From: Streptomyces sp. cg36
GTDB taxonomy: Bacteria; Actinomycetota; Actinomycetes; Streptomycetales; Streptomycetaceae
DNA length: 64,000 nucleotides
Assembly: GCF_041080675.1 (NCBI RefSeq)
Contig: NZ_CP163520.1
Location: 2,790,001-2,854,000 of the forward strand
Reading direction: 5' to 3'
Below are positions 1-64,000 of this stretch, in pieces. Under the pieces are notes generated by a model. That model had not been told where the DNA came from. It worked only from the letters and a program-made list of their open reading frames with translations, and did no database searches. The translations under genes were made by a program, and so were the position numbers. Every line of letters starts with the position of its first letter. Within the stretch, counting starts at the first letter, position 1.

Positions 1-1
1 G

Positions 2-439
2 TCGGCGCATCCGGACGGCATGTGGAAGGCGTGCGCGGCCGGGCATCTGACGGCGAGCGCGCTGGTCGTCGACCCGGAGCGCGAGCGGGTGCTGCTGACG
101 CTGCACCGCAAGCTCAACATGTGGCTGCAGATGGGCGGCCACTGCGAGCCGCAGGACACCTCGCTGACGGCCGCCGCCCTGCGCGAGGCCACCGAGGAGT
201 CGGGTGTGGCGGGTCTCACCCTGCTGACGGGCGGCCCCGTCCGCCTGGACCGCCACCCCATCCCGGCCCCCTGCAACTGGCACCTGGACGTCCAGTACGC
301 GGCGCTCGCCCCGGCCGGCGCGGTCGAGGCGATCAGCGACGAGTCGCTGGACCTGCGCTGGTTCGGCTACGACGAGGTGGCGACGGTGGCCGACAAGTCG
401 GTCGTCCAGCTACTGGAGGCGACCCGGGCCCGGCTGTGA
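2..439 (+). CDS. Nudix hydrolase, 5' end cut by window edge
   Basis: The frame is open to the first base of the window, and the residues before the first ATG (position 20) read on smoothly as SAHPDG, so the true start probably lies upstream. The protein has a Nudix box beginning GGHCEPQD and ending REATEESGV, about 45 residues after the ATG at position 20. The usual first acidic residue of the box is D and there is one extra residue before RE, a variant seen in GGHxEP-type Nudix proteins. Members of this family hydrolyse nucleoside diphosphates linked to another moiety, using Mg2+ held by the box glutamates. The substrate cannot be read from the sequence. It converges on the AIM24 gene and shares a hairpin terminator with it. 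Confidence 0.85.
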   Translation, partial: SAHPDGMWKACAAGHLTASALVVDPERERVLLTLHRKLNMWLQMGGHCEPQDTSLTAAALREATEESGVAGLTLLTGGPVRLDRHPIPAPCNWHLDVQYAALAPAGAVEAISDESLDLRWFGYDEVATVADKSVVQLLEATRARL

Positions 440-458
440 GCCGCTGACGGCGGGCACG

Positions 459-494
459 GGTAAGGGGCGGTCGCCATGGCGACCGCCCCTTACC
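459..494. terminator. Bidirectional hairpin terminator
   Basis: A nearly perfect palindrome with 16-17 bp arms (GGTAAGGGGCGGTCGCC and its complement) around CATG lies between the Nudix stop and the convergent AIM24 stop. Both genes can use it. Confidence 0.85.
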
Positions 495-510
495 GCTGTG
501 CCGACGGGGG

Positions 511-1266
511 TCAGCTCCAGGCGTTGCCCTGGTTCTGGGCGTGGGCGCCCTGCTGGCCCACGCCGTACTGGGCGCGCAGGCCCTGCCCGATCACCGCGTT
601 CTGCGGGGGCAGCACCTCGCTGGGCTGGACGAGCGCGAAGCCCTGCCCGAGGAAGCTGAGCTCCCAGCCCTCGCCGGTGTTGCCGCGGCGCCGCCAGACG
701 CCCGTGGAGTGCGTCTGCGCCTGCATCTGCACCCGCAGCGAGGTGGACCAGGCCACGATCGCGTCCGCGTCGGCGTTGACGTACTTGTCCGGGGTGACCT
801 GGAGCATCAGCGGCTGCCCCGAGGTCATCAGGACGACCTTGCCGGTGCCGGTGATGTTGAGCTGGTACTTGCCGGTGCCGGAGACGCCGTACTGGCTGTC
901 CACCGCGAGGACCTCGTAGTGCAGCGAGGAGTCCATCGCGAGGACGTAACCGCCGTCGACGGTCAGCCCGTCCCGGTCCACGTCCACCACATGGACGTAC
1001 TGCGCCAGATTGGCGAGGTAGACGGTGCCCTGGCCGGAGACGCGCATCAGGTCCAGGCCCTCGCCGGTGTGCACGCGCGCGTTCTGCTGGCCGCGCGACT
1101 GGTACTCGCCGTCGAACTCCATCAGCCCCTGGTAGGCGACCATCGAGCCCTTGCGGGCGAGGATGTCGTCGTGGCCGGTGAGCACCACCCGCAGCAGCTG
1201 CGCGTTCTGCGCGCTGTAGCGCTCCTGCGACTGCTGTTCGGTGTAGCTGAAAAGCGGGCTCTGCAT
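511..1266 (-). CDS. AIM24 family protein
   Basis: This 251-aa protein has the AIM24 pattern: a repeated beta-rich core with ILARKGSMVAYQGLMEF near residue 35, then GLDLMRVSGQGTVYLAN and a C-terminal GWELSFLGQGFALVQPSE. The fold (TRAP-like/AIM24) is found in bacteria and in the yeast mitochondrial protein Aim24; its biochemical role is unknown. It is the last of three consecutive AIM24-domain genes on the minus strand, 17 bp after the preceding one, so the three are probably cotranscribed. No signal peptide or membrane segment is visible. The start is ATG. Confidence 0.85.
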   Translation of the reverse strand: MQSPLFSYTEQQSQERYSAQNAQLLRVVLTGHDDILARKGSMVAYQGLMEFDGEYQSRGQQNARVHTGEGLDLMRVSGQGTVYLANLAQYVHVVDVDRDGLTVDGGYVLAMDSSLHYEVLAVDSQYGVSGTGKYQLNITGTGKVVLMTSGQPLMLQVTPDKYVNADADAIVAWSTSLRVQMQAQTHSTGVWRRRGNTGEGWELSFLGQGFALVQPSEVLPPQNAVIGQGLRAQYGVGQQGAHAQNQGNAWS

Positions 1267-1283
1267 GGTGTGTTCGCTCCCCC

Positions 1284-1964
1284 TCAGCCCCGGGCCCGCA
1301 GGCGGTCGGTGCTGTCCTCACTCGGCTGTACGACGACGATGCCCTGGCCCGAGAAGGCCATCTGGTACGCCTCTCCGCTGCCCCGCCCGATCAGCGACGA
1401 CGCCTTGAAGCTGCGCTTGCCCTTCACCTTGAGGTTCGGGGACCAGGCGACGAGGGCGTCCGGGTCGACGTACGTCTCGTCCTCGCCGCTGCCGCAGTCG
1501 ACGACGACCGGGGTGCCGCGCGAGGTGAGCGCGACCCAGCCGGTGCCGGAGATCTTCACGTTGAACAGGCCCTGTCCGGCGAACTTGGCCAGTCCCTTGA
1601 CCCGCTCCACGCCCCACTGGAGGCTCGCGTCGAAGGCCAGCACATTGGTGCCGTTCACCGACAGGGCGTCGTTGTTGAGCTGGACGACGACCACATGGGC
1701 CCCGTAGTCGGCGAGGTAGAGCAGTCCGTCGCCGGTGCACTTCATCAGCGGGGCGCCCTCACCGGTGATCCAGTCGCGGGCGATCTGCCGTACGGCGGGC
1801 GGGTTCGGCTCGTACTGGACGAACCCCTCGTAGGCGACCATCGAGCCCACGCGCGCGAAGAGGTCCTGTCCGGTGGTCATGGCCACCTTCAGCATGGCGC
1901 TGCCGTGGTTCTCCATCCGGGCGGCGACGGGTGCGGGGGCGTAGCCCGCGAGTTGCTGGTTCAT
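1284..1964 (-). CDS. AIM24 family protein (second paralogue)
   Basis: This 226-aa AIM24 protein keeps the core pattern LFARVGSMVAYEGFVQY, MKCTGDGLLYLADYG and QMAFSGQGIVVVQPSE. It diverges clearly from the downstream copy (511-1266), so the duplication is old. It begins at ATG 13 bp after the stop of the TerD-AIM24 fusion, and both flanking gaps are under 20 bp, which supports one operon. The function of bacterial AIM24 proteins is unresolved; a complex of the three paralogues is possible but is inference. Confidence 0.85.
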   Translation of the reverse strand: MNQQLAGYAPAPVAARMENHGSAMLKVAMTTGQDLFARVGSMVAYEGFVQYEPNPPAVRQIARDWITGEGAPLMKCTGDGLLYLADYGAHVVVVQLNNDALSVNGTNVLAFDASLQWGVERVKGLAKFAGQGLFNVKISGTGWVALTSRGTPVVVDCGSGEDETYVDPDALVAWSPNLKVKGKRSFKASSLIGRGSGEAYQMAFSGQGIVVVQPSEDSTDRLRARG

Positions 1965-1977
1965 TGATCGGGCTCCC

Positions 1978-3696
1978 TCAGACCTCGTACGGCTGGACGA
2001 CGATGAAGTTCCCGGGCGCGCCGCGGAACTGCAGGTTGACGGATTCGCCGCTGTGGCCCGGATAGGCGTTGCGGCGGAGCCGGACCTGGCTGGAGACGAT
2101 CACCTGCGAGGCCGCCGACCAGGCCACGATGGCGTCGCTGTCGGCGAACGTGGTCGGGGTGACCGGCAGGACCACCGGGGTGCCGTGGGTCATCACCACG
2201 AGCGTGCCGGTGCCCTGGAACTGCATGGTGAACAGCGCACCGCCGGGGATCCCGTGGCCCTCGATGCGGCGGACCTCGTACTGAAGGGACTCGTCGAACG
2301 CCAGGACGTGCTCGGCGGAGACGCAGATGCCGTCGCCCTGGAGCTCGATGGGGTGCAGATAGGTGCTGTTCTCGGCGAGGAAGACCTGGCCCCGGCCGCT
2401 GCAGCGCATCAGCTGCATCTCCTGGCCGGTCGCGTTGCCGACGATGCGGCCCGCGAAACCGGCGCCCTTGTAGCCGAAGTCCACCTTGCCCTGGTACATC
2501 ACCATGCTGCCCTGGCGGGCCAGCACCGGGGAGCCGCCGACACCGAGGTCGACGCGGACCAGCTGCTTGTTCTGCGACGTCCAGCGCTGCCCGGTGGGCA
2601 CTTCCTTGTACTGCTGGATGGCCGCCGCGAGTCCACCGCCCTGCGGCATGCCCTGCGGCGGCATCCCGGGCTGCGCCCCGTAGGGCGCGGGCTGTCCGTA
2701 GGGGGCCGGCTGACCGTAGGGCGCGCTCTGGCCGTACGGGGCCGGGGCGCCCGGCGGCGGCAGCTGGCCCGGGTACTGGCCGGGAACGCCCGGGACCTGC
2801 CCGTACGAAGGCTGCTGCGGCTGTCCGTACGCGCCGGGCGGGGCCGGGGGCGGGATGGTGCCGGGCGGCATGCTGATGGGCGCGGCGATGGTCGGTGCCG
2901 CGTGGATCTGCGGGCTGGGCGCGGGCGGCGGGGGCGGCGTGGACCCGGGCGGCGGCGCGTAGTGCTGGGCCGCGGCCGGGGCGGGCGCCTGCGGGTGGGC
3001 GGGCGCCGGGGAGCCGAACTGCGGGGCGGGCTGGGGGGCCTGGGGCTGCTGCGGCGCGGCCGGGGCGCCGAACCGGGGCGCGTGCGCGCTCTGCGCCGGG
3101 GCGCCCTGGGCGGGCGGCGCGAAGCCGGGAGCCGCGCCCTGCGGCTGCTGCGGCGCCGCGGGCTCCTCCTCGGCGACCTCGCCGCCGAAGTTCTTCAGCA
3201 GCGCCTCCAGGCCGCCGTCGAAGCCCTGGCCGACGGCGGCGAAGCGCCACACGTCCTTCAGGTAGAAGTCGCCCAGCATCACCGCGCGTTCGGTGGAGAA
3301 CTCCGCGCCCGTGAACGCGTATCTCACCACCTCCTCACCACCGGCGACCACCCTGATGTACCCGGGCCCCACCTGCGACATCTGGCCCGCGCCGTCGATC
3401 GTCGCGGTGAACGACAGCTTGTGCACATGCGCCGGGACGCGATCCAGGGTGACCCGGAACGACTCGGTGTCACCGGCCTGGGGACCCAGGAGCTGGATGG
3501 ACTCCTCGGGCGACTTCGGCTGGTTGAAGAAGATGAAATACCGGTCGTCGGACAGCTGCTCATTCGCGTCCAGACCGAAGCAGCTGATGTCGAAGGTCAG
3601 TCCGGGGGCGCCGATCTGCACACCTACATACAGATCCGTCCCTGCTGTCAGGTCACTGATCCTGGCCTTGTGGCCGCGCTGGAATTCCCTGGCCAT
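1978..3696 (-). CDS. TerD-AIM24 fusion protein
   Basis: The 572-aa protein has three parts. Residues 1-180 are a TerD domain (LYVGVQIGAPGLTFDISCFGLDA, then SDDRYFIFFNQPKSPEES and FSTERAVMLGDFYLKDVWRF), a Ca2+-binding fold of tellurite-resistance and stress proteins. Residues 185-350 are a proline, alanine and glutamine-rich linker with repeated PYGQ motifs. The C-terminal part, about residues 355-572, is an AIM24 domain (VLARQGSMVMYQGKVDF). It is the first gene of the AIM24 operon, and the linker suggests a tethered, flexible arrangement. TerD proteins in Streptomyces are linked to stress and differentiation; what this fusion does is not known. The Ca2+-site residues are only partly recognisable by eye. 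Confidence 0.88.
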   Translation of the reverse strand: MAREFQRGHKARISDLTAGTDLYVGVQIGAPGLTFDISCFGLDANEQLSDDRYFIFFNQPKSPEESIQLLGPQAGDTESFRVTLDRVPAHVHKLSFTATIDGAGQMSQVGPGYIRVVAGGEEVVRYAFTGAEFSTERAVMLGDFYLKDVWRFAAVGQGFDGGLEALLKNFGGEVAEEEPAAPQQPQGAAPGFAPPAQGAPAQSAHAPRFGAPAAPQQPQAPQPAPQFGSPAPAHPQAPAPAAAQHYAPPPGSTPPPPPAPSPQIHAAPTIAAPISMPPGTIPPPAPPGAYGQPQQPSYGQVPGVPGQYPGQLPPPGAPAPYGQSAPYGQPAPYGQPAPYGAQPGMPPQGMPQGGGLAAAIQQYKEVPTGQRWTSQNKQLVRVDLGVGGSPVLARQGSMVMYQGKVDFGYKGAGFAGRIVGNATGQEMQLMRCSGRGQVFLAENSTYLHPIELQGDGICVSAEHVLAFDESLQYEVRRIEGHGIPGGALFTMQFQGTGTLVVMTHGTPVVLPVTPTTFADSDAIVAWSAASQVIVSSQVRLRRNAYPGHSGESVNLQFRGAPGNFIVVQPYEV

Positions 3697-3801
3697 GCGT
3701 AACGACCGTCCCCCATCCCGAGTGTGATTGGTCGCGCCAGGCTAACGGCTGCCTGCGACAATCGGCCAAGCCGGTACGCGTTCGGTACACAATCGGGGAG
3801 A

Positions 3802-4398
3802 TCACTCTCCGCGAGCGGCGGGCAGATGCGGCAGCCGGTCCGCGGCCACCACCCCTTCGAGGTATCCACGCGCGCGTTCCGTACGCGGATACGCTTCAAG
3901 CAGCCGCCAGAACCGCGACCCGTGCCCCGGCACCAGCAGGTGCGCCAGCTCGTGGACCAGCACGTAGTCCACGACGTACTCGGGCATCCCCTGCAGCCGG
4001 TGCGACAGGCGGATGCTGCCCTCGGCCGGGGTGCACGAGCCCCAGCGGGTGTTCTGGTTGGTCACCCAGCGGACCGACGCGGGACGCGCGCGCCCCTCGA
4101 AATACAGCTCGGACAGCCGCTCGGCGCGCTCGGCCAGCTCGGTGTCGCCCAGCATCCGCTTGTTCTCCTGGGCGGCCAGCTTGTCGAGCATCACGCTCAC
4201 CCAGCGCTGCTCCTCGGCCTCCGACATCCGCGCCGGGATCAGCACGATGGTGCGGTCGCCCTCCCGGTACGCCGACACCGTCCTGCTGCGCCGGGTGCTC
4301 CTGCGCACCTCGACCGCGCTCGTCGCATGACCGCGGGGCGGCGGACTTGTGGGACTGCGGGGCGGGCTTCCGGCACTCTGCAGTGGGTCGGCGGGCAC
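3802..4398 (-). CDS. YgjP-like (DUF45/M48-type) zinc metallopeptidase
   Basis: The 198-aa protein carries the zinc-binding motif HELAH followed by LLVPGHGSRFW, with the upstream NTRWGSCTPAEGSIRLSHRL segment that is diagnostic of the YgjP/DUF45 metallopeptidase family. The two histidines of HELAH and a downstream H or E would bind zinc, with the glutamate as catalytic base. The start is GTG; the first 40 residues are disordered (proline, serine and arginine-rich) and may be a mis-called extension. It diverges from the ThiF-like gene. In actinobacteria this peptidase often sits near the ABC1 kinase and whiB7; the reason is unknown. Confidence 0.85.
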   Translation of the reverse strand: MPADPLQSAGSPPRSPTSPPPRGHATSAVEVRRSTRRSRTVSAYREGDRTIVLIPARMSEAEEQRWVSVMLDKLAAQENKRMLGDTELAERAERLSELYFEGRARPASVRWVTNQNTRWGSCTPAEGSIRLSHRLQGMPEYVVDYVLVHELAHLLVPGHGSRFWRLLEAYPRTERARGYLEGVVAADRLPHLPAARGE

Positions 4399-4600
4399 GC
4401 CCCGACGTTACCCGCTGTCAGTGGGGGAAGTCCCGCCTCCGGGACGGTTCCCCCGTGATCCATTCGCGCCGCGCACCATTTGAATGACTAATACCCCACC
4501 CCTGTGGACAACTTTCCGCACCCGTCCGCCCGGCCGGGCATTCTGGCAACGGACCGACCGAACAGCACCAGAGCGGAAGAAAAGGACAACGGGGGCGGCA
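4399..4600. promoter_or_regulatory. Divergent intergenic region
   Basis: This 200-bp region separates the metallopeptidase (left) from the ThiF-like gene (right). It is locally AT-richer around 4480-4500 (TTTGAATGACTAATACC). It probably holds promoters for both genes, but no hexamer pair is convincing. Confidence 0.35.
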
Positions 4601-5761
4601 ATGCATCCAATGATGAAACCGGCACTGCGCCGGGCATGGCGGGACCGGCAGACCGTGCAATTCGGCGTGACCCCGGCGCGGGCGGTCGTGCTGTCACCGG
4701 TGGACACGGCGACCGGCAGTTTCCTCGGCCTCCTCGACGGCACCCGCGGCCTGCCGCTGCTGTACGAGGAGGCGCGCGCCTTCGATCTCTCGCCCGCCCA
4801 AGTGGACGCGCTGGTCGAGCGGTTGACCAGGGCGGGAGTCCTGGACGACCCCACCATCGCGGCCCGCCCGGGCCGACCGGCCGACGCGGCCCCGGCGCCC
4901 GGCACCCCGTACGGGCGGACCACGGCGTTCGACCGCACCCGGGCCGACCTCGCCTCCCTCTCCCTGGTCCACCCCGAGCCGGGCGGCGGCGCCCGGCGTC
5001 TCGCGGCCCGCCGCGCCCTGCGGGTGCAGGTGCGCGGCGCGGGCCGGGTGGGGGCGACCATCGCCGCGCTCCTGGCCGGGGCGGGTGTGGGGCGGGTCGA
5101 CGTCCTCGACGGCGGGACGGTGCAGCCGTGTGACGTGGCCCCCGGCGGGCTGTCCGACCAGTCCGTCGGTGAGCGCCGCGGCCCCGCGGCCCGGCAGCTG
5201 GTGCGCGCCTCGGCGCCCGAGCGCCCGCCCCGGGCCGCCGAGAGCGCGGACCCGGCCGGGCTGTCGCTGATCGTGGTGGCCCCGAGAGACGGCCTGGATG
5301 CCTACGCACCGGATGCGGCCCTCGCCCAGGAGTGGGTGGCGGCGGGCATCCCCCATCTGTACGCGGGAGTCCTGGAGACCACCGGCCTGGTGGGCCCGCT
5401 CGTCCTGCCCGGTGGCACGGGGTGCGCGGGCTGTCTCGCCCTCGACCGCGCCGCGCGCGACCCCGGCTGGCCCCGGATGCTCGCGCAGTGGCGCTCGGGC
5501 CGGCGCCAGGGGGCCGTGCCCTCCTGCGACCTCGCCCTCGCGACCGCCGTCGCCGGGCTGGCGGCCGGGCATGCGCTGACCTTCCTGGACGGCGACCTGC
5601 CCGCCGCCACCGGCGCCCGCTGGGAGGCGTCGCTGCCCCTGCTGGACTGGCGGTCGCGGCCCGTCGGGGCCCGCCTCGACTGTTCCTGCGGCGCGGCGGG
5701 GGACACTCAGGGGGAGGACGCCTCGGGGGGCGCGCGGACGCAGGACACAATGGCCCGGTAA
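4601..5761 (+). CDS. ThiF/E1-like protein, TOMM leader-binding type
   Basis: The start chosen is the ATG at 4601 (MHPMMKPALRR), giving 386 aa; an in-frame upstream GTG has no support. The N-terminal 100 residues resemble a winged-helix, peptide-clasp-like domain. The centre has a Rossmann loop (VQVRGAGRVGATIAALLAGAGVGRVDVLDGG) as in ThiF/MoeB adenylyltransferases. Cysteines at CAGC and CSC in the C-terminal half could bind zinc. Such proteins are often annotated as TOMM-precursor leader-binding proteins, yet no cyclodehydratase or obvious precursor lies next to it. The glycine loop is shorter than the classic GxGGxG, so ATP use is uncertain. It precedes the ABC1 kinase by 65 bp on the same strand, so the two are probably cotranscribed. 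Confidence 0.7.
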   Translation: MHPMMKPALRRAWRDRQTVQFGVTPARAVVLSPVDTATGSFLGLLDGTRGLPLLYEEARAFDLSPAQVDALVERLTRAGVLDDPTIAARPGRPADAAPAPGTPYGRTTAFDRTRADLASLSLVHPEPGGGARRLAARRALRVQVRGAGRVGATIAALLAGAGVGRVDVLDGGTVQPCDVAPGGLSDQSVGERRGPAARQLVRASAPERPPRAAESADPAGLSLIVVAPRDGLDAYAPDAALAQEWVAAGIPHLYAGVLETTGLVGPLVLPGGTGCAGCLALDRAARDPGWPRMLAQWRSGRRQGAVPSCDLALATAVAGLAAGHALTFLDGDLPAATGARWEASLPLLDWRSRPVGARLDCSCGAAGDTQGEDASGGARTQDTMAR

Positions 5762-5826
5762 CCGCTGTCGACGACGCACTGCCGCATGGCACCCGCGGCA
5801 CGGCCGGCTGGGAATTGGAGGGGCGT

Positions 5827-7296
5827 ATGTCTGATCTTCCCCGGAAGGCGGTCACCCGGACCGCCAAGTTGGCCGCGCTGCCACTTGGCTTCGCCGGACG
5901 TGCCACCTGGGGCCTGGGCAAGCGGATCGGAGGCAAGTCCGCCGAGCTGGTCGGACGCGAGTTGCAGCAGCGCACCGCCGAGCAGCTCTTCAAGGTCCTC
6001 GGCGAACTCAAGGGCGGGGCAATGAAGTTCGGGCAGGCCATGTCCGTCTTCGAGTCGGCGCTGCCCGAGGAAGTGGCCGGGCCCTACCGGGCCGCGCTCA
6101 CCAAGCTCCAGGAGGCGGCCCCGCCCATGCCGACCCGCACCGTGCACGCGGTGCTGGCCGAGCGGCTCGGGGAGCAGTGGCGGGAGCTGTTCCTGGAGTT
6201 CGAGGAGAAGCCCGCGGCAGCGGCCTCGATAGGGCAGGTGCACCGGGCGGTCTGGCACGACGGGCGCGAGGTCGCCGTCAAGGTGCAGTACCCGGGCGCC
6301 GGGGAGGCGCTGCTCTCCGACCTCACCCAGCTCAGCCGGTTCGCCCGGCTCCTCGGCCCGCTGATACCGGGCATGGACATCAAGCCGCTCATCTCCGAGC
6401 TCCGCGACCGGGTCTCGGAGGAGCTCGACTACGCACTGGAGGCGCAGGCCCAGCGGGAGCACGCGGCGGAGTTCGCGGACGATCCGGACGTGGTGGTGCC
6501 CGATGTGGTGCACCAGAGCGACCAGGTCCTGGTGACCGAGTGGATCGAGGGCACCCCGCTTTCCGAAGTGATCGCGGACGGCACCCCGGACCAGCGCGAC
6601 CGGGCCGGACAGCTGCTGGCGCGGTTCCTGTTCTCCGGCCCCGCCAGGACCGGGCTGCTCCACGCCGACCCGCATCCGGGCAACTTCCGGCTGCTGCCCC
6701 CGGAGAAGGAGGGCGGCCCCGCGCGCCTGGGCGTGCTCGACTTCGGCACGGTCGACCGGCTGCCGGGCGGTCTGCCCCGGACGATCGGCGACTCGCTGCG
6801 GATGACCCTCGAAGGCGAGGCGGAGGCGATCTACGCCCTGCTGTGCGAGGAGGGCTTCGTGAAGGAGTCCATAGCCCTCGACCCGGACGCGGTCCTCGAC
6901 TACCTCCTGCCCATCATCGAACCGGCGCGGGTCGAGGAGTTCACCTTCACCCGTGCCTGGATGCGCGGACAGGCGGCCCGGATCGCCGACCCCCGCTCCC
7001 CCGCGCACCAGCTGGGCAAGCAGCTCAACCTGCCGCCCTCCTACCTCCTGATCCACCGGGTGACGCTCTCCACCATCGGCGTGCTGTGTCAGCTGGACGC
7101 GACGGTACGTCTGCGGGACGAACTGGAGGAGTGGGTTCCGGGGTTTCTGCCTCCGGACGAGGCGGAGGCCGGGACGGAGACGGAGGCCGGGACTTCGCAG
7201 GGCCTGGCCGGGCCGGTGCTTCTGGCGCCGCTCGCCGACGGAGGGAGCGCGCGGGAAGCGGAGGCGGACGAGGAGGAGCAGCCCGCGGGGGCCTGA
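5827..7296 (+). CDS. ABC1/AarF/UbiB-family atypical kinase
   Basis: The 489-aa protein starts at ATG 5827 after the ribosome-binding site GGAGG. It has the ABC1 hallmarks: KxGQ (ELKGGAMKFGQAMSVFES), an alanine-rich loop (AAAASIGQVHRA) in place of the glycine-rich P-loop, EEKPAAA, VAVKVQYPG with the ATP-anchoring lysine, HADPHPGNF and LDFGTV. Family members bind ATP and act in lipid or isoprenoid-quinone metabolism (UbiB, COQ8). The acidic tail after residue 440 is low-complexity. The gene lies beside whiB7 in mycobacteria too, so the association is old. It converges on the small zinc-ribbon gene with 1 bp between the stops. Confidence 0.9.
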   Translation: MSDLPRKAVTRTAKLAALPLGFAGRATWGLGKRIGGKSAELVGRELQQRTAEQLFKVLGELKGGAMKFGQAMSVFESALPEEVAGPYRAALTKLQEAAPPMPTRTVHAVLAERLGEQWRELFLEFEEKPAAAASIGQVHRAVWHDGREVAVKVQYPGAGEALLSDLTQLSRFARLLGPLIPGMDIKPLISELRDRVSEELDYALEAQAQREHAAEFADDPDVVVPDVVHQSDQVLVTEWIEGTPLSEVIADGTPDQRDRAGQLLARFLFSGPARTGLLHADPHPGNFRLLPPEKEGGPARLGVLDFGTVDRLPGGLPRTIGDSLRMTLEGEAEAIYALLCEEGFVKESIALDPDAVLDYLLPIIEPARVEEFTFTRAWMRGQAARIADPRSPAHQLGKQLNLPPSYLLIHRVTLSTIGVLCQLDATVRLRDELEEWVPGFLPPDEAEAGTETEAGTSQGLAGPVLLAPLADGGSAREAEADEEEQPAGA

Positions 7297-7297
7297 G

Positions 7298-7483
7298 TCA
7301 CCACCAGACGGAGTCGAGTCTGCTCTCGATCGCCCTGATGTTGGCCCGCGCGCACGCGTCGCAGAAGTAGAGCCGGGTGCCGTTCTCCACGGAGTACGTC
7401 CAGGTCGGCGGAGTGCTCTCGGCGGGCGTGCCGCAGCGCGAGCACACAACGGTCTCGGCGTCCGGCTGAGTCGGGTCGTCCAT
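7298..7483 (-). CDS. Small zinc-ribbon protein
   Basis: This 61-aa protein begins MDDPTQPDAETVVC and has two CxxC pairs (CSRCG near residue 14 and CDAC near residue 43), a compact zinc ribbon. It ends SRLDSVWW. The start at 7483 is preferred over an upstream one at 7525 because the extra residues (CPTNQRPWRYRHE) overlap a probable promoter region. The function is unknown; it could bind nucleic acid or protein. Its stop is 1 bp from that of the convergent ABC1 kinase gene. Confidence 0.75.
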   Translation of the reverse strand: MDDPTQPDAETVVCSRCGTPAESTPPTWTYSVENGTRLYFCDACARANIRAIESRLDSVWW

Positions 7484-7529
7484 TTCGTGACGATACCGCC
7501 ACGGCCGCTGGTTCGTTGGGCACAACGCA

Positions 7530-7565
7530 CCGCGGGGGCCGGTCCGTTCGGACCGGCCCCCGCGG
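7530..7565. terminator. Strong hairpin terminator
   Basis: Two 17-nt arms (CCGCGGGGGCCGGTCCG and its exact complement) flank TT. The hairpin ends the wblC transcript, 40 bp after the stop of the small downstream gene on the minus strand. Confidence 0.8.
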
Positions 7566-7604
7566 GCTGTTCATCGGTGTTCGCGCTGCCCTGCCGTGCG
7601 GCTG

Positions 7605-7928
7605 TTACTGCATGACGGCCATGGCGAGGGCGCGGCGGGCACGCATCGAGACGCGCTCGGCGCGCCGCTGCATGCGCCGGGCGGCGAGCAGACGCAGGGC
7701 CTGCCGTTCGGCCTCGGCTTCCCGCAGGCGGTCGTGCATATGGGCACGGGCGAGGGCTTCTGGCATGAGTTGCATTTCGAGGGTCCTGTTCTGACGCGAG
7801 GTGTTCGCGCCGGCAGTGGAGAAGTCTGGGGTCGCGGAGCCCTTGGGCTCGCTGGCGGACGTCGTCATCGGGGCCTGCTTCTGGGGGTCGTTCGTGAGGG
7901 GGCGGTCGATGGTTCCCGGGCGGTTCAT
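7605..7928 (-). CDS. Small basic hypothetical protein cotranscribed with wblC
   Basis: The frame begins with an ATG overlapping the wblC stop as ATGA (7928), giving 107 aa; an internal ATG at 7868 (MTTSASEPKG) would give 87 aa. The C-terminal half is strongly helical and arginine-rich (AHMHDRLREAEAERQALRLLAARRMQRRA), suggesting a coiled coil or nucleic-acid contact. The ATGA overlap implies translational coupling to wblC, or at least one transcript. No family is recognised. Confidence is high for an expressed frame, lower for the exact start. Confidence 0.65.
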   Translation of the reverse strand: MNRPGTIDRPLTNDPQKQAPMTTSASEPKGSATPDFSTAGANTSRQNRTLEMQLMPEALARAHMHDRLREAEAERQALRLLAARRMQRRAERVSMRARRALAMAVMQ

Positions 7929-8293
7929 GCCGCGACCGGGTTCTTGCGCGGGCGGCCACGGGGCCGCTTGCGGGCCACGACCACGCCCTGGACGAAGAGC
8001 TCGCCACCCCAGACGCCCCAGGGCTCGCGCCGCTCCTTGGCCCCGGCGAGGCATGCCTCGACCAGCGGGCAGGTGCGGCAGAGGGACTTGGCGTACTCGA
8101 CGTCTGCCGGGGACTCGGCGAAGAAGACCTCCGGGTCGTACGAGCGGCAGGGGACGGGTACGCCGAGGTTCTCGATGGCGTCGTCGAGCGCGGTGAGCGC
8201 GGTGAGGGGAGTCAAGGCGGGGTCCTCCGTGAGACCGGGCGGGGGGATCGTCTGGGCGGGCGGTACGGACGGGGCGTGCGCTTCGAGTTGCAC
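7925..8293 (-). CDS. wblC: WhiB-family redox transcription factor WblC/WhiB7
   Basis: The 122-aa protein has the four WhiB cysteines binding a [4Fe-4S] cluster (CRSYDPEVFFAES, CRTC and the later C of CLAG), the tryptophan/glycine turn EPWGVWGGE, and a C-terminal AT-hook RPRGRPRKNP. The AT-hook is what distinguishes WhiB7/WblC from other Wbl proteins. WhiB7 binds the primary sigma factor and AT-rich DNA just upstream of the -35, and activates ribosome-protection, efflux and other antibiotic-resistance genes. The start is GTG 8293 after GAGGAAG. It lies downstream of uvrD2 and next to the ABC1 kinase, as in mycobacteria. The long leader upstream (8294 to about 8922) carries an upstream ORF and a terminator, indicating attenuation control. 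Confidence 0.96.
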   Translation of the reverse strand: MQLEAHAPSVPPAQTIPPPGLTEDPALTPLTALTALDDAIENLGVPVPCRSYDPEVFFAESPADVEYAKSLCRTCPLVEACLAGAKERREPWGVWGGELFVQGVVVARKRPRGRPRKNPVAA

Positions 8294-8396
8294 GGTGTTT
8301 TCTTCCTCGTCTTTGTTGTCGGTCCGGCCGGTCGGCCGGGTTTCGGCTGGTACCGAGACCCCTTCGCGCTGTCTTGCCCTGTTCGGGGCAAACAGA

Positions 8397-8431
8397 AGGG
8401 CCGCGGATCCCGGGTGGGGTTCCGCGGCCCT
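8397..8431 (-). terminator. Attenuator-type intrinsic terminator in wblC leader
   Basis: A perfect 11-bp stem (AGGGCCGCGGA / TCCGCGGCCCT) with a 13-nt loop is followed, in the wblC direction, by TTCTGTTTG. It sits about 100 nt before the wblC start and just after the upstream ORF, where an attenuator is expected. Intrinsic terminators and upstream ORFs controlling whiB7/wblC readthrough are established in actinobacteria. Confidence 0.8.
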
Positions 8432-8441
8432 GAAGGCGCCT

Positions 8442-8460
8442 GCCTGATCCTGGATCAGGC
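8442..8460. promoter_or_regulatory. 9-bp inverted repeat overlapping the uORF stop
   Basis: GCCTGATCC-A-GGATCAGGC (wblC strand) is a perfect palindrome around one base and contains the stop codon of the upstream ORF. Another CTGGATCA copy lies directly upstream (8460-8467 on the plus strand). It could form part of an alternative RNA fold competing with the terminator, or an operator; the first is favoured by position. Confidence 0.5.
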
Positions 8461-8799
8461 TGGATCACTCCAGGGTTCGAGCCCACGGAAGGCCCACATC
8501 TTGTGGTGCTGCGTCGTCGTCTGCTTTTCGGCTCCGGCACCGGCGGCCGCAAAGGCATAGGCCATGGCCTGTCCCTCTGCCACTACTGCTGCCGGTGCCT
8601 GGGTCGGTCGCTCATTGCCGTTCCGCACGGGGAGATTGGCCAGGGAGACCGGAATGACGACCGAGAGGCCGCGCAGACCGGAGACACCGGTGGACAGACC
8701 GGTGCCCTGGGCCGAGGAACCGAGCGGGCAGGTGGCGACGACCGAGCGATCGGTCATTTTGGTGGTGCTGAAGCTGGTGAAGTTCATGAAGCTGGTCAC
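8455..8799 (-). CDS. Upstream ORF in the wblC leader, unknown protein
   Basis: A 114-codon frame starts at GTG 8799, preceded by GAGAGGAGG 9 bases upstream, and ends 24 nt before the attenuator stem. The N-terminal half shows typical codon bias of this genome (MTSFMNFTSFSTTKMTDRS...); the second half is less biased. The last residues are HHKMWAFRGLEPWSDPA. It may be a real small protein, a leader whose translation governs wblC readthrough, or both. No family is recognised. It lies entirely within the predicted wblC transcript. Confidence 0.6.
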   Translation of the reverse strand: MTSFMNFTSFSTTKMTDRSVVATCPLGSSAQGTGLSTGVSGLRGLSVVIPVSLANLPVRNGNERPTQAPAAVVAEGQAMAYAFAAAGAGAEKQTTTQHHKMWAFRGLEPWSDPA

Positions 8800-8928
8800 T
8801 GGTCTCGCCTCCTCTCGGCGTCTCGGGGAGCTCGGCCCGGGGGCCTTGATCCCATGCGTATTCGGATAAGTACAGCAAGTAGAACACGGACGCAGGGCCT
8901 CTGAGAAGCCGCTGTCTCCGTGGTTAAG

Positions 8929-8970
8929 AACCTATGGGGATTCGCGGGGCGGGCGCAAACTATTTTTTCG
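8929..8970 (-). promoter_or_regulatory. Probable WhiB7-type autoregulated wblC promoter
   Basis: On the minus strand an AT-rich block (CGAAAAAATAG) lies directly upstream of a weak -35 (TTGCGC, 8953-8958), with an 18-bp spacer and -10 TAGGTT (8929-8934). AT-rich DNA abutting the -35 is the signature of WhiB7-dependent promoters, and whiB7 is known to activate itself. It begins 8 bp after the uvrD2 stop. The predicted start near 8922 gives a leader of about 630 nt. Confidence 0.6.
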
Positions 8971-8978
8971 ATGAGTTT

Positions 8979-11162
8979 TCAGGAAGCCGCCCCGTCGCCC
9001 TCCTCAAGCTCCTGACCTGCGCAGATGGCAAGGACATCGGTGCCGAACCGGTCCAGCTTGCGGGCGCCGACCCCGGAGATGACCGCGAGCTCCCCGCCGG
9101 TGGACGGCACGGCCTCCGCGATCGCCATCAGGGTCTTGTCGGTGAACACGCAATACGGCGGCTGGCCCAGTTGCCGTGCCTGGCCCGCCCGCCAGTCGCG
9201 CAGCCGCTCGTACAGACCCTCGTCCATGTCGGAGGGGCAGTCCTCGCAGCGCATCAGCTTCATCTCACCGGCCTCGGTGAGCGTCTTGCCGCAGACCCGG
9301 CACAGGACCGGGCCGCGCCGGGTGCGCTTGCGGGCCGCGCCGCGCTCGATTCCGCCCGTGCCGCCCGTGGACGCGGCGCGGGCGCCGAGGGCCGCGGAGC
9401 CCGGTCGCAGGCCGTTCAGGAAGCGGCTGGGGCGTCGGGAGGCGCGACCGCCGGGAGAGCGCGAGAGGGACCAGGACAGGGCCAGATGGAGACGGGCGCG
9501 GGTGACGCCCACGTACAGCAGGCGGCGCTCCTCCTCGATCTGCTCGTCGGTCTTCGCGTATGTGATCGGCATCATGCCCTCGGTGAGGCCGACCAGGAAG
9601 ACGGCGTCCCACTCCAGGCCCTTGGCGGCGTGCAGGGAGGCCAGGGTGACGCCCTCGACGGTGGGCGCGTGCTGTGCGGCGGCGCGCTCGTCGAGCTCGG
9701 CGACCAGGTCGGAGAGGGTTGCACCGGGCTTGGCACGCGCGAAGTCCTCGGCGAGGCGGACCAACGCGGCGAGGGACTCCCAGCGGTCGCGGACGGCGCC
9801 CGAGCCGGTGGGCGGAGTGCTGGTCCAGCCCTTGGTGCCGAGGACGGCGCGGACCTGCGAGGGCAGGTCGACGGCGTCGTCGAGCAGGGAGTCGTTGCCT
9901 CCGGCGCGGGCCGCGCCGCGCAGGGCGACGCCCGCCTCGCGCACTTCCGGCCGCTCGAAGAAGCGCTCGGCGCCACGCAGCTGGTAGGGCACGCCCGCGT
10001 CGGCGAGGGCCTGCTCGTAGATCTCGGACTGGGCGTTGATCCGGTAGAGCACGGCGATCTCCCCGGCGGAGACGCCGGAGGCGATGAGGTCGCGGATGCG
10101 CCGGGCGACGCCCTCGGCCTCGGCGGGTTCGTCGCCGTACTCGGTGTAGGCGGGCTCGGGGCCGGGGTCCCGCTGGGAGACGAGTTCGAGGCGGTGCTCG
10201 GCGGCGCGGCCCCGGGCCTGGGTGAGCAGTCCGTTGGCGAGGTGGACGACCTGGGGGGTCGACCGGTAGTCGCGGATGAGTTTGACGACGGTCGCCTGCG
10301 GGTGGCGGGTGCGGAAGTTCAGCAGGTGGTCGGGGGTGGCGCCGGTGAACGAGTAGATCGTCTGGCTGGCGTCGCCGACGACGCAGAGGCTGTCTCGGTC
10401 GCCGAGCCAGAGCTCCAGGAGGCGCTGCTGGAGGGGGCTGACGTCCTGGTACTCGTCGACCACGAAGTGCTGGTACTGGCTGCGGATGCGCTCCGCGATG
10501 TCGTGGCGGTCCTGGAGGACGCCGACCGTGAGGAGCAGCACGTCCTCGAAGTCGATCATGCCCCGGTCGCGCTTGAGCTCCTCGTACGTGGCGTAGATCT
10601 GGGAGATCTCGGCGGGGTCGCGGGGGGCGTCGCGCACCGATTTGGCGACGGCCGCCGGATAGTCGGCGGGGACCGTCTGGGTGACCTTGGCCCACTCGAT
10701 CTCGCTGGTGACGTCGCGCAGCTCGTTGCGGTCGAGGCGGACGCGGCAGCGGGCGCCCGCCTCGGCGACCAGCTGGATCTTGCGCTCGACCAGGCGGGGC
10801 AGCTCGCCGCCGACGGCCTTGGGCCAGAAGTACTGGAGCTGGCGCAGGGCCGCGGAGTGGAAGGTGCGGGCCTGAACGCCGCCCGCGCCGAGCTGGCGCA
10901 GCCGACCGCGCATCTCGCCCGCGGCGCGGTTGGTGAAGGTGACGGCGAGCACACTGCTGGGCTGCAGGATCCCGGCGCGCACCCCGTAGGCGATGCGGTG
11001 GGTGATCGCCCTGGTCTTGCCGGTGCCCGCGCCCGCCAGTACGCACACCGGCCCGTGCAGGGCCGTCGCGACCTCGCGCTGCTCGGGGTCGAGCCCGTCG
11101 AGCACCGCGTCCGCCGAGTCGGGGACCTGTGGGAAGAGGGAGGAGTGCGTTGCTGCTGTCAC
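8979..11162 (-). CDS. uvrD2: ATP-dependent DNA helicase UvrD2
   Basis: The 727-aa SF1A helicase starts at GTG 11162 (VTAATHSSLFPQVPDS). It has Walker A AGAGTGKT near residue 42, the DEYQDVSPLQ motif II, GDASQTIYSF motif III and VGVTRARLHLAL motif VI. Two features point to UvrD2 rather than UvrD1/PcrA: a tetracysteine zinc-like motif (CRVCGK then CEDCP) after the helicase core, and a C-terminal HRDC domain (about residues 640-725). UvrD2 is essential in mycobacteria; its ATPase and helicase activity depends on Ku or on the cysteine motif. It diverges from the mycoredoxin gene. Confidence 0.93.
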   Translation of the reverse strand: MTAATHSSLFPQVPDSADAVLDGLDPEQREVATALHGPVCVLAGAGTGKTRAITHRIAYGVRAGILQPSSVLAVTFTNRAAGEMRGRLRQLGAGGVQARTFHSAALRQLQYFWPKAVGGELPRLVERKIQLVAEAGARCRVRLDRNELRDVTSEIEWAKVTQTVPADYPAAVAKSVRDAPRDPAEISQIYATYEELKRDRGMIDFEDVLLLTVGVLQDRHDIAERIRSQYQHFVVDEYQDVSPLQQRLLELWLGDRDSLCVVGDASQTIYSFTGATPDHLLNFRTRHPQATVVKLIRDYRSTPQVVHLANGLLTQARGRAAEHRLELVSQRDPGPEPAYTEYGDEPAEAEGVARRIRDLIASGVSAGEIAVLYRINAQSEIYEQALADAGVPYQLRGAERFFERPEVREAGVALRGAARAGGNDSLLDDAVDLPSQVRAVLGTKGWTSTPPTGSGAVRDRWESLAALVRLAEDFARAKPGATLSDLVAELDERAAAQHAPTVEGVTLASLHAAKGLEWDAVFLVGLTEGMMPITYAKTDEQIEEERRLLYVGVTRARLHLALSWSLSRSPGGRASRRPSRFLNGLRPGSAALGARAASTGGTGGIERGAARKRTRRGPVLCRVCGKTLTEAGEMKLMRCEDCPSDMDEGLYERLRDWRAGQARQLGQPPYCVFTDKTLMAIAEAVPSTGGELAVISGVGARKLDRFGTDVLAICAGQELEEGDGAAS

Positions 11163-11237
11163 CCCGCCATGCTGCCAGGTCGTGGGAGGCGGACGGGACG
11201 CGTTGTCCACAGGGGGCGCGATTGTTCGTACTAATGC

Positions 11238-11264
11238 GGGAATGGTGGCCCGGTCGCGTACGTT
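11238..11264 (+). promoter_or_regulatory. SigR-type promoter of the mycoredoxin gene
   Basis: GGGAAT (11238-11243), an 18-bp spacer and GTT (11262-11264) match the GGAAT-N18/19-GTT consensus of the thiol-oxidative-stress sigma factor SigR, 50 bp before the mycoredoxin start. Confidence 0.8.
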
Positions 11265-11313
11265 CAAGACCTTGGCGTTCACCCATCGAGCCGAACATGA
11301 GGAGTGCGAGAGC

Positions 11314-11556
11314 ATGCCGGGCACTGTGACGATGTACAGCACCACGTGGTGCGGCTACTGCCGTCGGCTGAAGAGCCAGATGGACCGCGAGGGCATCACG
11401 TACAACGAGATCAACATCGAGCAGGACCCGGAGTCCGCGGCCTTCGTCGAGAAGGCGAACGGCGGCAACCAGACGGTCCCGACCGTGCTCTTCCCCGACG
11501 GCTCGACGCTGACGAACCCGTCGCTCGCGCAGGTCAAGCAGAAGATCGGCGTCTGA
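11314..11556 (+). CDS. mrx1: Mycoredoxin (glutaredoxin-like, mycothiol-dependent)
   Basis: The 80-aa protein has the glutaredoxin fold pattern with active site TWCGYC at residues 11-16 and the conserved TVPTVLFPDG cis-proline loop. Mycoredoxin-1 reduces mycothiolated proteins in actinobacteria. The start at 11314 (MPGTVTMYST) fits the family length, with GAGTGCGAGAG upstream as a weak ribosome site. A SigR promoter lies directly upstream, consistent with disulfide-stress control. It sits between divergent uvrD2 and convergent nudC, an order shared with mycobacteria. Confidence 0.93.
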   Translation: MPGTVTMYSTTWCGYCRRLKSQMDREGITYNEINIEQDPESAAFVEKANGGNQTVPTVLFPDGSTLTNPSLAQVKQKIGV

Positions 11557-11598
11557 GCCGCGCTCGTCGCGCGGCTGCGGAGCGAGTTCCCAGGATGT

Positions 11599-11635
11599 GC
11601 GCAGGGCCTCCACCGACGCGGTGGGGGCCCTGCGC
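11599..11635. terminator. Bidirectional hairpin terminator
   Basis: Arms of 17 nt (GCGCAGGGCCTCCACCG and its complement with one mismatch or wobble) around ACG separate the convergent mycoredoxin and nudC genes. Confidence 0.8.
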
Positions 11636-11655
11636 GTTGCCGGGCGCGGCCGGGC

Positions 11656-12627
11656 TCAGTGCGTGGGCCTGGGCAGCGGCTCGCCGTACCAGAGCTCGAT
11701 GAGCCGGGCCGCGATCGAGATGCCGAACGGGGGCACGACCTCGCCGGACTCGAAGGCGGCGCGCAGGTCCTCGCGGGAGAACCAGCGGGCCTCGTGGATC
11801 TCCTCGCCGTCCACGTTGATCTCGCGGGAGGTGGCCTGCGCCATGAAGCCGAGCATCAGGCTGGAGGGGAACGGCCAGGGCTGGCTGGCGATGTACTCGA
11901 CCTCGCCGACCGTGACGCCCGCCTCCTCGAAGACCTCGCGGCGCACCGACTGCTCGATGGACTCACCGGGCTCGACGAAGCCCGCCAGCGTGGAGAAGCG
12001 GCCCTCGGGCCAGTGCACCTGGCGGCCGAGCAGCGCACGGTCCTGGTCGTCGGTGACGAGCATGATCACGGCCGGGTCGGTGCGCGGGTAGTGCTCGGCG
12101 CCGCACGCCTGGCAGCGGCGGATGTGCCCCGCTGCGGCGATGACCGTGCGCTCGCCGCAGCGGGAGCAGAAGCGGTGCAGGCGCTGCCAGTTCTCCAGGG
12201 CCACGGCGTGGACCAGCAGGCCCGCGTCCCGGGGCGACAGGAGCAGTCCGGCCTCGCGCAGCCCGGCGGGGCGGGCGGACTGGTCCATGCGGCCCGGCAG
12301 CGAGTCCTTCTGGAGCGCGAAGTAGCTGACGCCGTCGTTGTCGGTGCCCAGGAAGTAGCGGTGGGTCTCGGTGACCGGCGCCTCGAAGGCGGGGGTCATC
12401 ACCAGCTCGGTGCGGCCGTCGGCGGTGTCGTCGATGAGCGCCTGCCCGCCGGAGACCACGAAGACCCGGGTCGACGGGTGGCTCCAGGCCGCCGCCAGCC
12501 ATGCCTCGTCGAGGCGGTGGTGGGCGGCGCGGTCGATGCCGCTGGGCTCGGTGAGGCTGATCGGTGTGGCGAGGCCGGCCGGCCGGTCCGCGGTGGTGTC
12601 ACTGCTGGTGGTGCTGGTGGTGCTCAC
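11656..12627 (-). CDS. nudC: NAD(+) diphosphatase NudC
   Basis: The 323-aa protein has the NudC layout: an N-terminal domain, a zinc ribbon (CSRCGE and CQACGAEHYPRTDP, about residues 155-180), a Nudix box (GFVEPGESIEQSVRREVFEEAGV) and the NudC signature SQPWPFPSS. NudC hydrolyses NAD(H) to NMN(H) and AMP and removes NAD caps from RNA. The start chosen is GTG 12627 (VSTTSTTSSD) with GGAAG about 6 bases upstream; a TTG at 12639 is possible but lies too close to its only ribosome site. Mycobacterial nudC occupies the same position relative to mrx1. Confidence 0.93.
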   Translation of the reverse strand: MSTTSTTSSDTTADRPAGLATPISLTEPSGIDRAAHHRLDEAWLAAAWSHPSTRVFVVSGGQALIDDTADGRTELVMTPAFEAPVTETHRYFLGTDNDGVSYFALQKDSLPGRMDQSARPAGLREAGLLLSPRDAGLLVHAVALENWQRLHRFCSRCGERTVIAAAGHIRRCQACGAEHYPRTDPAVIMLVTDDQDRALLGRQVHWPEGRFSTLAGFVEPGESIEQSVRREVFEEAGVTVGEVEYIASQPWPFPSSLMLGFMAQATSREINVDGEEIHEARWFSREDLRAAFESGEVVPPFGISIAARLIELWYGEPLPRPTH

Positions 12628-12793
12628 AGGTGCTTCCAACTCCCCCGGTGGATGGGTTCAGCGGTGTTCGTTCGACGGTGGTGTCCCGGTGGCCGCAGCC
12701 ACGCGCGCGTAACGGGACGCGCCGTCCTCGCGGCTGCTCTCCTCCGACGCGGCCACGCGCGCGCGTACGGGACGCGTGGGGGCGGCGGCGGGC

Positions 12794-14212
12794 TCACAGC
12801 CTCGCGGCGGCGAGGTCGCCCCACAGGTGGGCGGTGGTCTCGACGCCCTTGAGGAGGAGGTCGATCTCGACCTTCTCGTTGGGCGCGTGCCAGCCGTCGG
12901 ACGGGACGGAGATCCCCAGGAACAGCACGGGTGCGCCCAGCACGTCCTGGAGGTCGGCGGCGGGTCCGGAGCCGCCTTCGCGGGTGAAGCGGATCTTCTG
13001 GCCGAAGGCGCGGCCCATGGCGCGGGCGACGGACCGCAGCGCCGGGTGGTCCAGCGGCGTGAGGCACGGGCGGGTGCCGGCGCTGAAGGCGATCTCGTGC
13101 CGGATGCCGTCCGGGACCTGGGTCGCTGCCCAGTCGGTGACGAGCTTCTCGATCCGGTCCGGGTCCTGCCCGGCGACCAGGCGGAACGACAGCTTGACCA
13201 TGGCCGAGGACGGAATGATCGTCTTGCCGCCGGGGCCCTGGTAACCGCCGCCGATGCCGTTGACCTCGGCGGTCGGCCGCGCCCAGACCCGCTCCAGCGT
13301 GGAGTACCCGGCCTCGCCGTGGGGGGCGCGGGACTTGGCGGTGCGCAGCCATTCGGCCTCGTCGAACGGCAGCTCCGCGACGAGTTCGCGCTCGGCGTCC
13401 GTCAGCTCGGCGATGCCGTCGTAGAAGCCGGGCACGGTGACCCGCTCGTCGGCGTCGTGCAGGGCGGCGACCAGGCGGGCGGCGGCGGTCGCCGGGTTGG
13501 GCACGGCGCCGCCGAAGGAGCCGGAGTGGATGTCCTGGTCGGGCCCGTACAGCCGGATCTCGCACTCGGCGAGGCCGCGCATGCCGGTGCAGACCGTGGG
13601 CGTGGTCTCCGACCACATGCCGGTGTCCGAGACGATCACGGCGTCGGCCGCGAAGCGGTCGGCGTGGGCCTCGACGAGCGCGCGGAAGTTCGGCGAGCCG
13701 GACTCCTCCTCGCCCTCGACCAGCAGCTTGAGGTTGACGGCGGGGGCGGTGCGGCCGGTGGCGGCGAGGTGCGCGCGGACGCCCAGGGTGTGGAAGAACA
13801 CCTGGCCCTTGTCGTCGGCCGCACCGCGCGCGTAGAGGCGCCCGTCGCGCAGCTCCGGCTCGAAGGGCTCGGTGTGCCAGCCGTCCTCGCGGGCGGCGGG
13901 CTGCACGTCGTGGTGGCCGTAGACGAGCACGGTGGGGGCGGCCGGGTCGCCGGAGGGCCACTCCGCGTAGACGGCGGGCGCCCCGGGGGTCTCCAGGACC
14001 TCGGCGACCGGGAACCCGGTCTCCCTGAGCTTGGCGGCGAGCCAGTCGGCACTGCGCCGGACGTCGGCGTCGTGCTCGGGCTGGGCGGACACCGACGGGA
14101 TCCGCAGCCACTGCGCCAGGTCGTCGAGGAAGGCGGTGCGGTGCTCCTCGATGTAGGCGCGCACGGTGTCGTCGGCCGCGGTCTGGACGGCGCTGTCCGG
14201 GGTCTCGCTCAT
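12794..14212 (-). CDS. M20-family dipeptidase
   Basis: The 472-aa protein starts at ATG 14212 (MSETPDSAV). The dinuclear zinc ligands of M20 enzymes are all visible: YGHHDVQP, ARGAADDKGQ, EGEEESGS and IVSDTGMW, followed by the lid domain (CTGMRGLAECEIRLYGPDQDIHSG). The closest type by pattern is the PepV/CNDP-like dipeptidase subgroup. It is cytoplasmic (no signal peptide) and would hydrolyse dipeptides or N-acylated substrates. It begins 10 bp after the adnB stop on the same strand, so it may be the last gene of that transcript, though a functional tie to DNA repair is not evident. Confidence 0.88.
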   Translation of the reverse strand: MSETPDSAVQTAADDTVRAYIEEHRTAFLDDLAQWLRIPSVSAQPEHDADVRRSADWLAAKLRETGFPVAEVLETPGAPAVYAEWPSGDPAAPTVLVYGHHDVQPAAREDGWHTEPFEPELRDGRLYARGAADDKGQVFFHTLGVRAHLAATGRTAPAVNLKLLVEGEEESGSPNFRALVEAHADRFAADAVIVSDTGMWSETTPTVCTGMRGLAECEIRLYGPDQDIHSGSFGGAVPNPATAAARLVAALHDADERVTVPGFYDGIAELTDAERELVAELPFDEAEWLRTAKSRAPHGEAGYSTLERVWARPTAEVNGIGGGYQGPGGKTIIPSSAMVKLSFRLVAGQDPDRIEKLVTDWAATQVPDGIRHEIAFSAGTRPCLTPLDHPALRSVARAMGRAFGQKIRFTREGGSGPAADLQDVLGAPVLFLGISVPSDGWHAPNEKVEIDLLLKGVETTAHLWGDLAAARL

Positions 14213-14222
14213 GCCATTGAGC

Positions 14223-17200
14223 CTATCCGGCCTGCGGTGGTGGCATGTCCGCCGGTGCCCCGGCCCCCGCGGGCGGGGGCGCCTCGGCCTCGCGCGCGTG
14301 GCCGTGCCCACCGGTCCGGGCGGCGCCGCCCGCGCCGCCGAGCAGGATCCGCTCCAGCTCGGTCCGGCCGGGCAGCCGCGCGGGGCGGACGGTCTCCCCC
14401 GTGCGCACGTACAGGAAGGCGGCGGTCACCGACTCCGGCGGTACGCCGTGCTGCTCGGCCCAGGCGAGGCGGTAGACGGCGAGCTGGAGGGGGTCGCCGG
14501 TGGCCTCGCGGCCGGTCTTCCAGTCGACGATCTCGTACGTGCCGGGGCTCTCGCCCGCGTACACGGCGTCGATACGGCCCCGGATCACCCGGCCCGCCAA
14601 GGTGAGCTGGACCGGCGCTTCGGTGCGCAGCGGGGTGCGCCGGGCGTACGGGGAGCGCTCGAACGCCTCCTTCAAGGCCGCGAGGTCGCGCTCGTCCGCG
14701 ATGTCGCTGTCGTCCCCGCCGGGCAGCTCGTCGGGGCCGAGCATCGGCAGCGGCAGCTCCTCGAAGCGGGACTCGACCCAGGCGTGGAAGCGGGTGCCGC
14801 GCCGGGCCGCGGGCTGCGGGCGCTTGGGCATGGGCCGGGCCAGCTCCTGGGCGAAGCCGTCCGGATCGGCGGCGAGCCGCAGCAGGTCGGAGGCGGTCAG
14901 GGAGGCGGGGACGGGGACGTCGCGGGTGGTGGCGCGGTTGCGGCGGAGCTCGGTGGTGAGCGCCTCCAGGTCGCGGTCCCAGGAGGCGATGGCCCGGCGC
15001 TCCTCGGGGGTGAGGACGGGCTGCGCGGCCGTGCGGGGCGCGGGGTCGGCGGGGCGGCTGTGCTGGACGGGCACGTCGGGGTGCGCGGAAGCCGCCGCGG
15101 GGGCCGGGCGCTGGGTGGGCATGCCGGGGCGCGGGTCGTGCGGGCCGCCGTCGCCCTCGGGGCGGCCGTCCTCGTGGGCGCCGTCCTCGTACGGGAAGGG
15201 CTCCGCCCCGTACGGGTCGCCCTCGTCCGGGTAGGGAGCCTCGTCGGGGTAGGGCTCCTCGTCGTACGGATCGGTGCCGCCGCCGTACGGATCACCCTCG
15301 GAGGGTTCGCGGCCGTACGGCTCGCCCTCGGGGGAGAGGTCGGCGAACGGGTCGTCGGCCGCGTACGGCTCGTCGGCCGCGAACGGGTCCGTGTGGTCGT
15401 ACGCCGCCTCGCCCGGGAAGTCCGCCGGGCCGGGCGCCACGCGTGCGTGGGGGCCGTCGTACGCGCCCGCCGAAGTGGGCCTCACACGCGCGTGGGGGCC
15501 GTCGTGCGCGGCGGCGCCCTCGCCGTCCAGGTACGCAAGGACCGTCTCGGCCGCGGCCCGGCGGCGGGCCAGGGACGCGGGGTCGAGCGGGAGCGGCCAC
15601 GCGTGCGTGGCCGCGGACTCGCGCAGGGCGGGGTTCTCCGCGTCCTCGGCCGGTTCGTCGGCCCAGACCTCGATCTCGCCGTGCCCGGCCTCGCAGTGGG
15701 CGTACAGCGCGTGCAGGAAGTCGGACGGGCCGCGCCGCTTCTTCTGGCTGGGGCCCCACCAGTGCCCGGAGCCGAGCAGCAGTGAGCGGGGGCGGGTGAA
15801 CGTGACGTACCCCAGGCGCAGTTCCTCGGTGTGCTGGTGCTCCTTGAGCTCCTCCTTGAACGCCTTGAGGCCCTTGGCGTCCCACTCGGGGGCGGCGGGC
15901 AGGGTCGGGGCGTCGCCGCGCAGGGCGTGCGGCAGGACCTTCGCCTGGGCCGTCCACGCCTCCCGTGCCTGGGTGGCGGGGAAGGTGCCGTTGACCAGGC
16001 CGGGGACGGCGACCACGTCCCACTCCAGCCCCTTGGACTTGTGGGCGGTGAGGATCTTCACCGTGTTCTCGCCGCCGGGCAGGGCGTTGTCCAGGCCCTT
16101 CTCGTACTGCGCGGCGGTGCGCAGGAAGCCGAGGAAGGCCAGGAGGGACGCCTCGCCGTCGAGGGCGGCGAAGCCGGCCGCTGTGTCCAGGAAGTTGCCG
16201 AGGGTCTCGCGGCGGCGGGCGGCCAGCGCGTGCGGTGAGGCGGAGAGCTCGACCTCCAGGCCGGTGGTGGCGAGGACGCGGTGGAGGACGTCCATGAGCG
16301 GGTCGGCGAGCGAGCGGCGCAGGTCGCGCAGTTCGGCGGCGAGCCGGGCGAAGCGCACGCGTGCCTCGGCGGAGAAGGGCAGTCCGTCGTCCTCGCCGTC
16401 GGCCGTCTCCAGGAAGGTGTCGAGCGCGTCGGCCAGCGAGATCACCTCGGCCGGGTCGACGCCCTCCACGGCGTCCGCGAGCCGCTGGTCGGGGTCGTCC
16501 GTCCCGGCCCGCTCGCGCCGCACCAGCCGGCGCGCGCGGCGGCCGAGGAGGGCGAGGTCGCGCGGGCCGACGCGCCAGCGGGGGCCGGTCAGGACCCGGA
16601 CCAGCGCCGCGTTGGCGCCGGGGTCCTGGAGGACCTCGCAGACCGCCACCAGGTCGGCGACCTCGGGGAGGTGGAGCAGCCCGGAGAGGCCGACGACCTC
16701 CACGGGCAGGTCGCGGGCCACCAGGGCGCCCTGGAGCTGCGCGAAGTCGCCCGCGGTGCGGCACAGGACGGCGATCTCGCCGGGCTCCTTGCCGGTGCGC
16801 ACCAGGTGGGCGAGGGAGTCCGCGAGCCAGTCGATCTCCTGCTGGTGGGTGTCGAGCAGGGCGATGCGGACGGTGCCGTCGCGCTCGGCGCCGGGGGCGG
16901 GGCGCAGGGCCTCGACGCCCTCGTGCATCGCGCGCAGGGGCGCGGCCAGCCCGTTGGCGAGGTCCAGGAGGCGACCGCCGCTGCGGCGGTTCTCACTGAG
17001 CGAGTGGCGGGTGGCGGGGCGTCCGTCCGCGTACGCGAAGTGGCGCGGGAAGTCGTCCAGGTTGGCCACCGAGGCGCCGCGCCAGCCGTAGATGGCCTGG
17101 CAGGGGTCGCCCACGGCGGTCACGGCGTGTCCGGTGCCCTCGCCGAACAGGGCGGCGAGCAGCCGGCGCTGGGCGACGGAGGTGTCCTGGTACTCGTCGA

Positions 17201-18005
17201 GCAACACGACGCGGAACTCGTCGCGCAGGATGCGGCCGACCTCGGGGCGGGTCAGGGCGAGCTCGGCGGAGAGCGCGATCTGGTCGCCGAAGTCGAGCAG
17301 GTCGCGGGACTTCTTGGCATCGCGGTAACGGACGGTGAGGTCCAGGAGTTCCAGCCGTCCGGCGGCGGCCTCGGGGATCTTGCGCAGGTCGGCGTTGGTG
17401 AGCCTGGCGCCCTCGAGCTCGCGCAGCAGCGCCCGGTCGTGCGCGCGCAGGGCCTCCGGTGCGACCAGGTGCTCGGCGAGCTCGGCGTCGAGCGCCAGCA
17501 GGTCGCCGACCAGGGAGGCGAAGGACTTGGTGAGCGCCGGGTAGGGGCCGGGGGCCTCGCGGAGCACCCGGGCCGCCAGCTGGAAGCGGGTGGCGTCGGC
17601 GAGCAGCCGCGTGGTCGGTTCGAGCCCTATGCGCAGGCCGTGGTCGGTCAGGAGCTGCCCTGCGAAGGCGTGGTACGTCGAGATGCGGGGCTCGCCCGGA
17701 GGGTGGTCCGGGTCGATCGCGTCGGGGTCGGTGACGCCCGCGCGGACCAGCGCGGTGCGCACCCGCTCGGCGAGCTCTCCGGCGGCCTTGTTGGTGAAGG
17801 TCAGGCCGAGCACCTGCTCGGGGGCGACCTGCCCGGTGCCGACCAGCCAGACCACCCGGGCCGCCATCACGGTGGTCTTCCCGGACCCGGCCCCGGCCAC
17901 GACGACCTGCGGGGCGGGCGGCGCGGTGATGCACGCCGTCTGCTCCGGGGTGAACGGGATGCCGAGGAGCTCTTTGAGCTCTTCGGGGTCGCTGAGGATG
18001 GGCAC
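14223..18005 (-). CDS. adnB: AdnB-like ATP-dependent helicase-nuclease
   Basis: About 1,260 aa. It has UvrD/RecB helicase motifs (VVAGAGSGKTTVM, LLDEYQDTSVAQ, GDPCQAIYGWRGAS, TAHKSKGLEWDVV) and a C-terminal RecB-type nuclease (RGTRFHAWVESRF, RGRIDAVY, VDWKTGR, LQLAVYRLAWAE). In mycobacteria AdnA and AdnB form the heterodimer that resects double-strand breaks. Between helicase and nuclease, about residues 825-1000, lies an acidic tyrosine/proline/glycine-rich insert with repeated DPY and EPY units, not expected in the family. GTG 18005 (VPILSDPEELKELL) is chosen over ATG 18035, because the longer form adds a rare TTA codon; the ATG has the better ribosome site (GGGGA), so the start is unsettled. 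Confidence 0.88.
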   Translation of the reverse strand: MPILSDPEELKELLGIPFTPEQTACITAPPAPQVVVAGAGSGKTTVMAARVVWLVGTGQVAPEQVLGLTFTNKAAGELAERVRTALVRAGVTDPDAIDPDHPPGEPRISTYHAFAGQLLTDHGLRIGLEPTTRLLADATRFQLAARVLREAPGPYPALTKSFASLVGDLLALDAELAEHLVAPEALRAHDRALLRELEGARLTNADLRKIPEAAAGRLELLDLTVRYRDAKKSRDLLDFGDQIALSAELALTRPEVGRILRDEFRVVLLDEYQDTSVAQRRLLAALFGEGTGHAVTAVGDPCQAIYGWRGASVANLDDFPRHFAYADGRPATRHSLSENRRSGGRLLDLANGLAAPLRAMHEGVEALRPAPGAERDGTVRIALLDTHQQEIDWLADSLAHLVRTGKEPGEIAVLCRTAGDFAQLQGALVARDLPVEVVGLSGLLHLPEVADLVAVCEVLQDPGANAALVRVLTGPRWRVGPRDLALLGRRARRLVRRERAGTDDPDQRLADAVEGVDPAEVISLADALDTFLETADGEDDGLPFSAEARVRFARLAAELRDLRRSLADPLMDVLHRVLATTGLEVELSASPHALAARRRETLGNFLDTAAGFAALDGEASLLAFLGFLRTAAQYEKGLDNALPGGENTVKILTAHKSKGLEWDVVAVPGLVNGTFPATQAREAWTAQAKVLPHALRGDAPTLPAAPEWDAKGLKAFKEELKEHQHTEELRLGYVTFTRPRSLLLGSGHWWGPSQKKRRGPSDFLHALYAHCEAGHGEIEVWADEPAEDAENPALRESAATHAWPLPLDPASLARRRAAAETVLAYLDGEGAAAHDGPHARVRPTSAGAYDGPHARVAPGPADFPGEAAYDHTDPFAADEPYAADDPFADLSPEGEPYGREPSEGDPYGGGTDPYDEEPYPDEAPYPDEGDPYGAEPFPYEDGAHEDGRPEGDGGPHDPRPGMPTQRPAPAAASAHPDVPVQHSRPADPAPRTAAQPVLTPEERRAIASWDRDLEALTTELRRNRATTRDVPVPASLTASDLLRLAADPDGFAQELARPMPKRPQPAARRGTRFHAWVESRFEELPLPMLGPDELPGGDDSDIADERDLAALKEAFERSPYARRTPLRTEAPVQLTLAGRVIRGRIDAVYAGESPGTYEIVDWKTGREATGDPLQLAVYRLAWAEQHGVPPESVTAAFLYVRTGETVRPARLPGRTELERILLGGAGGAARTGGHGHAREAEAPPPAGAGAPADMPPPQAG

Positions 18006-18035
18006 CCGTAAGAGGCTAACGGGGACCACCGACAT

Positions 18036-18329
18036 CGATGGTCCCCGTGGGGTCGCGGAGGCCGCCGCACGGTGGTGCGGGGGCCGGGGCGCGAGGGGTG
18101 GTGCGGTGCCTTTGGCGGGTGGTGCCGCGCCTGCGGCGGGTGGCGCTGTGTGTTCGGGTGGCGCCGTGCCTTTGGCGGGCGGGGCTGCGCGTCCGTCGGG
18201 GGCATCACGCCTGCGGCGGGTGGTGCCCCCGCCTTCCGGCGGCGCCGTTGCCTTCGGCGGCCGACGGCCATGCCTCCAGTGGGCGGCGTCGCGCCGTCAG
18301 TCGGTGGGCCGCGCCGTCAGCTGGTGGTG
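18036..18329. repeat. Gene-free GC-rich stretch with degenerate short repeats
   Basis: About 290 bp between the lipoprotein stop and adnB. It consists of loosely repeated GGCGGGTGGTGCC/GCCTGCGGCGGG units, seven or eight degenerate copies. No ORF with convincing codon bias or ribosome site is seen on either strand. Confidence 0.6.
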
Positions 18330-19211
18330 CTACGCCGTCAGCTCGTCCGTCCCGCCGGAGCCGGAGCCGCCCGCGCCGGGCTTCATGCCCATCTTCTCCA
18401 GGTCGATGATCTGGTCGGCGGGCGGCGCCGTGATCGTGGCCGGCTTGTTGTAGTCACTGAAGGTGACGACGCCCGGGTCGGTGCCGTCCTGGTCGTCGAC
18501 CTTCAGGAGGTAGCCGGGGTCCTTCTTGGAGACGTACATCGTCAGGGTGCCGCCCTCCGCCTTCTTCTTGGTGACGGGGATGGCGGGCACACCGGCGACG
18601 ACGGTGTCGGCGCCCCGGGTCATGCCCGTGCGCTCGCTCTTGTCCTCGTCCAGGGACTGGATGAAGGCGCCGATGTCGCACATGGTCGCCAGGTCGTCGC
18701 CGGGGGCCTTGCCGCCCTTCTTGGACTTGCCGCTCACGGCGCTCACCGGCATCTTCATCCAGCGGCCCTTGAGGATCTCCACCATGGCGTCGGCCTGCCG
18801 CTTGGGAGTGCCGTCCTCCTTGGCCATGGCCCGGTAGAAGCGTTCGTCGCCCTTCATGTAGAAGGACTTGTTGTCGACCTTGACGACCTCGGCCGTACCG
18901 CCCTTCATGGCGATCTTGCCCGAGCAGGTGCCGACCCGGTTCAGGGTCAGGTCGAGGCGCATGTGCTCGCCGTCCGAGGTGCCCTCGCCGGTCATCTTGA
19001 AGGCGGTCGCCGCCTTGGTGGCGGTGACGGCCTTGTCGGCTATCGCGTCGGCGGTCATCCCGGCGAACGGGTCGGCGGGCTTCGACGGGGCGGACGGCTT
19101 CGCCTTGGCGTCGGACGCCTTCTTGCCGTCGTCGCCGCCGCACCCGGCAAGTCCGGCGACAGCGGTCGTACAGACCACCGCTGCGACCAGGAACTTCCGA
19201 TTGACCCGCAT
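18330..19211 (-). CDS. LolA/LppX-like lipoprotein
   Basis: The 293-aa protein starts MRVNRKFLVAAVVCTTAVAGLAGCGG: an n-region, hydrophobic core and lipobox LAGC, so it is exported and lipidated at Cys24. A lysine/alanine/proline-rich linker leads to a domain of the LolA/LprG-like half-barrel type (DKAVTATKAATAFKMTGEG..., MKGDERFYRAM...). Such proteins bind a hydrophobic ligand on the outer face of the membrane. It is set between adnA and adnB on the same strand, splitting the pair found adjacent in mycobacteria. A paralogue with the same organisation is at 59106-59855. Confidence 0.82.
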   Translation of the reverse strand: MRVNRKFLVAAVVCTTAVAGLAGCGGDDGKKASDAKAKPSAPSKPADPFAGMTADAIADKAVTATKAATAFKMTGEGTSDGEHMRLDLTLNRVGTCSGKIAMKGGTAEVVKVDNKSFYMKGDERFYRAMAKEDGTPKRQADAMVEILKGRWMKMPVSAVSGKSKKGGKAPGDDLATMCDIGAFIQSLDEDKSERTGMTRGADTVVAGVPAIPVTKKKAEGGTLTMYVSKKDPGYLLKVDDQDGTDPGVVTFSDYNKPATITAPPADQIIDLEKMGMKPGAGGSGSGGTDELTA

Positions 19212-19319
19212 CTGTCTTCTCCTAATTGGGGCGTGAGGGCAAAGGGCCTCGCGAACCTGTGTGATCGCTGTGAGCCCTCGAAGGATGTACGGGAGGGGTT
19301 ATGACTCCCCTCACATCCG

Positions 19320-22300
19320 TCACTCCAGTACCTGGCGCCCCTCGGGCTGGGCCGAACACGACGTCCGGAAGGTACAGGTCGTGCAGTGCTGGCCCGGGCT
19401 CGGGGTGAAGTGTTCGTCCAAGACCCGGCCCGCCGCCGTGGCCAGCAGGTCGCCGACCCACTCCCCCGCGAGCGGCTCCTGGGCCTGGACCTTCGGGTAC
19501 GCCTCGCCGCCCTCCCGCTTGGCGGCGGGCTGGCGCAGGTGCACCAGTTCGGCGCCGCCGGGCGGCGGGCGCTCGCCGGCGAAGGCGTCGTCGACCGCGC
19601 CCTGGCCGACCGCCAGCTGGTAGACGGCCAGCTGCGGATGGGCGGCGACCTCGTTGGCGGTGGGGGCCTGCTTGCCGGTCTTGAAGTCGACGACGTAGGC
19701 GCGGCCCGCCTCGTCGCGCTCCACCCGGTCCATGGAACCCCGGATGCGGACCTCGTACTCGCCCGCCTCCAGCGTCACGTCGAAGTCGTGCTCCGTCGCC
19801 ACGGGGGTGCGCCCGGTGCGGTCCAGGGTGTGCCAGCGCAGGAACCGCTCCAGCGCCACGCGCGCGTTGTTCTTCTCCTGGAGCGACTTCCAGGGCGCGT
19901 CGAAGGCCAGCGCGTCCCACACCGAGTCCAGCCGCTCCATCAGCACGGCCAGGTCGGCGGGCGTACGGCCGGAGGCGACCTCGTCGGCGAGCACGTGCAC
20001 GACGTTGCCGAATCCCTGGGCGGCCGTGGCGGGCGCGTCCGCCTTGACCTCGCGGCCCAGGAACCACTGGAGCGCACAGGTGTTGGCGAGCTGGTCCAGG
20101 GCGCTGCCGGACAGCGCGACCGGGTGATCGCGGTCGCGCAGGGGAACCGCGGACCGGGTCGGTTCGTTCAACCCCCACCAGCGGTACGGGTGGGCCGCGG
20201 GTACGAGCGGCTGGCCCTCGTCGTCGGCGAGCGCGGCGAGGCGGGCCAGACGGCGGGCGGCGGCGTCGCGCAGCGCGTCCGACGCCTCGGGGTCGACGGT
20301 GGTGGCGCGCAGTTCGGCGACGAGGGCGGCGACGGCGAGCGGGCGGCGGGGACGGCCGGTGACGTCCTTGGGCTCCTCGCCGAGTTCGGCGAGGAAGCGG
20401 GAGGGCTGGTCGCCGTCGTCGGCCGGGGCCTTGACCGCGGTCACGACGAGACGGTCGCGCGCGCGGGTGGCGGCGACGTAGAACAGCCTGCGCTCCTCGG
20501 CCAGCAGGGCGCCCGGGGTGAGCGGCTCGGCGAGGCCGTCGCGGCCGATGCGGTCGGCCTCTAGGAGGGAGCCGCGGCGGCGCAGATCGGGCCAGAGGCC
20601 CTCCTGGACGCCCGCGACGACGACCAGGCTCCACTCCAGGCCCTTGGAGCGGTGGGCAGTCATCAGGCGTACGGCGTCGGGGCGCACGGACCGGCGGGTG
20701 AGGGTGTCGGCGGCTATGTCCTGCGCGTCGACCTCCTCCAGGAAGTTGAGCGCGCCCCGGCCGCCGGTGCGCTCCTCGGCTCGCTCGGCGGTGTCGAAGA
20801 GCGCGCACACCGCGTCCAGGTCGCGGTCGGCGTTGCGGCCGGCCGGGCCGCCGCGCAGGGCGGCGCGCTCCAGCCGCTGGGGCCACGGGGTGCCGTTCCA
20901 CAGCTCCCAGAGGGCCTCGGCGGCGGTGCCGCCGCCCTCCAGCAGCTCGCGGGCCTTGCGCAGCAGCGCGCTCAGCCGCTGGGCGCCCCGGGCGTACGCG
21001 GGGTCGTGCGCGACCAGCCGCTCCGGCTCGGCGAGCACGCGCGCGAGGAGGACGTCGGACGGTGGCGGCACCCGGTTGCCCGCCGCCCGCTCCTCGTCGC
21101 GCAGGGCGCGGCCGAGGCGCCGGATGTCGGCGGTGTCCATGCCGCCGAGCGGCGAGGTGAGCAGATCGAGAGCGGTCTCGGGGTCGAGCCAGGCGGGCGC
21201 GGCGAAGGACCGGGCGGCGCCGCTGGCGGCCACGGCGGCGCGGGCGCGCGCGCCCTCGGCCTCCGGATCGGCGTCGGCATCGGTGGGGGCGGCGGCCACG
21301 GCGTCACTGGCACCCGGGCCCGTGGCATCGGCAGCTGCGCCCGCGCCCTCGGCTCCCGCGTCGGCGTCGGCTTCCGCGTCGGTGGGGGCGGCAGCCACGG
21401 CGTCACTGGCACCCGGGCCCGTGGCATCGGCAGCTGCGCCCGCGCCATCGGCGTCGCCATCGACCTCCGCGTCGGCACCGGTGAGAGCGGCGGCGCCCAC
21501 AGCGCCACCGGCACCCGCGCCCGCGCCCTCGGCTCCCGCGTCGGCATCGGTGTAGGCGGCAGCCACGGCATCACCCGCACCCGCAGCACCGGCACCAGCA
21601 CCGGCACCGGCACCGGCACCAGCACCCGCACCGGCACCCGCACCCGCACCCGCACCCGCACCCGCGGCATCCACCCCCGTCACCGCCGCCGTCGCCACCG
21701 CTCGTAGGGCCGTGAGCAGGGGGGTCACCGCGGGCTCGTGGCGCAGGGGGACGTCCGTGCCGTCCACCTCTACCGGGACGCCCGCCGAGGTCAGGGCGCG
21801 GCGCAGGGCGGGCAGGGCGCGGGTGCCCGCGCGGGTGAGGACCGCCATGTCCCGCCAGGGGACGCCCTCTTCGAGGTGGGCGCGGCGGACGATGTCCGCG
21901 ATGTTCTCCAGCTCCGTGGAGGCCGTCGGGTAGGTGTACGCCTCGACGCGCCCGCCCGCGCGCACGGCGGCGAGGTCGCGGTGGGCCCGTACCTTCTCCG
22001 ACGGCAGGCGCGGCAGCGGCATCCGCCGGGTCAGCAGCCGGGTCGCGGCCAAGAGCTTCTCGCCGGAGCGGCGGGACGTGGTCAGGACCTCGACCGGTGC
22101 CGGAGCGCCGTCGGAGCGGCGGAAGGTGTCCGGAAATTCGAGGATCCCGTTGACGTCGGCGCCGCGGAACGCGTAGATCGACTGGTCCGGGTCGCCGAAG
22201 GCGACCAGCGTGCGGCCACCGCCCGCGAGGGCCCGCAGCAGGCGGACCTGTGCGGGGTCGGTGTCCTGGTACTCGTCCACGAACACCGCGTCGTACGCAT

Positions 22301-23117
22301 CGGCCACAGCGGCGCCGTACGGCGGGGCGGAGGAGGAGACGTGGGACGACGTGCCGGAGCGGGCGGCGCGCTCGGCGAGCAGGACGGCCCGGTGGACCAG
22401 TTCCGCGTAGTCGAGGACTCCCTGCAGGTCCAGGACGTCGAGATATTCGGCCAAGAACGCGGCGGCGGCACGCCAGTCGGGGCGGCCGGTGCGGCGGGCG
22501 AAGGCGGCGAGGGAGTCGGGGGCCAGGCCGAGCTCGCGGCTGCGGGCGAGCACCGCGCGCACCTCGTCGGCGAAGCCGCGCGTGGTCAGGCAGGCGCGCA
22601 GCTCGTCGGGCCAGCGCACATGGGCGAGGCCGGAGCGCTCCAGGCCGAGCTGGCCGGCCAGCAGTTCGCGGACCGCGAGGTCCTGCTCGGGGCCGGAGAG
22701 CAGCCGCAGCGGCTCGGCGAAGAGGTCGGCGTCTTGGTGGGCGCGGACCAGCGCGTAGCAGTACGAGTGGAAGGTGGTGGCCTGCGGTCCGCGGGTGCCG
22801 CCGAGCCGCAGGGCCATCCGGTCGCGGAGCTCGACCGCGGCCTTGCGGCTGAAGGTGAGGACGAGGATCCGCTCGGGGTCGGTCCCGGCGGCCACCCGGG
22901 CCGCGACCGCCTCGACGAGGGTGGTCGTCTTGCCGGTGCCGGGCCCGGCGAGGACCAGCAGGGGCCCTCGGGCATGGTCAACCACCGCCCGCTGCCGCGC
23001 GTCCAGCACAGGGGGGTCCACGGTCCTCGGCGGCGTACGCACCAGTCGGTACGCGCCGGCGGACCGCCGTCGTACCTGCGGGTGCGTCGTACGCCCGGTG
23101 AAAGAGGAGGAGCTCAC
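19320..23117 (-). CDS. adnA: AdnA-like ATP-dependent helicase-nuclease
   Basis: The 1,265-aa protein starts at GTG 23117. It has SF1 helicase motifs (VLAGPGTGKTTTL near residue 57, VFVDEYQDTDPAQ, FGDPDQSIYAFRGAD, TAHRSKGLEWSLVV) and a RecB-type nuclease domain (RIRGSMDRVERDEAGRAYVV, DFKTGK). Cysteines at NTCALQWFLG and CTTCTFRTSC frame the nuclease and would hold the iron-sulfur cluster of AddB/AdnA-type enzymes. It pairs with AdnB to resect double-strand ends. Residues about 475-632 are an extraordinary alanine/glycine/aspartate insert encoded by tandem repeats (see 21240-21690), placed between helicase subdomains. Confidence 0.9.
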   Translation of the reverse strand: MSSSSFTGRTTHPQVRRRSAGAYRLVRTPPRTVDPPVLDARQRAVVDHARGPLLVLAGPGTGKTTTLVEAVAARVAAGTDPERILVLTFSRKAAVELRDRMALRLGGTRGPQATTFHSYCYALVRAHQDADLFAEPLRLLSGPEQDLAVRELLAGQLGLERSGLAHVRWPDELRACLTTRGFADEVRAVLARSRELGLAPDSLAAFARRTGRPDWRAAAAFLAEYLDVLDLQGVLDYAELVHRAVLLAERAARSGTSSHVSSSAPPYGAAVADAYDAVFVDEYQDTDPAQVRLLRALAGGGRTLVAFGDPDQSIYAFRGADVNGILEFPDTFRRSDGAPAPVEVLTTSRRSGEKLLAATRLLTRRMPLPRLPSEKVRAHRDLAAVRAGGRVEAYTYPTASTELENIADIVRRAHLEEGVPWRDMAVLTRAGTRALPALRRALTSAGVPVEVDGTDVPLRHEPAVTPLLTALRAVATAAVTGVDAAGAGAGAGAGAGAGAGAGAGAGAGAGAAGAGDAVAAAYTDADAGAEGAGAGAGGAVGAAALTGADAEVDGDADGAGAAADATGPGASDAVAAAPTDAEADADAGAEGAGAAADATGPGASDAVAAAPTDADADPEAEGARARAAVAASGAARSFAAPAWLDPETALDLLTSPLGGMDTADIRRLGRALRDEERAAGNRVPPPSDVLLARVLAEPERLVAHDPAYARGAQRLSALLRKARELLEGGGTAAEALWELWNGTPWPQRLERAALRGGPAGRNADRDLDAVCALFDTAERAEERTGGRGALNFLEEVDAQDIAADTLTRRSVRPDAVRLMTAHRSKGLEWSLVVVAGVQEGLWPDLRRRGSLLEADRIGRDGLAEPLTPGALLAEERRLFYVAATRARDRLVVTAVKAPADDGDQPSRFLAELGEEPKDVTGRPRRPLAVAALVAELRATTVDPEASDALRDAAARRLARLAALADDEGQPLVPAAHPYRWWGLNEPTRSAVPLRDRDHPVALSGSALDQLANTCALQWFLGREVKADAPATAAQGFGNVVHVLADEVASGRTPADLAVLMERLDSVWDALAFDAPWKSLQEKNNARVALERFLRWHTLDRTGRTPVATEHDFDVTLEAGEYEVRIRGSMDRVERDEAGRAYVVDFKTGKQAPTANEVAAHPQLAVYQLAVGQGAVDDAFAGERPPPGGAELVHLRQPAAKREGGEAYPKVQAQEPLAGEWVGDLLATAAGRVLDEHFTPSPGQHCTTCTFRTSCSAQPEGRQVLE
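21240..21690. repeat. Tandem repeats encoding the AdnA insert
   Basis: Two types lie inside adnA. A run of GCACCG/GCACCC/GCACCA hexamers (about 21574-21664) encodes an (Ala-Gly)n tract. A near-identical 99-bp unit occurs twice: the 47-bp core starting GCGTCACTGGCACCCGGG is at 21301 and again at 21400, encoding a 33-aa repeat with SDAVAAAPTDA. Weaker copies extend toward 21560. All changes keep the reading frame. Confidence 0.9.
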
Positions 23118-23269
23118 GTGGATCGCCGGTCCTGGTGGGTGTGCTGGTGGTGATGGTGGGGACGGGGGCCGTGCCGACTGTCGACGGTACGCCGGATCGC
23201 GTCCGGCACGCAGCGGGTCATCCGTACGGGCCTGCGGTCGCCCCCGGCGCCCCGCGATGGTCGAAGCTG

Positions 23270-23650
23270 TCAGATATGAGCCGTCCCGCCGCCGACCTCG
23301 CGCTCCGCGCCGCCGTCCCAGCGCGCCCGCCGCATGTCCAGGCGCGGCAGGTGCCCCTCGGCGGCCCGGCTCGCCCCGCGCAGCGGCGTGGACTCCTCAC
23401 GGTAGTGGCCGAGGGCGCGCAGCTCGTGGCCGGGCAGCAGGGTGCCGTCCGCGCGCACCACGCGCCACCAGGGCGCGGATCCGCCGTACAGCGCCATGAC
23501 GCGGCCCACCTGGCGGGGGCCGCCCTCGCCCAGCCATTCGGCGACGTCCCCGTACGTCATCACCCGGCCGGGCGGGATCTGGTCGGCGAGGTCCAGGACC
23601 CGTTCGGCATACTCCGGGAGTTCCGGCAGCTCATCGCTCACCCTGTTCAT
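23270..23650 (-). CDS. Alkyltransferase-like protein (ATL, MGMT fold)
   Basis: The 126-aa protein has the MGMT DNA-binding domain (IPPGRVMTYGDVAEWLG, RQVGRVMALYGG) but the active-site PCHR is replaced by PWWRVV, so the methyl-accepting cysteine is absent. This is the hallmark of alkyltransferase-like proteins, which bind O6-alkylguanine and hand the lesion to nucleotide-excision repair. The start is ATG 23650 (MNRVSDELPE); GTG 12 bases further in is also possible. It lies upstream of adnA on the same strand, and next to the same genes in mycobacteria. Confidence 0.9.
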   Translation of the reverse strand: MNRVSDELPELPEYAERVLDLADQIPPGRVMTYGDVAEWLGEGGPRQVGRVMALYGGSAPWWRVVRADGTLLPGHELRALGHYREESTPLRGASRAAEGHLPRLDMRRARWDGGAEREVGGGTAHI

Positions 23651-23883
23651 CCTGCCGTACGCCACGGACAGTGGAGCCGGGAACCGGCTCGTGCGAACCG
23701 CGCGCACCATGGCAATAGGGCGCGTACCGCACGGCGTACGCCCCCTCGGCGCACCCTGATGCCCCCCTCGGGGGCCTGGTCATGCCACCATCATGCGGGC
23801 GGTGACCGGTGATACGAGAGCACGAAGACCAGACCGAAGACCAGACCGGCGAGACAGCGGACCAGACGGCGAAGGAGCGGGGC

Positions 23884-26808
23884 GTGCAGCCACCCGAAGC
23901 GGCGGCCGGCAGCACCCCACAGGCGGGGGCGGACCCCGGCATGCCCTCTTCCAGCGACGAGGACGCCTCCGCGCCCGCGGGCGCCTCCGGCGCGAAACCC
24001 GCGCGCCCGGCCCCGGCCGGCGCCACGGCCGTCTCGCGCTCCGGTTCGGGCCCCGGCCCCGGCTCCGACTCCGGCTCCGCGCCGCAGCGGTCCGAGACGT
24101 CCGCCACCGGCTCCGACACCGACCCCGGCACCGAGGCGTGCGAGGGCATCGGCGCCCTGGACCGCGTCTCCGTGGACGAACCGCTGCTGCCCGCCCGTGT
24201 GCACCGGCCCTCCGACCTCGTACGGCTGATCAGCGGTGTCCTGGCCATCGCGATCGTGCTGGCCATCGCCGCCATCGCCCACCACACCACGTCCGGCCTC
24301 GAACAGGACATCAGCAAGGGCTCGGACCAGGCGCCGGACGTGCTGATCCGGCTGGCCGGTCTGGTGTCGTCGATCGCGGTGCTGATCCTGCCCGTCGCGT
24401 TCGCCATCGAGCGGCTGATCAAACGCGACGGGCTGCGCATCGCGGACGGTGTGCTCGCGGCCGTGCTCGCCCACGGCGTCGCCCTCGCCACCGATCTGTG
24501 GGTGGCCCGCTCGGCGCCCGAGTCGATCACCGACGCGCTGACCCAGCCGTCGGGCACGGGCGGTCTCACCGATCCCGTGCACGGCTATCTGGCGCCGGTC
24601 ATCGCCTATATGACGGCCGTCGGCATGGCCCGCAGACCACGGTGGCGGGTCGCCCTGTGGGCGGTGCTGCTGCTCAACTCCTTCGCCGTGCTCGTCGGCG
24701 GCCAGACCACCGCCTTCTCGATCCTGGTCACGGTCCTGATCGGCTGGACCGTCGCGTACGGAACGCTGTACGCGGTGGGCTCGCCCAATGTCCGGCCCAC
24801 CGGGCAGACCCTGCTCGCCGGGCTGCGCAACGTCGGCTTCCGGCCGCTGACCGCGATGCGCGCCGAGGACGCGCCCGACTCCCTGGAGCAGGGCGACCGG
24901 GGCAGGCGCTACTTCGTCACGCTGGAGGACGCGCCACCGCTCGACGTCACCGTCGTCGACCGCGAACAGCAGGCGCAGGGCTTCTTCTACCGGGTCTGGC
25001 GGCGCCTCACCCTGCGCTCCATCACCACCCGGCGCTCCCTCCAGTCGCTGCGCCAGGCGCTGGAGCAGGAGGCGCTCCTCGCCTACGCGGCGATCGCCGC
25101 CGGGGCCAACGCGCCCAAGCTGATCGCCACCTCCGAGCTCGGCCCGGACGCCGTGATGCTGGTGTACGAGCACACCGGCGGGCGGTCCCTGGACTCGCTG
25201 GCCGACGAGGAGATCACCGACGAGCTGATGCGCGGCGCCTGGCGCCAGGTGCGCGCGCTCCAGTCGCGCCGGATCGCCCACCGCAGGCTCGCGGGGGACG
25301 CGATCCTGGTGGATCGTTCCGGCACCGTCGTACTGACGGATCTCCGCGGCGGCGAGATCGCCGCGGGCGACCTCGTGCTGCGCATGGACATCGCGCAGCT
25401 CCTGGTCACCCTGGGGCTGCGGGTGGGCGCCGAGCGCGCGGTGGCCGCGGCCGTCGACGTCCTCGGCCCCGACACCGTCGCCGACAGCCTGCCGCTGCTC
25501 CAGCCGATCGCGCTGAGCCGCACCACGCGCGCGACGCTGCGGCGGCTCGCCCGCGAGCAGGCGCAGCGCGAGCGCGAGGCGGTCATCGAGGCGTCGCTTG
25601 CGGCCAAGGAGGCGCGGGCCGCCGAGGCGGCCGAGGCACGGGCGCGCCACGCGCGCGAGAGCGCGCCGGAGCAGACCCTGGCCGCGGGCGAGGAGCGCAA
25701 GGCCGTACGCGCCGACGCCAAGGCCGAGAGCAAGGCGGTGCGGGCGGAGAAGAAGGCCGAGAAGGAGGCCATCGACGTCGCGCTGGAGAACGCGCGCGAG
25801 GAGGACCTCCTCACCCAGATCCGCCGCCAGGTGCTCCTGATCCGCCCGCAGGCGCCGGTGGAGCCGGTGCGCCTGGAGCGCATCAAGGTGAAGACGCTGC
25901 TGACGTTCGTCGCCGGTGCCATCGCCGCGTACTACCTGCTGGTGCAGATCACCCACATCAAGTTCGGCGATCTCGTCGCCAACGCGCAGTGGGGCTGGGT
26001 GGCGGCGGCCGTGCTGTTCTCGGCGCTCTCCTACCCGGCCGCGGCGGCGAGCCTGCTGGGCTTCGTCCCCGAGAAGGTGCCGTTCTGGCGGGCCGTGATC
26101 GCGCAGGTCGCCGGGTCGTTCGTGAAGCTCGTCGCCCCGGCGGCGGTCGGCGGAGTGGCGCTGAACACCCGGTTCCTGCAGCGCGCGGGCGTGCGGCCGG
26201 GGCTCGCGGTGGCGAGCGTGGGCGCCTCCCAGCTGTTCGGGCTGGCCTCGCACATCTCGCTGCTGCTGGTCTTCGGCTATGTGACCGGCACCGAGAAGAC
26301 GCCCGACCTGTCGCCGTCCCGGACGGTGATCGCCGGTCTGCTGACGGCGGCCGTGCTGATCCTGGTGGTCACCGCGATCCCGTTCCTGCGGAAGTTCGTG
26401 GTCACCCGGGTGCGGTCGCTCTTCGCGGGCGTGGTGCCGCGCATGCTCGACGTGCTCCAGCGCCCGCAGAAGCTGCTCACCGGCCTCGGCGGGATACTGC
26501 TGATCACCGGCACCTTCGTGATGTGCCTGGACGCGTCGATCCGGGCGTTCGGCTCCGGCGACAACACCCTCAGCTACGCGAGCGTGGCGGTCGTCTTCCT
26601 CACCGCCAACGCGCTGGGCTCGGCCGCCCCGACGCCCGGCGGTGTGGGCGCGGTCGAGCTGGCCCTCTCCACGGCCCTGACCATCGCGGGCCTGCCGGCC
26701 GAGACGGCGGCCTCGGCCGTGCTCCTCTACCGGCTGCTGACGTTCTGGCTGCCGGTCCTTCCCGGGTGGCTGTGCTTCAACTACCTGACCCGCAGGGGCG
26801 AGCTCTGA
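23884..26808 (+). CDS. Membrane flippase-like protein with pseudokinase domain
   Basis: About 974 aa from GTG 23884, which has AAGGAG 7 bases upstream; an upstream GTG at 23809 would add 25 residues. Parts in order: a disordered N-terminus; about five or six membrane helices (from LVRLISGVLAIAIVLAIAA); a cytosolic kinase-like domain (HRRLAGDAILVDRSGTVVLTDL near residue 465); an alanine/glutamate/lysine-rich coiled coil (about 560-640); and a C-terminal UPF0104/MprF-type lysyl-PG flippase domain ending with the TPGGVGAVELALS signature. In the kinase part the HRD aspartate is R and the metal-binding asparagine is D, so catalysis is doubtful. It probably translocates or handles a lipid or lipid-linked molecule. 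Confidence 0.75.
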   Translation: MQPPEAAAGSTPQAGADPGMPSSSDEDASAPAGASGAKPARPAPAGATAVSRSGSGPGPGSDSGSAPQRSETSATGSDTDPGTEACEGIGALDRVSVDEPLLPARVHRPSDLVRLISGVLAIAIVLAIAAIAHHTTSGLEQDISKGSDQAPDVLIRLAGLVSSIAVLILPVAFAIERLIKRDGLRIADGVLAAVLAHGVALATDLWVARSAPESITDALTQPSGTGGLTDPVHGYLAPVIAYMTAVGMARRPRWRVALWAVLLLNSFAVLVGGQTTAFSILVTVLIGWTVAYGTLYAVGSPNVRPTGQTLLAGLRNVGFRPLTAMRAEDAPDSLEQGDRGRRYFVTLEDAPPLDVTVVDREQQAQGFFYRVWRRLTLRSITTRRSLQSLRQALEQEALLAYAAIAAGANAPKLIATSELGPDAVMLVYEHTGGRSLDSLADEEITDELMRGAWRQVRALQSRRIAHRRLAGDAILVDRSGTVVLTDLRGGEIAAGDLVLRMDIAQLLVTLGLRVGAERAVAAAVDVLGPDTVADSLPLLQPIALSRTTRATLRRLAREQAQREREAVIEASLAAKEARAAEAAEARARHARESAPEQTLAAGEERKAVRADAKAESKAVRAEKKAEKEAIDVALENAREEDLLTQIRRQVLLIRPQAPVEPVRLERIKVKTLLTFVAGAIAAYYLLVQITHIKFGDLVANAQWGWVAAAVLFSALSYPAAAASLLGFVPEKVPFWRAVIAQVAGSFVKLVAPAAVGGVALNTRFLQRAGVRPGLAVASVGASQLFGLASHISLLLVFGYVTGTEKTPDLSPSRTVIAGLLTAAVLILVVTAIPFLRKFVVTRVRSLFAGVVPRMLDVLQRPQKLLTGLGGILLITGTFVMCLDASIRAFGSGDNTLSYASVAVVFLTANALGSAAPTPGGVGAVELALSTALTIAGLPAETAASAVLLYRLLTFWLPVLPGWLCFNYLTRRGEL

Positions 26809-26890
26809 GCGCGTGAGCCGGCGGCCCGCTCGGGCCGCCACCACCCGCATGGCCTGCGGTTTCGCGCGGCCGACGGCGGACGGCCGCACG

Positions 26891-28465
26891 ATGGGGAGCA
26901 TGGAGAACTCCGCCGCCCTGCGTGCCGCCGCTCTCGCCACCGCGACCACCGCCGTCCTGCTCGCCGCCACCGGCTGCTCCGACGGCGGGACCAAGCAGTC
27001 GTCCCCGGCCAAGGCGTCGTCGCTCGCCTCCCAGAAGCTGAACTGGAAGAAGTGCGGCGCGCCCTCCCAGGCGGAGGGGACCGGGGACGCGCCCTCGCCG
27101 CCGCCCGGCGGGGGCGAGTGGAAGTGCGCCACCCTGCGCGTGCCCCTCGACTACGCCAAGCCCGACGCCGGGTCGGTCGAGCTGGCGCTGATCCGGACCG
27201 AGGCCAGGGAGAAGGACAAGCGCATCGGCTCGCTGGTCTTCAACTTCGGCGGGCCCGGCGGATCCGGGGTCACCACCCTGCCCGCCGCCGCGAGCGACTA
27301 CGACAAGCTCCGGGCCCGCTACGACCTGGTGAGCTTCGACCCGCGCGGGGTCGGCTCCAGCGCGCCCGTGGAGTGCGAGAGCGACAGCCAGCTCGACCGC
27401 TACTTCGCCCAGGACTTCATGCCGGGCGACGCGGCCGAGGAGAAGAGCCTCCTGACGAACATGAAGTCGTTCGCCGCGACCTGCCAGTCCAACTCGGGGC
27501 GGGTCCTGCCCCACGTCGGCACCACCAACGCCGCGCGCGACATGGACCTGATCCGCCAGGTCCTGGGCGACGACAAGCTGTACTACTTCGGCATCTCCTA
27601 CGGGACCGAACTGGGCGGGGTGTACGCCCACTTGTTCCCCAAGAACGTCGGCCGGGCGGTGTTCGACGCCGTCGTCGACCCCACCAGCACCTCCGAGCAG
27701 GGCTCGCTCGGGCAGGCCAAGGGCTTCCAGCTCGCCCTCGACAACTTCGCCAAGGACTGCGTGGACCGGGGCGACAAGTGCCAGCTCGCGGGGGCGAACG
27801 TGAAGGAGGTCGAGGCCGGGATCGTCAAACTCCTCGCCGGCCTGGACAAGCAGCCCATCCCGGCCAGCGGCACCCGCATGCTGACGAAGACCGAGGCGAC
27901 CAACGGCATCGCGCAGGCGCTGTACTCCAAGGAGTACTGGCAGCTCCTCGAACAGGGCGTGGACGAGGCGGAGGGCGGGAGCGGCGCCCTGCTGCTCGCC
28001 CTGTCGGACGCGATGAACGGCCGGTCCAAGGACGGCACGTACAGCAACATCCAGGCCGCGAACACGGCGATCAACTGTGCTGATTTCAAGGATCGTTACT
28101 CACTGGAGCAAACGAAGGCCAAGCTCCCCGAGTTCCGCGCCGCCTCCCCCGTCTTCGGGGACTACCTCGGCTGGGGCCTGCTGGGCTGCACCGCCTGGCC
28201 GGTGCCGGGCCAGTGGAGCACGCCCGACGTCAGCGCTCCCGGCGCGGCGCCGATCGTCGTCGTCGGCAACACCGGCGACCCGGCCACGCCGTACGCGGGG
28301 GCCAAGCACATGGTGGAGAAGCTGGGCCCGGGGGTGGGCGTGGAGCTGACGTACAAGGGGCAGGGCCACGGCGCGTACAACAGCGGCAACAAGTGCGTGC
28401 GGGACGCGGTGGATTCGTATCTGCTGGACGGCAGGGCACCAGCGGCGGGAACCGTCTGCCAGTAG
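26891..28465 (+). CDS. Secreted alpha/beta hydrolase, tripeptidyl-aminopeptidase type
   Basis: The 524-aa protein has a lipoprotein-like signal (AALRAAALATATTAVLLAATGC), then an S33/TAP-like hydrolase: oxyanion segment NFGGPGGSGV, nucleophile motif FGISYGTELGG, and C-terminal TAP domain with acid and base residues around GNTGDPATPY and GQGHGAYN. Homologous Streptomyces SlpD/SlpE and TAP enzymes release tripeptides or act on surface proteins. The start is ATG 26891 or 26900; neither has an ideal ribosome site. A cysteine after the signal suggests anchoring to the membrane. It follows the flippase-like gene on the same strand with an 82-bp gap. Confidence 0.85.
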   Translation: MGSMENSAALRAAALATATTAVLLAATGCSDGGTKQSSPAKASSLASQKLNWKKCGAPSQAEGTGDAPSPPPGGGEWKCATLRVPLDYAKPDAGSVELALIRTEAREKDKRIGSLVFNFGGPGGSGVTTLPAAASDYDKLRARYDLVSFDPRGVGSSAPVECESDSQLDRYFAQDFMPGDAAEEKSLLTNMKSFAATCQSNSGRVLPHVGTTNAARDMDLIRQVLGDDKLYYFGISYGTELGGVYAHLFPKNVGRAVFDAVVDPTSTSEQGSLGQAKGFQLALDNFAKDCVDRGDKCQLAGANVKEVEAGIVKLLAGLDKQPIPASGTRMLTKTEATNGIAQALYSKEYWQLLEQGVDEAEGGSGALLLALSDAMNGRSKDGTYSNIQAANTAINCADFKDRYSLEQTKAKLPEFRAASPVFGDYLGWGLLGCTAWPVPGQWSTPDVSAPGAAPIVVVGNTGDPATPYAGAKHMVEKLGPGVGVELTYKGQGHGAYNSGNKCVRDAVDSYLLDGRAPAAGTVCQ

Positions 28466-28513
28466 CCGTGGGGCCCGGTTCGGGGCGCTTCCGGCAAGCG
28501 GGCGCTGCCCGTC

Positions 28514-28582
28514 GAGGGTGCGTCAGACCCGCTGGGCGCGCTTGAGGGTGCGTCAGACCTGCTGGGCGCGCTTGAGGGTGCG
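28514..28582. repeat. 30-bp tandem duplication across a stop codon
   Basis: The 30-bp unit GAGGGTGCGTCAGACCCGCT... occurs at 28514-28543 and 28544-28573 (one mismatch), with a third partial copy (GAGGGTGCG) at 28574. On the minus strand it encodes RTLKRAQ-V followed by a stop, so the last codons of the membrane-protein gene are repeated after its stop. Confidence 0.9.
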
Positions 28583-29044
28583 CAGGATCAGCCACTGGTC
28601 GCCCCAGGCCATCGCCGTGCCCAGCACCGCCATCACGATGCCGACGGCCAGGCTGCCACTGGCGGCGCCCATCGCGAGACCGGCCAGGCCCAGGCCGAAG
28701 CGGACCGCGAAGCGCAGCCCGAGCAGGCCGAGGGCGAGGAGGCGGGTGCGCTTGTTCTTCCACAGCGCCCGCATGTAGCGCATCCGCGCCTTGAGGACGG
28801 TGAGGGTGAGCGCGATGTTGAGGACGGCGACGACCGGGATCGCCCAGTAGACCACCGGGTACGCGCGCGCGATGTCGAAGATCCCGGCGAAGCAACCGAC
28901 CAGCGGGAAGTACCAGTTGGGCAGGCCCTTGATCTCCGGCTGAACCGCGGTCTCCGCCCTGGCCGGGGCCTCCGCCCCGAACCCCGCCTCGGCGTCCTCG
29001 GCTCCGACCGTACGGACCTGGTTCTCGATTGCCACCGTGCTCAT
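28553..29044 (-). CDS. Small polytopic membrane protein, unknown
   Basis: The 163-aa protein starts MSTVAIENQVRT. After an acidic 50-residue N-terminus come four hydrophobic segments (LPNWYFPLVGCFAGIFDIA, VVYWAIPVVAVLNIALTLTVL, LLALGLLGLRFAVRFGLGLAG, ASGSLAVGIVMAVLGTAMAWG). A basic loop MRYMRALWKNKRTR lies between the second and third. The protein ends RTLKRAQQV. No family is recognised. It stands alone on the minus strand between moeZ and the convergent hydrolase gene, and is probably transcribed from its own promoter or by readthrough past the hairpin at 29126. Confidence 0.75.
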   Translation of the reverse strand: MSTVAIENQVRTVGAEDAEAGFGAEAPARAETAVQPEIKGLPNWYFPLVGCFAGIFDIARAYPVVYWAIPVVAVLNIALTLTVLKARMRYMRALWKNKRTRLLALGLLGLRFAVRFGLGLAGLAMGAASGSLAVGIVMAVLGTAMAWGDQWLILRTLKRAQQV

Positions 29045-29125
29045 CACAGTGCCCCCTTCGCGTGCGCTCTCCCGCTGACAGGAGAAAGCTTCGCTCAGGG
29101 GGCACTGACCTCGGCAGAGATGACC

Positions 29126-29166
29126 GTCCCGGGTCCCGCAGGACAAATGTCCTACGGGCCCGGGAC
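29126..29166. terminator. Hairpin after moeZ with a DosR-like core
   Basis: GTCCCGGG(T)CCCGCAGGAC pairs with GTCCTACGGGCCCGGGAC across AAAT, with one bulge and one wobble. It follows the moeZ stop by 12 bp, so a terminator is the simplest reading. There is no T-run. The centre AGGACAAATGTCCT also resembles a DevR/DosR-type operator. Confidence 0.6.
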
Positions 29167-29177
29167 CGGCCCTTCGC

Positions 29178-30356
29178 TCAGTAGACGGGCTTCTCCGGCT
29201 CGATCTGGTGGACCCAGCCGATCACGCCGCCGCCGACGTGGACCGCGTCCGCGAAGCCCGCGGACTTCAGCACCGCGAGCACCTCGGCCGAGCGGACGCC
29301 GGTCTTGCAGTGCAGCACGATGCGCTTGTCCTGCGGGAGGTCCTGGAGGGCGTTGCCCATCAGGAACTCGTTCTTCGGGATCAGCTTGGCGCCGGGGATC
29401 GAGACGATCTCGTACTCGTTCGGCTCGCGGACGTCGATGATCTCGATCTTCTCGTCGGCGTCGATCCACTCCTTGAGCTGCTTGGGAGTGATGGTCGAGC
29501 CGAGCGCCGCCTCCTGGGCCTCCTCGGACACGACGCCGCAGAACGCCTCGTAGTCGATGAGCTCGGTGACGGTCGGGTTGGCGCCGCAGACCGCGCAGTC
29601 GGGGTCCTTGCGGACCTTGACCTGGCGGTACTGCATCTCCAGGGCGTCGTAGATCATCAGTCGGCCGACCAGCGGCTCGCCGACGCCCGCGAGGACCTTG
29701 ATGGCCTCGGTGACCTGGATGGAACCGATGGACGCGCACAGCACGCCCAGCACGCCGCCCTCGGCGCAGGAGGGGACCATGCCCGGCGGCGGGGGCTCCG
29801 GGTAGAGGCAGCGGTAGCAGGGGCCGTGCTCGGACCAGAAGACGGACGCCTGGCCGTCGAAGCGGTAGATGGAGCCCCAGACGTACGGCTTGTTCAGCAG
29901 CACGCACGCGTCGTTCACCAGGTAGCGGGTGGCGAAGTTGTCGGTGCCGTCGACGATCAGGTCGTACTGGCTGAAGATGTCCATCACGTTGTCGGCCTCG
30001 AGCCGCTCTTCGTGCAGGACGACGTTCACGTACGGGTTGATCCCCAGCACCGAGTCCTTGGCGGACTCGGCCTTGGAGCGGCCGATGTCGGCCTGGCTGT
30101 GGATGATCTGGCGCTGCAGGTTCGACTCGTCGACCTCGTCGAACTCGACGATGCCGAGCGTGCCGACACCGGCTGCCGCCAGGTACATGAGGGCCGGCGA
30201 GCCGAGGCCGCCGGCGCCCACACAGAGCACCTTGGCGTTCTTCAGTCGCTTCTGCCCGTCCATCCCGACATCGGGAATGATCAGGTGGCGCGAGTACCTG
30301 CGGACCTCGTCTACGGTGAGCTCGGCAGCCGGCTCTACCAGGGGTGGCAGCGACAC
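29178..30356 (-). CDS. moeZ: MoeZ: adenylyltransferase/sulfurtransferase
   Basis: The 392-aa protein starts at GTG 30356 with AGAGG 6 bases upstream. The N-terminal MoeB/ThiF domain has VLCVGAGGLGSPALMYLAAAGVG and VDGTDNFATRYLVND, with zinc pairs CYRC and CAVC. The C-terminal rhodanese domain (about 290-392) has the active loop HCKTGVRSAE with its catalytic cysteine. MoeZ adenylates and sulfurylates ubiquitin-like sulfur carriers (MoaD, ThiS, CysO), feeding molybdopterin, thiamine-thiazole and cysteine synthesis, as well as thio-modified natural products. A SigR-type promoter overlaps the end of the preceding gene, fitting a role in thiol metabolism under stress. Confidence 0.96.
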   Translation of the reverse strand: MSLPPLVEPAAELTVDEVRRYSRHLIIPDVGMDGQKRLKNAKVLCVGAGGLGSPALMYLAAAGVGTLGIVEFDEVDESNLQRQIIHSQADIGRSKAESAKDSVLGINPYVNVVLHEERLEADNVMDIFSQYDLIVDGTDNFATRYLVNDACVLLNKPYVWGSIYRFDGQASVFWSEHGPCYRCLYPEPPPPGMVPSCAEGGVLGVLCASIGSIQVTEAIKVLAGVGEPLVGRLMIYDALEMQYRQVKVRKDPDCAVCGANPTVTELIDYEAFCGVVSEEAQEAALGSTITPKQLKEWIDADEKIEIIDVREPNEYEIVSIPGAKLIPKNEFLMGNALQDLPQDKRIVLHCKTGVRSAEVLAVLKSAGFADAVHVGGGVIGWVHQIEPEKPVY

Positions 30357-30409
30357 GTGAACCTCTATTACGCAGTCGGTCGGTATGTCAGTACGGTTGT
30401 TCTCTTCGT

Positions 30410-30435
30410 AACACTGCCACGGCACTCCTCATTCC
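30410..30435 (-). promoter_or_regulatory. SigR-type promoter of moeZ
   Basis: On the minus strand GGAAT (30431-30435), an 18-bp spacer and GTT (30410-30412) match the SigR consensus, about 55 bp before the moeZ start. The -35 element overlaps the stop codon of the spherulin-like gene, which separates moeZ from the carbohydrate operon. Confidence 0.75.
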
Positions 30436-31178
30436 GAGATACCAGGTCCGATCCGCGAGACAATTTCGTCCCAGTAGCCGGGCAGCGTCTCGAAGGGGTC
30501 GTCCTGGCCTCCCCGGTCGCCCCGGTCGGTGAAGTAGATCGTGCCCGCCCCCTGCCAGCGGGCGACCCGCAGCGCCTCTTCGAGGTGGTTGCGGGGCACC
30601 CCGTGGACGAAGTGGCAGAAGCGCTCCGGCGGGTGGTCGGCGGTCCACTCGGCCACCTGGGACCAGCGGTACTCGCTCCACGGCCCGTTGAAGGTGACCA
30701 GCTGGTCGGCGGTCTCCGCGTAGCCCGGATACGGGTGGGAGCCCTGGCCGAGCACCAGGTGGGCGCCCTCGCGCAGGGCGCGCAGGGTGGACACCGTGCG
30801 CCGCACCTCCGCCAGCGCGTCCCGGTCCGTGGGACAGCGGTCCAGCAGGAAGCCGTCCACCCGGTACCAGTCGAGGAAGCGGTGCGCGTCGGAGACCAGC
30901 TCCCCGAAGGGGCGGGTCCCGTGCGCGCAGTCGAGGTGGCCGAGGACCCGCACGCCCGCGTTGCGCAGCTTCCCGGCGGCCTCCAGGCAGTGCGGGTCGG
31001 GGCGGGAGCCGGGGCCGTCCGCGACGTTGAGGACGGTCCAGTGGAGCGGGGTGCCCGGCCGGGTCAGCTCGGCCCACTCGGCCGGGGCGACCAGCGGGTG
31101 CGCACAGCCGGGGACGCCGAAGCCGACCCCGCCCGAGGTCGTCGCGCGCGTGGCGCCGGTGGTGGTCAGATGCGGCAC
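30429..31178 (-). CDS. Spherulin-4/GH135-like glycoside hydrolase
   Basis: The 249-aa protein resembles spherulation-specific family 4 proteins: a TIM-barrel pattern with VGFGVPGCAHPLVAPAEW, GVRVLGHLDCAHGTRPFGEL, DWYRVDGFLLDRCPTD, TFNGPWSEYRW and GAGTIYFTDRGD. In the related fungal Sph3 (GH135) and bacterial PelA hydrolase (GH166), conserved acidic residues on the barrel cut alpha-1,4-galactosaminoglycans; D and E residues in LDRCPTD and NGPWSEY could fill that role. No signal peptide is visible, which is unusual for such an enzyme. It overlaps the epimerase gene by 13 bp, so it belongs to that operon. Substrate and direction (degradation or processing during synthesis) are inferred. Confidence 0.78.
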   Translation of the reverse strand: MPHLTTTGATRATTSGGVGFGVPGCAHPLVAPAEWAELTRPGTPLHWTVLNVADGPGSRPDPHCLEAAGKLRNAGVRVLGHLDCAHGTRPFGELVSDAHRFLDWYRVDGFLLDRCPTDRDALAEVRRTVSTLRALREGAHLVLGQGSHPYPGYAETADQLVTFNGPWSEYRWSQVAEWTADHPPERFCHFVHGVPRNHLEEALRVARWQGAGTIYFTDRGDRGGQDDPFETLPGYWDEIVSRIGPGISE

Positions 31179-32137
31179 GCCGCCTCCATCCAGATGTCGG
31201 CCAGCGACTCCTCCAGATTGATCCGGGGCCGCCAGCCGAGCCGGTCGCGCGCGGTGCGGACGTCGGCCTGCTGCCAGCTCCCGCAGCCGTCGGGGTACGG
31301 CGCCGGGGCCCCGGCCAGGTGCTCCAGGACGGCGTCGGCGGACGGGCGGGGCGCGCCGATCACCCCGCCGCGCAGCCCGGGCGGCCCGTCGAGCTCGTGC
31401 AGCGCGCCGCCGTATCCGGCGACCCTGGCGAGGACGGCGGCGGCGTCGCGGAGCTTGACCGAGCGGCCGGTCCCGATGTTGACGACGCCCTGGGCGGCGG
31501 AGAGGGAGGCGGCGTGCACGGCGCGCGCCACGTCGCGCACGTCGACGAAGTCGCGCTGCACGCCCAGGCCGCCCAGTTTGAGCTCGCCGTCGCCGGACTG
31601 CATGGCGCGGCGCATGGCTTCGGCGAGCCGGCCGAGCGGGGACCCGGCGGGGGTGCCGGGGCCGACCGGCGAGAAGACCCGCAGCACGATGGCGTCCAGG
31701 CCGGAGCCGAGGACGAGTTCGGTACCGGCGAGCTTGCTGACGCCGTACGGGCCGCCGGGGCGCGGTACGGCGTCCTCGGCGGTGGAGGAGCCGGGCTGCG
31801 AGGGTCCGTACTCGGAGGCGCAGCCGAGCTGGACCAGGCGCGCGCCGCAGCCGCTGCGGCGCAGGGCCTCGCAGACGGTGGCGACGGCGACGGTGTTGTG
31901 CCGGGTCAGTTCGCGGGCGCCGCCGCGGGTGGCGCCGGCGCAGTTGATGACGACCCCGGGGTGGACGGCGTCCAGGAAGCGGGTGAGGGCTCCCGGGCTG
32001 CCGGAGGCGAGGTCGAACCGGACGTCGGCGTCGTCGCCGCGCCCGAGCGCGGTGAGCTGGACGGCCGGGTCGGCGAGCAGGCGGTCGGCGACGAAACGGC
32101 CCAGATATCCGTTGGCACCGAGCAGTAGCACCCTCAT
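31166..32137 (-). CDS. NAD-dependent epimerase/dehydratase
   Basis: The 323-aa protein is a short-chain dehydrogenase of the extended type: N-terminal MRVLLLGANGYLGRFVA nucleotide-binding loop, CASEYGPSQPG, and the catalytic YGVSK (Tyr-x-x-x-Lys) at about residues 145-149. The C-terminal part (GGLGVQRDFVDVRDVARAV, GWRPRINLEESL) is typical of nucleotide-sugar epimerases. It probably interconverts UDP- or dTDP-sugars for the glycosyltransferase of the same operon. The ATG overlaps the stop of a 17-codon frame as ATGA. The specific sugar cannot be read from the sequence. Confidence 0.85.
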   Translation of the reverse strand: MRVLLLGANGYLGRFVADRLLADPAVQLTALGRGDDADVRFDLASGSPGALTRFLDAVHPGVVINCAGATRGGARELTRHNTVAVATVCEALRRSGCGARLVQLGCASEYGPSQPGSSTAEDAVPRPGGPYGVSKLAGTELVLGSGLDAIVLRVFSPVGPGTPAGSPLGRLAEAMRRAMQSGDGELKLGGLGVQRDFVDVRDVARAVHAASLSAAQGVVNIGTGRSVKLRDAAAVLARVAGYGGALHELDGPPGLRGGVIGAPRPSADAVLEHLAGAPAPYPDGCGSWQQADVRTARDRLGWRPRINLEESLADIWMEAACRI

Positions 32138-32187
32138 CGCACGGCCTTTCCGTGCGGTCGGCAGGAGGCCGGGGGCAGGGCGGTCAT
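32134..32187 (-). CDS. 17-codon ORF coupled to the epimerase gene
   Basis: MTALPPASCRPHGKAVR begins at ATG 32187 with AAGGAG 10 bases upstream, a much better ribosome site than that of the epimerase. It ends ATGA on the epimerase start. It most likely works as a translational-coupling leader; a functional microprotein is less likely. Confidence 0.5.
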   Translation of the reverse strand: MTALPPASCRPHGKAVR

Positions 32188-32219
32188 GTGTCTCGTTCTC
32201 CTTCGGGCATCAGTGCGCG

Positions 32220-33602
32220 TCAATGCGTGTAGTGCTGTTCGGGGGTCGGTGGAGGTGCGGAGTGGGCCGAGGCGCGGGCGAGGACCGCGGTGGCCCGGAC
32301 GAGCAGGACGAGGGCGACGGCGCCGCACAGGGCGGCCGGTACGGCTCCGGCGCCGCCCGCCGTGACCGCGGCCTCGACGGGCCGCGCCAGGAAGCCGCAG
32401 CCCGGCAGCCGCCCGGCGAGAACCAGGGCGAGGACGCCGGCCTCGGCGCAGGCGGCGGCCCGCAGCCCGGCCACGGCGGGCGCGGCGAAGCCGTGCAGCG
32501 CCAGCAGCCGGGCCAGGAAGAGCAGCGCGCCGGGCGCGGCGGCGGACGCGAACGAGCCGTGTCCGTACGCGAGTCGACCGATCAGGAGGAGCGCGGCGAG
32601 GGCGGCGAGGTAGAGGGCGACCGCGCCGAGCAGCAGCGGGCGGGAGCGGCCCGCGAACTCCTCCAGGCCGCGGCTGGTGACCAGGCCGCGCCGGGCCCGT
32701 ACGGCGAAGAGCCGCGCGCACCAGGCGGCGGGGGCGACGGCCAGGGTGAGTCCGACGGCCGCGGCGGGGTCGGCGGCCCAGTCGCCCGGGGCGCCCCCGG
32801 GGCCGGTGTCGGGGCCGCCGGTGAGCAGGGCGTCGAGCAGTCCGTCGCCCGCGACGGCGTAGGCGGCGAGCCAGAGCGCCCACGGCAGCCCGGCGCCCCG
32901 GCCGGCCCGCAGGGGGCCGTGGCGCAGGGCGTGGGCGAGGGCCGCGCCGACGGCGGCGGTACCGGCGGCGAGCACCGCCAGCCGCACCCCGCCGACGGTG
33001 AGCCGACCCGCCGTCACCGTGACGGCGCACAGGGCGCCGGGCAGCAGCGCGCCGAGCACCCTGAGCGCCCGGCCGGAGCGCGGGGGCGCGGGGTCCGGGT
33101 CGTCGCGGAGCGGCTCGCTGCCCCGGGGCACGCGCGCGTAGAGCTCCTCGGCGAGCGAGAAGACGTCCCGGTGGCGGAACCGGGCGGCGGTGCGGTCGGT
33201 CATCCCGTGCGCTTCGAGCCCGGCGGCGATCTCCAGTGGGTCGACGGCCCGTTCGCAGAGTTCGCGATGGCGGTGCATGAGGGCCTTGACGGGGTCGGCG
33301 GGTCCGCGCCGGGGGCGAGTGCCGGGGGCGGGGGTGGCCGGGGCCGCTCGCGTACTCGCGGCCTTCGTCGGGGCGGGGCCCGAATCCCCTTCCGCGGCTT
33401 CCCCGTTGGGGGCGTCGTCCGTGGCCGCGTCCTCCCTCGACTCGACTTCGCTGCCGAGCGCCTGGGAGGGGATGGGACGTCTCGGTACCGGGTCCGCGAG
33501 CAGGGCTTCCGAGCGGATGTCCCAGGCGCCGGCGCTCTCGGGGGCGCGCGGGATGTCGCTCTCGGCGGGGCCGTCCGTCGGGCGGGTGGTGGGCGGGGTC
33601 AT
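32220..33602 (-). CDS. Polytopic membrane protein of the carbohydrate operon
   Basis: The 460-aa protein starts at ATG 33602, overlapping the glycosyltransferase stop (ATGA). The first 170 residues are soluble: a disordered stretch, then a helical domain (KALMHRHRELCERAVDPL, GLEAHGMTDRTAARFRHRDV, LAEELYARVPRG). About eight membrane helices follow (from LRVLGALLPGALCAVTVTA to ALCGAVALVLLVRATAVLA). It may export or anchor the polymer, like PelG or another polysaccharide flippase, but no such family motif is evident. Coupling to the PelF-like gene supports a shared function. The family is not recognised. Confidence 0.75.
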   Translation of the reverse strand: MTPPTTRPTDGPAESDIPRAPESAGAWDIRSEALLADPVPRRPIPSQALGSEVESREDAATDDAPNGEAAEGDSGPAPTKAASTRAAPATPAPGTRPRRGPADPVKALMHRHRELCERAVDPLEIAAGLEAHGMTDRTAARFRHRDVFSLAEELYARVPRGSEPLRDDPDPAPPRSGRALRVLGALLPGALCAVTVTAGRLTVGGVRLAVLAAGTAAVGAALAHALRHGPLRAGRGAGLPWALWLAAYAVAGDGLLDALLTGGPDTGPGGAPGDWAADPAAAVGLTLAVAPAAWCARLFAVRARRGLVTSRGLEEFAGRSRPLLLGAVALYLAALAALLLIGRLAYGHGSFASAAAPGALLFLARLLALHGFAAPAVAGLRAAACAEAGVLALVLAGRLPGCGFLARPVEAAVTAGGAGAVPAALCGAVALVLLVRATAVLARASAHSAPPPTPEQHYTH

Positions 33603-36229
33603 CGCGTCGCCTCCTCGGCGTGGGCGGAGCCGAAGCCGGGCGGGTCGGTGACGGAGAGATCGGTGACGGTCAGGTCCGTGACGGAGAGGCCGGTGACGGT
33701 CAGGTCCGTGAGCGTGGGGGCCGTGGCCGTCTGGTGCGCGCAGCCCGGGCACGTCGAGGCCCGGGGGATCACGACGGTCGGCTCCGCACCGCTGGACACC
33801 GGCTGCACGGGCGCGGCACCGGCCCGCCGTGCGGCGTCGGCGCGCACGGCTTCGAGGCGCACGGTGTCGTCGGCACGCACGGCTTCTTCGGTACGTGCGG
33901 TGTCGAGGCGCACGGTGTCGTCGAGGTGCACGGCGTTGTCGGCACGTGCGGCTTCGTCCGTACGTGCGGTGTCGAGGCGTGCCGTGTCGGTGCGGGCGGC
34001 GGGCGTCTTCGGTGCGGCCGGGGGGCGGGACGCGGCCTCCGTACGCGCCGCCGGGTCCGCCCAGCTCGGGGCGCGCCCGGTGGCCGGGGCCGTCGCCGCC
34101 GTCCAGTTGCCGGGGACGTGGGCCTCGGCGGGGTGGGCGAAGGGCACCGGGTCGCCGCTGCCGTCGAGCGTGTCGCGCTGGACCGGGCAGTGCGACATCA
34201 GCTCCAGGTAAATGCCGCGAAATGCCGCGAGGTTCTGCTCGACGGTGAAGAGTTCGAGGGCGCGGGCCCGGGCGGCGGCGCCGAGGCGCTCGCGGCGTTC
34301 CGGGTCGCGCAGCAGCGCCACGCACGCGTCCGCGAGCGCGCGCGGGTTGCGGGGCGGTACGACGAGACCGGTGCCGCCGATGACCTCGACCACGGCGCCC
34401 GCGTCCGTGGAGACCGTGGCCCGGCCGCAGAACATCGCCTCCACCAGGCTGACCGGGAAGCCCTCGACGACGCTGGAGAGGACGACGACGCTGCCCGAGC
34501 CGTACGCGTCGGCGAGCTCCGGCGCCTCCGGGCCGCCGATCTCCTCGAAGGAGACCGGGTTGTCGCCGACCGCGTGCGCGTCGGCGGCCTCGTCGGGGAA
34601 GAGCTGGGCGGCGAGGGCGCGGCAGTGGGCGAGGTAGGCGGCCGACTCGGGGGGCAGTCCGGCGGCACCGGCGTACCCGTGCGCCCCGCCGGCGCCGAAG
34701 CCGCCGTACGCGGCCGGGCCGTACCCCTGACCGCCGGGGGCGGCGTGCCCGGCCCCGGAGTGTCCGGCCGGGGCGCTCGTGGTCCCGCCCGTACCGAACC
34801 CGCCGGTCCCGAACCCGCCCGCGCCGCCGTCCGGGCCGCAGGGGCCACCGGCCCCGGGCCCGCGTCCGTAGGCGTACCCGTCCGTGCCGGACGCCTGCCC
34901 GTCGGGGGCAGGCTCTCCCCGGCCCCCGCGAACGCTCGCGGCGGGGCCGTACGACGGGGTGGGCCGGGCCGCGTAGAAGATCCGCAGGCGGGCGTCCGGC
35001 TCGGCCCGGCGGACCTCCGCGAAGGCGTGCAGCAGGGCGATCAGGTCCTTGGTGGGGTCGATGCGGCCGACCCAGACCAGGGTGGCGGGGTCGCCCCCGT
35101 TCGGCTCCTCGCCGACCGTCTGGAAGCGCTCGGCGGCCATGCCGGGGTACACCGTGCGCAGCTTGGCGCGGTCGGCGCCGCACTTCTCCTGCCAGCGGCG
35201 GGTGTGGGTGTTGCCGGGGGTGATGAGCGCGGCCCGCTCGTACACCTCGACGGCGAGACGGCGGTGGAAGGCGGCGAGCAACGCGCGCACGGGGGCGGGC
35301 ACTTCGCTGCTCGCGAGGTACTGGGTGCGCAGCTGCACCCCGTACTCGGTGACCAGCAGCGGGACCCCGAAGAAGCGTTTGGCCAGCAGACCGGGGAGGG
35401 CGGCGGAGCCGCCGCCCGCCGCATGGCAGAGGTCGACGTCGCCGAGGCCCGCCTCGTCGTACCAGTCGAGCGAGAGCGGGCGCAGGGCGCGCTCCAGGAG
35501 GTCGGCGAAGGCGAGGTAGTCGGGGACGCGGGCGGTCGCCACCGCGCGGTTGGCGCCCGGGGCGCGGCAGGCGGCCTCCAGGATGCGGACGGCCGTCTCG
35601 GAGCGGAGCGCGGTGTGCAGGCCGCCGCTCTCGCGGGCCAGGTCGGCCAGTCCGTACAGCGCCTCGGCGAACCGGGCGGCCCCGCCGGCCGGGGCGGCGG
35701 CCGGGCCCGTCGCGGCCTCCTCCTCGGGGGTGAAGGCCGCGCCCGCGACGGGTCCGCCCACGAACGCGGCTCCCGCGAACGCCACTCCGGGCATCCCCGC
35801 CAGCCCCGCGCCCCCGGCCGCGCCCCGGCCCGGGTCGCCTCCCGCGCCTTCGCGCGCGTGCCGGGCGGGGGCCGGGCGGTCGGCGGCCGGGCCCGGGTCG
35901 CCGGGCGTCCCGTCCGCGCAGATGGCGTCCGCCAGTTCGCGGAAGCAGCCCGCGAAGCGGTGCCGCTCGCGGCGGCCGTAGGCCCGGCCCGCGCGGCCCC
36001 GGGTCCAGGGGTGGCCGCCGTCCTGGGGGGCCCAGAGCGGGGCCGTGCGGACACGGCGGACCTGGGGCGGCAGCGCCACCCAGCCGCGCTCCTCCTGAGC
36101 CGCCGTACGGCTCAGGGCGTATATGTCGAACTCGTGCCGCGCGAGCCCGCGCACGAGCCGGTCGCACCACAGCCTGGACTCGCCGGTCGTGTACGGATAT
36201 CCGCCGTCGGTGAGCAGTCCGACCCGCAT
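33599..36229 (-). CDS. PelF/DUF3492-like family 4 glycosyltransferase
   Basis: The 876-aa protein starts at ATG 36229 (MRVGLLTDGGYPYTTGES). The N-terminus matches DUF3492 of PelF glycosyltransferases (GGYPYxxGE..WCDRLVRGL). The C-terminal GT-B domain has LVWVGRIDPTKDLIALLHAF, GDNPVSFEEIGGPEAPELAD and VVVLSSVVEGFPVSLVEAMF, with the GT4 E-x7-E-like motif. PelF uses UDP-sugars to polymerise the Pel polysaccharide. Two unusual parts exist: a glycine/proline/tyrosine-rich insert (about 440-530) between the Rossmann-like halves, and a 200-residue repetitive tail (DTVRLDTARTEEAVRAD and LTVTDLSVTD units) ending with CPGC. It is the first gene of the operon. Confidence 0.8.
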   Translation of the reverse strand: MRVGLLTDGGYPYTTGESRLWCDRLVRGLARHEFDIYALSRTAAQEERGWVALPPQVRRVRTAPLWAPQDGGHPWTRGRAGRAYGRRERHRFAGCFRELADAICADGTPGDPGPAADRPAPARHAREGAGGDPGRGAAGGAGLAGMPGVAFAGAAFVGGPVAGAAFTPEEEAATGPAAAPAGGAARFAEALYGLADLARESGGLHTALRSETAVRILEAACRAPGANRAVATARVPDYLAFADLLERALRPLSLDWYDEAGLGDVDLCHAAGGGSAALPGLLAKRFFGVPLLVTEYGVQLRTQYLASSEVPAPVRALLAAFHRRLAVEVYERAALITPGNTHTRRWQEKCGADRAKLRTVYPGMAAERFQTVGEEPNGGDPATLVWVGRIDPTKDLIALLHAFAEVRRAEPDARLRIFYAARPTPSYGPAASVRGGRGEPAPDGQASGTDGYAYGRGPGAGGPCGPDGGAGGFGTGGFGTGGTTSAPAGHSGAGHAAPGGQGYGPAAYGGFGAGGAHGYAGAAGLPPESAAYLAHCRALAAQLFPDEAADAHAVGDNPVSFEEIGGPEAPELADAYGSGSVVVLSSVVEGFPVSLVEAMFCGRATVSTDAGAVVEVIGGTGLVVPPRNPRALADACVALLRDPERRERLGAAARARALELFTVEQNLAAFRGIYLELMSHCPVQRDTLDGSGDPVPFAHPAEAHVPGNWTAATAPATGRAPSWADPAARTEAASRPPAAPKTPAARTDTARLDTARTDEAARADNAVHLDDTVRLDTARTEEAVRADDTVRLEAVRADAARRAGAAPVQPVSSGAEPTVVIPRASTCPGCAHQTATAPTLTDLTVTGLSVTDLTVTDLSVTDPPGFGSAHAEEATR
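33648..33707. repeat. 30-bp tandem repeat in glycosyltransferase tail
   Basis: GTGACGGAGAGATCGGTGAC... occurs twice (33648-33677, 33678-33707, one or two mismatches), encoding LTVTDLSVTD repeats. A second degenerate array of 30-45 bp units around 33830-33985 encodes the DTVRLDTAR repeats. Both keep frame. Confidence 0.8.
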
Positions 36230-36307
36230 GTACGCACCCCCGATCTCCCTGGTGGGCGGCCGCCGTGGCACCGGCGACTCGCAGCGGGAAGAACGTAAGC
36301 GGATACA

Positions 36308-36345
36308 CCGGTGGCGCGATGGACGGTTGTCCATCGCGCCACCGG
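36308..36345. terminator. 17-bp hairpin ending the opp operon
   Basis: CCGGTGGCGCGATGGAC and its exact complement flank GGTT. It lies 75 bp past the oppDF stop and 79 bp before the glycosyltransferase start, separating the two operons. Confidence 0.85.
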
Positions 36346-36419
36346 AAGGGGTGAATGCACGTAACTTTCGCTCCCTCGTCGCGTTCTGTCGCGCTACGGG
36401 GCGGGAAAGTCACTCTGCG

Positions 36420-38057
36420 TCAGGCTGCGGCCACTTCGTCGCGGGGTGCCGCGTCGGCCTCCGCGCGCAGTTGCTCGCGCAGCTCCTTGCGGGCCGCCCG
36501 GCGCACGGCCGCCAGCACCGGGTCGACCGTCGGGACGGCCGCCAGCAGCTGGCGCGTGTACGGGTCGCGGGGCGAGCCGTACACCTCCTCGACCGGGCCC
36601 TCCTCCACGACCCGGCCGCGCCGCATCACCGCCACCCGGTCGCTGACCTGGCGCACCACGGCGAGGTCGTGCGCGATGAAGACCAGGCCGAGGCCCAGTT
36701 CGCGCTGCAACTCCGCCAGCAGCTCGGTGACATGGGCCTGCGTGGTGACGTCGAGCGCGGAGACCGGCTCGTCGCAGACGATCAGCTGCGGCTCGGCCGC
36801 GAGCGCCCGGGCGATGCCCACGCGCTGGCGCTGGCCGCCGCTGAACTCGTGCGGATAGCTGTCGTAGCGGTCCGGGTCGAGTCCGACGCGGTCCAGGAGT
36901 TCGCCCACGCGCGCGCGGATGCGCTTCTCGTCCCGTACGCCCGAGGCGCGCAGCGGATCCGCCACGGACTCGCCGATCGAGCGGCGGGGGTTGAGGGAGG
37001 CGACCGGGTCCTGGAAGACCATCTGGACGGCCGTGCCCTCGCGCGCGATCGTGCCGGAGGTGGTGTCGAGCAGACCGACCAGCATCCGGCCGAGCGTCGT
37101 CTTGCCGCTGCCGCTCTCGCCGACCACGCCGAGCGTCTCGCCGCGCCGCACGGTGAGCGAGACGCCGTCGACGGCGGTGAACGCCGACTTGCCGCGGCCG
37201 AACACCTTGCGCAGGTCGCGGGCTTCGAGCAGTGGTTCGCCGGGGGCGGCCGAGGCCGCCTTGGCGGTGTCCAGGCGCGGCACCGCCGACAGCAGCTCCT
37301 TGGTGTACGCGGCCTCGGGCGCGCCCAGCACGTCCCGGACCGGGCCGCGCTCCACCGCGCGCCCCTGGCGCATGACGAGGACGTCGTCGACGCTCTCGGC
37401 CGCCACGCCCACGTCATGGGTGACCAGCAGCAGCCCCATCCCGGTCTCCTGGCGCAGCCCGTGCAGCAGGTCGAGGATCTGGGCCTGGACGGTGACGTCG
37501 AGGGCGGTGGTCGGCTCGTCGGCGATCAGCAGCCTGGGTTCGCAGGCGAGCGCCATCGCGATGAGGGCGCGCTGGCGCATGCCGCCGCTGAACTCGTGCG
37601 GGCGCGAGCGGGACTTGCGGGCCGCGTCCGGGATGCCGACGCGGTCGAGCACCTCGACGGCACGCGCGCGTGCGGCCCGCTTGGAGCCGCCCCGGTGCAC
37701 CCGGTACACCTCGGCGATCTGGTCGCCGATCGTGTAGTACGGGTCGAGGGAGGAGAGCGGGTCCTGGAAGACCATGGCCGCCACTCCCCCGCGCAGCCGC
37801 CGCAGTTCGGCGTCGGAGGCGTTCTGCACGTCGGTGCCCGCGACCTTCACGGTTCCCTCGACCACGGCGCCGGTGCCCCGGTGCAGCCCGAGCAGGGCGT
37901 ACGCGGAGGCGCTCTTGCCGGAGCCGGACTCGCCGACCACGCCGAGGGCGGCGCCGGGCGCCAGCGTGAAGGAGAGCCCGTCGACGGCCCGGTTCCCGGC
38001 GAAGTCGATGGAGAGGCCGGAGACCTCCACCAGGGCCTGGTTGCTGACCTCGGTCAT
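36420..38057 (-). CDS. Fused peptide ABC transporter ATPase (OppD-OppF type)
   Basis: The 545-aa protein holds two complete nucleotide-binding domains. The first has VVGESGSGKSASAYALLG, FSGGMRQRALIAMAL and LLIADEPTTALDV; the second has VVGESGSGKTTLGRMLVG, FSGGQRQRVGIARAL and LIVCDEPVSALDV. This order (OppD-like then OppF-like, each with the oligopeptide C-terminal extension) is common in actinobacteria. Both Walker sites look intact. It starts ATG 38057, overlapping the oppB stop by 4 bp, as part of a four-gene operon. Confidence 0.93.
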   Translation of the reverse strand: MTEVSNQALVEVSGLSIDFAGNRAVDGLSFTLAPGAALGVVGESGSGKSASAYALLGLHRGTGAVVEGTVKVAGTDVQNASDAELRRLRGGVAAMVFQDPLSSLDPYYTIGDQIAEVYRVHRGGSKRAARARAVEVLDRVGIPDAARKSRSRPHEFSGGMRQRALIAMALACEPRLLIADEPTTALDVTVQAQILDLLHGLRQETGMGLLLVTHDVGVAAESVDDVLVMRQGRAVERGPVRDVLGAPEAAYTKELLSAVPRLDTAKAASAAPGEPLLEARDLRKVFGRGKSAFTAVDGVSLTVRRGETLGVVGESGSGKTTLGRMLVGLLDTTSGTIAREGTAVQMVFQDPVASLNPRRSIGESVADPLRASGVRDEKRIRARVGELLDRVGLDPDRYDSYPHEFSGGQRQRVGIARALAAEPQLIVCDEPVSALDVTTQAHVTELLAELQRELGLGLVFIAHDLAVVRQVSDRVAVMRRGRVVEEGPVEEVYGSPRDPYTRQLLAAVPTVDPVLAAVRRAARKELREQLRAEADAAPRDEVAAA

Positions 38058-39043
38058 CGCAGCACCACCCGTCGGTCGGCCACCACGTACAGCGCGTCCG
38101 CGACGGCATTGGCCAGTACGACGAAGAATCCGGTCGTCATCACGACGCCGACCACCACCGGCAGGTCGACCTGGCGGACCGAGTCCACCAGGAGCTTGCC
38201 GATGCCCTGGAGTCCGAAGAGCGACTCGGTGAGCACCGCGCCGCCGACCGCCGAGCCCGCGTCGAGCGCGCCGAGCGCGATCACCGGGGCGAGCGCGCCG
38301 CGCAGGGCGTGCCGGCCGACGATGGCCCGCTCGCTCACGCCGTACGCGCGGAAGGTGCGCACATGGTCCTCGGCGAGGGTCTCCAGCATCGAACTGCGCA
38401 CCAGGCGGGCGTATTTGGCGCTCTCGATCAGCGCCAGCGAGATCCACGGCAGCAGCAGTCCCCAGAACCACTGCTCGGGGTCGTCGGCGAACGGGGTGTA
38501 CTGCGGGAACGGCAGCCAGCCGAGCGTCGAGCAGAAGACGATGATCAGCACCAGGCCGATCACGAAGACCGGGGTGGAGACGCCGACCAGGGTGATCCCG
38601 GTCAGCGTCCGCTCGACGGCGCCGCCGCGCTTCCAGGCGGAGAGCAGTCCGGTGCCGACGCCCAGCAGGATCCACAGCACGAACGCGCCGAGCACCAGCG
38701 AGGCCGTGACGGGCAGCTTGTTCAGGAGGATCTCGGTGACCGGCGAGTCCTGGCGGTAGGAGAGGCCGAGGCAGGGCGCGTCGCAGTGGACGACGCCGAC
38801 GCCGGAGGAGAAGTCGCGTCCCACGAACAGGCCCTGGAGGAAGTGCCAGTACTGCGCGTAGAGGGGGTCGCCGAGCTGGAGGCGGTCGTGCACCTGGGCG
38901 ACCTGCGCCGGGGAGCAGCGCTCGCCGCAGACGATCTGGGCGACGTTGCCGGGGGCGGCGTAGAAGACGAGGTAGACGACGACGGAGAGGGCGAGCAGCA
39001 CGAAGGCCGCACCGGCGAGCCGCCGCAGCAGGAAGCCCGTCAC
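38054..39043 (-). CDS. Peptide ABC transporter permease (OppB type)
   Basis: The 329-aa protein starts at GTG 39043, overlapping the oppC stop (GTGA). It has about six membrane helices and the ABC permease EAA loop (RLVRSSMLETLAEDHVRTFRAYGVSERAIVGRHALRGAL). A first periplasmic loop carries CGERC and CDAPC cysteine pairs, not usual for OppB, which might form disulfides outside the cell. With the adjacent oppC it forms the membrane pore. Confidence 0.92.
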   Translation of the reverse strand: MTGFLLRRLAGAAFVLLALSVVVYLVFYAAPGNVAQIVCGERCSPAQVAQVHDRLQLGDPLYAQYWHFLQGLFVGRDFSSGVGVVHCDAPCLGLSYRQDSPVTEILLNKLPVTASLVLGAFVLWILLGVGTGLLSAWKRGGAVERTLTGITLVGVSTPVFVIGLVLIIVFCSTLGWLPFPQYTPFADDPEQWFWGLLLPWISLALIESAKYARLVRSSMLETLAEDHVRTFRAYGVSERAIVGRHALRGALAPVIALGALDAGSAVGGAVLTESLFGLQGIGKLLVDSVRQVDLPVVVGVVMTTGFFVVLANAVADALYVVADRRVVLR

Positions 39044-40035
39044 TTCGATGCCTCCTTCTTCTTGCGGGACTTGACGCCGACCCGGAGCCGGGAGGCCGCG
39101 CGCGGGTCGAGCGCGGTGCGCACGCCCTCGCCGACGACGGTCAGGGAGAGCACGGTGACGAGCAGGAACCCGGCGGGCAGCAGCAGATAGGTCGGCGCCG
39201 ACTGGTACCAGGTGTTGGCGTCGGTGAGCATCTGTCCCCAGGACGGGGTGGGCGGCTTGATGCCGACGCCGAGGAACGACAGCGCCGCCTCGACGGAGAC
39301 GTTCGCGGGGACGAGCAGCACGCTGTAGGTGATGACGGGCGCGGCGAGCGCGGGCAGCAGTTCGCGGCGGGCGACGGCGAAGCCGCCCCAGCCGCTCAGC
39401 CGGGCCGCGGCCACGTAGTCGAGCGACTTCAGGCTGAGCGCCGACGAGCGCACGATCTTGGAGATGCCGGACCACTGCACCAGCGCGATGATCAGGGTCA
39501 CCAGGACGGGCCGGGGCACGGACTGCGGGACGACGGCGATCAGGCCGAGCCCGATGACCAGCAGCGGCAGCGCGACCATCACATCGGTGATCCGGCTGAC
39601 GGCCTGGTCGGCCCAGCGTCCGCCGAGCGCGGCGAGCAGTCCGAGGCTCACCCCGATGAAGACCTGCACCAGGGTGGCGATGAAGGCGACGCCGAGGGAG
39701 ACCCGGGCGCCGTAGACGAGCCGGGCGAACAGGTCGCGGCCGGTCTGCGGTTCGACGCCGAGCCAGTGCTCGGAGCTGATCCCGCCGAACGCGCCCTTGG
39801 GGACGCCGCCCGCGACGGAGTCGACGAGCGCCGGGTGGTAGGTGTTCGGGTCCTGCCCCTCCAGGGCGGTGAGCAGGGGCGCGGCGAGCGCGACGAGCAC
39901 GAGCAGCGCGAAGACGACGGCGGCGACGGTCACGGCGCGCTGGGCGCGCAGCCGCCGCCAGAACTGACGGGCCCCCGAAGCGGGAGCGGCCACCTGGGCC
40001 GCTCCCGTCTCCGAGGCCAACAGGGCCTCACTCAT
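39040..40035 (-). CDS. Peptide ABC transporter permease (OppC type)
   Basis: The 331-aa protein has an N-terminal tail, a first membrane helix (VTVAAVVFALLVLVALAAPLL) and the C-terminal BPD-transport domain with the EAA motif (ALSLKSLDYVAAARLSGWGGFAVARRELLPAL). It ends with a basic tail RVGVKSRKKKEASK, probably cytosolic. It starts 2 bp after the substrate-binding gene. Confidence 0.92.
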   Translation of the reverse strand: MSEALLASETGAAQVAAPASGARQFWRRLRAQRAVTVAAVVFALLVLVALAAPLLTALEGQDPNTYHPALVDSVAGGVPKGAFGGISSEHWLGVEPQTGRDLFARLVYGARVSLGVAFIATLVQVFIGVSLGLLAALGGRWADQAVSRITDVMVALPLLVIGLGLIAVVPQSVPRPVLVTLIIALVQWSGISKIVRSSALSLKSLDYVAAARLSGWGGFAVARRELLPALAAPVITYSVLLVPANVSVEAALSFLGVGIKPPTPSWGQMLTDANTWYQSAPTYLLLPAGFLLVTVLSLTVVGEGVRTALDPRAASRLRVGVKSRKKKEASK

Positions 40036-40037
40036 GA

Positions 40038-41759
40038 CTACTTGACCGCGACCTGGGAGACGTCGAGCACACCGGTCCAGTCGCTGATGACGACGTTCTT
40101 GACGTCCTTGCCGACCAGGCGCTTGTAGACCGGGTGGAAGAGCGGGACCACGACGGCCTGCTCACCGATCTTCTTGTCCAGGGCGCCCCAGCGCGGCGCG
40201 GCGGCGGCGAGGTCGGTGAGCTTGTTGATCTCGTCGACCTCCTTGTTGACCGCCGGGTCGTCCAGGAAGCCGGTGTTGAAGTTGGCGCCGTCCTTGACGA
40301 TCTGGCGGCCGTCGAAGATCGGCGCGAGGAACGGGCCGCCGGACGGCCAGTCGGCGCCCCAGCCGCGCAGGAAGAAGCCGGGCTCCTTGTCCACGCTCTG
40401 GATGGTGTCGTTGTAGTCGTTGGCCTCCAGGCCCTGGAGCTTGACCGTGATCCCGGCCTTCTTCAGGGCGTCCTGGAGGGCGGTGGCGACCTCGGGGCCC
40501 TTGGGGCCGCCCTTGGCGTTGGTGTGGGTCAGCGTGACGGTGAGGCCGTCCGGGTGGCCCGCTTCCTTCAGGAGCTCCTTGGCCTTGGCCGCGTTGCCGG
40601 AGGCGCCCGCCGGGAAGTGGTCGAACTCGGTGTAGCCGAACGCCTTCTGGTTGGGCAGGAAGGTGGTGGCGGGCTCGGCGAGCGAGGAGCCGCCGACCGC
40701 GTTGACGACCGAGCTGCGGTCCACCGCGTACGCGATGGCCTGGCGCACCTTCGGGTCGTCGAACGGCTTCACCTTCGGGTTGAAGCCGATGTAGTTGGTG
40801 TAGCCGAAGTGGCCGGTGCCCACGCGCCCGGCGAGCGCCTTGTCACCGCCGATCTTGGCGAGCTCGGCGGGGCCGAGGTTGGTGTCGGTGGTGACGGCGG
40901 CGGCGTCCGGGCCCTGGGAGGCGGAGAGCCGCTGGTTGATGACGGAGGCGTCGAGACCGGAGCGGACGTCGATGGTGTCCGGGTACGCCTTGCGCTCGGC
41001 GTCGGTGGCCTCGGACCAGTTGGTGTTGCGCTCCAGGACGAGGTGCTCGCCGTCGCTCTCGTTCTTGACGACCTTGTACGGGCCGGAGGAGACGGGGTGC
41101 GACTCGTACTTGGTGCCCGTGTCCTTGGCCTTGGGGACCGGCGCGAACTGGGTCTGGGTCGCCAGGTACGGGAACTCGCCCTCGGGCTTGTTCAGGTGGA
41201 AGACGATGGTCTTGGCGTCGGGCGTCTCGATGGAGGCCAGGCCCTTGCCGCCGTCCTTGTACGGGCCCTCGTACTTGTCGCCGCCGACCAGCCAGTCGCG
41301 CAGGTAGGGCGCGCCGCCGGAGAGCTCGGCCGCGAAGGAGCGCTCGATGCCGTACTTGATGTCGGCGGTGGTGATGGGCGAGCCGTCCTCGTACTTGAGG
41401 CCGTCCTTGAGGGTGTACGTCCACACGGTGGCGTCGGCGTTGGGCTTGCCGGTGTCGGTGGCGAGGTCGGGGACGACCTTGGTGCCCTCGGCGCCCGCCT
41501 CGCGGTTGCGGGTGGTGAGCGTGCGGAAGACCAGGGACGGAACGTTTCCGCCGCCGGAGGTGTAGAGCCGCGCCGGGTCGAAGTCGGTCTGCGGCTCGTT
41601 GTTGAGGACGGAGAGCGTGCCGCCCTTCTGCGGCTTGGCGTCCGAGCCGCCCCCGGCGTTCTTGGCGCCGCTGTCGTCGGGGCCGCAGGCGACGGCGCCC
41701 ACGGCGAGAACCACGGCTATCGCTGCCGCTCTTGCGACGTTTCCGGACATCTGGCGCAT
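40038..41759 (-). CDS. Peptide-binding lipoprotein (OppA/SBP family 5)
   Basis: The 573-aa protein starts MRQMSGNVARAAAIAVVLAVGAVAC: a signal peptide with a weak lipobox (AVAC) and then a glycine/lysine linker. The family 5 pattern is clear (GGTLSVLNNEPQTDFDPARLY, WTYTLKDGLKYEDGSPITTADIKYGIERSF, VRQAIAYAVDRSSVVNAVGG). It captures peptides or related ligands outside the membrane for the permeases downstream. The start at 41759 is chosen over 41798 because the signal peptide begins there. The gene is preceded by a leader peptide gene and a strong promoter (41948-42080). The ligand is unknown. Confidence 0.92.
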   Translation of the reverse strand: MRQMSGNVARAAAIAVVLAVGAVACGPDDSGAKNAGGGSDAKPQKGGTLSVLNNEPQTDFDPARLYTSGGGNVPSLVFRTLTTRNREAGAEGTKVVPDLATDTGKPNADATVWTYTLKDGLKYEDGSPITTADIKYGIERSFAAELSGGAPYLRDWLVGGDKYEGPYKDGGKGLASIETPDAKTIVFHLNKPEGEFPYLATQTQFAPVPKAKDTGTKYESHPVSSGPYKVVKNESDGEHLVLERNTNWSEATDAERKAYPDTIDVRSGLDASVINQRLSASQGPDAAAVTTDTNLGPAELAKIGGDKALAGRVGTGHFGYTNYIGFNPKVKPFDDPKVRQAIAYAVDRSSVVNAVGGSSLAEPATTFLPNQKAFGYTEFDHFPAGASGNAAKAKELLKEAGHPDGLTVTLTHTNAKGGPKGPEVATALQDALKKAGITVKLQGLEANDYNDTIQSVDKEPGFFLRGWGADWPSGGPFLAPIFDGRQIVKDGANFNTGFLDDPAVNKEVDEINKLTDLAAAAPRWGALDKKIGEQAVVVPLFHPVYKRLVGKDVKNVVISDWTGVLDVSQVAVK

Positions 41760-41947
41760 CGGACTGAAGACCTCTCGGTGACTGCCGTACAGGGGCAAAG
41801 GGGACGCGGGCGTCGGTCCCGGCCCATGACGGCGTCATGGATCTTCGGCGAAGGCCGAAAGGAAGAGGGAAGCTGCGCGCCCGCGAAGGAACGGAGACGG
41901 AGTACCCGGGCGCGGAGGGAGGAGAAGGAGGGGCGCGCGGGCGGGCG

Positions 41948-42043
41948 TCAGCAACAGTGAACGTCGGCGACGCAGAGCCCGGTCACGCCGATCAGCGCCA
42001 GCTCGATGGCGGCGCGGGCGGGGGTGACGGGGCGGTGCGGCAT
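41948..42043 (-). CDS. Apparently leaderless leader peptide ending Cys-Cys
   Basis: A 31-codon frame begins with ATG 42043, 7 bp after the -10 of a near-consensus promoter, so the transcript should start at or next to the ATG. It encodes MPHRPVTPARAAIELALIG followed by VTGLCVADVHCC, with three cysteines in the last eight residues and TGT-TGC before the TGA. Short leaderless frames with terminal cysteine codons control sulfur genes by cysteine-responsive attenuation in mycobacteria. It ends 188 bp before the transporter start; the interval holds a UUCGGC/GCCGAA hairpin and a CCATGAC/GTCATGG hairpin but no obvious terminator. Confidence 0.7.
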   Translation of the reverse strand: MPHRPVTPARAAIELALIGVTGLCVADVHCC

Positions 42044-42050
42044 GGCAAGA

Positions 42051-42080
42051 ACTATGCAAAGCCCCGCTGTCCACTGTCAA
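42051..42080 (-). promoter_or_regulatory. Near-consensus primary-sigma promoter
   Basis: TTGACA (42075-42080) and CATAGT (42051-42056) with an 18-bp spacer. It drives the leader peptide and opp genes. Confidence 0.8.
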
Positions 42081-42122
42081 CCGAGATTGAGACAGTTGTC
42101 CCACATCGTGGACAGCGGGGCT
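42060..42122. promoter_or_regulatory. 15-bp inverted repeat embracing the opp promoter
   Basis: AGCCCCGCTGTCCAC (42060-42074) and its exact complement (42108-42122) flank the -35 on one side and reach the DUF3152 stop on the other. The left arm forms most of the promoter spacer. It could be a repressor site, with a TGTCCAC/GTGGGACA half-site pair inside, or a terminator for the DUF3152 transcript. Confidence 0.7.
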
Positions 42123-42131
42123 CGGGCGGGC

Positions 42132-43514
42132 TCAACCGGTCGGGTAGGGCCACGGGTTGGCGCGGCACTTGATCCCGTCTATGTCCAAGGACTTGGTCTG
42201 CTGCTGCATCACCGGCGCGAGCGCCCCGGGAGTGCCGCAGTTCACATGCCCGTGGCCGAGCCGGTGTCCCACTTCGTGGTTGATGAGCATCTGCCGGTAG
42301 GCGTACATCGCACGGGCCCCGTACGTCTCCGAGCCCTGCGCCCAGCGGTACGCGTTGATCATCACGCGCTCGGTGGCGGCCGAGTCGCAGGAGACGTTCT
42401 GCTCGGTGACGTCCAGCTCCGACTTGGCGCACCAGACCCCGGTGGTGCCGGGGCTGGCCAGCGTGACGACGAAGTCGGGCCGGCCGGAGGAGACGCGCTC
42501 GAAGGTCTTCGCCCCCTCGTGCGCCCAGCTGCGGTCGTCGTTGAGCGTCTTCTGCACGGCCTCCGCGAACAGGGCGCCGTCCAGGCCGAGGCCCTTCTCG
42601 ATGTCCACCCGGTAGCGGTACTTGCGCCCCTTGCCCGGCGCCGCCTCGAAGCCGGGCACGGTCTCGAACTGGCCGGACCCCTTCAGCTTCGGGTCGATCG
42701 GGTACTGGAGCGCCATCTTCTCCTCGTACGAGACCGGCTTGGCCGGGGCCGCCTGCGCGGGCGTGGAGCGGTCCTTGGAGCGCGAGGCCGGACCGTCCGC
42801 GCCGCCGCGGCCGTTGTCCTCCGCGGACTGCGCGCCGCTGTGGTGGTCGCCCTCGGAGGTGACCTGACCGGCCACCGCCACGGCGAGCGCGGCGGTGACG
42901 GCGGCAGCCGCGATGCCGGTGAACGTACGCCCCTTGGAGCCCCTGCCGGACTTGGCCGGCTTGCCTGGCCTGCCGGCCTTGCCGCCGGACTCGGGCACGG
43001 GCACGGGACGCACCGGGTCGGGCACCGGGGCCGGGCGCGGCACGACGGGCCCGGGGGCCGCCGCAGCCGCCACGCGGTGCGTGCCGGTGTCCGCCCGGTC
43101 CTGGTGGTCGCGCCGGTCCTGCCGGGCCGTGCGCCCCCGGCCGTCGAAGGCGTCCGGATACTCACCGCGCGGTCCCGGTATTCGGACGGCGGCGCCCGGT
43201 CCGGACGCGGCCGGGCGGGCGCCCCACTCCGCGTCGGGCCCCGTCGGCGGCTCGCCCCAGCCGCCCCCGCCCTCGTGGTGCTCGGGGTGGCCGCCGCGCG
43301 CCTGCGGCACGCCGTGCGCGGGGGTGCCGTCGCCCCGGTGCTGCGGGAAGGGGTGCTCGGGCAGCGGGCGCACGCGCGGCAGCTCACCCGTCGCGGGGCC
43401 CTCGGACCGGCGGCGTCTGCCCGCGCCCTCGCCCTCGGCGACGGGCAGTCGGCCGGTGGCGGTCGCCTCGGAAGGCCCCGCCGGGGCGCTCTTGGGTCGG
43501 CTGTGTCGTCCCAC
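42132..43514 (-). CDS. DUF3152 zinc-metalloprotease-like protein
   Basis: The 460-aa protein starts at GTG 43514 (VGRHSRPKSAPAG). It has a long disordered basic N-terminus, one membrane helix (TFTGIAAAAVTAALAVAVAG near residue 210), then the extracytoplasmic DUF3152 domain. That domain has a metzincin-like motif HEVGHRLGHGH, with GxxNCGTPGALAPVM downstream as a possible Met-turn. It is thus a type II membrane protein with a likely zinc protease domain outside. Substrates are unknown. The order moeZ-DUF3152 is conserved in mycobacteria, though here 11.6 kb separates them. Confidence 0.85.
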   Translation of the reverse strand: MGRHSRPKSAPAGPSEATATGRLPVAEGEGAGRRRRSEGPATGELPRVRPLPEHPFPQHRGDGTPAHGVPQARGGHPEHHEGGGGWGEPPTGPDAEWGARPAASGPGAAVRIPGPRGEYPDAFDGRGRTARQDRRDHQDRADTGTHRVAAAAAPGPVVPRPAPVPDPVRPVPVPESGGKAGRPGKPAKSGRGSKGRTFTGIAAAAVTAALAVAVAGQVTSEGDHHSGAQSAEDNGRGGADGPASRSKDRSTPAQAAPAKPVSYEEKMALQYPIDPKLKGSGQFETVPGFEAAPGKGRKYRYRVDIEKGLGLDGALFAEAVQKTLNDDRSWAHEGAKTFERVSSGRPDFVVTLASPGTTGVWCAKSELDVTEQNVSCDSAATERVMINAYRWAQGSETYGARAMYAYRQMLINHEVGHRLGHGHVNCGTPGALAPVMQQQTKSLDIDGIKCRANPWPYPTG

Positions 43515-43522
43515 GCGCCGGA

Positions 43523-44491
43523 TCAGCTCCTGTTTCCGCAGTCGTCGACCAGGTCCCGGAAAGCCTGCGCGACCACCTCCGGGTACTCCATCATCGCCAC
43601 GTGCCCGGCGTCGGGCAGCGTCAGCAGTCTCGACCCGCGGAACGCGGCGGCCGCCCTGCGGGCCATCCGGTGGCCGACGAGCCGGTCCCGGCCGCCGTAG
43701 ACCAGCAGCGTCGGCGCCAGCACCCGCTCGGCCTGCCGCCACAGCCCGTGCTGGCCGCCCAGGGTGTACGAGTCGACGACGCCCCGCGCCGAGCGGGCCA
43801 TCGCGTCCCAGAAGTACGGCAGCGCCAGGCGCCGCTCCATCTCCTCGACGGCCGCCCGGAACGCCTCGGGGCTCACCCGGCCCGGGTCGCCGTAGCAGAG
43901 GGCCATCACCCCGCGCGTACGGTCCTCGGGGGTCCACTCCCGGGTCAGCCGGGTGAAGAGCGCGGCCACGCCCGGCACCGCGAGGAGCCCGGTGGGCCAG
44001 GCGGTGCGCTGGGCGCGGATCTCGGGCAGCGCGGGCGAGACGAGGGTGAGGGTGCGCACCAGGTCGGGGCGGACCGCCGCGACCCGGGTGGCGACGGCGC
44101 CGCCGAGCGAGTTGCCGAAGAGGTGGACGGGGCCGCGCCCGGCCGAGTCGAGCAGCCGGATCACCGCGCGGGCGTGGCCGGTGACCGAGTAGTTGCCGTC
44201 GTCCGGCGGCGGCGAGTCGCCGAAGCCGGGCAGGTCGAGGGCCTCGCCGTCCACCAGGTCGGCGAGCAGCGGCATCAGGGCCGACCAGTTCTGCGAGGAC
44301 CCGCCCAGGCCGTGCACGAACAGCGCCGGCTCCAGGCCGGGACGGGTGCCGGGGCGCGACCGCACGGTCAGCGTCAGCCCGGGAAGGCTCACCGAGCGCA
44401 GCTCCTCGCCCTCCGCCACCCGGACCGCGCCCACCCGGGGGACCGGGGCGACAGCGGCGGCGAGGGGTTCCGGCAGCTCGGTCGAAGACAT
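43523..44491 (-). CDS. Alpha/beta hydrolase
   Basis: The 322-aa protein has the canonical fold: oxyanion LFVHGLGGSSQNW, nucleophile elbow HLFGNSLGGAVA (Ser near residue 128), acid YGGRDRLVG and base DAGHVAMMEYPE. It is soluble and cytoplasmic. The substrate class (ester, epoxide or C-C bond) cannot be deduced. It is 8 bp upstream of the DUF3152 gene and probably cotranscribed. Confidence 0.9.
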   Translation of the reverse strand: MSSTELPEPLAAAVAPVPRVGAVRVAEGEELRSVSLPGLTLTVRSRPGTRPGLEPALFVHGLGGSSQNWSALMPLLADLVDGEALDLPGFGDSPPPDDGNYSVTGHARAVIRLLDSAGRGPVHLFGNSLGGAVATRVAAVRPDLVRTLTLVSPALPEIRAQRTAWPTGLLAVPGVAALFTRLTREWTPEDRTRGVMALCYGDPGRVSPEAFRAAVEEMERRLALPYFWDAMARSARGVVDSYTLGGQHGLWRQAERVLAPTLLVYGGRDRLVGHRMARRAAAAFRGSRLLTLPDAGHVAMMEYPEVVAQAFRDLVDDCGNRS

Positions 44492-44608
44492 GCGGGCAAT
44501 GTTACGAGACGATCACACCGTGGTTCATGTGTTCGCCGTCACAGATCGCGTAGCGCTGGGTAGTGGTAGCCCATAGGCTCGTATCAGGCCCTCTGACAGG
44601 GAGCGATC

Positions 44609-44830
44609 ATGTCCGTCGACCCCAGTGATCCCGAAGTGTTCGAGGAAGGCGACGACACCTCCGGCGAACTCGCCCAGGAGACGCCCGAGGCGGACGCGGC
44701 CGAGCAGCACACGGACGTCCGGCAGGACCGCGACGACCCGCTCACCCGCGTCGATCCGGACGCGGCGAACGAGGCGGACGCGGTGGAACAGGCCCGGGTG
44801 GTGGCCCTCGACGAGGACGACTACCGCTGA
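44609..44830 (+). CDS. Small acidic hypothetical protein
   Basis: The 73-aa protein is very acidic (MSVDPSDPEVFEEGDDTSGEL...VVALDEDDYR) and probably disordered. It starts at ATG 44609 after a GACAGGGAGCG ribosome site. No family is recognised. It is divergent from the hydrolase gene and upstream of the TetR gene. Clear codon bias supports coding. Confidence 0.7.
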   Translation: MSVDPSDPEVFEEGDDTSGELAQETPEADAAEQHTDVRQDRDDPLTRVDPDAANEADAVEQARVVALDEDDYR

Positions 44831-44975
44831 TTTGTTCGCATAACCGGGTGTTCCTCCGGCTACCCCGCGCGTCCGGTCCGTGAAATTCTGCGTGCGCGCC
44901 GCGCACAGCCGGGTTACCCAAAAGTACGATGGCGGCGCGCGTCCATCGCGCACGAGATCAACTTTGGGAGGCGGC

Positions 44976-45617
44976 GTGACAGCCATCGAGCAGACCGAGG
45001 CGGCGCGCCCGCGAGGCACGCGCCTGCCGCGCCGGGCCCGCCGCAATCAGCTCCTGGGCGCGGCCCAGGAGGTCTTCGTCGCACAGGGCTACCACTCGGC
45101 CGCGATGGACGACATCGCGGAGCGGGCGGGCGTCTCCAAGCCGGTCCTCTACCAGCACTTCCCCGGAAAGCTGGAGCTCTACCTCGCCCTGCTCGACCAG
45201 CACTGCGAGGCGCTGCTCCTGGCGGTGCGCACGGCGCTCGCCTCCACCAGCGACAACAAGCTGCGCGTCGCCGCGACCATGGACGCCTACTTCGCGTACG
45301 TGGAGGACGAGGGCGGCGCCTTCCGGCTGGTCTTCGAGTCCGACCTGACCAACGAGCCCGCGGTGCGCGAGCGGGTGGAGCGGGTCAGCCTCCAGTGCGC
45401 CGAGGCCATCTCGGACGTCATCGCCGAGGACACCGGCCTGTCCAAGGACGAGTCGATGCTGCTCGCCGTGGGCCTCGGCGGAGTCTCCCAGGTGGTCGCC
45501 CGCTACTGGCTCTCCAGCTCCTCGCCGATCCCCCGCGACAAGGCGGTGCAGCTGCTGACGTCGCTGGCCTGGCGCGGTATCGCGGGCTTCCCGCTGCACG
45601 CCTCCGAGACCCACTGA
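44976..45617 (+). CDS. TetR-family transcriptional regulator
   Basis: The 213-aa protein starts at GTG 44976 with GGGAGG 5 bases upstream. The helix-turn-helix is at about residues 25-65 (NQLLGAAQEVFVAQGYHSAAMDDIAERAGVSKPVLYQHF). The C-terminal ligand domain (about 75-205) is helical. A TetR regulator in the same place, next to DUF3107, is found in mycobacteria. The ligand and targets are unknown; no palindrome upstream was convincing. Confidence 0.92.
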   Translation: MTAIEQTEAARPRGTRLPRRARRNQLLGAAQEVFVAQGYHSAAMDDIAERAGVSKPVLYQHFPGKLELYLALLDQHCEALLLAVRTALASTSDNKLRVAATMDAYFAYVEDEGGAFRLVFESDLTNEPAVRERVERVSLQCAEAISDVIAEDTGLSKDESMLLAVGLGGVSQVVARYWLSSSSPIPRDKAVQLLTSLAWRGIAGFPLHASETH

Positions 45618-45751
45618 CGGCACGTCGGCCGGGGTGCGGTGTTCGCTCGTAGCGTGCGGCGCCGCGCCCGTCCGGGTCCCCTCACCGGGCTAATGTGTGC
45701 GGGGTACGGCGCGGCTGACCGCGCACCGCAGACCGTCGGAGGGACATAGCC

Positions 45752-45979
45752 GTGGAGGTCAAGATCGGCGTGCAGCACGCGCCCCGGGAGATCGTTCTGG
45801 AGAGCGGGCAGTCCGCCGAGGAGGTCGAGAGCGCCGTTGCCGACGCCCTCGCCGGCAAGGCGCAGCTGCTCAGCCTCCAGGACGACAAGGGCCGCAAGGT
45901 CCTGGTGCCGGCCGACCGGATCGCGTACGTGGAGATCGGCGAGCCGACGGTTCGCCGGGTGGGCTTCGGCCAGCTGTAG
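45752..45979 (+). CDS. DUF3107 protein (TB9.4-like)
   Basis: The 75-aa protein (start MEVKIGVQHAPRE, GTG) matches DUF3107, an actinobacterial family of unknown role: QHAPREIVLES, then LVPADRIAYVEIG. It starts with GTG after GGAGGG. It lies downstream of the TetR gene as in mycobacteria. The hairpin at 46000 ends its transcript. Confidence 0.9.
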   Translation: MEVKIGVQHAPREIVLESGQSAEEVESAVADALAGKAQLLSLQDDKGRKVLVPADRIAYVEIGEPTVRRVGFGQL

Positions 45980-45999
45980 CCCCCGGAACGTGTGAGCAG

Positions 46000-46038
46000 G
46001 AGTGCGGCCCCGCGGTCATCGACCGCGGGGCCGCACTC
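46000..46038. terminator. 18-bp hairpin terminator
   Basis: GAGTGCGGCCCCGCGGTC and its exact complement flank ATC, 20 bp after the DUF3107 stop. Confidence 0.88.
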
Positions 46039-46159
46039 CGGTGCGCCCGCCGCACCCCCGCTGTGCTCCACACGGTGAGGGGAGGATTGCGCTCCGCGAG
46101 CGTCGGGTAGGACGGCTGTGACCTTGAATCGCCCGGCCACACCGCGGGAGGGACGCCTG

Positions 46160-46423
46160 ATGCTCCTGGAAGCGCTCGGCTCCGTACTTCTCGGACTCGC
46201 CCTCGCCTGGACCGCCGACGCCCGTCTGCGCCACCGTCTGCCCGACCGCCGGACCGTCCTCGCGGCGGGCCCGCTGGCCGCCCTGTTCGGCGCCTTCCTG
46301 ACGCACTCCGCGATCGGCCCGGGCCACGCGGTCACCACCGTCGTCGGCGCGACCTTCATCGCCGTGGTCGCGCTGTCCCTGCTGCTGCGCCCGCCGGGCC
46401 GCCTGCGCCGGTCAGCGGCGTAG
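46160..46423 (+). CDS. Small membrane protein, unknown
   Basis: The 87-aa protein starts at ATG 46160 after GGGAGGGA (46147-46154). It has three hydrophobic segments (LLEALGSVLLGLALAWTAD, TVLAAGPLAALFGAFLT, AVTTVVGATFIAVVALSLLL), with a basic C-terminus. This resembles small GlsB/YeaQ/YmgE-type (transglycosylase-associated) membrane proteins in size and topology, but the match is not certain. An upstream start at 46118 would add 14 polar residues. Confidence 0.65.
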   Translation: MLLEALGSVLLGLALAWTADARLRHRLPDRRTVLAAGPLAALFGAFLTHSAIGPGHAVTTVVGATFIAVVALSLLLRPPGRLRRSAA

Positions 46424-46444
46424 GCGGCGCGGGCACGGCGCCCG

Positions 46445-47215
46445 TCAGGCGGCCAGCCCCAGCGCGGCCATGCGCTTGGTGTGGGCCTTGGTGATCCGGG
46501 TGAACATCTCGCCGACCGCGGCCAGGTCGAAGCCGTCCGCCATGCCGCCGACCAGCATCGTCGAGAGCGCGTCACGCTCCGCGACGACCCGCTGGGCCTG
46601 CGAGAGCGCCTCGCCCATCAGTCGGCGCGCCCACAGCGCGAGCCGGCCGCCCACGCGCGGGTCGGCCTCGATGGCGGCGCGCACCTTCTCGACCGCGAAG
46701 TTCCCGTGGCCCGTGTCGTCGAGCACCGTGAGCACCAGGGAGCGGGTGTCCAGATCGAGCCGGGCCGCCACCTCGCGGTAGAAGTCACTGGCGATCGAGT
46801 CGCCCACGTACGCCTTGACCAGGCCCTCCAGCCAGTCCGACGGCGCGGTCTGGTGGTGGAAGTCGTCCAGCGCCTTGGCGAACGGCTCCATGGCGGCCGT
46901 CGGCTCCGCGTCGATCCCGGCGAGCCGGTCGCGCAACCGCTCGAAGTGGTGGAACTCGGCCGAGGCCATCTTCGCCAGCTCCGCCTTGTCGGCGAGGGAG
47001 GGCGCCAGCTTGGCGTCGTCGGCCAGCCGCTCGAAGGCCGCCAGCTCGCCGTAGGCGAGCGCGCCGAGCAGGTCCACGACGGCGGCGCGGTACTGGGGCT
47101 CGGCCGAGGCCGTCGCCCAGTCCTGGGCGGCGATGCCGGTGGGTTCCGCGGCGGTTTCCCCGGTGGCTGCGGCGGCCTCGGTGCCGGGCGTGTTGGCGTT
47201 GTCAGGCGTCTCCAT
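46445..47215 (-). CDS. Ferritin-like fold protein (MiaE/ferritin-like superfamily)
   Basis: The 256-aa protein starts at ATG 47215. It is all-helical, with carboxylate-bridged metal-site patterns: EFHHFERLRDRL near residue 95 (E, H), LAYGELAAFERLAD (E) and DDTGHGNFAVEKV (D, H). It is the ferritin-like protein next to the DEAD-box helicase in mycobacteria. It may bind a di-iron site; the enzymatic activity is unknown. It is divergent from the helicase gene. Confidence 0.83.
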   Translation of the reverse strand: METPDNANTPGTEAAAATGETAAEPTGIAAQDWATASAEPQYRAAVVDLLGALAYGELAAFERLADDAKLAPSLADKAELAKMASAEFHHFERLRDRLAGIDAEPTAAMEPFAKALDDFHHQTAPSDWLEGLVKAYVGDSIASDFYREVAARLDLDTRSLVLTVLDDTGHGNFAVEKVRAAIEADPRVGGRLALWARRLMGEALSQAQRVVAERDALSTMLVGGMADGFDLAAVGEMFTRITKAHTKRMAALGLAA

Positions 47216-47605
47216 GCAGCGCACAATAGCCCGCTCCCGGCAGGGGGGAAGGCCCTGGTCAGCCAGAGCGTCACCACGCTTCCCGGGAATTCGCCCAACA
47301 CACATGCGCGAATCCGGGGTACAGTGGTAATGAGCCTGCCGAGGATCATGCTGTTCGGCGGGCCGCCCGATGAATGAGGATGCCCGGTCGGTCGCCCGGT
47401 CGGCTCCGACCCGACAGCCCTCCGGTGCGGTACGTGACAGTGCGTAATCGCAGATGAGGGACCCTCAGCGGCACGAGCGCTTGAGCGACGGCAGTGGTCC
47501 CGCGCCACCCGGCCCGGTCGATTCCCGACTCCGGCCGGATGTACCCGGCACGGTACGACCCGCCGCGTTCGCCTCCGTACCGCGTCTCACAGAAGAGGCA
47601 GCACC
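47216..47605. promoter_or_regulatory. 390-bp gene-free region before the helicase
   Basis: It separates the divergent ferritin-like and helicase genes. A possible -10 (TACAGT, 47320-47325) would give a helicase leader of about 280 nt, and long leaders are usual for cold-shock DEAD-box helicases. GTCGG repeats and short hairpins occur at 47385-47425. No convincing ORF was found. Confidence 0.4.
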
Positions 47606-49672
47606 CTGACTACGTTCCGAGAGCTCGGGATCCTTCCCGAGACCGCCGAGGCCCTCGAAGCCGTCGGCATCGTGTCCCCCTTCCCCATCCAGGAGATGAC
47701 GCTCCCCGTCGCGCTCTCCGGGTCCGACGTGATCGGCCAGGCCAAGACCGGCACCGGCAAGACGCTCGGCTTCGGTCTGCCGCTGCTCGAGCGCGTCACC
47801 GTCCCCGCGGACGTCGAGGCGGGCCGGGCCAAGCCCGAGCAGCTCACCGACGCCCCGCAGGCGCTCGTGGTGGTCCCCACCCGCGAGCTCTGCACCCAGG
47901 TCACCAACGACCTGCTCACCGCCGGCAAGGTCCGCAACGTCCGCGTGCTCGCCATCTACGGCGGCCGGGCGTACGAGCCGCAGGTCGAGGCCCTCAAGAA
48001 GGGCGTCGACGTGATCGTCGGCACCCCCGGCCGGCTGCTCGACCTGGCGGGCCAGCGCAAGCTGGACCTCTCCCACGTCCGCGCGCTCGTCCTGGACGAG
48101 GCCGACGAGATGCTCGACCTGGGCTTCCTGCCCGACGTCGAGAAGATCATCAACATGCTTCCGGCGAAGCGCCAGACCATGCTGTTCTCGGCGACCATGC
48201 CGGGCGCCGTCATCGGCCTGGCCCGCCGCTACATGTCGCAGCCCACGCACATCCGCGCCACCGCGCCGGACGACGAGGGCGCGACCGTCGCCAACATCTC
48301 GCAGCACGTCTTCCGCGCCCACTCGATGGACAAGCCGGAGATGGTCTCGCGCATCCTCCAGGCCGAGGGCCGCGGACTCGCGATGATCTTCTGCCGCACC
48401 AAGCGGACCGCCGCGGACATCGCCGAGCAGCTCGCCAAGCGCGGCTTCGCCTCCGGCGCGGTCCACGGCGACCTCGGCCAGGGCGCCCGCGAGCAGGCGC
48501 TGCGCGCGTTCCGCAACGGCAAGGTCGACGTCCTGGTCTGCACCGACGTCGCCGCCCGAGGCATCGACGTCGAGGGCGTGACCCACGTCATCAACTACCA
48601 GTCGCCGGAGGACGAGAAGACCTTCCTGCACCGCGTCGGCCGCACCGGCCGCGCGGGCAACAAGGGCACCGCCGTCACCCTGGTCGACTGGGACGACATC
48701 CCGCGCTGGCAGCTGATCAACAAGGCGCTGGACCTGAAGTTCCACGACCCGGTCGAGACGTACTCGACGTCGCCGCACCTGTTCGAGGAGCTGAGCATCC
48801 CGGCGGGCACCAAGGGCATCCTGCCCCGCGCCGAGCGGACCCGTGCGGGTCTGGCGGCCGAGGAGCTGGAGGACCTGGGCGAGACGGGCGGGCGCGGTCG
48901 CAAGGCCGCGGCCCCGGTCGTGACCGAGGAGCGCCCCGAGCGCACCCGCACCCCGCGCCAGCGCCGCCGCACCCGTGGCGGCTCGGCGGTCGAGGCCGAC
49001 GCCCAGGCGCCGCTGACCCCGGAGCCCGCCGAGGCGCCCGCCGCCGACGCCACCGAGCCGCGCACCCCGCGCCGCCGCCGTCGTACCCGGGTCGCCCCGG
49101 TGGAGGCGGCCCCGGCCGTCGCCGTCGCCGAGCCGGTCACCGTCGCCGAGCCGGTCGTCGAGGCCGCGCCGGTCGTCGAGGCCGTGGTGGAGGCGGAGAC
49201 CAAGCCGCGCCGCACCCGGACCCGCAAGACCGCCGCTGCCGTCGTCGAGGCGCCCGTCGTCCCGGCGCCCGCCGTCGAGGCCGCCGTGGCCGTCGCCGAG
49301 CCGGTGGCCGCCCCGCGCCGCCGCACCACCCGCAAGGTGGCCGAGCCGGCCTTCGTGGAGGCCGTCGCCGAGGCGCCGGCCAAGCCGCGCCGCCGGGTGC
49401 GCAAGGTGGCCGCGGTCGCCGAGGTCGGCTTCATGACCCCGGAGTCGGCCGCGCTGGAGATCGCCGCGGCGAAGGCCGCCGAGGCCGCCGCCAAGCCGGC
49501 GCGCACGCGCAAGAAGGCCGTCGCGGCCGAGCCGGAGGCGTCCGTCGCCGCCGAGCCCAAGCCGCGTCGTACGCGCGCGAAGAAGGCCGCCGCCGCCCCC
49601 GAGGCGGCGCCCGAGGCCGAGGCCAAGCCGCGCCGCACCCGCGCGCGCAAGGTCGCCGCGCCCGAGGCGTAA
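47606..49672 (+). CDS. DEAD-box RNA helicase with basic repeat tail
   Basis: It contains all DEAD-box motifs: Q motif FRELGILPETAEALEAVG..PFPIQ, motif I AKTGTGKT, DEAD (VLDEADEML), SAT and HRVGRTGRAG. The frame's first ATG/GTG is the GTG at 47672, inside the Q motif; the essential FRELG residues lie upstream, so translation must begin earlier. The only candidate with a ribosome site is CTG 47606 (LTTFRELG), preceded by AGAGG. The length is then 688 aa. The tail (about 430-688) has six or more KPRRTRxRK-type repeats in alanine/glutamate spacers, likely RNA-binding. It probably acts in rRNA maturation or mRNA decay. Confidence 0.92.
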   Translation: MTTFRELGILPETAEALEAVGIVSPFPIQEMTLPVALSGSDVIGQAKTGTGKTLGFGLPLLERVTVPADVEAGRAKPEQLTDAPQALVVVPTRELCTQVTNDLLTAGKVRNVRVLAIYGGRAYEPQVEALKKGVDVIVGTPGRLLDLAGQRKLDLSHVRALVLDEADEMLDLGFLPDVEKIINMLPAKRQTMLFSATMPGAVIGLARRYMSQPTHIRATAPDDEGATVANISQHVFRAHSMDKPEMVSRILQAEGRGLAMIFCRTKRTAADIAEQLAKRGFASGAVHGDLGQGAREQALRAFRNGKVDVLVCTDVAARGIDVEGVTHVINYQSPEDEKTFLHRVGRTGRAGNKGTAVTLVDWDDIPRWQLINKALDLKFHDPVETYSTSPHLFEELSIPAGTKGILPRAERTRAGLAAEELEDLGETGGRGRKAAAPVVTEERPERTRTPRQRRRTRGGSAVEADAQAPLTPEPAEAPAADATEPRTPRRRRRTRVAPVEAAPAVAVAEPVTVAEPVVEAAPVVEAVVEAETKPRRTRTRKTAAAVVEAPVVPAPAVEAAVAVAEPVAAPRRRTTRKVAEPAFVEAVAEAPAKPRRRVRKVAAVAEVGFMTPESAALEIAAAKAAEAAAKPARTRKKAVAAEPEASVAAEPKPRRTRAKKAAAAPEAAPEAEAKPRRTRARKVAAPEA

Positions 49673-49772
49673 GCACGTCGTCACCGTGGCCCGGCGCCCC
49701 TTCGGGGGTGCCGGGCCGCGGTGCGTCCGGGGCACCGCTCCCGCCCCCGCGCACCCCGGTTACGCTCGGCAT

Positions 49773-50633
49773 ATGAGCAAGCCCCGGTCCCTCGACCTGC
49801 CGTCCGGCACGCGCGCGTACCCGCTGGACACGCCCCGTGGGCGCTTCGCCGTGCTCGACTGCGAGCCCGCCGGGACCGCGCTCGGGACCGCGCTGCTGCT
49901 GCCCGGGTTCACCGGCAGCAAGGAGGACTTCCTGGCCCTCCTGGAGCCGCTCGCGCGGGCCGGGTACCGGGCGGTGGCGGTGGACGGCCGGGGCCAGCAC
50001 GAGAGCCCCGGGCCGCGCGGCGCCTCCGGCTACACCCCGCGCGTGCTCGCCGAGGACGCCGTCGCCCAGGCCGCCGCGCTCTGCGCCGGGCCGGTGCACG
50101 TGGTGGGGCACTCCTTCGGCGGTCTGGTGGCCCGCGCCGCCGTCCGCCTCTCCCCCGCCTCCTTCGCCTCCCTGACGCTGCTGTCGTCCGGGCCCGGGCA
50201 CGTCGGGCCCGGGCAGCGCGCCAAGATCCGGCTGCTGCGGGCCGCGCTGCCGGTGCTGCCGGCGGGGGCCGTGTGGGCGGTGACGAGCTGGCTGGACAGC
50301 CGGGATCCGGCGTACGAGCCCGAGGCGCCCGAGGTCGCGGAGTTCCTGCGGCAGCGGTGGTTCAACACCTCGCCGGGCCAACTCATCGCCACCGGGCGGC
50401 AGTTGAGGACCGAGCCGGACCGTACCGAGCAGATCGCCGCGCTTCCGGTGCCGCTGCACGTCGCGTACGGGGACGGGGAGACGGTGTGGACGGTGGAGGA
50501 GCTGGGGGCGCTGGCGCGGTCCGTGGACGCGCGCCACACGGTGATCGCGGGCGCGGGCCACTCCCCGAACGTGTCGCACCCCGGGGTGCTGGCGGAGGCC
50601 CTGACGCGCTTCTGGACGACACGCACACCGTGA
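49773..50633 (+). CDS. Alpha/beta hydrolase
   Basis: The 286-aa protein starts at ATG 49773 (MSKPRSLDLP). Fold motifs: LLLPGFTGSKEDF, VVGHSFGGLVARA (nucleophile Ser near residue 113), an acid in VAYGDGETVW and the base in GAGHSPNVSHP. The substrate is unknown. It follows the helicase by 100 bp and is the last gene before the mirrored repeat array, so its transcript ends in those repeats. Confidence 0.88.
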   Translation: MSKPRSLDLPSGTRAYPLDTPRGRFAVLDCEPAGTALGTALLLPGFTGSKEDFLALLEPLARAGYRAVAVDGRGQHESPGPRGASGYTPRVLAEDAVAQAAALCAGPVHVVGHSFGGLVARAAVRLSPASFASLTLLSSGPGHVGPGQRAKIRLLRAALPVLPAGAVWAVTSWLDSRDPAYEPEAPEVAEFLRQRWFNTSPGQLIATGRQLRTEPDRTEQIAALPVPLHVAYGDGETVWTVEELGALARSVDARHTVIAGAGHSPNVSHPGVLAEALTRFWTTRTP

Positions 50634-50680
50634 CGCTATTGGGCCGGATCTTCGCCTGCGGGCCGGTGGTGGGTCGCTCG

Positions 50681-51204
50681 CGCAGTTCCCCGCGCCCCTA
50701 TTGAGCCGGGACTTCGCCTGCGGGCCGGTGGTCGCTCCTCGCGCAGTTCCCCGCGCCCCTATTGAGCCGGGACTTCGCCTGCGGACCGTGCCCGCTTCTC
50801 GCGCAGTTCCCCGCGCCCCTTTCAAACCCGCCTTCGTCTGCGGACCGTGCCCGCTTCTCGCGCAGTTCCCCGCGCCCCCAAACCCGCGGCCGTCCGTCGG
50901 CCGTGCTCGCTTCTCGCGCCCGCGCGGCGGAGCCGCACAATGTCACAGCCCCGCGCCCCCAGAAGCCTGGGACGAGCTGGGTACTCCGGCTGCCGGGTAC
51001 CCCCTAGGGGCGCGGGGAACTGCGCGACCAGCCACGCACGGCCCGCGGACGAACGAGGCTTTCAGGGGCGCGGGGAACTGCGCGAGCAACCCAGCACGGT
51101 CCGCGGACGAACACCCGGCCTGGAAGGGGCGCGGGGAACTGCGCGAGGAGCGGCCACCGGCCCGCAGACGAAGACCGGGCCCAATAGGGGCGCGGGGAAC
51201 TGCG
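50681..51204. repeat. Mirrored array of Streptomyces intergenic repeats
   Basis: Four copies of CGCAGTTCCCCGCGCCCC at 50681, 50742, 50802 and 50861 (about 60-bp period) face four copies of the complement at 51008, 51065, 51126 and 51187. Flanking unit sequence (TTGAGCCGGGACTTCGCCTG...) is also conserved within each set. The gene-free stretch from 50634 to 51253 between convergent genes is filled by it. The array would fold into nested hairpins. Confidence 0.92.
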
Positions 51205-51253
51205 CGAGCAACCCACCACCGGCCCGCACACGGACACCTCGCCCCACAGAGCC

Positions 51254-52264
51254 TCAGTACTGCGACTGCAAGTGCTGCCAGAAGCCGTCCCGCAGCGCCC
51301 GGCGCAGATCCGCATGGCCCCGCAGGGACCGCTGCAACAGGCGCTCGGCCTCGACGAGGAGCTCCTGGTCGACGGGGCCGGGCAGATACGGATGCCCGGG
51401 CAGCAGCTGCGCCAGCGTCGCCCGCCCCCGCTGCGACAGCCACGTCGCAGCGATCTGCGCCCCCACGAACCGCACGTCGTCCCGCGTCGGCGCGGGCCCC
51501 CCGTCGTCGTACATCGTCACCGGCCGCCGCGTGACGTACGGCTTGCAGAAGTCGAGGTCGAAGGTCCGCTGGCTGTCGACCTCCCACAGCAGCGGCTCGG
51601 CCTGGTTGCGCCCCTCCGCCGCCTCGATGCCCCACAGATGGACCCGCGCCCCGTACCCCTGCGCCGCCTCGACCGCCGAGACCAGGTCCTCGTCGCCGCC
51701 GACGAGCGCCGCGTCGCTGATGGCGCGGTGGCGGGCGAGGGACTCCAGGTCGGAGCGGATCAGGGAGTCGACGCCCTTCTGCTGGTTGTTGGCGTTGAGG
51801 TTGCCGAGCCGCACCTTCACGTCCGGCAGCTCGGCGATGGACTGCTGCTCGGCGGTGTGGATCCGGCGCCGGGCGCCGTCGTACCAGTAGACCCGCAGCA
51901 GCCGGCTGTCCGCGAAGATCGTGCGGGCCTTGTCGATGAACGCCTCGATCAGCCCCTCGGCGTCCAGGTCGAAGGAGCGGCGGTCCTCGGTGCCGGTGAC
52001 GAGCAGGCCCGCCGCCGCGTACACATAGCCCGCGTCCACGAAGATCGCGTGGGTCGACGGGGTCTTGGCCACTTCGGCGAGCATCCGCCGCAGCAGCTGG
52101 TTGGTGCGCTCCAGCTGGGCGGCGAGTTCGGCCGTCCCGGCCGGGGCGGGGCCGCCGGGGCCGTCGGGGCCGCTCGTACCGGGGGCGCCCGGGTCGTCGC
52201 CCGCGCCGGTGTCCGGCGACCGCGCGCCGTCGGGGATGCCTGGGATGCCGCCTGATTCGCTCAT
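51254..52264 (-). CDS. NYN-domain (PIN-like) protein
   Basis: The 336-aa protein starts at ATG 52264 (MSESGGIPGIP), with GGAG about 9 bases upstream. After a proline/glycine-rich 60 residues comes an NYN/LabA-type nuclease fold: HAIFVDAGYVYAAAG (first catalytic Asp), QQKGVDSLIRSDL and AALVGGDEDLVSAVEAA. The acidic residues D at 86, D in KGVDSL and GGDEDL form the metal site. NYN proteins cut RNA. The C-terminus (RDDVRFVGAQIAATWL, LLPGHPYLPGPVDQELL) may bind partners. It is divergent from the 50-aa gene. Confidence 0.87.
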   Translation of the reverse strand: MSESGGIPGIPDGARSPDTGAGDDPGAPGTSGPDGPGGPAPAGTAELAAQLERTNQLLRRMLAEVAKTPSTHAIFVDAGYVYAAAGLLVTGTEDRRSFDLDAEGLIEAFIDKARTIFADSRLLRVYWYDGARRRIHTAEQQSIAELPDVKVRLGNLNANNQQKGVDSLIRSDLESLARHRAISDAALVGGDEDLVSAVEAAQGYGARVHLWGIEAAEGRNQAEPLLWEVDSQRTFDLDFCKPYVTRRPVTMYDDGGPAPTRDDVRFVGAQIAATWLSQRGRATLAQLLPGHPYLPGPVDQELLVEAERLLQRSLRGHADLRRALRDGFWQHLQSQY

Positions 52265-52524
52265 CACCGCCATTCTCCGTGGCGTGAGCGACCCCACACA
52301 ACCGGTCGTCTTACCAGCCAGTATTTAGACGGTGAAAAAATTTCCTTAGCGTAGGGAATGTTTGCCAATGGCAACCCGTTGTACCCATCGGAACGCGTTG
52401 CACAGAAGTCGCGCAATCCAGTCTTAACGGGTGGGCAACCGCCCGGACGCACCGCGGGCGCAGGCTGAAGGCAGGCCCCGCACCAGTAGTTCTCCTTCAG
52501 GAGGATCAGACGAAGGGAGAAGCC
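52265..52524. promoter_or_regulatory. AT-richer divergent promoter/leader
   Basis: The stretch 52320-52410 is unusually AT-rich (AGTATTTAGACGGTGAAAAA, TTGCCAATGGCAA palindrome). It likely carries the promoters of both the NYN gene and the small gene at 52525, whose leader could reach 150 nt. Confidence 0.5.
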
Positions 52525-52677
52525 ATGCGCTTCGAGATCATGCGCCTCAACGACGTCGACGGCACCGCCGTGGACAGCACCGTCGTGGACGCCGCCTCCG
52601 TCAACCGGATCGTGCAGCAGGCCGCCGCAATAGGCCAGCGCATCTACATCCGCCCGGCCGAAGACTCGGCTTCGTAA
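52525..52677 (+). CDS. 50-residue conserved-looking microprotein
   Basis: MRFEIMRLNDVDGTAVDSTV continues to a C-terminus of IYIRPAEDSAS. It starts at ATG 52525 with AAGGGAGA 4 bases upstream and has clear codon bias. It has its own AT-rich promoter region, a structured leader and a strong terminator, so it is a free-standing transcription unit. The predicted fold is a short beta-alpha-beta. It is not recognised as any characterised family. Confidence 0.8.
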   Translation: MRFEIMRLNDVDGTAVDSTVVDAASVNRIVQQAAAIGQRIYIRPAEDSAS

Positions 52678-52707
52678 CGCGCGAGGACCTTCGCGCGGCA
52701 AGCCGAA

Positions 52708-52740
52708 GCGCCCCCGTACCGGACCTCGGTACGGGGGCGC
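52708..52740. terminator. 13-bp hairpin terminator
   Basis: GCGCCCCCGTACC and its complement flank a 7-nt loop and are followed by TTT on the plus strand. It serves the microprotein gene and the convergent marC gene. Confidence 0.85.
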
Positions 52741-52782
52741 TTTCGCGTTCTCGCGCGCGGGGGCGCGCGCCGGAGCGGCGGG

Positions 52783-53388
52783 TCAGGTGCCCTGGATGAC
52801 CTGGGTGATGCCGTTGATGATCTGCTGCACCGCGAGCGCGGAGAGCATCATGCCCGCGAGCCGCGTGACCAGGACGACGCCGCCGTCCTTGATCACCCGG
52901 ATGATCAGCAGCGAGTACCGCATGACCAGCCACAGCACGATGTGCATGGCGAGGATCGCCGTCCACACCGCGACCTGGCCGCCGAACGAGTCGTGGTTCT
53001 GCACCGCCAGGATCACCTGGACGATCGCACCGGGCCCGGCGAGCAGCGGCATGCCCAGCGGCACCAGCGCCACGTTGACGTCCTTGGTCTGCTTCGGCTC
53101 GTCGGTCTTGCCGGTGAGCAGGTCCAGGGCGATGAGCAGGAGCAGCAGCCCGCCCGCGATCATCAGCGCGGGGACGTCGATGTGCAGATAGGCCAGGATC
53201 TGATGGCCCACCAGACCGAACACGGTGATCACACCGAGCGCCACGGCGGCGGCCTGCCAGGCCATCTTGCGCTGCACCTTGGCCGGGCGGCCGGAGGTGA
53301 GCGCCAGGAAGATCGGGGTGATCCCGGGGGGATCCATGATGACAAAAAGGGTGAGGAAGAGGGAGCCGAAGACGGCAGCGTCGAACAC
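52783..53388 (-). CDS. MarC-family integral membrane protein
   Basis: The 201-aa protein has six membrane helices and the MarC patterns FVIMDPPGITPIFLALT and LVPLGMPLLAGPGAIVQVI. MarC proteins resemble LysE-type exporters, but their substrate is unclear. It starts at ATG 53388 and is followed by the terminator at 52708. Confidence 0.92.
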   Translation of the reverse strand: MFDAAVFGSLFLTLFVIMDPPGITPIFLALTSGRPAKVQRKMAWQAAAVALGVITVFGLVGHQILAYLHIDVPALMIAGGLLLLLIALDLLTGKTDEPKQTKDVNVALVPLGMPLLAGPGAIVQVILAVQNHDSFGGQVAVWTAILAMHIVLWLVMRYSLLIIRVIKDGGVVLVTRLAGMMLSALAVQQIINGITQVIQGT

Positions 53389-53493
53389 GGTGGTGCCTTG
53401 CAGGAAGAGGGGCGTACGGAAAGGGGGGACCCGCGTGGGGCGGAGTCCTCTGGAAGAAGTACGGGTGGGGGCCTCGGGGCGGCCCCGCCGGGG

Positions 53494-54357
53494 CTAGCGG
53501 CCGGTTCCGCCCGCGCCCGGGACGGGGAACGCGCCCGTCGCGCGGCGCGTGATCTCGCCGTAGATCTCGGGGTCGGTGGTGTACTCCCCGAGCCGCACGG
53601 TCTTGCGGTCGCCGTGGTAGTCGCTGGAGCCGGTGGTCAGCAGACCGAGCTCGGCGGCGAGCGAGCGCAGCTTCGCGCGCGTGGGCGCGTCGTGGTCGGT
53701 GTGGTCGACCTCGATGCCGTCGAGACCGGCGGCGGCGAGCTCGGCTATCACCGTCTCGGGCACGACCTGGCCGCGCTTGACGGCGAGCGGGTGCGCGAAG
53801 ACGGTGACTCCGCCGGCGGCCTTGACCAGCCGGACCGCCTCGAACGGGTCGAGTTCGTGCTTGCCGACGAACGCCCGGCCGCCGTCGGCCAGCCACTCGG
53901 GCACGAAGGCGTCGGAGACCGACGGGACGACGCCCAGCTCGACCAGCGCCTCGGCGACGTGCGGGCGCCCGACCGAGCCGTCGCCCGCGATCCGCGCCAC
54001 CTGCTCCCAGGTGACGGGGACGCCGAGCTCCTGGAGCTTGGCCACCATGCCCTGCGCGCGCGGCACCCGGTCGTCGCGGACCAGCTCACGCTCGCGGGAG
54101 AGCTCCGGCTCCTCGGGGTCGAAGAGGTACGCCAGCATGTGCAGCCCGATGCCGTCGATGCGGCAGGACAGTTCGGCGCCGGTCACCAGGGTCAGCCCGG
54201 CGGGCAGCGCCGCGACGGCCTGCGCGTGGCCGCGGGTGGTGTCGTGGTCGGTGAGCGCGACGACGTCGAGTCCGGCGGCGACCGCGTTGCGGACCAGCTC
54301 GGCCGGGGTGTCCGTGCCGTCGGATGCCGTGGAGTGGGTGTGCAGGTCGATGCGCAC
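53494..54357 (-). CDS. PHP-domain phosphoesterase
   Basis: The 287-aa protein starts at GTG 54357. PHP metal-ligand motifs are visible: RIDLHTHSTASDG, VALTDHDT, ELSCRIDGIGLHML, VTVFAHPLA and TTGSSDYHG. Such proteins (TrpH/RNase AM type) are 3',5'-nucleoside bisphosphate phosphatases or 5'-3' exonucleases acting on short RNA. It is on the same strand as marC and probably cotranscribed. Confidence 0.9.
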   Translation of the reverse strand: MRIDLHTHSTASDGTDTPAELVRNAVAAGLDVVALTDHDTTRGHAQAVAALPAGLTLVTGAELSCRIDGIGLHMLAYLFDPEEPELSRERELVRDDRVPRAQGMVAKLQELGVPVTWEQVARIAGDGSVGRPHVAEALVELGVVPSVSDAFVPEWLADGGRAFVGKHELDPFEAVRLVKAAGGVTVFAHPLAVKRGQVVPETVIAELAAAGLDGIEVDHTDHDAPTRAKLRSLAAELGLLTTGSSDYHGDRKTVRLGEYTTDPEIYGEITRRATGAFPVPGAGGTGR

Positions 54358-54468
54358 GCGTGGCTCCAGGGCGTAGGACGGGCAGGGGGGGACAATCAAG
54401 GATAACTGCGCGTGGCCGCTGTCCCGGCCGTCACGGCTGTGGCGGTCGCCGCACCGGGGCGCGGAGGC

Positions 54469-55107
54469 TCAGGACAGGATCCGGGGCGAGAGCGCGCCGC
54501 AGGGCACCAGCTCGACCTCGGCGCCCGCGTCCCGCAGATCGGTGAGGACCAGCTCGTCGTAGAGCAGCAGCCCCGACTGCTCGGGCCAGACGATCGCCCA
54601 CAGCCACAGCCCGCACGCCTCGCCCGCGAAGACCGCGCGGTCGTCGGGGGTGGCGGTGACGTGCCACAGCGGGGTGGGTCGCCCGGCGGCGAGCACCTTG
54701 GCCTGGGGCGGCTTGTCGACGCTCATGTACGGGCCGGGGTCGGGGCCGTCGATGCCCGCGTACCGCGCGCCGAGGCCCACGCCCAGCTCCTCCGCCACCA
54801 GCAGCAGCTCGCCCATGCCGCCGAGCGGGCCGGGCCCGGAGCAGGCCACGGCGGTGGCCCGGCCGCCGCTGCGGTCGTCGCCCGCGCAGGCCACCCCGGT
54901 GAAGAGCCAGCCGATCGGCAGCGGCCAGGGCATCCACACGGGCACATGGGCGCGGTGCACCACGACACCGAGCGCCTCGACGCTCGGGGGCACCACCGGC
55001 TGGAGCGGATGCACCGTGCCGTGCACACCGCACTGCCAGGAGTCGGCAAAGAGACCGGGCGCCCGGACCCGGCCTCCGCACTTCGGGCAACTGGGTTCGC
55101 CCCTCAT
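54469..55107 (-). CDS. Zinc-ribbon hypothetical protein (DUF6758-like)
   Basis: The 212-aa protein begins MRGEPSCPKCGGRVRAPG, a CxxC zinc knuckle, with the second site perhaps at WQCGVHG. It is rich in tryptophan (PVWMPWPLPIGWLF, CGLWLWAIVWPE). It is found as a conserved streptomycete protein of unknown function. It lies upstream of the PHP gene on the same strand. Confidence 0.72.
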   Translation of the reverse strand: MRGEPSCPKCGGRVRAPGLFADSWQCGVHGTVHPLQPVVPPSVEALGVVVHRAHVPVWMPWPLPIGWLFTGVACAGDDRSGGRATAVACSGPGPLGGMGELLLVAEELGVGLGARYAGIDGPDPGPYMSVDKPPQAKVLAAGRPTPLWHVTATPDDRAVFAGEACGLWLWAIVWPEQSGLLLYDELVLTDLRDAGAEVELVPCGALSPRILS

Positions 55108-55269
55108 AAATGCCCACGGTCCTCCCCGACCCGCGCCGCGTCAAGGACGATCACCGGTCCGGCGCGCGGAAACCCGTCGTGCGGCGCAAGCGGGCACCGG
55201 ACGGGCCCCCGGCCCGCCGGACGAGCCCCGGTCCGGCGGGAGGGAGGGCCCCGCTCCGCCGGGCAGGCG

Positions 55270-55854
55270 CTAGTCCAGCCGTACCGACGTACGCAGCGGG
55301 TCCCGCAGGTCCGTGCCGCCCGCCAGCCAGCGCTCCTCCAGCTCGCGCGCCCCGCGCACCCGCTTCCAGGCGGCCTCGTTGGCCGTCATCGGCAGCAGCG
55401 GCAGGAAGCGGACCGGGTCCATCGGCTCGTCGAGCTCCAGGTCCTCCACGAGCCCGCCCGGCTCGGCCACCAGGACCGAGCTGAAGGGCGCGCCGGGCCA
55501 CAGCGGCTCCCCTACGTCGAGGGAGGCGCCGGGGGCCACCACGAGCCCCTCCACCTGCGGGGTGGCGGCGAGCACGGCCAGCGGGCGGAGCACCTTGTCG
55601 GTGTCGGCGAGCCCGGCCCGTACCGACAGGACCAGCTCGGCGCGCGGCCCCTTGACGGGGTCGGCGAGGGCGGCGGTGGGGTCGGCCATGGGCTGGGCCG
55701 ACATCCCGAGCGTGGCGTAGCGGACGATGTCGCCGTCGACGAAGCGGAGCACCTCGACGCGGTCCGTGCCGAGGAAGGTCACCGCGGCGCGCGCGTCCGG
55801 TTCACCGAGGGCGGTGCGCAGCCTGGCCTCGACGAGAGCAAGAACATCAACCAT
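55270..55854 (-). CDS. Suppressor-of-fused domain protein
   Basis: The 194-aa protein starts at ATG 55854 (MVDVLALVEARL). The Sufu-like pattern is seen in VEVLRFVDGDIVRYATLGMS, RAELVLSVRAG and LDEPMDPVRFLPLLPMTANEAAW. Bacterial Sufu proteins are often immunity or stress proteins; here no toxin is adjacent. It stands 162 bp upstream of the zinc-ribbon gene. An earlier start at 55887 lacks support. Confidence 0.82.
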   Translation of the reverse strand: MVDVLALVEARLRTALGEPDARAAVTFLGTDRVEVLRFVDGDIVRYATLGMSAQPMADPTAALADPVKGPRAELVLSVRAGLADTDKVLRPLAVLAATPQVEGLVVAPGASLDVGEPLWPGAPFSSVLVAEPGGLVEDLELDEPMDPVRFLPLLPMTANEAAWKRVRGARELEERWLAGGTDLRDPLRTSVRLD

Positions 55855-55986
55855 GAGTTGAGCATAGAAGCCGTATCGAACGGGCAAAGTGCGGACTTGA
55901 CACTTGCGCCGACTGATAGTCTTGGCCGCTGTTCAGGGCAGCAGGACGTCCCTCACGGGGGACCGGCCGGAGGAGGTGGGGCTGCG

Positions 55987-56049
55987 ATGGATCGAAGTCG
56001 GCCTGGCAGTACCAACCGCTCTTCCGTGCGCCTTCGTTGTTCCCTGTGA
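55987..56049 (+). CDS. 20-codon upstream ORF before corA
   Basis: MDRSRPGSTNRSSVRLRCSL begins at ATG 55987 with an excellent ribosome site GGAGGAGG (55969-55976). It ends 232 bp before corA. In the 427-bp gap upstream of corA (55855-56281) this is the only convincing frame. A leader peptide (corL) regulates corA in Salmonella; a similar role here is a hypothesis. Confidence 0.5.
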   Translation: MDRSRPGSTNRSSVRLRCSL

Positions 56050-56281
56050 TCGAGACCTCTCTACCCGGCCGTTCCACCGGGAAACCTCTGAGTCTCATGG
56101 CATTTCGCACGACGGAAGAGCACATCGCCTCGCCTTGTCCGTTTCAGTAGCGAACGCCGTCACCGCGCCCGCGGTACCGCCCGCTTTGCGGACGTACGCA
56201 GATGTACGCAGTCCTCGCGTCACGTCCCCATTCCGGGCAGTGCCACGCCCGTCGGCGGCCCCTCCGTGAAGGAGTCCTGCC

Positions 56282-57409
56282 ATGTCCATGATCCGTGACC
56301 TCCGGGCAGCCGTCCGCCCCTCCCTGCGTCCTTCGCTGCGCAAGAGCACCGCCCCGTACAACTCCTACGACCCCACCCGCGACCCGTCCGCCAGCAGTGC
56401 GGTCGTCGACTGCGCGGTCTACCGCGACGGGCTGCGCACCCAGGCCGACTCGTGCCTGTCGCCGCGCGAGGCGATGCGCCGCGTGCGCGAGGACGGCGGG
56501 TTCGCCTGGATCGGGCTGCACGAGCCCACCGAGGCCGAATTCGCGGGCATCGCGGCCGAGTTCGGGCTGCACCCGCTGGCCGTCGAGGACGCGGTCCACG
56601 CCCACCAGCGGCCCAAGCTGGAGCGGTACGACGACACGCTCTTCACCGTCTTCAAGACCGTCCACTACGTGGAGCACGCCGAACTCACCGCCACCAGCGA
56701 GGTCGTGGAGACCGGCGAGGTGATGTGCTTCACCGGCCGGGACTTCGTGATCACCGTCCGGCACGGCGGCCAGGGCTCGCTGCGGGCGCTGCGCCAGCGG
56801 CTCCAGGACGACCCCGAGCTCCTCGCCAAGGGCCCATCGGCCGTGCTGCACGCCATCGCCGACCAGGTCGTCGACGGCTATCTGGCGGTCGTGGACGCGA
56901 TGCAGGACGACATCGACGAGGTCGAGATCGACGTCTTCTCGGCGCCCTCCAAGGGCAGCCCGCGCGGCACGGACGCCGGGCGGATCTACCAACTCAAGCG
57001 CGAGGTACTGGAGTTCAAGCGGGCGGTCGCGCCCCTGCTGCGGCCGATGCAGCTGCTCAGCGAGCGGCCGATGCGGCTGGTCGACCCGGACATCCAGAAG
57101 TACTTCCGCGACGTGGCCGACCACCTCGCGCGCGTGCAGGAGCACGTCATCGGCTTCGACGAGCTGCTGAACTCGATCCTCCAGGCCAATCTGGCCCAGG
57201 CGTCGTTCGCGCAGAACGAGGACATGCGCAAGATCACCTCATGGGCGGCGATCATCGCCGTACCGACCATGGTGTGCGGTGTGTACGGCATGAACTTCGA
57301 CCACATGCCGGAGCTGCACTGGAAGTACGGCTACCCGATCGTGCTCGCCGCGATCGCGGGCAGCTGCCTGGCCATCCACCGCACGCTCAAGCGGAACGGC
57401 TGGCTCTGA
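56282..57409 (+). CDS. corA: CorA-type Mg2+/Co2+ transporter
   Basis: The 375-aa protein has the CorA architecture: a cytosolic funnel domain, a long stalk helix and two C-terminal membrane helices, with the signature YGMNFDHMPEL at the pore. It starts at ATG 56282 with AAGGAG 8 bases upstream. CorA forms a pentameric Mg2+ channel gated by cytosolic Mg2+. It overlaps the convergent EamA gene by 23 bp at the stops. Confidence 0.95.
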   Translation: MSMIRDLRAAVRPSLRPSLRKSTAPYNSYDPTRDPSASSAVVDCAVYRDGLRTQADSCLSPREAMRRVREDGGFAWIGLHEPTEAEFAGIAAEFGLHPLAVEDAVHAHQRPKLERYDDTLFTVFKTVHYVEHAELTATSEVVETGEVMCFTGRDFVITVRHGGQGSLRALRQRLQDDPELLAKGPSAVLHAIADQVVDGYLAVVDAMQDDIDEVEIDVFSAPSKGSPRGTDAGRIYQLKREVLEFKRAVAPLLRPMQLLSERPMRLVDPDIQKYFRDVADHLARVQEHVIGFDELLNSILQANLAQASFAQNEDMRKITSWAAIIAVPTMVCGVYGMNFDHMPELHWKYGYPIVLAAIAGSCLAIHRTLKRNGWL

Positions 57410-58316
57410 CGACGAGCGCGAGCCCGCCCAGGATCACCACCAGGGCGGGCCAGGCCAGCGCGGGCGGCTGCTGACCGAGCCAGAGCGCCGCGATGAGGGC
57501 CGCGCCCGGCGTCTCCAGGAGGATCGCCGTGGAGGTCACCGAGGCGCCCAGGCCCCGCACCACCCGGTTGAGCAGCGAGTGGCCGAGCAGCTGGGCGGCG
57601 ACGGTGAGCGCGGCCAGCTTGAGCCAGGTCGTGCCCGAGTACGAGGCGAGGTCGGCGCCGCTCGCCAGCGCGGCCACCAGCAGCCCGGCGGCGGCCGTCC
57701 CGTAGCAGAGGTAGGTGTACGGGACGGTGTCCACGGTCCGCCGCACCTCCGCGCCGAGCAGCACGTATCCGGCCGCCGCGATGCCGCCGCCCAGCGCCAG
57801 CGCGTCCCCGGCCAGCGCCCGCGAGGACGTGGCGACGTCGACGCCGGTCAGGAGCACCACGCCCGCGCAGGCCACCAGCGTTCCGGCCCACACCAGGGCG
57901 GGCGGGCGGTGGCCACGCGCGCGCAGCGCGAGGGTGGTCCAGATCGGGGTGGTGGTGCACAGCGCGGTCGAGGACGCCACCGACGTCATCCGCAGGCTGG
58001 GCAGCCACAGCGCGAAGTGCAGGGCCAGCAGGGCGCCCGCGGCGACCGCGAGTCCCGTCTCGCGCCGGGTCAGCGCGCGCAGCGCCCGGCGGTACTTGAA
58101 CACCGCCAGCGGGGTGAGCGCCCCGACGGCCATGGCGTTGCGCCAGAAGGCGATCGCGAGCGCGGGCGCGGCCGTGGCGGCGATGAGCGGCGCGGAGAGC
58201 GACACGCTCGCGATGGCGACGGCGAGCAGCGCGAAGTCCGTGCGGTGCGCGGCCGGGGAACCGGCGGCGGCCGGGGCGGCGGTCGGGGCGGGCGCGGAGG
58301 CCGGGGCGGTGGGCAC
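57387..58316 (-). CDS. EamA/DMT-family transporter
   Basis: The 309-aa protein has ten membrane helices in two EamA repeats (from FALLAVAIASVSLSAPL; second repeat from ALALGGGIAAAGYVLLGAEV). It starts at GTG 58316 with an alanine/proline-rich cytosolic tail. The family exports metabolites or amino acids; the substrate is unknown. It is tail-to-tail overlapped with corA. Confidence 0.9.
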   Translation of the reverse strand: MPTAPASAPAPTAAPAAAGSPAAHRTDFALLAVAIASVSLSAPLIAATAAPALAIAFWRNAMAVGALTPLAVFKYRRALRALTRRETGLAVAAGALLALHFALWLPSLRMTSVASSTALCTTTPIWTTLALRARGHRPPALVWAGTLVACAGVVLLTGVDVATSSRALAGDALALGGGIAAAGYVLLGAEVRRTVDTVPYTYLCYGTAAAGLLVAALASGADLASYSGTTWLKLAALTVAAQLLGHSLLNRVVRGLGASVTSTAILLETPGAALIAALWLGQQPPALAWPALVVILGGLALVVRASRSA

Positions 58317-58428
58317 GACAGAAGCGTAGGACAGAAAAGTAAGGTGCTAAACATATTTACGGAACTGTCGGTCCATGCTGTGGACAGTGCCGGGGGCGAT
58401 GGCACGGGCTTGCCATAAGGTGACGCCC

Positions 58429-58956
58429 ATGACAAGTGACTCCGTGACAAGTGCGCTGCTCGACCAGGCCCTCGTCGAGGAGGCCACCAAGAAGTCCGGG
58501 CTGATCTGGGTGCGCGGCACCGGCGGCACCGACCGCACGCTGTGGCACGTGTGGCACGAGGGCGCGGCCTTCGTGGTGGGCGGCGGCCCCGGCGAGCAGC
58601 CGCTGGATGGCCTGGCCGACGGCGGCACCGCCGAGGTCACCGTCCGCAGCAAGGACAAGGGCGGCCGGCTGGTCGTCTGGACGGCGGCGGTGAGCGAGAT
58701 CGCCCCGGGCGGCGAGCTGTGGGGGGCGGTGGCGGCCGAGCTCAAGGCGAAGCGGCTGAACGCACCGGACGGCGAGGCGGCGACGGAGCGGTGGGCGCGC
58801 GAGTGCCGGGTGCTCCGGCTGGCCCCGGTGCGGGTGAGCACCGAGATGCCCGACGGCTCGCTGGCGGCCCGCCCGGTGGAGACACCGGCGACCACACGCC
58901 AGCCGGTCCCCGCGGCACTGCCGAAGCTCCTGCTCAGGCGGAAGAAGCGCCGGTAG
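58429..58956 (+). CDS. Conserved hypothetical protein, possible split-barrel fold
   Basis: The 175-aa protein (start MTSDSVTSALLDQAL) shows alternating beta-strand patterns (SGLIWVRGTGGTDRTLWHVWHEGAAFVV, AEVTVRSKDKGGRLVVWTAAV). This resembles the FMN-binding split barrel, but no binding residues can be assigned. The basic tail LLLRRKKRR ends the protein. It is divergent from the EamA gene. Confidence 0.72.
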   Translation: MTSDSVTSALLDQALVEEATKKSGLIWVRGTGGTDRTLWHVWHEGAAFVVGGGPGEQPLDGLADGGTAEVTVRSKDKGGRLVVWTAAVSEIAPGGELWGAVAAELKAKRLNAPDGEAATERWARECRVLRLAPVRVSTEMPDGSLAARPVETPATTRQPVPAALPKLLLRRKKRR

Positions 58957-59105
58957 GGGGCGCGGGGCGGGCGGCCCCCGGCGGACGGCCCCGGCGAGCG
59001 GCAGCCGCGCCACCGGCCGCGACCGGCCAGGCTGTCGACCGCGTCACCGGCCGAGCCATCGGCGGCGCCACCAGTCGGGCCACCGACCGGCGCCTCCGGC
59101 CGCGT

Positions 59106-59855
59106 TCAGGTGCGTGGAAGCTTGCGGCCGTAGTCGACGACCGCTCCCTTGGCCGGGGGGTTGAGGGCGAAGCCCTGGTTCCACTCGCCGAGTTCCAGCA
59201 CGCCCGCCCCGCCCGCGCGCTCGAAGCGCAGCGGATAGGGGGTGCCCTGGAGGGAGACGTCGAGGGTGCCGCCCTCGCCGTCCTCGCCCGCCTTGACGCG
59301 GACCGTGCGCACCTCGCCGACCTTGGACCGGCCGCTCTTGGAGAGGTCGCCCTGGAGCGCCAGCATGCCCTTCAGGAGCGCGCTCTTGTCCGTGAAGCCG
59401 CGCAGCTCCTGATAGGACGGATCGCCCGAGGGCACCTTGACGTACTTGTCGTCGAGCTTGCCCGCCGCCGCGCTGTCCGCGCCGGAGCCCTTGTCGTCCC
59501 GGTGCGTCCAGAAGGCGGCCCCGGCCTTCAGATACAGCTCGTCGCCCACCCGCAGCAGACCGAACGTGGTGTCCTTCGAGGTGACCGTGCCGGTGGCGCC
59601 GTTCTCCTTCAGCCGCATGTCGATCCGGTACGAGCCGCCCTTGCTGACCAGCGTGCCGCTGAGGTGCACGGCGTCGGCCCCGTCCGCGGCCGTGCGCGCC
59701 TTGCCCTCGATGTCGGCGGCGGAGAGCTTGCCGACACCGTTGGTGCCCTCGTCCGGATCCGAGGAGCACGCCGTGACGGCCGTGGCGAGCCCCGCGCAGA
59801 GCGCGACGGGGAGTGCGGCCCGGCGGGCCCGTACGGACAGGAAGCGAGTGGTCAC
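59106..59855 (-). CDS. LolA/LppX-like lipoprotein
   Basis: The 249-aa protein starts at GTG 59855: VTTRFLSVRARRAALPVALCAGLATAVTACSS, a signal peptide with lipobox VTAC. The mature part (DGADAVHLSGTLVSKGGSYRIDMRL, GDELYLKAGAAFW) resembles LppX/LprG or LolA half-barrels. It is a paralogue of 18330-19211. It probably carries or senses a lipid at the outer membrane face. It is divergent from the MgtE-like gene. Confidence 0.82.
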   Translation of the reverse strand: MTTRFLSVRARRAALPVALCAGLATAVTACSSDPDEGTNGVGKLSAADIEGKARTAADGADAVHLSGTLVSKGGSYRIDMRLKENGATGTVTSKDTTFGLLRVGDELYLKAGAAFWTHRDDKGSGADSAAAGKLDDKYVKVPSGDPSYQELRGFTDKSALLKGMLALQGDLSKSGRSKVGEVRTVRVKAGEDGEGGTLDVSLQGTPYPLRFERAGGAGVLELGEWNQGFALNPPAKGAVVDYGRKLPRT

Positions 59856-60067
59856 CGCACACAGCCTTTCGTGGGAGCACGCGATCTGCGGCGCGAAGTC
59901 GGGGTCGGCAGTGGGCACCCTACCCGGGCGGTCTACGCTGCCCGACAGAGAGCCGTACGGACGCCCCGCAAGGGCGTACCGGATGGTCACCGGCTAGCCT
60001 GAATCAGATATTCAGCGCCATTTCAGGCCACAACAGGGTCGGATCACGCCATTAGGAGGCGCTCAGC

Positions 60068-61339
60068 ATGGCGGCAGGCGCTCCCCGGATCTTCGTCTCC
60101 CACCTCTCGGGCGTGGCCGTCTTCGATCCCCACGGCGACCAGGTGGGCCGGGTCCGCGACCTGGTGGCGATCCTGCGGGTCGGCCGCCGCCCGCCCCGGC
60201 TGCTCGGTCTGGTCGTCGAGGTGTCCGGACGCCGGCTGATCTTCCTGCCGATGACCCGGGTCACCGGGGTCGAGTCCGGCCAGGTCATCACCACGGGCGT
60301 GGTCAATCTGCGGCGCTTCGAACAGCGCCCCACCGAACGGCTGGTCCTCGGCGAGCTCCTGGACCGCCGGGTCGCCCTCGGCGAGACCGGTGAGCAGGTC
60401 ACGGTCCTGGACGTGGCGATCCAGCAGCTGCCGGCCCGCCGCGACTGGGAGATCGACAAGGTCTTCGTCCGGCGCGGCAAGGGCGGCGCGCTGCGCCGCA
60501 AGGGCGAGACGCTGACGGTGGAGTGGTCCGCGGTCACCGGCTTCTCCCTGGAGGAGGACGGCCAGGGCGCCGAGAGCCTGCTGGCCACCTTCGAGCAGCT
60601 GCGCCCCGCCGACCTGGCCAACGTGCTCCACCACCTCTCCCCCAAGCGCCGCGGCGAAGTGGCCGCGGCCCTCGACGACGACCGGCTCGCGGACGTCATG
60701 GAGGAGCTGCCGGACGACGACCAGGTGGAGATCCTCAGCAAGCTGAAGGAGGAGCGGGCCGCCGACGTCCTGGAGGCTATGGACCCCGACGACGCCGCCG
60801 ACCTGCTCTCCGAGCTGCCCGAGGAGGACAAGGAGCGCCTGCTCACCCTGATGCAGCCGGACGACGCGGCCGACGTGCGCCGGCTCCTCTCGTACGAGGA
60901 GCGCACCGCGGGCGGTCTGATGACCACCGAGCCGATCGTGCTGCGCCCGGACGCCACGGTCGCCGACGCGCTCGCGCGGGTGCGCCAGCAGGACCTCTCG
61001 CCCGCGCTGGCCGCGCAGGTCTACGTGTGCCGGCCGCCGGACGAGACGCCGACCGGCAAGTACCTGGGCACCGTGCACTTCCAGCGGCTGCTGCGCGACC
61101 CGCCGTTCACCCTGGTCTCCTCGATCGTGGACAACGACCTGCCGCCGCTGGCACCGGACACCCCGCTGCCCGCCGTCACCAGCTTCCTCGCCGCGTACAA
61201 CATGGTCGCGGCGCCGGTGGTGGACGAGAGCGGCTCGCTGCTGGGCGCGGTGACCGTGGACGACGTCCTGGACCACCTGCTGCCCGAGGACTGGCGCGAG
61301 GCGGAGTTCCACGGCGCCGAGGGGGGCACGCATGGCTGA
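60068..61339 (+). CDS. MgtE-N/CBS protein without a transport domain
   Basis: The 423-aa protein has a PRC-barrel-like N-terminus (SHLSGVAVFDPHGDQVGRVRDLV), then the MgtE intracellular N domain (LANVLHHLSPKRRGEVAAALDDDRLADVMEELPDDD) and two CBS motifs (LMTTEPIVLRPDATVADAL, TPLPAVTSFLAAYNMVAAP). It lacks the five membrane helices of MgtE, so it is probably a soluble Mg2+ or nucleotide sensor. It starts at ATG 60068 with GGAGG 11 bases upstream. It overlaps the DUF1003 gene by 8 bp. Confidence 0.9.
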   Translation: MAAGAPRIFVSHLSGVAVFDPHGDQVGRVRDLVAILRVGRRPPRLLGLVVEVSGRRLIFLPMTRVTGVESGQVITTGVVNLRRFEQRPTERLVLGELLDRRVALGETGEQVTVLDVAIQQLPARRDWEIDKVFVRRGKGGALRRKGETLTVEWSAVTGFSLEEDGQGAESLLATFEQLRPADLANVLHHLSPKRRGEVAAALDDDRLADVMEELPDDDQVEILSKLKEERAADVLEAMDPDDAADLLSELPEEDKERLLTLMQPDDAADVRRLLSYEERTAGGLMTTEPIVLRPDATVADALARVRQQDLSPALAAQVYVCRPPDETPTGKYLGTVHFQRLLRDPPFTLVSSIVDNDLPPLAPDTPLPAVTSFLAAYNMVAAPVVDESGSLLGAVTVDDVLDHLLPEDWREAEFHGAEGGTHG

Positions 61340-61913
61340 CCGCACCGAGGAGCGCGACCGCACCCGCGCGGCGAGCGGCGCGAGCGCCGTGACCCGCGGC
61401 CGGGTGCGGCTCGACCAGCCGCGCGCGCCCCGGCCGCGGCTGCTGCCGGAGTACGACCCTGAGGCGTTCGGCCGGTTCTCCGAGAAGATCGCGCGGTTCC
61501 TGGGGACCGGCCGGTTCATCGTCTGGATGACGCTGGTCATCATCCTCTGGGTGGCCTGGAACATCTTCGCGCCGCCCGGGCTGCGCTTCGACGAGTACCC
61601 GTTCATCTTCCTGACGCTCGCCCTGTCGCTGCAGGCTTCGTACGCCGCCCCGCTGATCCTGCTCGCGCAGAACCGGCAGGACGACCGCGACCGGGTCACC
61701 CACGAGCAGGACCGCAAGCAGAACGAGCGCTCCATCGCGGACACCGAGTACCTCACGCGGGAGATCGCCGCGCTGCGGATGGGCCTCGGCGAGGTCGCCA
61801 CCCGCGACTGGATCCGGTCCGAACTCCAGGACATGATCAAGGAGATGGAGGACCGGCGCGTCGTATTCCCGCCGGAGGCCCCCCACGGAAGTGACGAAGC
61901 CGACCGCCGTTAG
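61332..61913 (+). CDS. DUF1003 membrane protein
   Basis: The 193-aa protein has two membrane helices (FIVWMTLVIILWVAWNIF, YPFIFLTLALSLQASYAAPL) and the family signature LLAQNRQDDRDR after the second. The function of DUF1003 is unknown. Its start overlaps the MgtE-N/CBS gene end, so the two proteins may cooperate, with DUF1003 providing a membrane anchor or channel. Confidence 0.9.
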   Translation: MADRTEERDRTRAASGASAVTRGRVRLDQPRAPRPRLLPEYDPEAFGRFSEKIARFLGTGRFIVWMTLVIILWVAWNIFAPPGLRFDEYPFIFLTLALSLQASYAAPLILLAQNRQDDRDRVTHEQDRKQNERSIADTEYLTREIAALRMGLGEVATRDWIRSELQDMIKEMEDRRVVFPPEAPHGSDEADRR

Positions 61914-61953
61914 GGCTTTCCGGGGGCGGGACCCGGCGCCGTACCATCTCCAT

Positions 61954-63087
61954 ATGGTTACGGATGACGCGGTGCGCGAGGCACTGGCGACGGTGAACGA
62001 CCCAGAGATCCACCGCCCGATCACTGAGCTCGGCATGGTCAAGACGGTCGAGATCGGGGCGGACGGGGCGGTCGCCGTCACGGTGTACCTGACCGTGTCC
62101 GGGTGCCCGATGCGCGACACGATCACGAAGAACGTGACCGAGGCGGTCGAGCGGGTCGAGGGGGTGACCCGGGTCGACGTCTCGCTCGATGTGATGAGCG
62201 ATGAGCAGCGCAAGGAGCTCGCGGCGTCGCTGCGCGGCGGCACCGCCGAGCGCGAGGTGCCCTTCGCCAAGCCCGGCTCGCTCACCCGGGTCTACGCGGT
62301 GGCGTCCGGCAAGGGCGGCGTCGGCAAGTCCTCGGTGACGGTGAACCTGGCCGCGGCGATGGCGGCGGACGGGCTGAAGGTCGGTGTCGTGGACGCCGAC
62401 ATCTACGGGCACTCGGTGCCCCGCATGCTGGGTGTGGAGGGCCGTCCCACCCAGGTCGAGAACATGATCATGCCGCCGGCCGCGAACGGCGTGAAGGTCA
62501 TCTCCATCGGCATGTTCACCCCGGGCAACGCCCCGGTCGTGTGGCGCGGCCCGATGCTGCACCGCGCGCTCCAGCAGTTCCTGGCGGACGTCTACTGGGG
62601 CGACCTGGACGTGCTCCTGCTCGACCTGCCGCCGGGCACCGGCGACATCGCGATCTCGGTCGCCCAGCTGGTCCCGAACGCGGAGATCCTGGTCGTCACC
62701 ACCCCGCAGCAGGCCGCCGCCGAGGTGGCCGAGCGGGCGGGCTCGATCGCGGTCCAGACCCACCAGAAGATCGTCGGCGTCGTCGAGAACATGGCGGGCC
62801 TGCCGTGCCCGCACTGCGACGAGATGGTCGACGTGTTCGGCACGGGCGGCGGCGAGAAGGTCGCCGAGGGCCTGACCAAGACGACCGGCGCCAACGTGCC
62901 GGTGCTCGGCTCGATCCCGATCGACGTCCGGCTGCGCGAGGGCGGCGACGACGGCAGGCCCGTCGTCCTGGCCGCCCCCGACTCCCCGGCGGGCGCGGCC
63001 CTGCGCGCCATCGCGGGCAAGCTGGGGGGCCGCCAGCGCGGCCTGTCGGGCATGTCGCTGGGGATCACCCCGAGGAACAAGTTCTAG
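61954..63087 (+). CDS. Mrp/ApbC-type Fe-S cluster carrier ATPase
   Basis: The 377-aa protein starts at ATG 61954. It has an N-terminal MIP18/DUF59 domain (MVTDDAVREALATVNDPEIH..., TVSGCPMRDTI) and a P-loop ATPase with the deviant Walker A SGKGGVGKSSVTVNLAAAM, plus the CxxC pair LPCPHC that holds the bridging cluster. It delivers Fe-S clusters to apoproteins. It follows the DUF1003 gene by 40 bp and ends at the hairpin at 63102. Confidence 0.95.
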   Translation: MVTDDAVREALATVNDPEIHRPITELGMVKTVEIGADGAVAVTVYLTVSGCPMRDTITKNVTEAVERVEGVTRVDVSLDVMSDEQRKELAASLRGGTAEREVPFAKPGSLTRVYAVASGKGGVGKSSVTVNLAAAMAADGLKVGVVDADIYGHSVPRMLGVEGRPTQVENMIMPPAANGVKVISIGMFTPGNAPVVWRGPMLHRALQQFLADVYWGDLDVLLLDLPPGTGDIAISVAQLVPNAEILVVTTPQQAAAEVAERAGSIAVQTHQKIVGVVENMAGLPCPHCDEMVDVFGTGGGEKVAEGLTKTTGANVPVLGSIPIDVRLREGGDDGRPVVLAAPDSPAGAALRAIAGKLGGRQRGLSGMSLGITPRNKF

Positions 63088-63101
63088 ACCACCTCGTACG
63101 G

Positions 63102-63136
63102 GTAAGGGGCGCCCAGCCATTGCGGGCGCCCCTTAC
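63102..63136. terminator. 13-bp hairpin terminator
   Basis: GTAAGGGGCGCCC and its complement flank a 9-nt loop, 14 bp after the Mrp stop. The stem resembles that at 459-494. Confidence 0.85.
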
Positions 63137-63261
63137 GCGTATGCGGAAAACGGCTGTACGGAAGACAGCTGCGCGGAACACGGCTGTCGCGCCGGGCCGC
63201 GGCTGCGCGGGAGGCCGCGCGAGCGGCCCACCGCGGTCCGCGGCCTCGGACCGACGCCGGC

Positions 63262-63957
63262 CTAGGCGTACGTGGTGATGTCCCGGACCACCGCGAACCC
63301 CAGCCCGTACGCGCTCATCCCCCGCCCGTACGCCCCCAGGTGCACCCCGCCCCCGGTGGACCCGGCGGCGCCCGCGGACCCGGCCAGCACCCAGCCGAAC
63401 TCGGACTCCCGGTAGTGGAACGGGGTGGCCACCCCGTCGACCGGCAGCGACAGCGTGGTCCAGTCCGGGCCCGCCAGGTCGTCCGCCAGCTCCCACGCCG
63501 CCTCGGTCTGCTGGTCCAGCCAGTCGCCGCGCAGCACGTGGTCCATCTGGGCGGGCCAGGTGAACGAGAGCAGCCCGGACCCGGCCAGCCAGGCCGCCGA
63601 GGAGACCGAGGTGGCCTCCAGGACGCCCGTGCCGTCGCCGCTGCGCCGCGTCGGATTGGCCGGGACGCTCACGACCACCGCGAAGCGCTCGCGGTCGGCG
63701 GCGGAGCGGTCGGCCGCGTCGGGCCGTATCGACGGCTCGTCGCCGTGGCCGATCGAACCGTGCTGCACGGTCCCGTCGGCCGCCGTGGCCACCTGCATCA
63801 GCCAGCGCGGCCCGGTGAACGCCTCGTCCAGGCCGTACCAGCCGAACGGCGCCCGCAGAAAGCCGTCGACGGCACGGCGGGCCGCCGGCACCCCTTCCGC
63901 TGTGGCCGGGGCGTCCTCGTTGGCTCCCTGCGCCGCCACCCGACTCGTCGTCTCCAC
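63262..63957 (-). CDS. Hypothetical protein
   Basis: The 231-aa protein starts at GTG 63957 (VETTSRVAAQG). It shows no signal peptide or membrane helix. The middle is mixed alpha/beta (FGWYGLDEAFTGPRWLMQVATA, FHYRESEFGWVLAGSAG), and the C-terminus is glycine-rich. No family was recognised. It converges on the Mrp gene. The last 43 bases of the window lie upstream of it. Confidence 0.7.
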   Translation of the reverse strand: METTSRVAAQGANEDAPATAEGVPAARRAVDGFLRAPFGWYGLDEAFTGPRWLMQVATAADGTVQHGSIGHGDEPSIRPDAADRSAADRERFAVVVSVPANPTRRSGDGTGVLEATSVSSAAWLAGSGLLSFTWPAQMDHVLRGDWLDQQTEAAWELADDLAGPDWTTLSLPVDGVATPFHYRESEFGWVLAGSAGAAGSTGGGVHLGAYGRGMSAYGLGFAVVRDITTYA

Positions 63958-64000
63958 TGCCCGGCCGCCTCCTGTCCGTAGGTGTCCGGCGCGGCCCGCC

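Follow-up and report, generated by a model that had tools for sequence, protein, structure and literature searches.

A conserved four-gene operon of Streptomyces appears to be an altered paralogue of a galactosamine-polymer operon in the same genome

The window, a stretch of 64,000 nucleotides from the genome of Streptomyces sp. cg36, carries at 30429..36229 four overlapping genes, all on the minus strand, with a moeZ-like gene downstream. The features are as follows.

36308..36345, minus strand: perfect 17-bp hairpin with a 4-nt loop, read directly from the sequence
33599..36229, minus strand: glycosyltransferase (GT; DUF3492/GT4, PelF lineage, A-type), 876 amino acids; PF11997, 89 bits (cut-off 23.3)
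32220..33602, minus strand: membrane protein (MEM), 460 amino acids; overlaps the GT gene by ATGA
32134..32187, minus strand: 17-codon leader frame with its own ribosome site; ATGA overlap with the SDR start
31166..32137, minus strand: extended SDR, 323 amino acids; PF01370 (Epimerase), 128 bits
30429..31178, minus strand: Spherulin4 (GH135-like) protein (SPH), 249 amino acids; GTG start, 13-bp overlap with the SDR gene
29178..30356, minus strand: moeZ-like ThiF/rhodanese gene, a conserved downstream neighbour and marker of A-type loci

These coordinates bear out the overlaps described in an earlier note on this DNA, namely an ATGA junction, a 17-codon frame and a 13-bp overlap. The leader frame covers the ribosome site of the SDR gene. 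Of 28 loci with an identified SDR start, 27 have a short frame, mostly of 9-27 codons, that terminates there (counted by eye). It probably serves translational coupling only; the idea that it encodes a small protein was rejected because its sequence is not conserved among loci. The hairpin sits between opp genes and the GT gene and is perhaps the opp terminator. The name moeZ is given on the basis of domain content, and no role is proposed for this gene in the mechanism discussed below.

The gene order noticed earlier is widely kept. GT-MEM-SDR-SPH-moeZ is found in 26 of 28 A-type loci from Streptomyces genomes and in 71/80 GTDB loci, so the operon does not reflect chance; as a unit it is confirmed, its functional label being a separate question. 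In the two deviating A-type loci, a 255-residue unrecognised frame replaces the membrane gene (L077) or the locus ends at a contig edge (L115), and the remaining nine GTDB loci are short stretches of 5.7-12.7 kb without the GT gene or without both the GT and membrane genes. One of the 71, L223, has a GT closer to the B reference. Most Streptomyces genomes examined carry the operon, which is strongly conserved across Streptomycetaceae, and dN/dS values indicate purifying selection on GT, SDR and SPH, the three proteins measured; they are lowest for the SDR and amount to 0.16-0.43 for SPH in 10/10 pairs.

A second, B-type operon lies 2.9 Mb away in the same genome and codes for a weak CE18-like deacetylase, PelF, MEM, SPH and GH114. 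The CE18-like protein, for which no solved structure was matched, and GH114 are encoded once each in the genome, both at the B locus, and corresponding genes are absent from the locus in the window. Excerpts of PMC7229062 describe bacterial agd3-type (galactosaminogalactan-like) operons as combining a cytoplasmic GT with a multi-spanning membrane protein, some of those in Actinobacteria including a Spherulin-4 gene, and the B locus appears alike. In contrast, the window locus lacks CE18 and GH114 and possesses an SDR, a Spherulin4 protein without the Glu and a shorter membrane protein. In B2 operons, an SDR homologue (39-44%) has two neighbours: one is a dehydratase of the LegB type, scoring 453 bits against a cut-off of 475, the other a gene resembling mannose-1-P-guanylyltransferase, at 135 bits against a cut-off of 440. 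Dehydratase and nucleotidyltransferase genes are both absent from the A locus.

That the glycosyltransferase is PelF-like, as the earlier note proposed, holds for its lineage but not for the PelF equivalog NF038011, whose cut-off of 100 bits is missed by the window GT (77.0) and by the A-type GT of L070 (77.7); the B paralogue of the same genome passes it with 173 bits. In a tree of 60 rows (three outgroup rows and the A-type rows L109, L112 and L122 left out; weakly rooted, since the outgroup branches are 3.5-4.8 long), A-type GTs are monophyletic (100) on a long stem (1.33) and join the B clade (98), and the combined clade branches beside PelG-linked PelF. A-type GTs thus group with Streptomyces PelF-equivalog enzymes (SH-aLRT 98-100), and a placement outside PelF, which the earlier note had regarded as damaging to its reading, is not what the tree gives. 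The PelF residues R325, K330, E405 and E413 are reportedly essential. As judged from alignment, the A-type GT retains its main catalytic residues: EX7E is kept in 43/45 proteins, with Asp-x7-Glu in the other two, and the Arg and Lys are each kept in 25/28; the window GT retains EX7E, Arg and Lys. The His of the TEHG motif is replaced by Tyr in 28/28 A-type GTs and in 11/11 rows from other genera, and TEHG is intact at the A-type loci L141 and L144. The protein also has a low-complexity insert at about residues 415-545 and a low-complexity C-terminal tail.

For the membrane protein no Pfam match was obtained. In its predicted model, residues 175-447 form eight long helices, in line with the eight-helix protein of the earlier note, preceded by an N-terminal helical domain (residues 104-157). 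Membrane proteins of the A and B types align with 99.7% probability in hhalign (E 2.9e-25), about 100 B residues remaining unmatched, and crude counts of transmembrane helices give medians of 8 for A (n=27), 11 for B1 (n=10) and 10 for B2 (n=14). The fold is possibly MOP-flippase-like. Flippases of the MOP superfamily have 12-14 transmembrane helices, and compared with MATE, MurJ and WzxE the window protein has fewer, eight, and no sequence family match; a Foldseek search gave no match at E 0.001. Profile and sequence comparison of PelG with the membrane proteins found nothing, and PF16933 (PelG) has no match in the source genome. Among 396 Actinomycetota, PF16933 matches 13, 7 above cut-off, one of these being Streptomyces G203 (partial, 30.9 bits). 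No PelD or PelE family matches occur among the four operon genes.

The SDR belongs to the NAD-dependent epimerase family, as stated earlier, and reaches no NCBIfam cut-off that would define its subtype; its nearest solved relative is the GDP-6-deoxy-lyxo-hexulose reductase 2pk3 (E 6.6e-20). The catalytic triad of SDRs consists of Ser (or Thr), Tyr and Lys. The Ser is replaced by Cys106 in the window and by Cys in all 48 A-type SDRs, Tyr and Lys being kept in 48/48 and the nucleotide motif (GxxGxxG) also being kept. Among the B2 homologues, Ser is present in 15/15 readable ones.

The assignment of the last gene to the spherulin-4/GH135-like family stands (PF12138, 76.1 bits; cut-off 30.2), and the Sph3 structure 5c5g aligns to its product (E 4e-6). 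In the Sph3 residue numbering (D166/E167), Asp166 is retained as Asp113, and the position of the acid/base Glu222 is occupied by Asn164. The Glu222 column holds no Glu in any of 247 A-type rows, made up of 29 A loci, 120 database homologues, 80 GTDB loci and 18 further A loci, 11 of these 18 from other genera (overlapping sets, 233 distinct; the split L147 left out, the fragment L122 included). It is Glu in 41/41 other spherulins: 28 B rows, 7 further non-A rows and 6 more from L068, L069, L082, L092, L138 and L139. Glu167 of Sph3 corresponds to Arg in the window and is likewise not Glu in 28/28 B rows. Two residues were considered as a relocated acid and rejected: Asp218 looks ancestral, being present in relatives that retain Glu, and conservation of Glu169 does not extend to other genera. 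By these alignments, none of the A-type spherulins that were read retains the acid/base residue, and the trimming of a polymer by this hydrolase, as once suggested, is not sustained. The lack of catalytic acidic residues, which the earlier note had named as damaging to its reading, applies to Glu222 and not to the catalytic Asp, which is kept in the window. This rests on alignment, as AlphaFold2 returned a pLDDT of 34 for the A-type protein, a low value that we think is due to an alignment of only close relatives. Of 67 SPH columns conserved in B, 50 are kept in A, including W20, W89, W151 and W162. A simple hydropathy rule, crude in that it flagged GH114 and missed the CE18-like control, finds a signal-peptide-like start in 0/46 A loci and 0/120 homologues, and no membrane anchor was seen on the window protein. 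The window protein thus shares with Sph3 the family, many fold and aromatic residues and Asp166, and differs from it in the Asn at Glu222 and in lacking a signal peptide or anchor.

The counterpart in S. coelicolor appears from gene order and annotation to be SCO5174-SCO5177; S. violaceoruber is close to S. coelicolor. According to excerpts of PMC3610822, SCO5174, SCO5175 and SCO5177 are up by log2 +2.2 to +3.8 in MII versus MI mycelium, suggesting that the operon is switched on in differentiated mycelium. An excerpt of PMC6585502 reports less actinorhodin in a SCO5174 mutant and lists the gene under cell envelope homeostasis. Among open-licence papers, judged from titles, abstracts and passages, none was found that characterises the operon.

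Taken together, the comparisons support the view that the window operon is a paralogue of the galactosamine-polymer (Agd3/GAG-type) operon of the same genome. By comparison of the predicted proteins, GT, membrane protein and Spherulin4 are shown to share ancestry with the B operon, and the same comparison shows how the A type has changed: the hydrolase lacks the acid/base Glu, Cys stands in place of Ser in the SDR, the membrane protein has about 2-3 transmembrane helices fewer, and CE18 and GH114 genes are absent from the locus. The explanation that we prefer, in our judgement evenly balanced between right and wrong, is that the A-type operon goes back to an old duplication of the B type, has since been altered, and serves a developmental glycan assembly with a non-cutting, glycan-binding spherulin. 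The cytosolic GT would still make a glycan from a nucleotide sugar supplied or adjusted by the SDR, with the MOP-like membrane protein as its site of work. A Spherulin4 barrel that cannot cut and keeps its aromatic and fold residues might bind the nascent chain in the cytosol, for length control, handing-over or as a scaffold. Such a system would be active in differentiating mycelium and affect the envelope; galactosamine content and export of the product are guesses by descent. A further-reaching idea, conceivable and considerably doubtful, is that joint re-tuning of the duplicated operon (a hydrolase without its Glu, Cys for Ser in the SDR, mostly Tyr for His in the GT, a reduced transporter) produced a near-core, development-switched pseudo-enzyme assembly of Streptomycetaceae, in which the dead galactosaminidase barrel would be an intracellular glycan-binding or sensing subunit.

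It is unlikely that GT, SDR and spherulin form a non-catalytic regulatory module that would sense a glycan or nucleotide sugar, exert control over wall synthesis, development or the B operon, and make no polymer. The uniform replacements in SPH and SDR, the usual His to Tyr exchange in the GT and the purifying selection on all three proteins would fit such a module, but the GT mostly keeps EX7E, Arg and Lys, TEHG survives in L141 and L144, and the SDR, with the lowest dN/dS, keeps Tyr and Lys throughout. Rather improbable is a product for the developing wall that is a short glycan or a glycolipid, perhaps containing a 6-deoxy sugar, and linked to galactosamine polymers by ancestry only; the reductase nearest to the SDR, the neighbours of its B2 homologue and a membrane protein shorter than a standard 12-helix transporter would require point to it, whereas the A locus lacks dehydratase and nucleotidyltransferase and the SDR subtype is unreadable from sequence. 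Least credible, and very improbable, is a minimal but functional Pel-like operon by which a galactosamine polymer would be polymerised, exported and trimmed. The PelF-lineage GT with its EX7E, the MOP-like protein and the Spherulin4 family member speak for it; against it stand the missing acid/base Glu and signal peptide, the sub-threshold GT, the unmatched PelG, the confinement of CE18-like and GH114 genes to the B locus and the shortened membrane protein. The window operon does resemble the Gram-positive pelDEA(DA)FG operons in excerpts of PMC7112168 in its PelF-lineage GT, membrane protein and epimerase-type gene, and differs from them in scoring below the PelF cut-off and in having no genomic PelG and no deacetylase in the locus; the Pel reading of the earlier note is in this sense half right, correct in placing the GT beside PelF.

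With an altered duplicate as the preferred explanation, one genome would hold a fuller and an altered version of the same glycan pathway, and a widespread Streptomyces operon is now tied to published development-stage expression data. The A/B pair would offer a clean test of a glycoside hydrolase without acid/base residue within a polymer-making complex, and may also bear on the source of the galactosamine in Streptomyces walls that is cited in excerpts of PMC7229062.

Two loci of the cg36 genome (3 contigs, 9.0 Mb), 2.9 Mb apart, combine a DUF3492 glycosyltransferase with a Spherulin4 protein, the second having been detected by searching the strain's own genome for both families:

Window 36229-30429, minus strand: four overlapping genes for a DUF3492/GT4 glycosyltransferase, a membrane protein, an extended SDR and a Spherulin4 protein (A-type operon)
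L063:6559-13243 (contig C1, about 5.70 Mb): galactosaminogalactan-like operon with weak CE18-like protein, PelF, membrane protein, Spherulin4 protein and GH114 protein (B-type operon)

The overlaps that the earlier note had described for the A-type genes (ATGA, a 17-codon frame and 13 bp) proved exact on re-reading, and a moeZ-like gene follows 72 bp downstream. A perfect 17-bp hairpin (window 36308-36345) separates the opp ABC genes from the glycosyltransferase gene. The window glycosyltransferase carries a Gly/Ala low-complexity insert (window 34640-34985) and a Thr/Ala/Asp-rich tail (33600-34110); length varies among A-type glycosyltransferases, and one A-type locus, L109, differs in having no ATGA leader frame.

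At L063, the CE18-like protein matches Agd3_CE (E 1e-4) and CBM87_Agd3 (E 0.006) weakly, both below cut-off, and no relative of it was found among solved structures. The glycosyltransferase clears the PelF equivalog cut-off (173 vs 100 bits), a membrane protein and a Spherulin4 protein are also encoded, and the GH114 protein has a lipoprotein-like start and Ega3 (6oj1, E 9e-56) as best solved relative. The genome possesses one CE18-like and one GH114 gene, both at L063, and PelG has no match anywhere in it. PMC7229062 describes bacterial agd3 operons as encoding a cytoplasmic glycosyltransferase, a multi-spanning membrane protein, often a GH114 protein and, in some Actinobacteria, a spherulin-4, and the gene make-up of L063 matches these.

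The B-type sample comprises 29 places (10 B1, 15 B2 and 4 from other actinomycetes), several of which are cut by the end of the stretch or contig, or are without GH114. B1 operons read CE18-GT-MEM-SPH-(GH114), with pepA/cobS genes adjoining most, and B2 operons CE18-GT-MEM-dehydratase-nucleotidyltransferase-SDR-SPH-(GH114), where GT, MEM and SPH denote the glycosyltransferase, membrane protein and Spherulin4 protein. Since the window SDR is 39-44% identical to B2 SDRs (49% for the L091 fragment), the A-type operon most resembles B2 minus dehydratase and nucleotidyltransferase. Genes for a dehydratase (LegB-like), nucleotidyltransferase and SDR occur together in the B2 operons L080, L081, L083-L085, L087, L088, L090-L097 and L255 (family searches covered the L080 genes), and this gene set suggests that some galactosaminogalactan-like operons of Streptomyces involve an activated sugar of an unusual kind. 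In G057, a genome from another family, GalE heads the operon (337 bits vs a cut-off of 262). Two genomes of the same phylum, outside the window's class, encode PelF, PelG and then a CE18-like protein, with the Spherulin4 gene on the opposite strand (L138:6447-13139, L139:6321-13078), a mixed Pel/galactosaminogalactan operon. At L082:8606-9328, a lone Spherulin4 gene, its Glu kept, stands among unrelated neighbours with no glycosyltransferase or membrane partner on the stretch.

In a 60-row tree, the A-type glycosyltransferases fall into one group (support 100), whose stem measures 1.33 changes per site, and join those of B (98), then PelG-linked PelF (93 for the whole); the root is unsure because outgroup branches are 3.5-4.8 long. 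The EX7E pair is kept in 43 of 45 A-type rows, the remaining two having Asp-x7-Glu. Where B and PelF have the His of TEHG, Tyr stands in 28/28 A rows of one alignment and in 11/11 rows from other genera; two A loci, L141 and L144, have the His.

The GH135 reference Sph3 (PDB 5c5g) has Asp at chain position 116 and Glu at 172, corresponding to residues 166 and 222 once an offset of 50 is added; PMC12054363 gives the Glu as Glu222 and numbers the Asp 196. In the Glu222 column, Glu is found in all B rows (28/28) and in further non-A spherulins (7/7 and 6/6), and in none of 247 A rows (233 distinct), i.e., 0/29 loci, 0/120 database homologues, 0/80 named loci and 0/18 further loci; a second grouping of 47 A loci, window included and the 80 named loci apart, likewise has none. 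Most A rows have Ser. The catalytic Asp is kept in 18/29, 110/120 and 77/80 A rows, in 11/11 loci of other genera and in 2/7 of L140-L146. The Sph3 Glu167 column is not Glu in either A or B and is uninformative. A-type proteins keep 50 of 67 B-conserved columns, Trp residues among them, and dN/dS is 0.16-0.43 in 10/10 close pairs. Taken together with the missing Glu, this makes the A-type protein, judged from alignments, a likely pseudo-glycosidase, under constraint yet lacking its acid/base residue. A crude rule detects no signal peptide in it; B-operon spherulins appear unsecreted (28/29) and other spherulins secreted (4/6). B-type proteins (e.g., L063:11712-12347) keep Asp and Glu, though in several the C-terminus is truncated or altered at the place of the last strand of longer relatives. 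Activity of B-type Spherulin4 proteins is not assured.

Those of the nearest database relatives of the window Spherulin4 protein that carry a name are Streptomyces. Matches at E 1e-20 or better occur in 187 of 199 Streptomyces genomes, and the best falls below 1e-70, which among the loci read only A-type loci reach, in 178 (counted by eye from the table). A class-wide draw gave matches in 43 of 394 genomes, 38 in the same genus and 5 outside, and in other genera of the family 11 loci have the A-type operon with moeZ.

Streptomyces violaceoruber NRRL S-981 shows the order oppDF-GT-MEM-SDR-SPH-moeZ. From this order and published annotations, the S. coelicolor counterpart is taken to be SCO5174-SCO5177; SCO5178 is annotated as moeB, a putative sulfurylase (PMC4340878), SCO5174 as a transferase, and SCO5175 and SCO5177 as hypothetical proteins (PMC3610822). 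In the latter's table of genes most changed between the mycelium stages MI and MII, SCO5174, SCO5175 and SCO5177 are higher in MII by log2 2.2-3.8 at 24, 48, and 72 h, and SCO5176 is missing from it (PMC3610822). An SCO5174 mutant is described with reduced actinorhodin (PMC6585502).

The evidence is good for A/B ancestry, for loss of the Glu and for conservation; we infer that the A-type glycosyltransferase is active and that its spherulin binds instead of cutting. What makes the locus more interesting than an ordinary exopolysaccharide operon is that a single genome contains both a fuller copy and an altered, widespread one, the latter seemingly linked to development.
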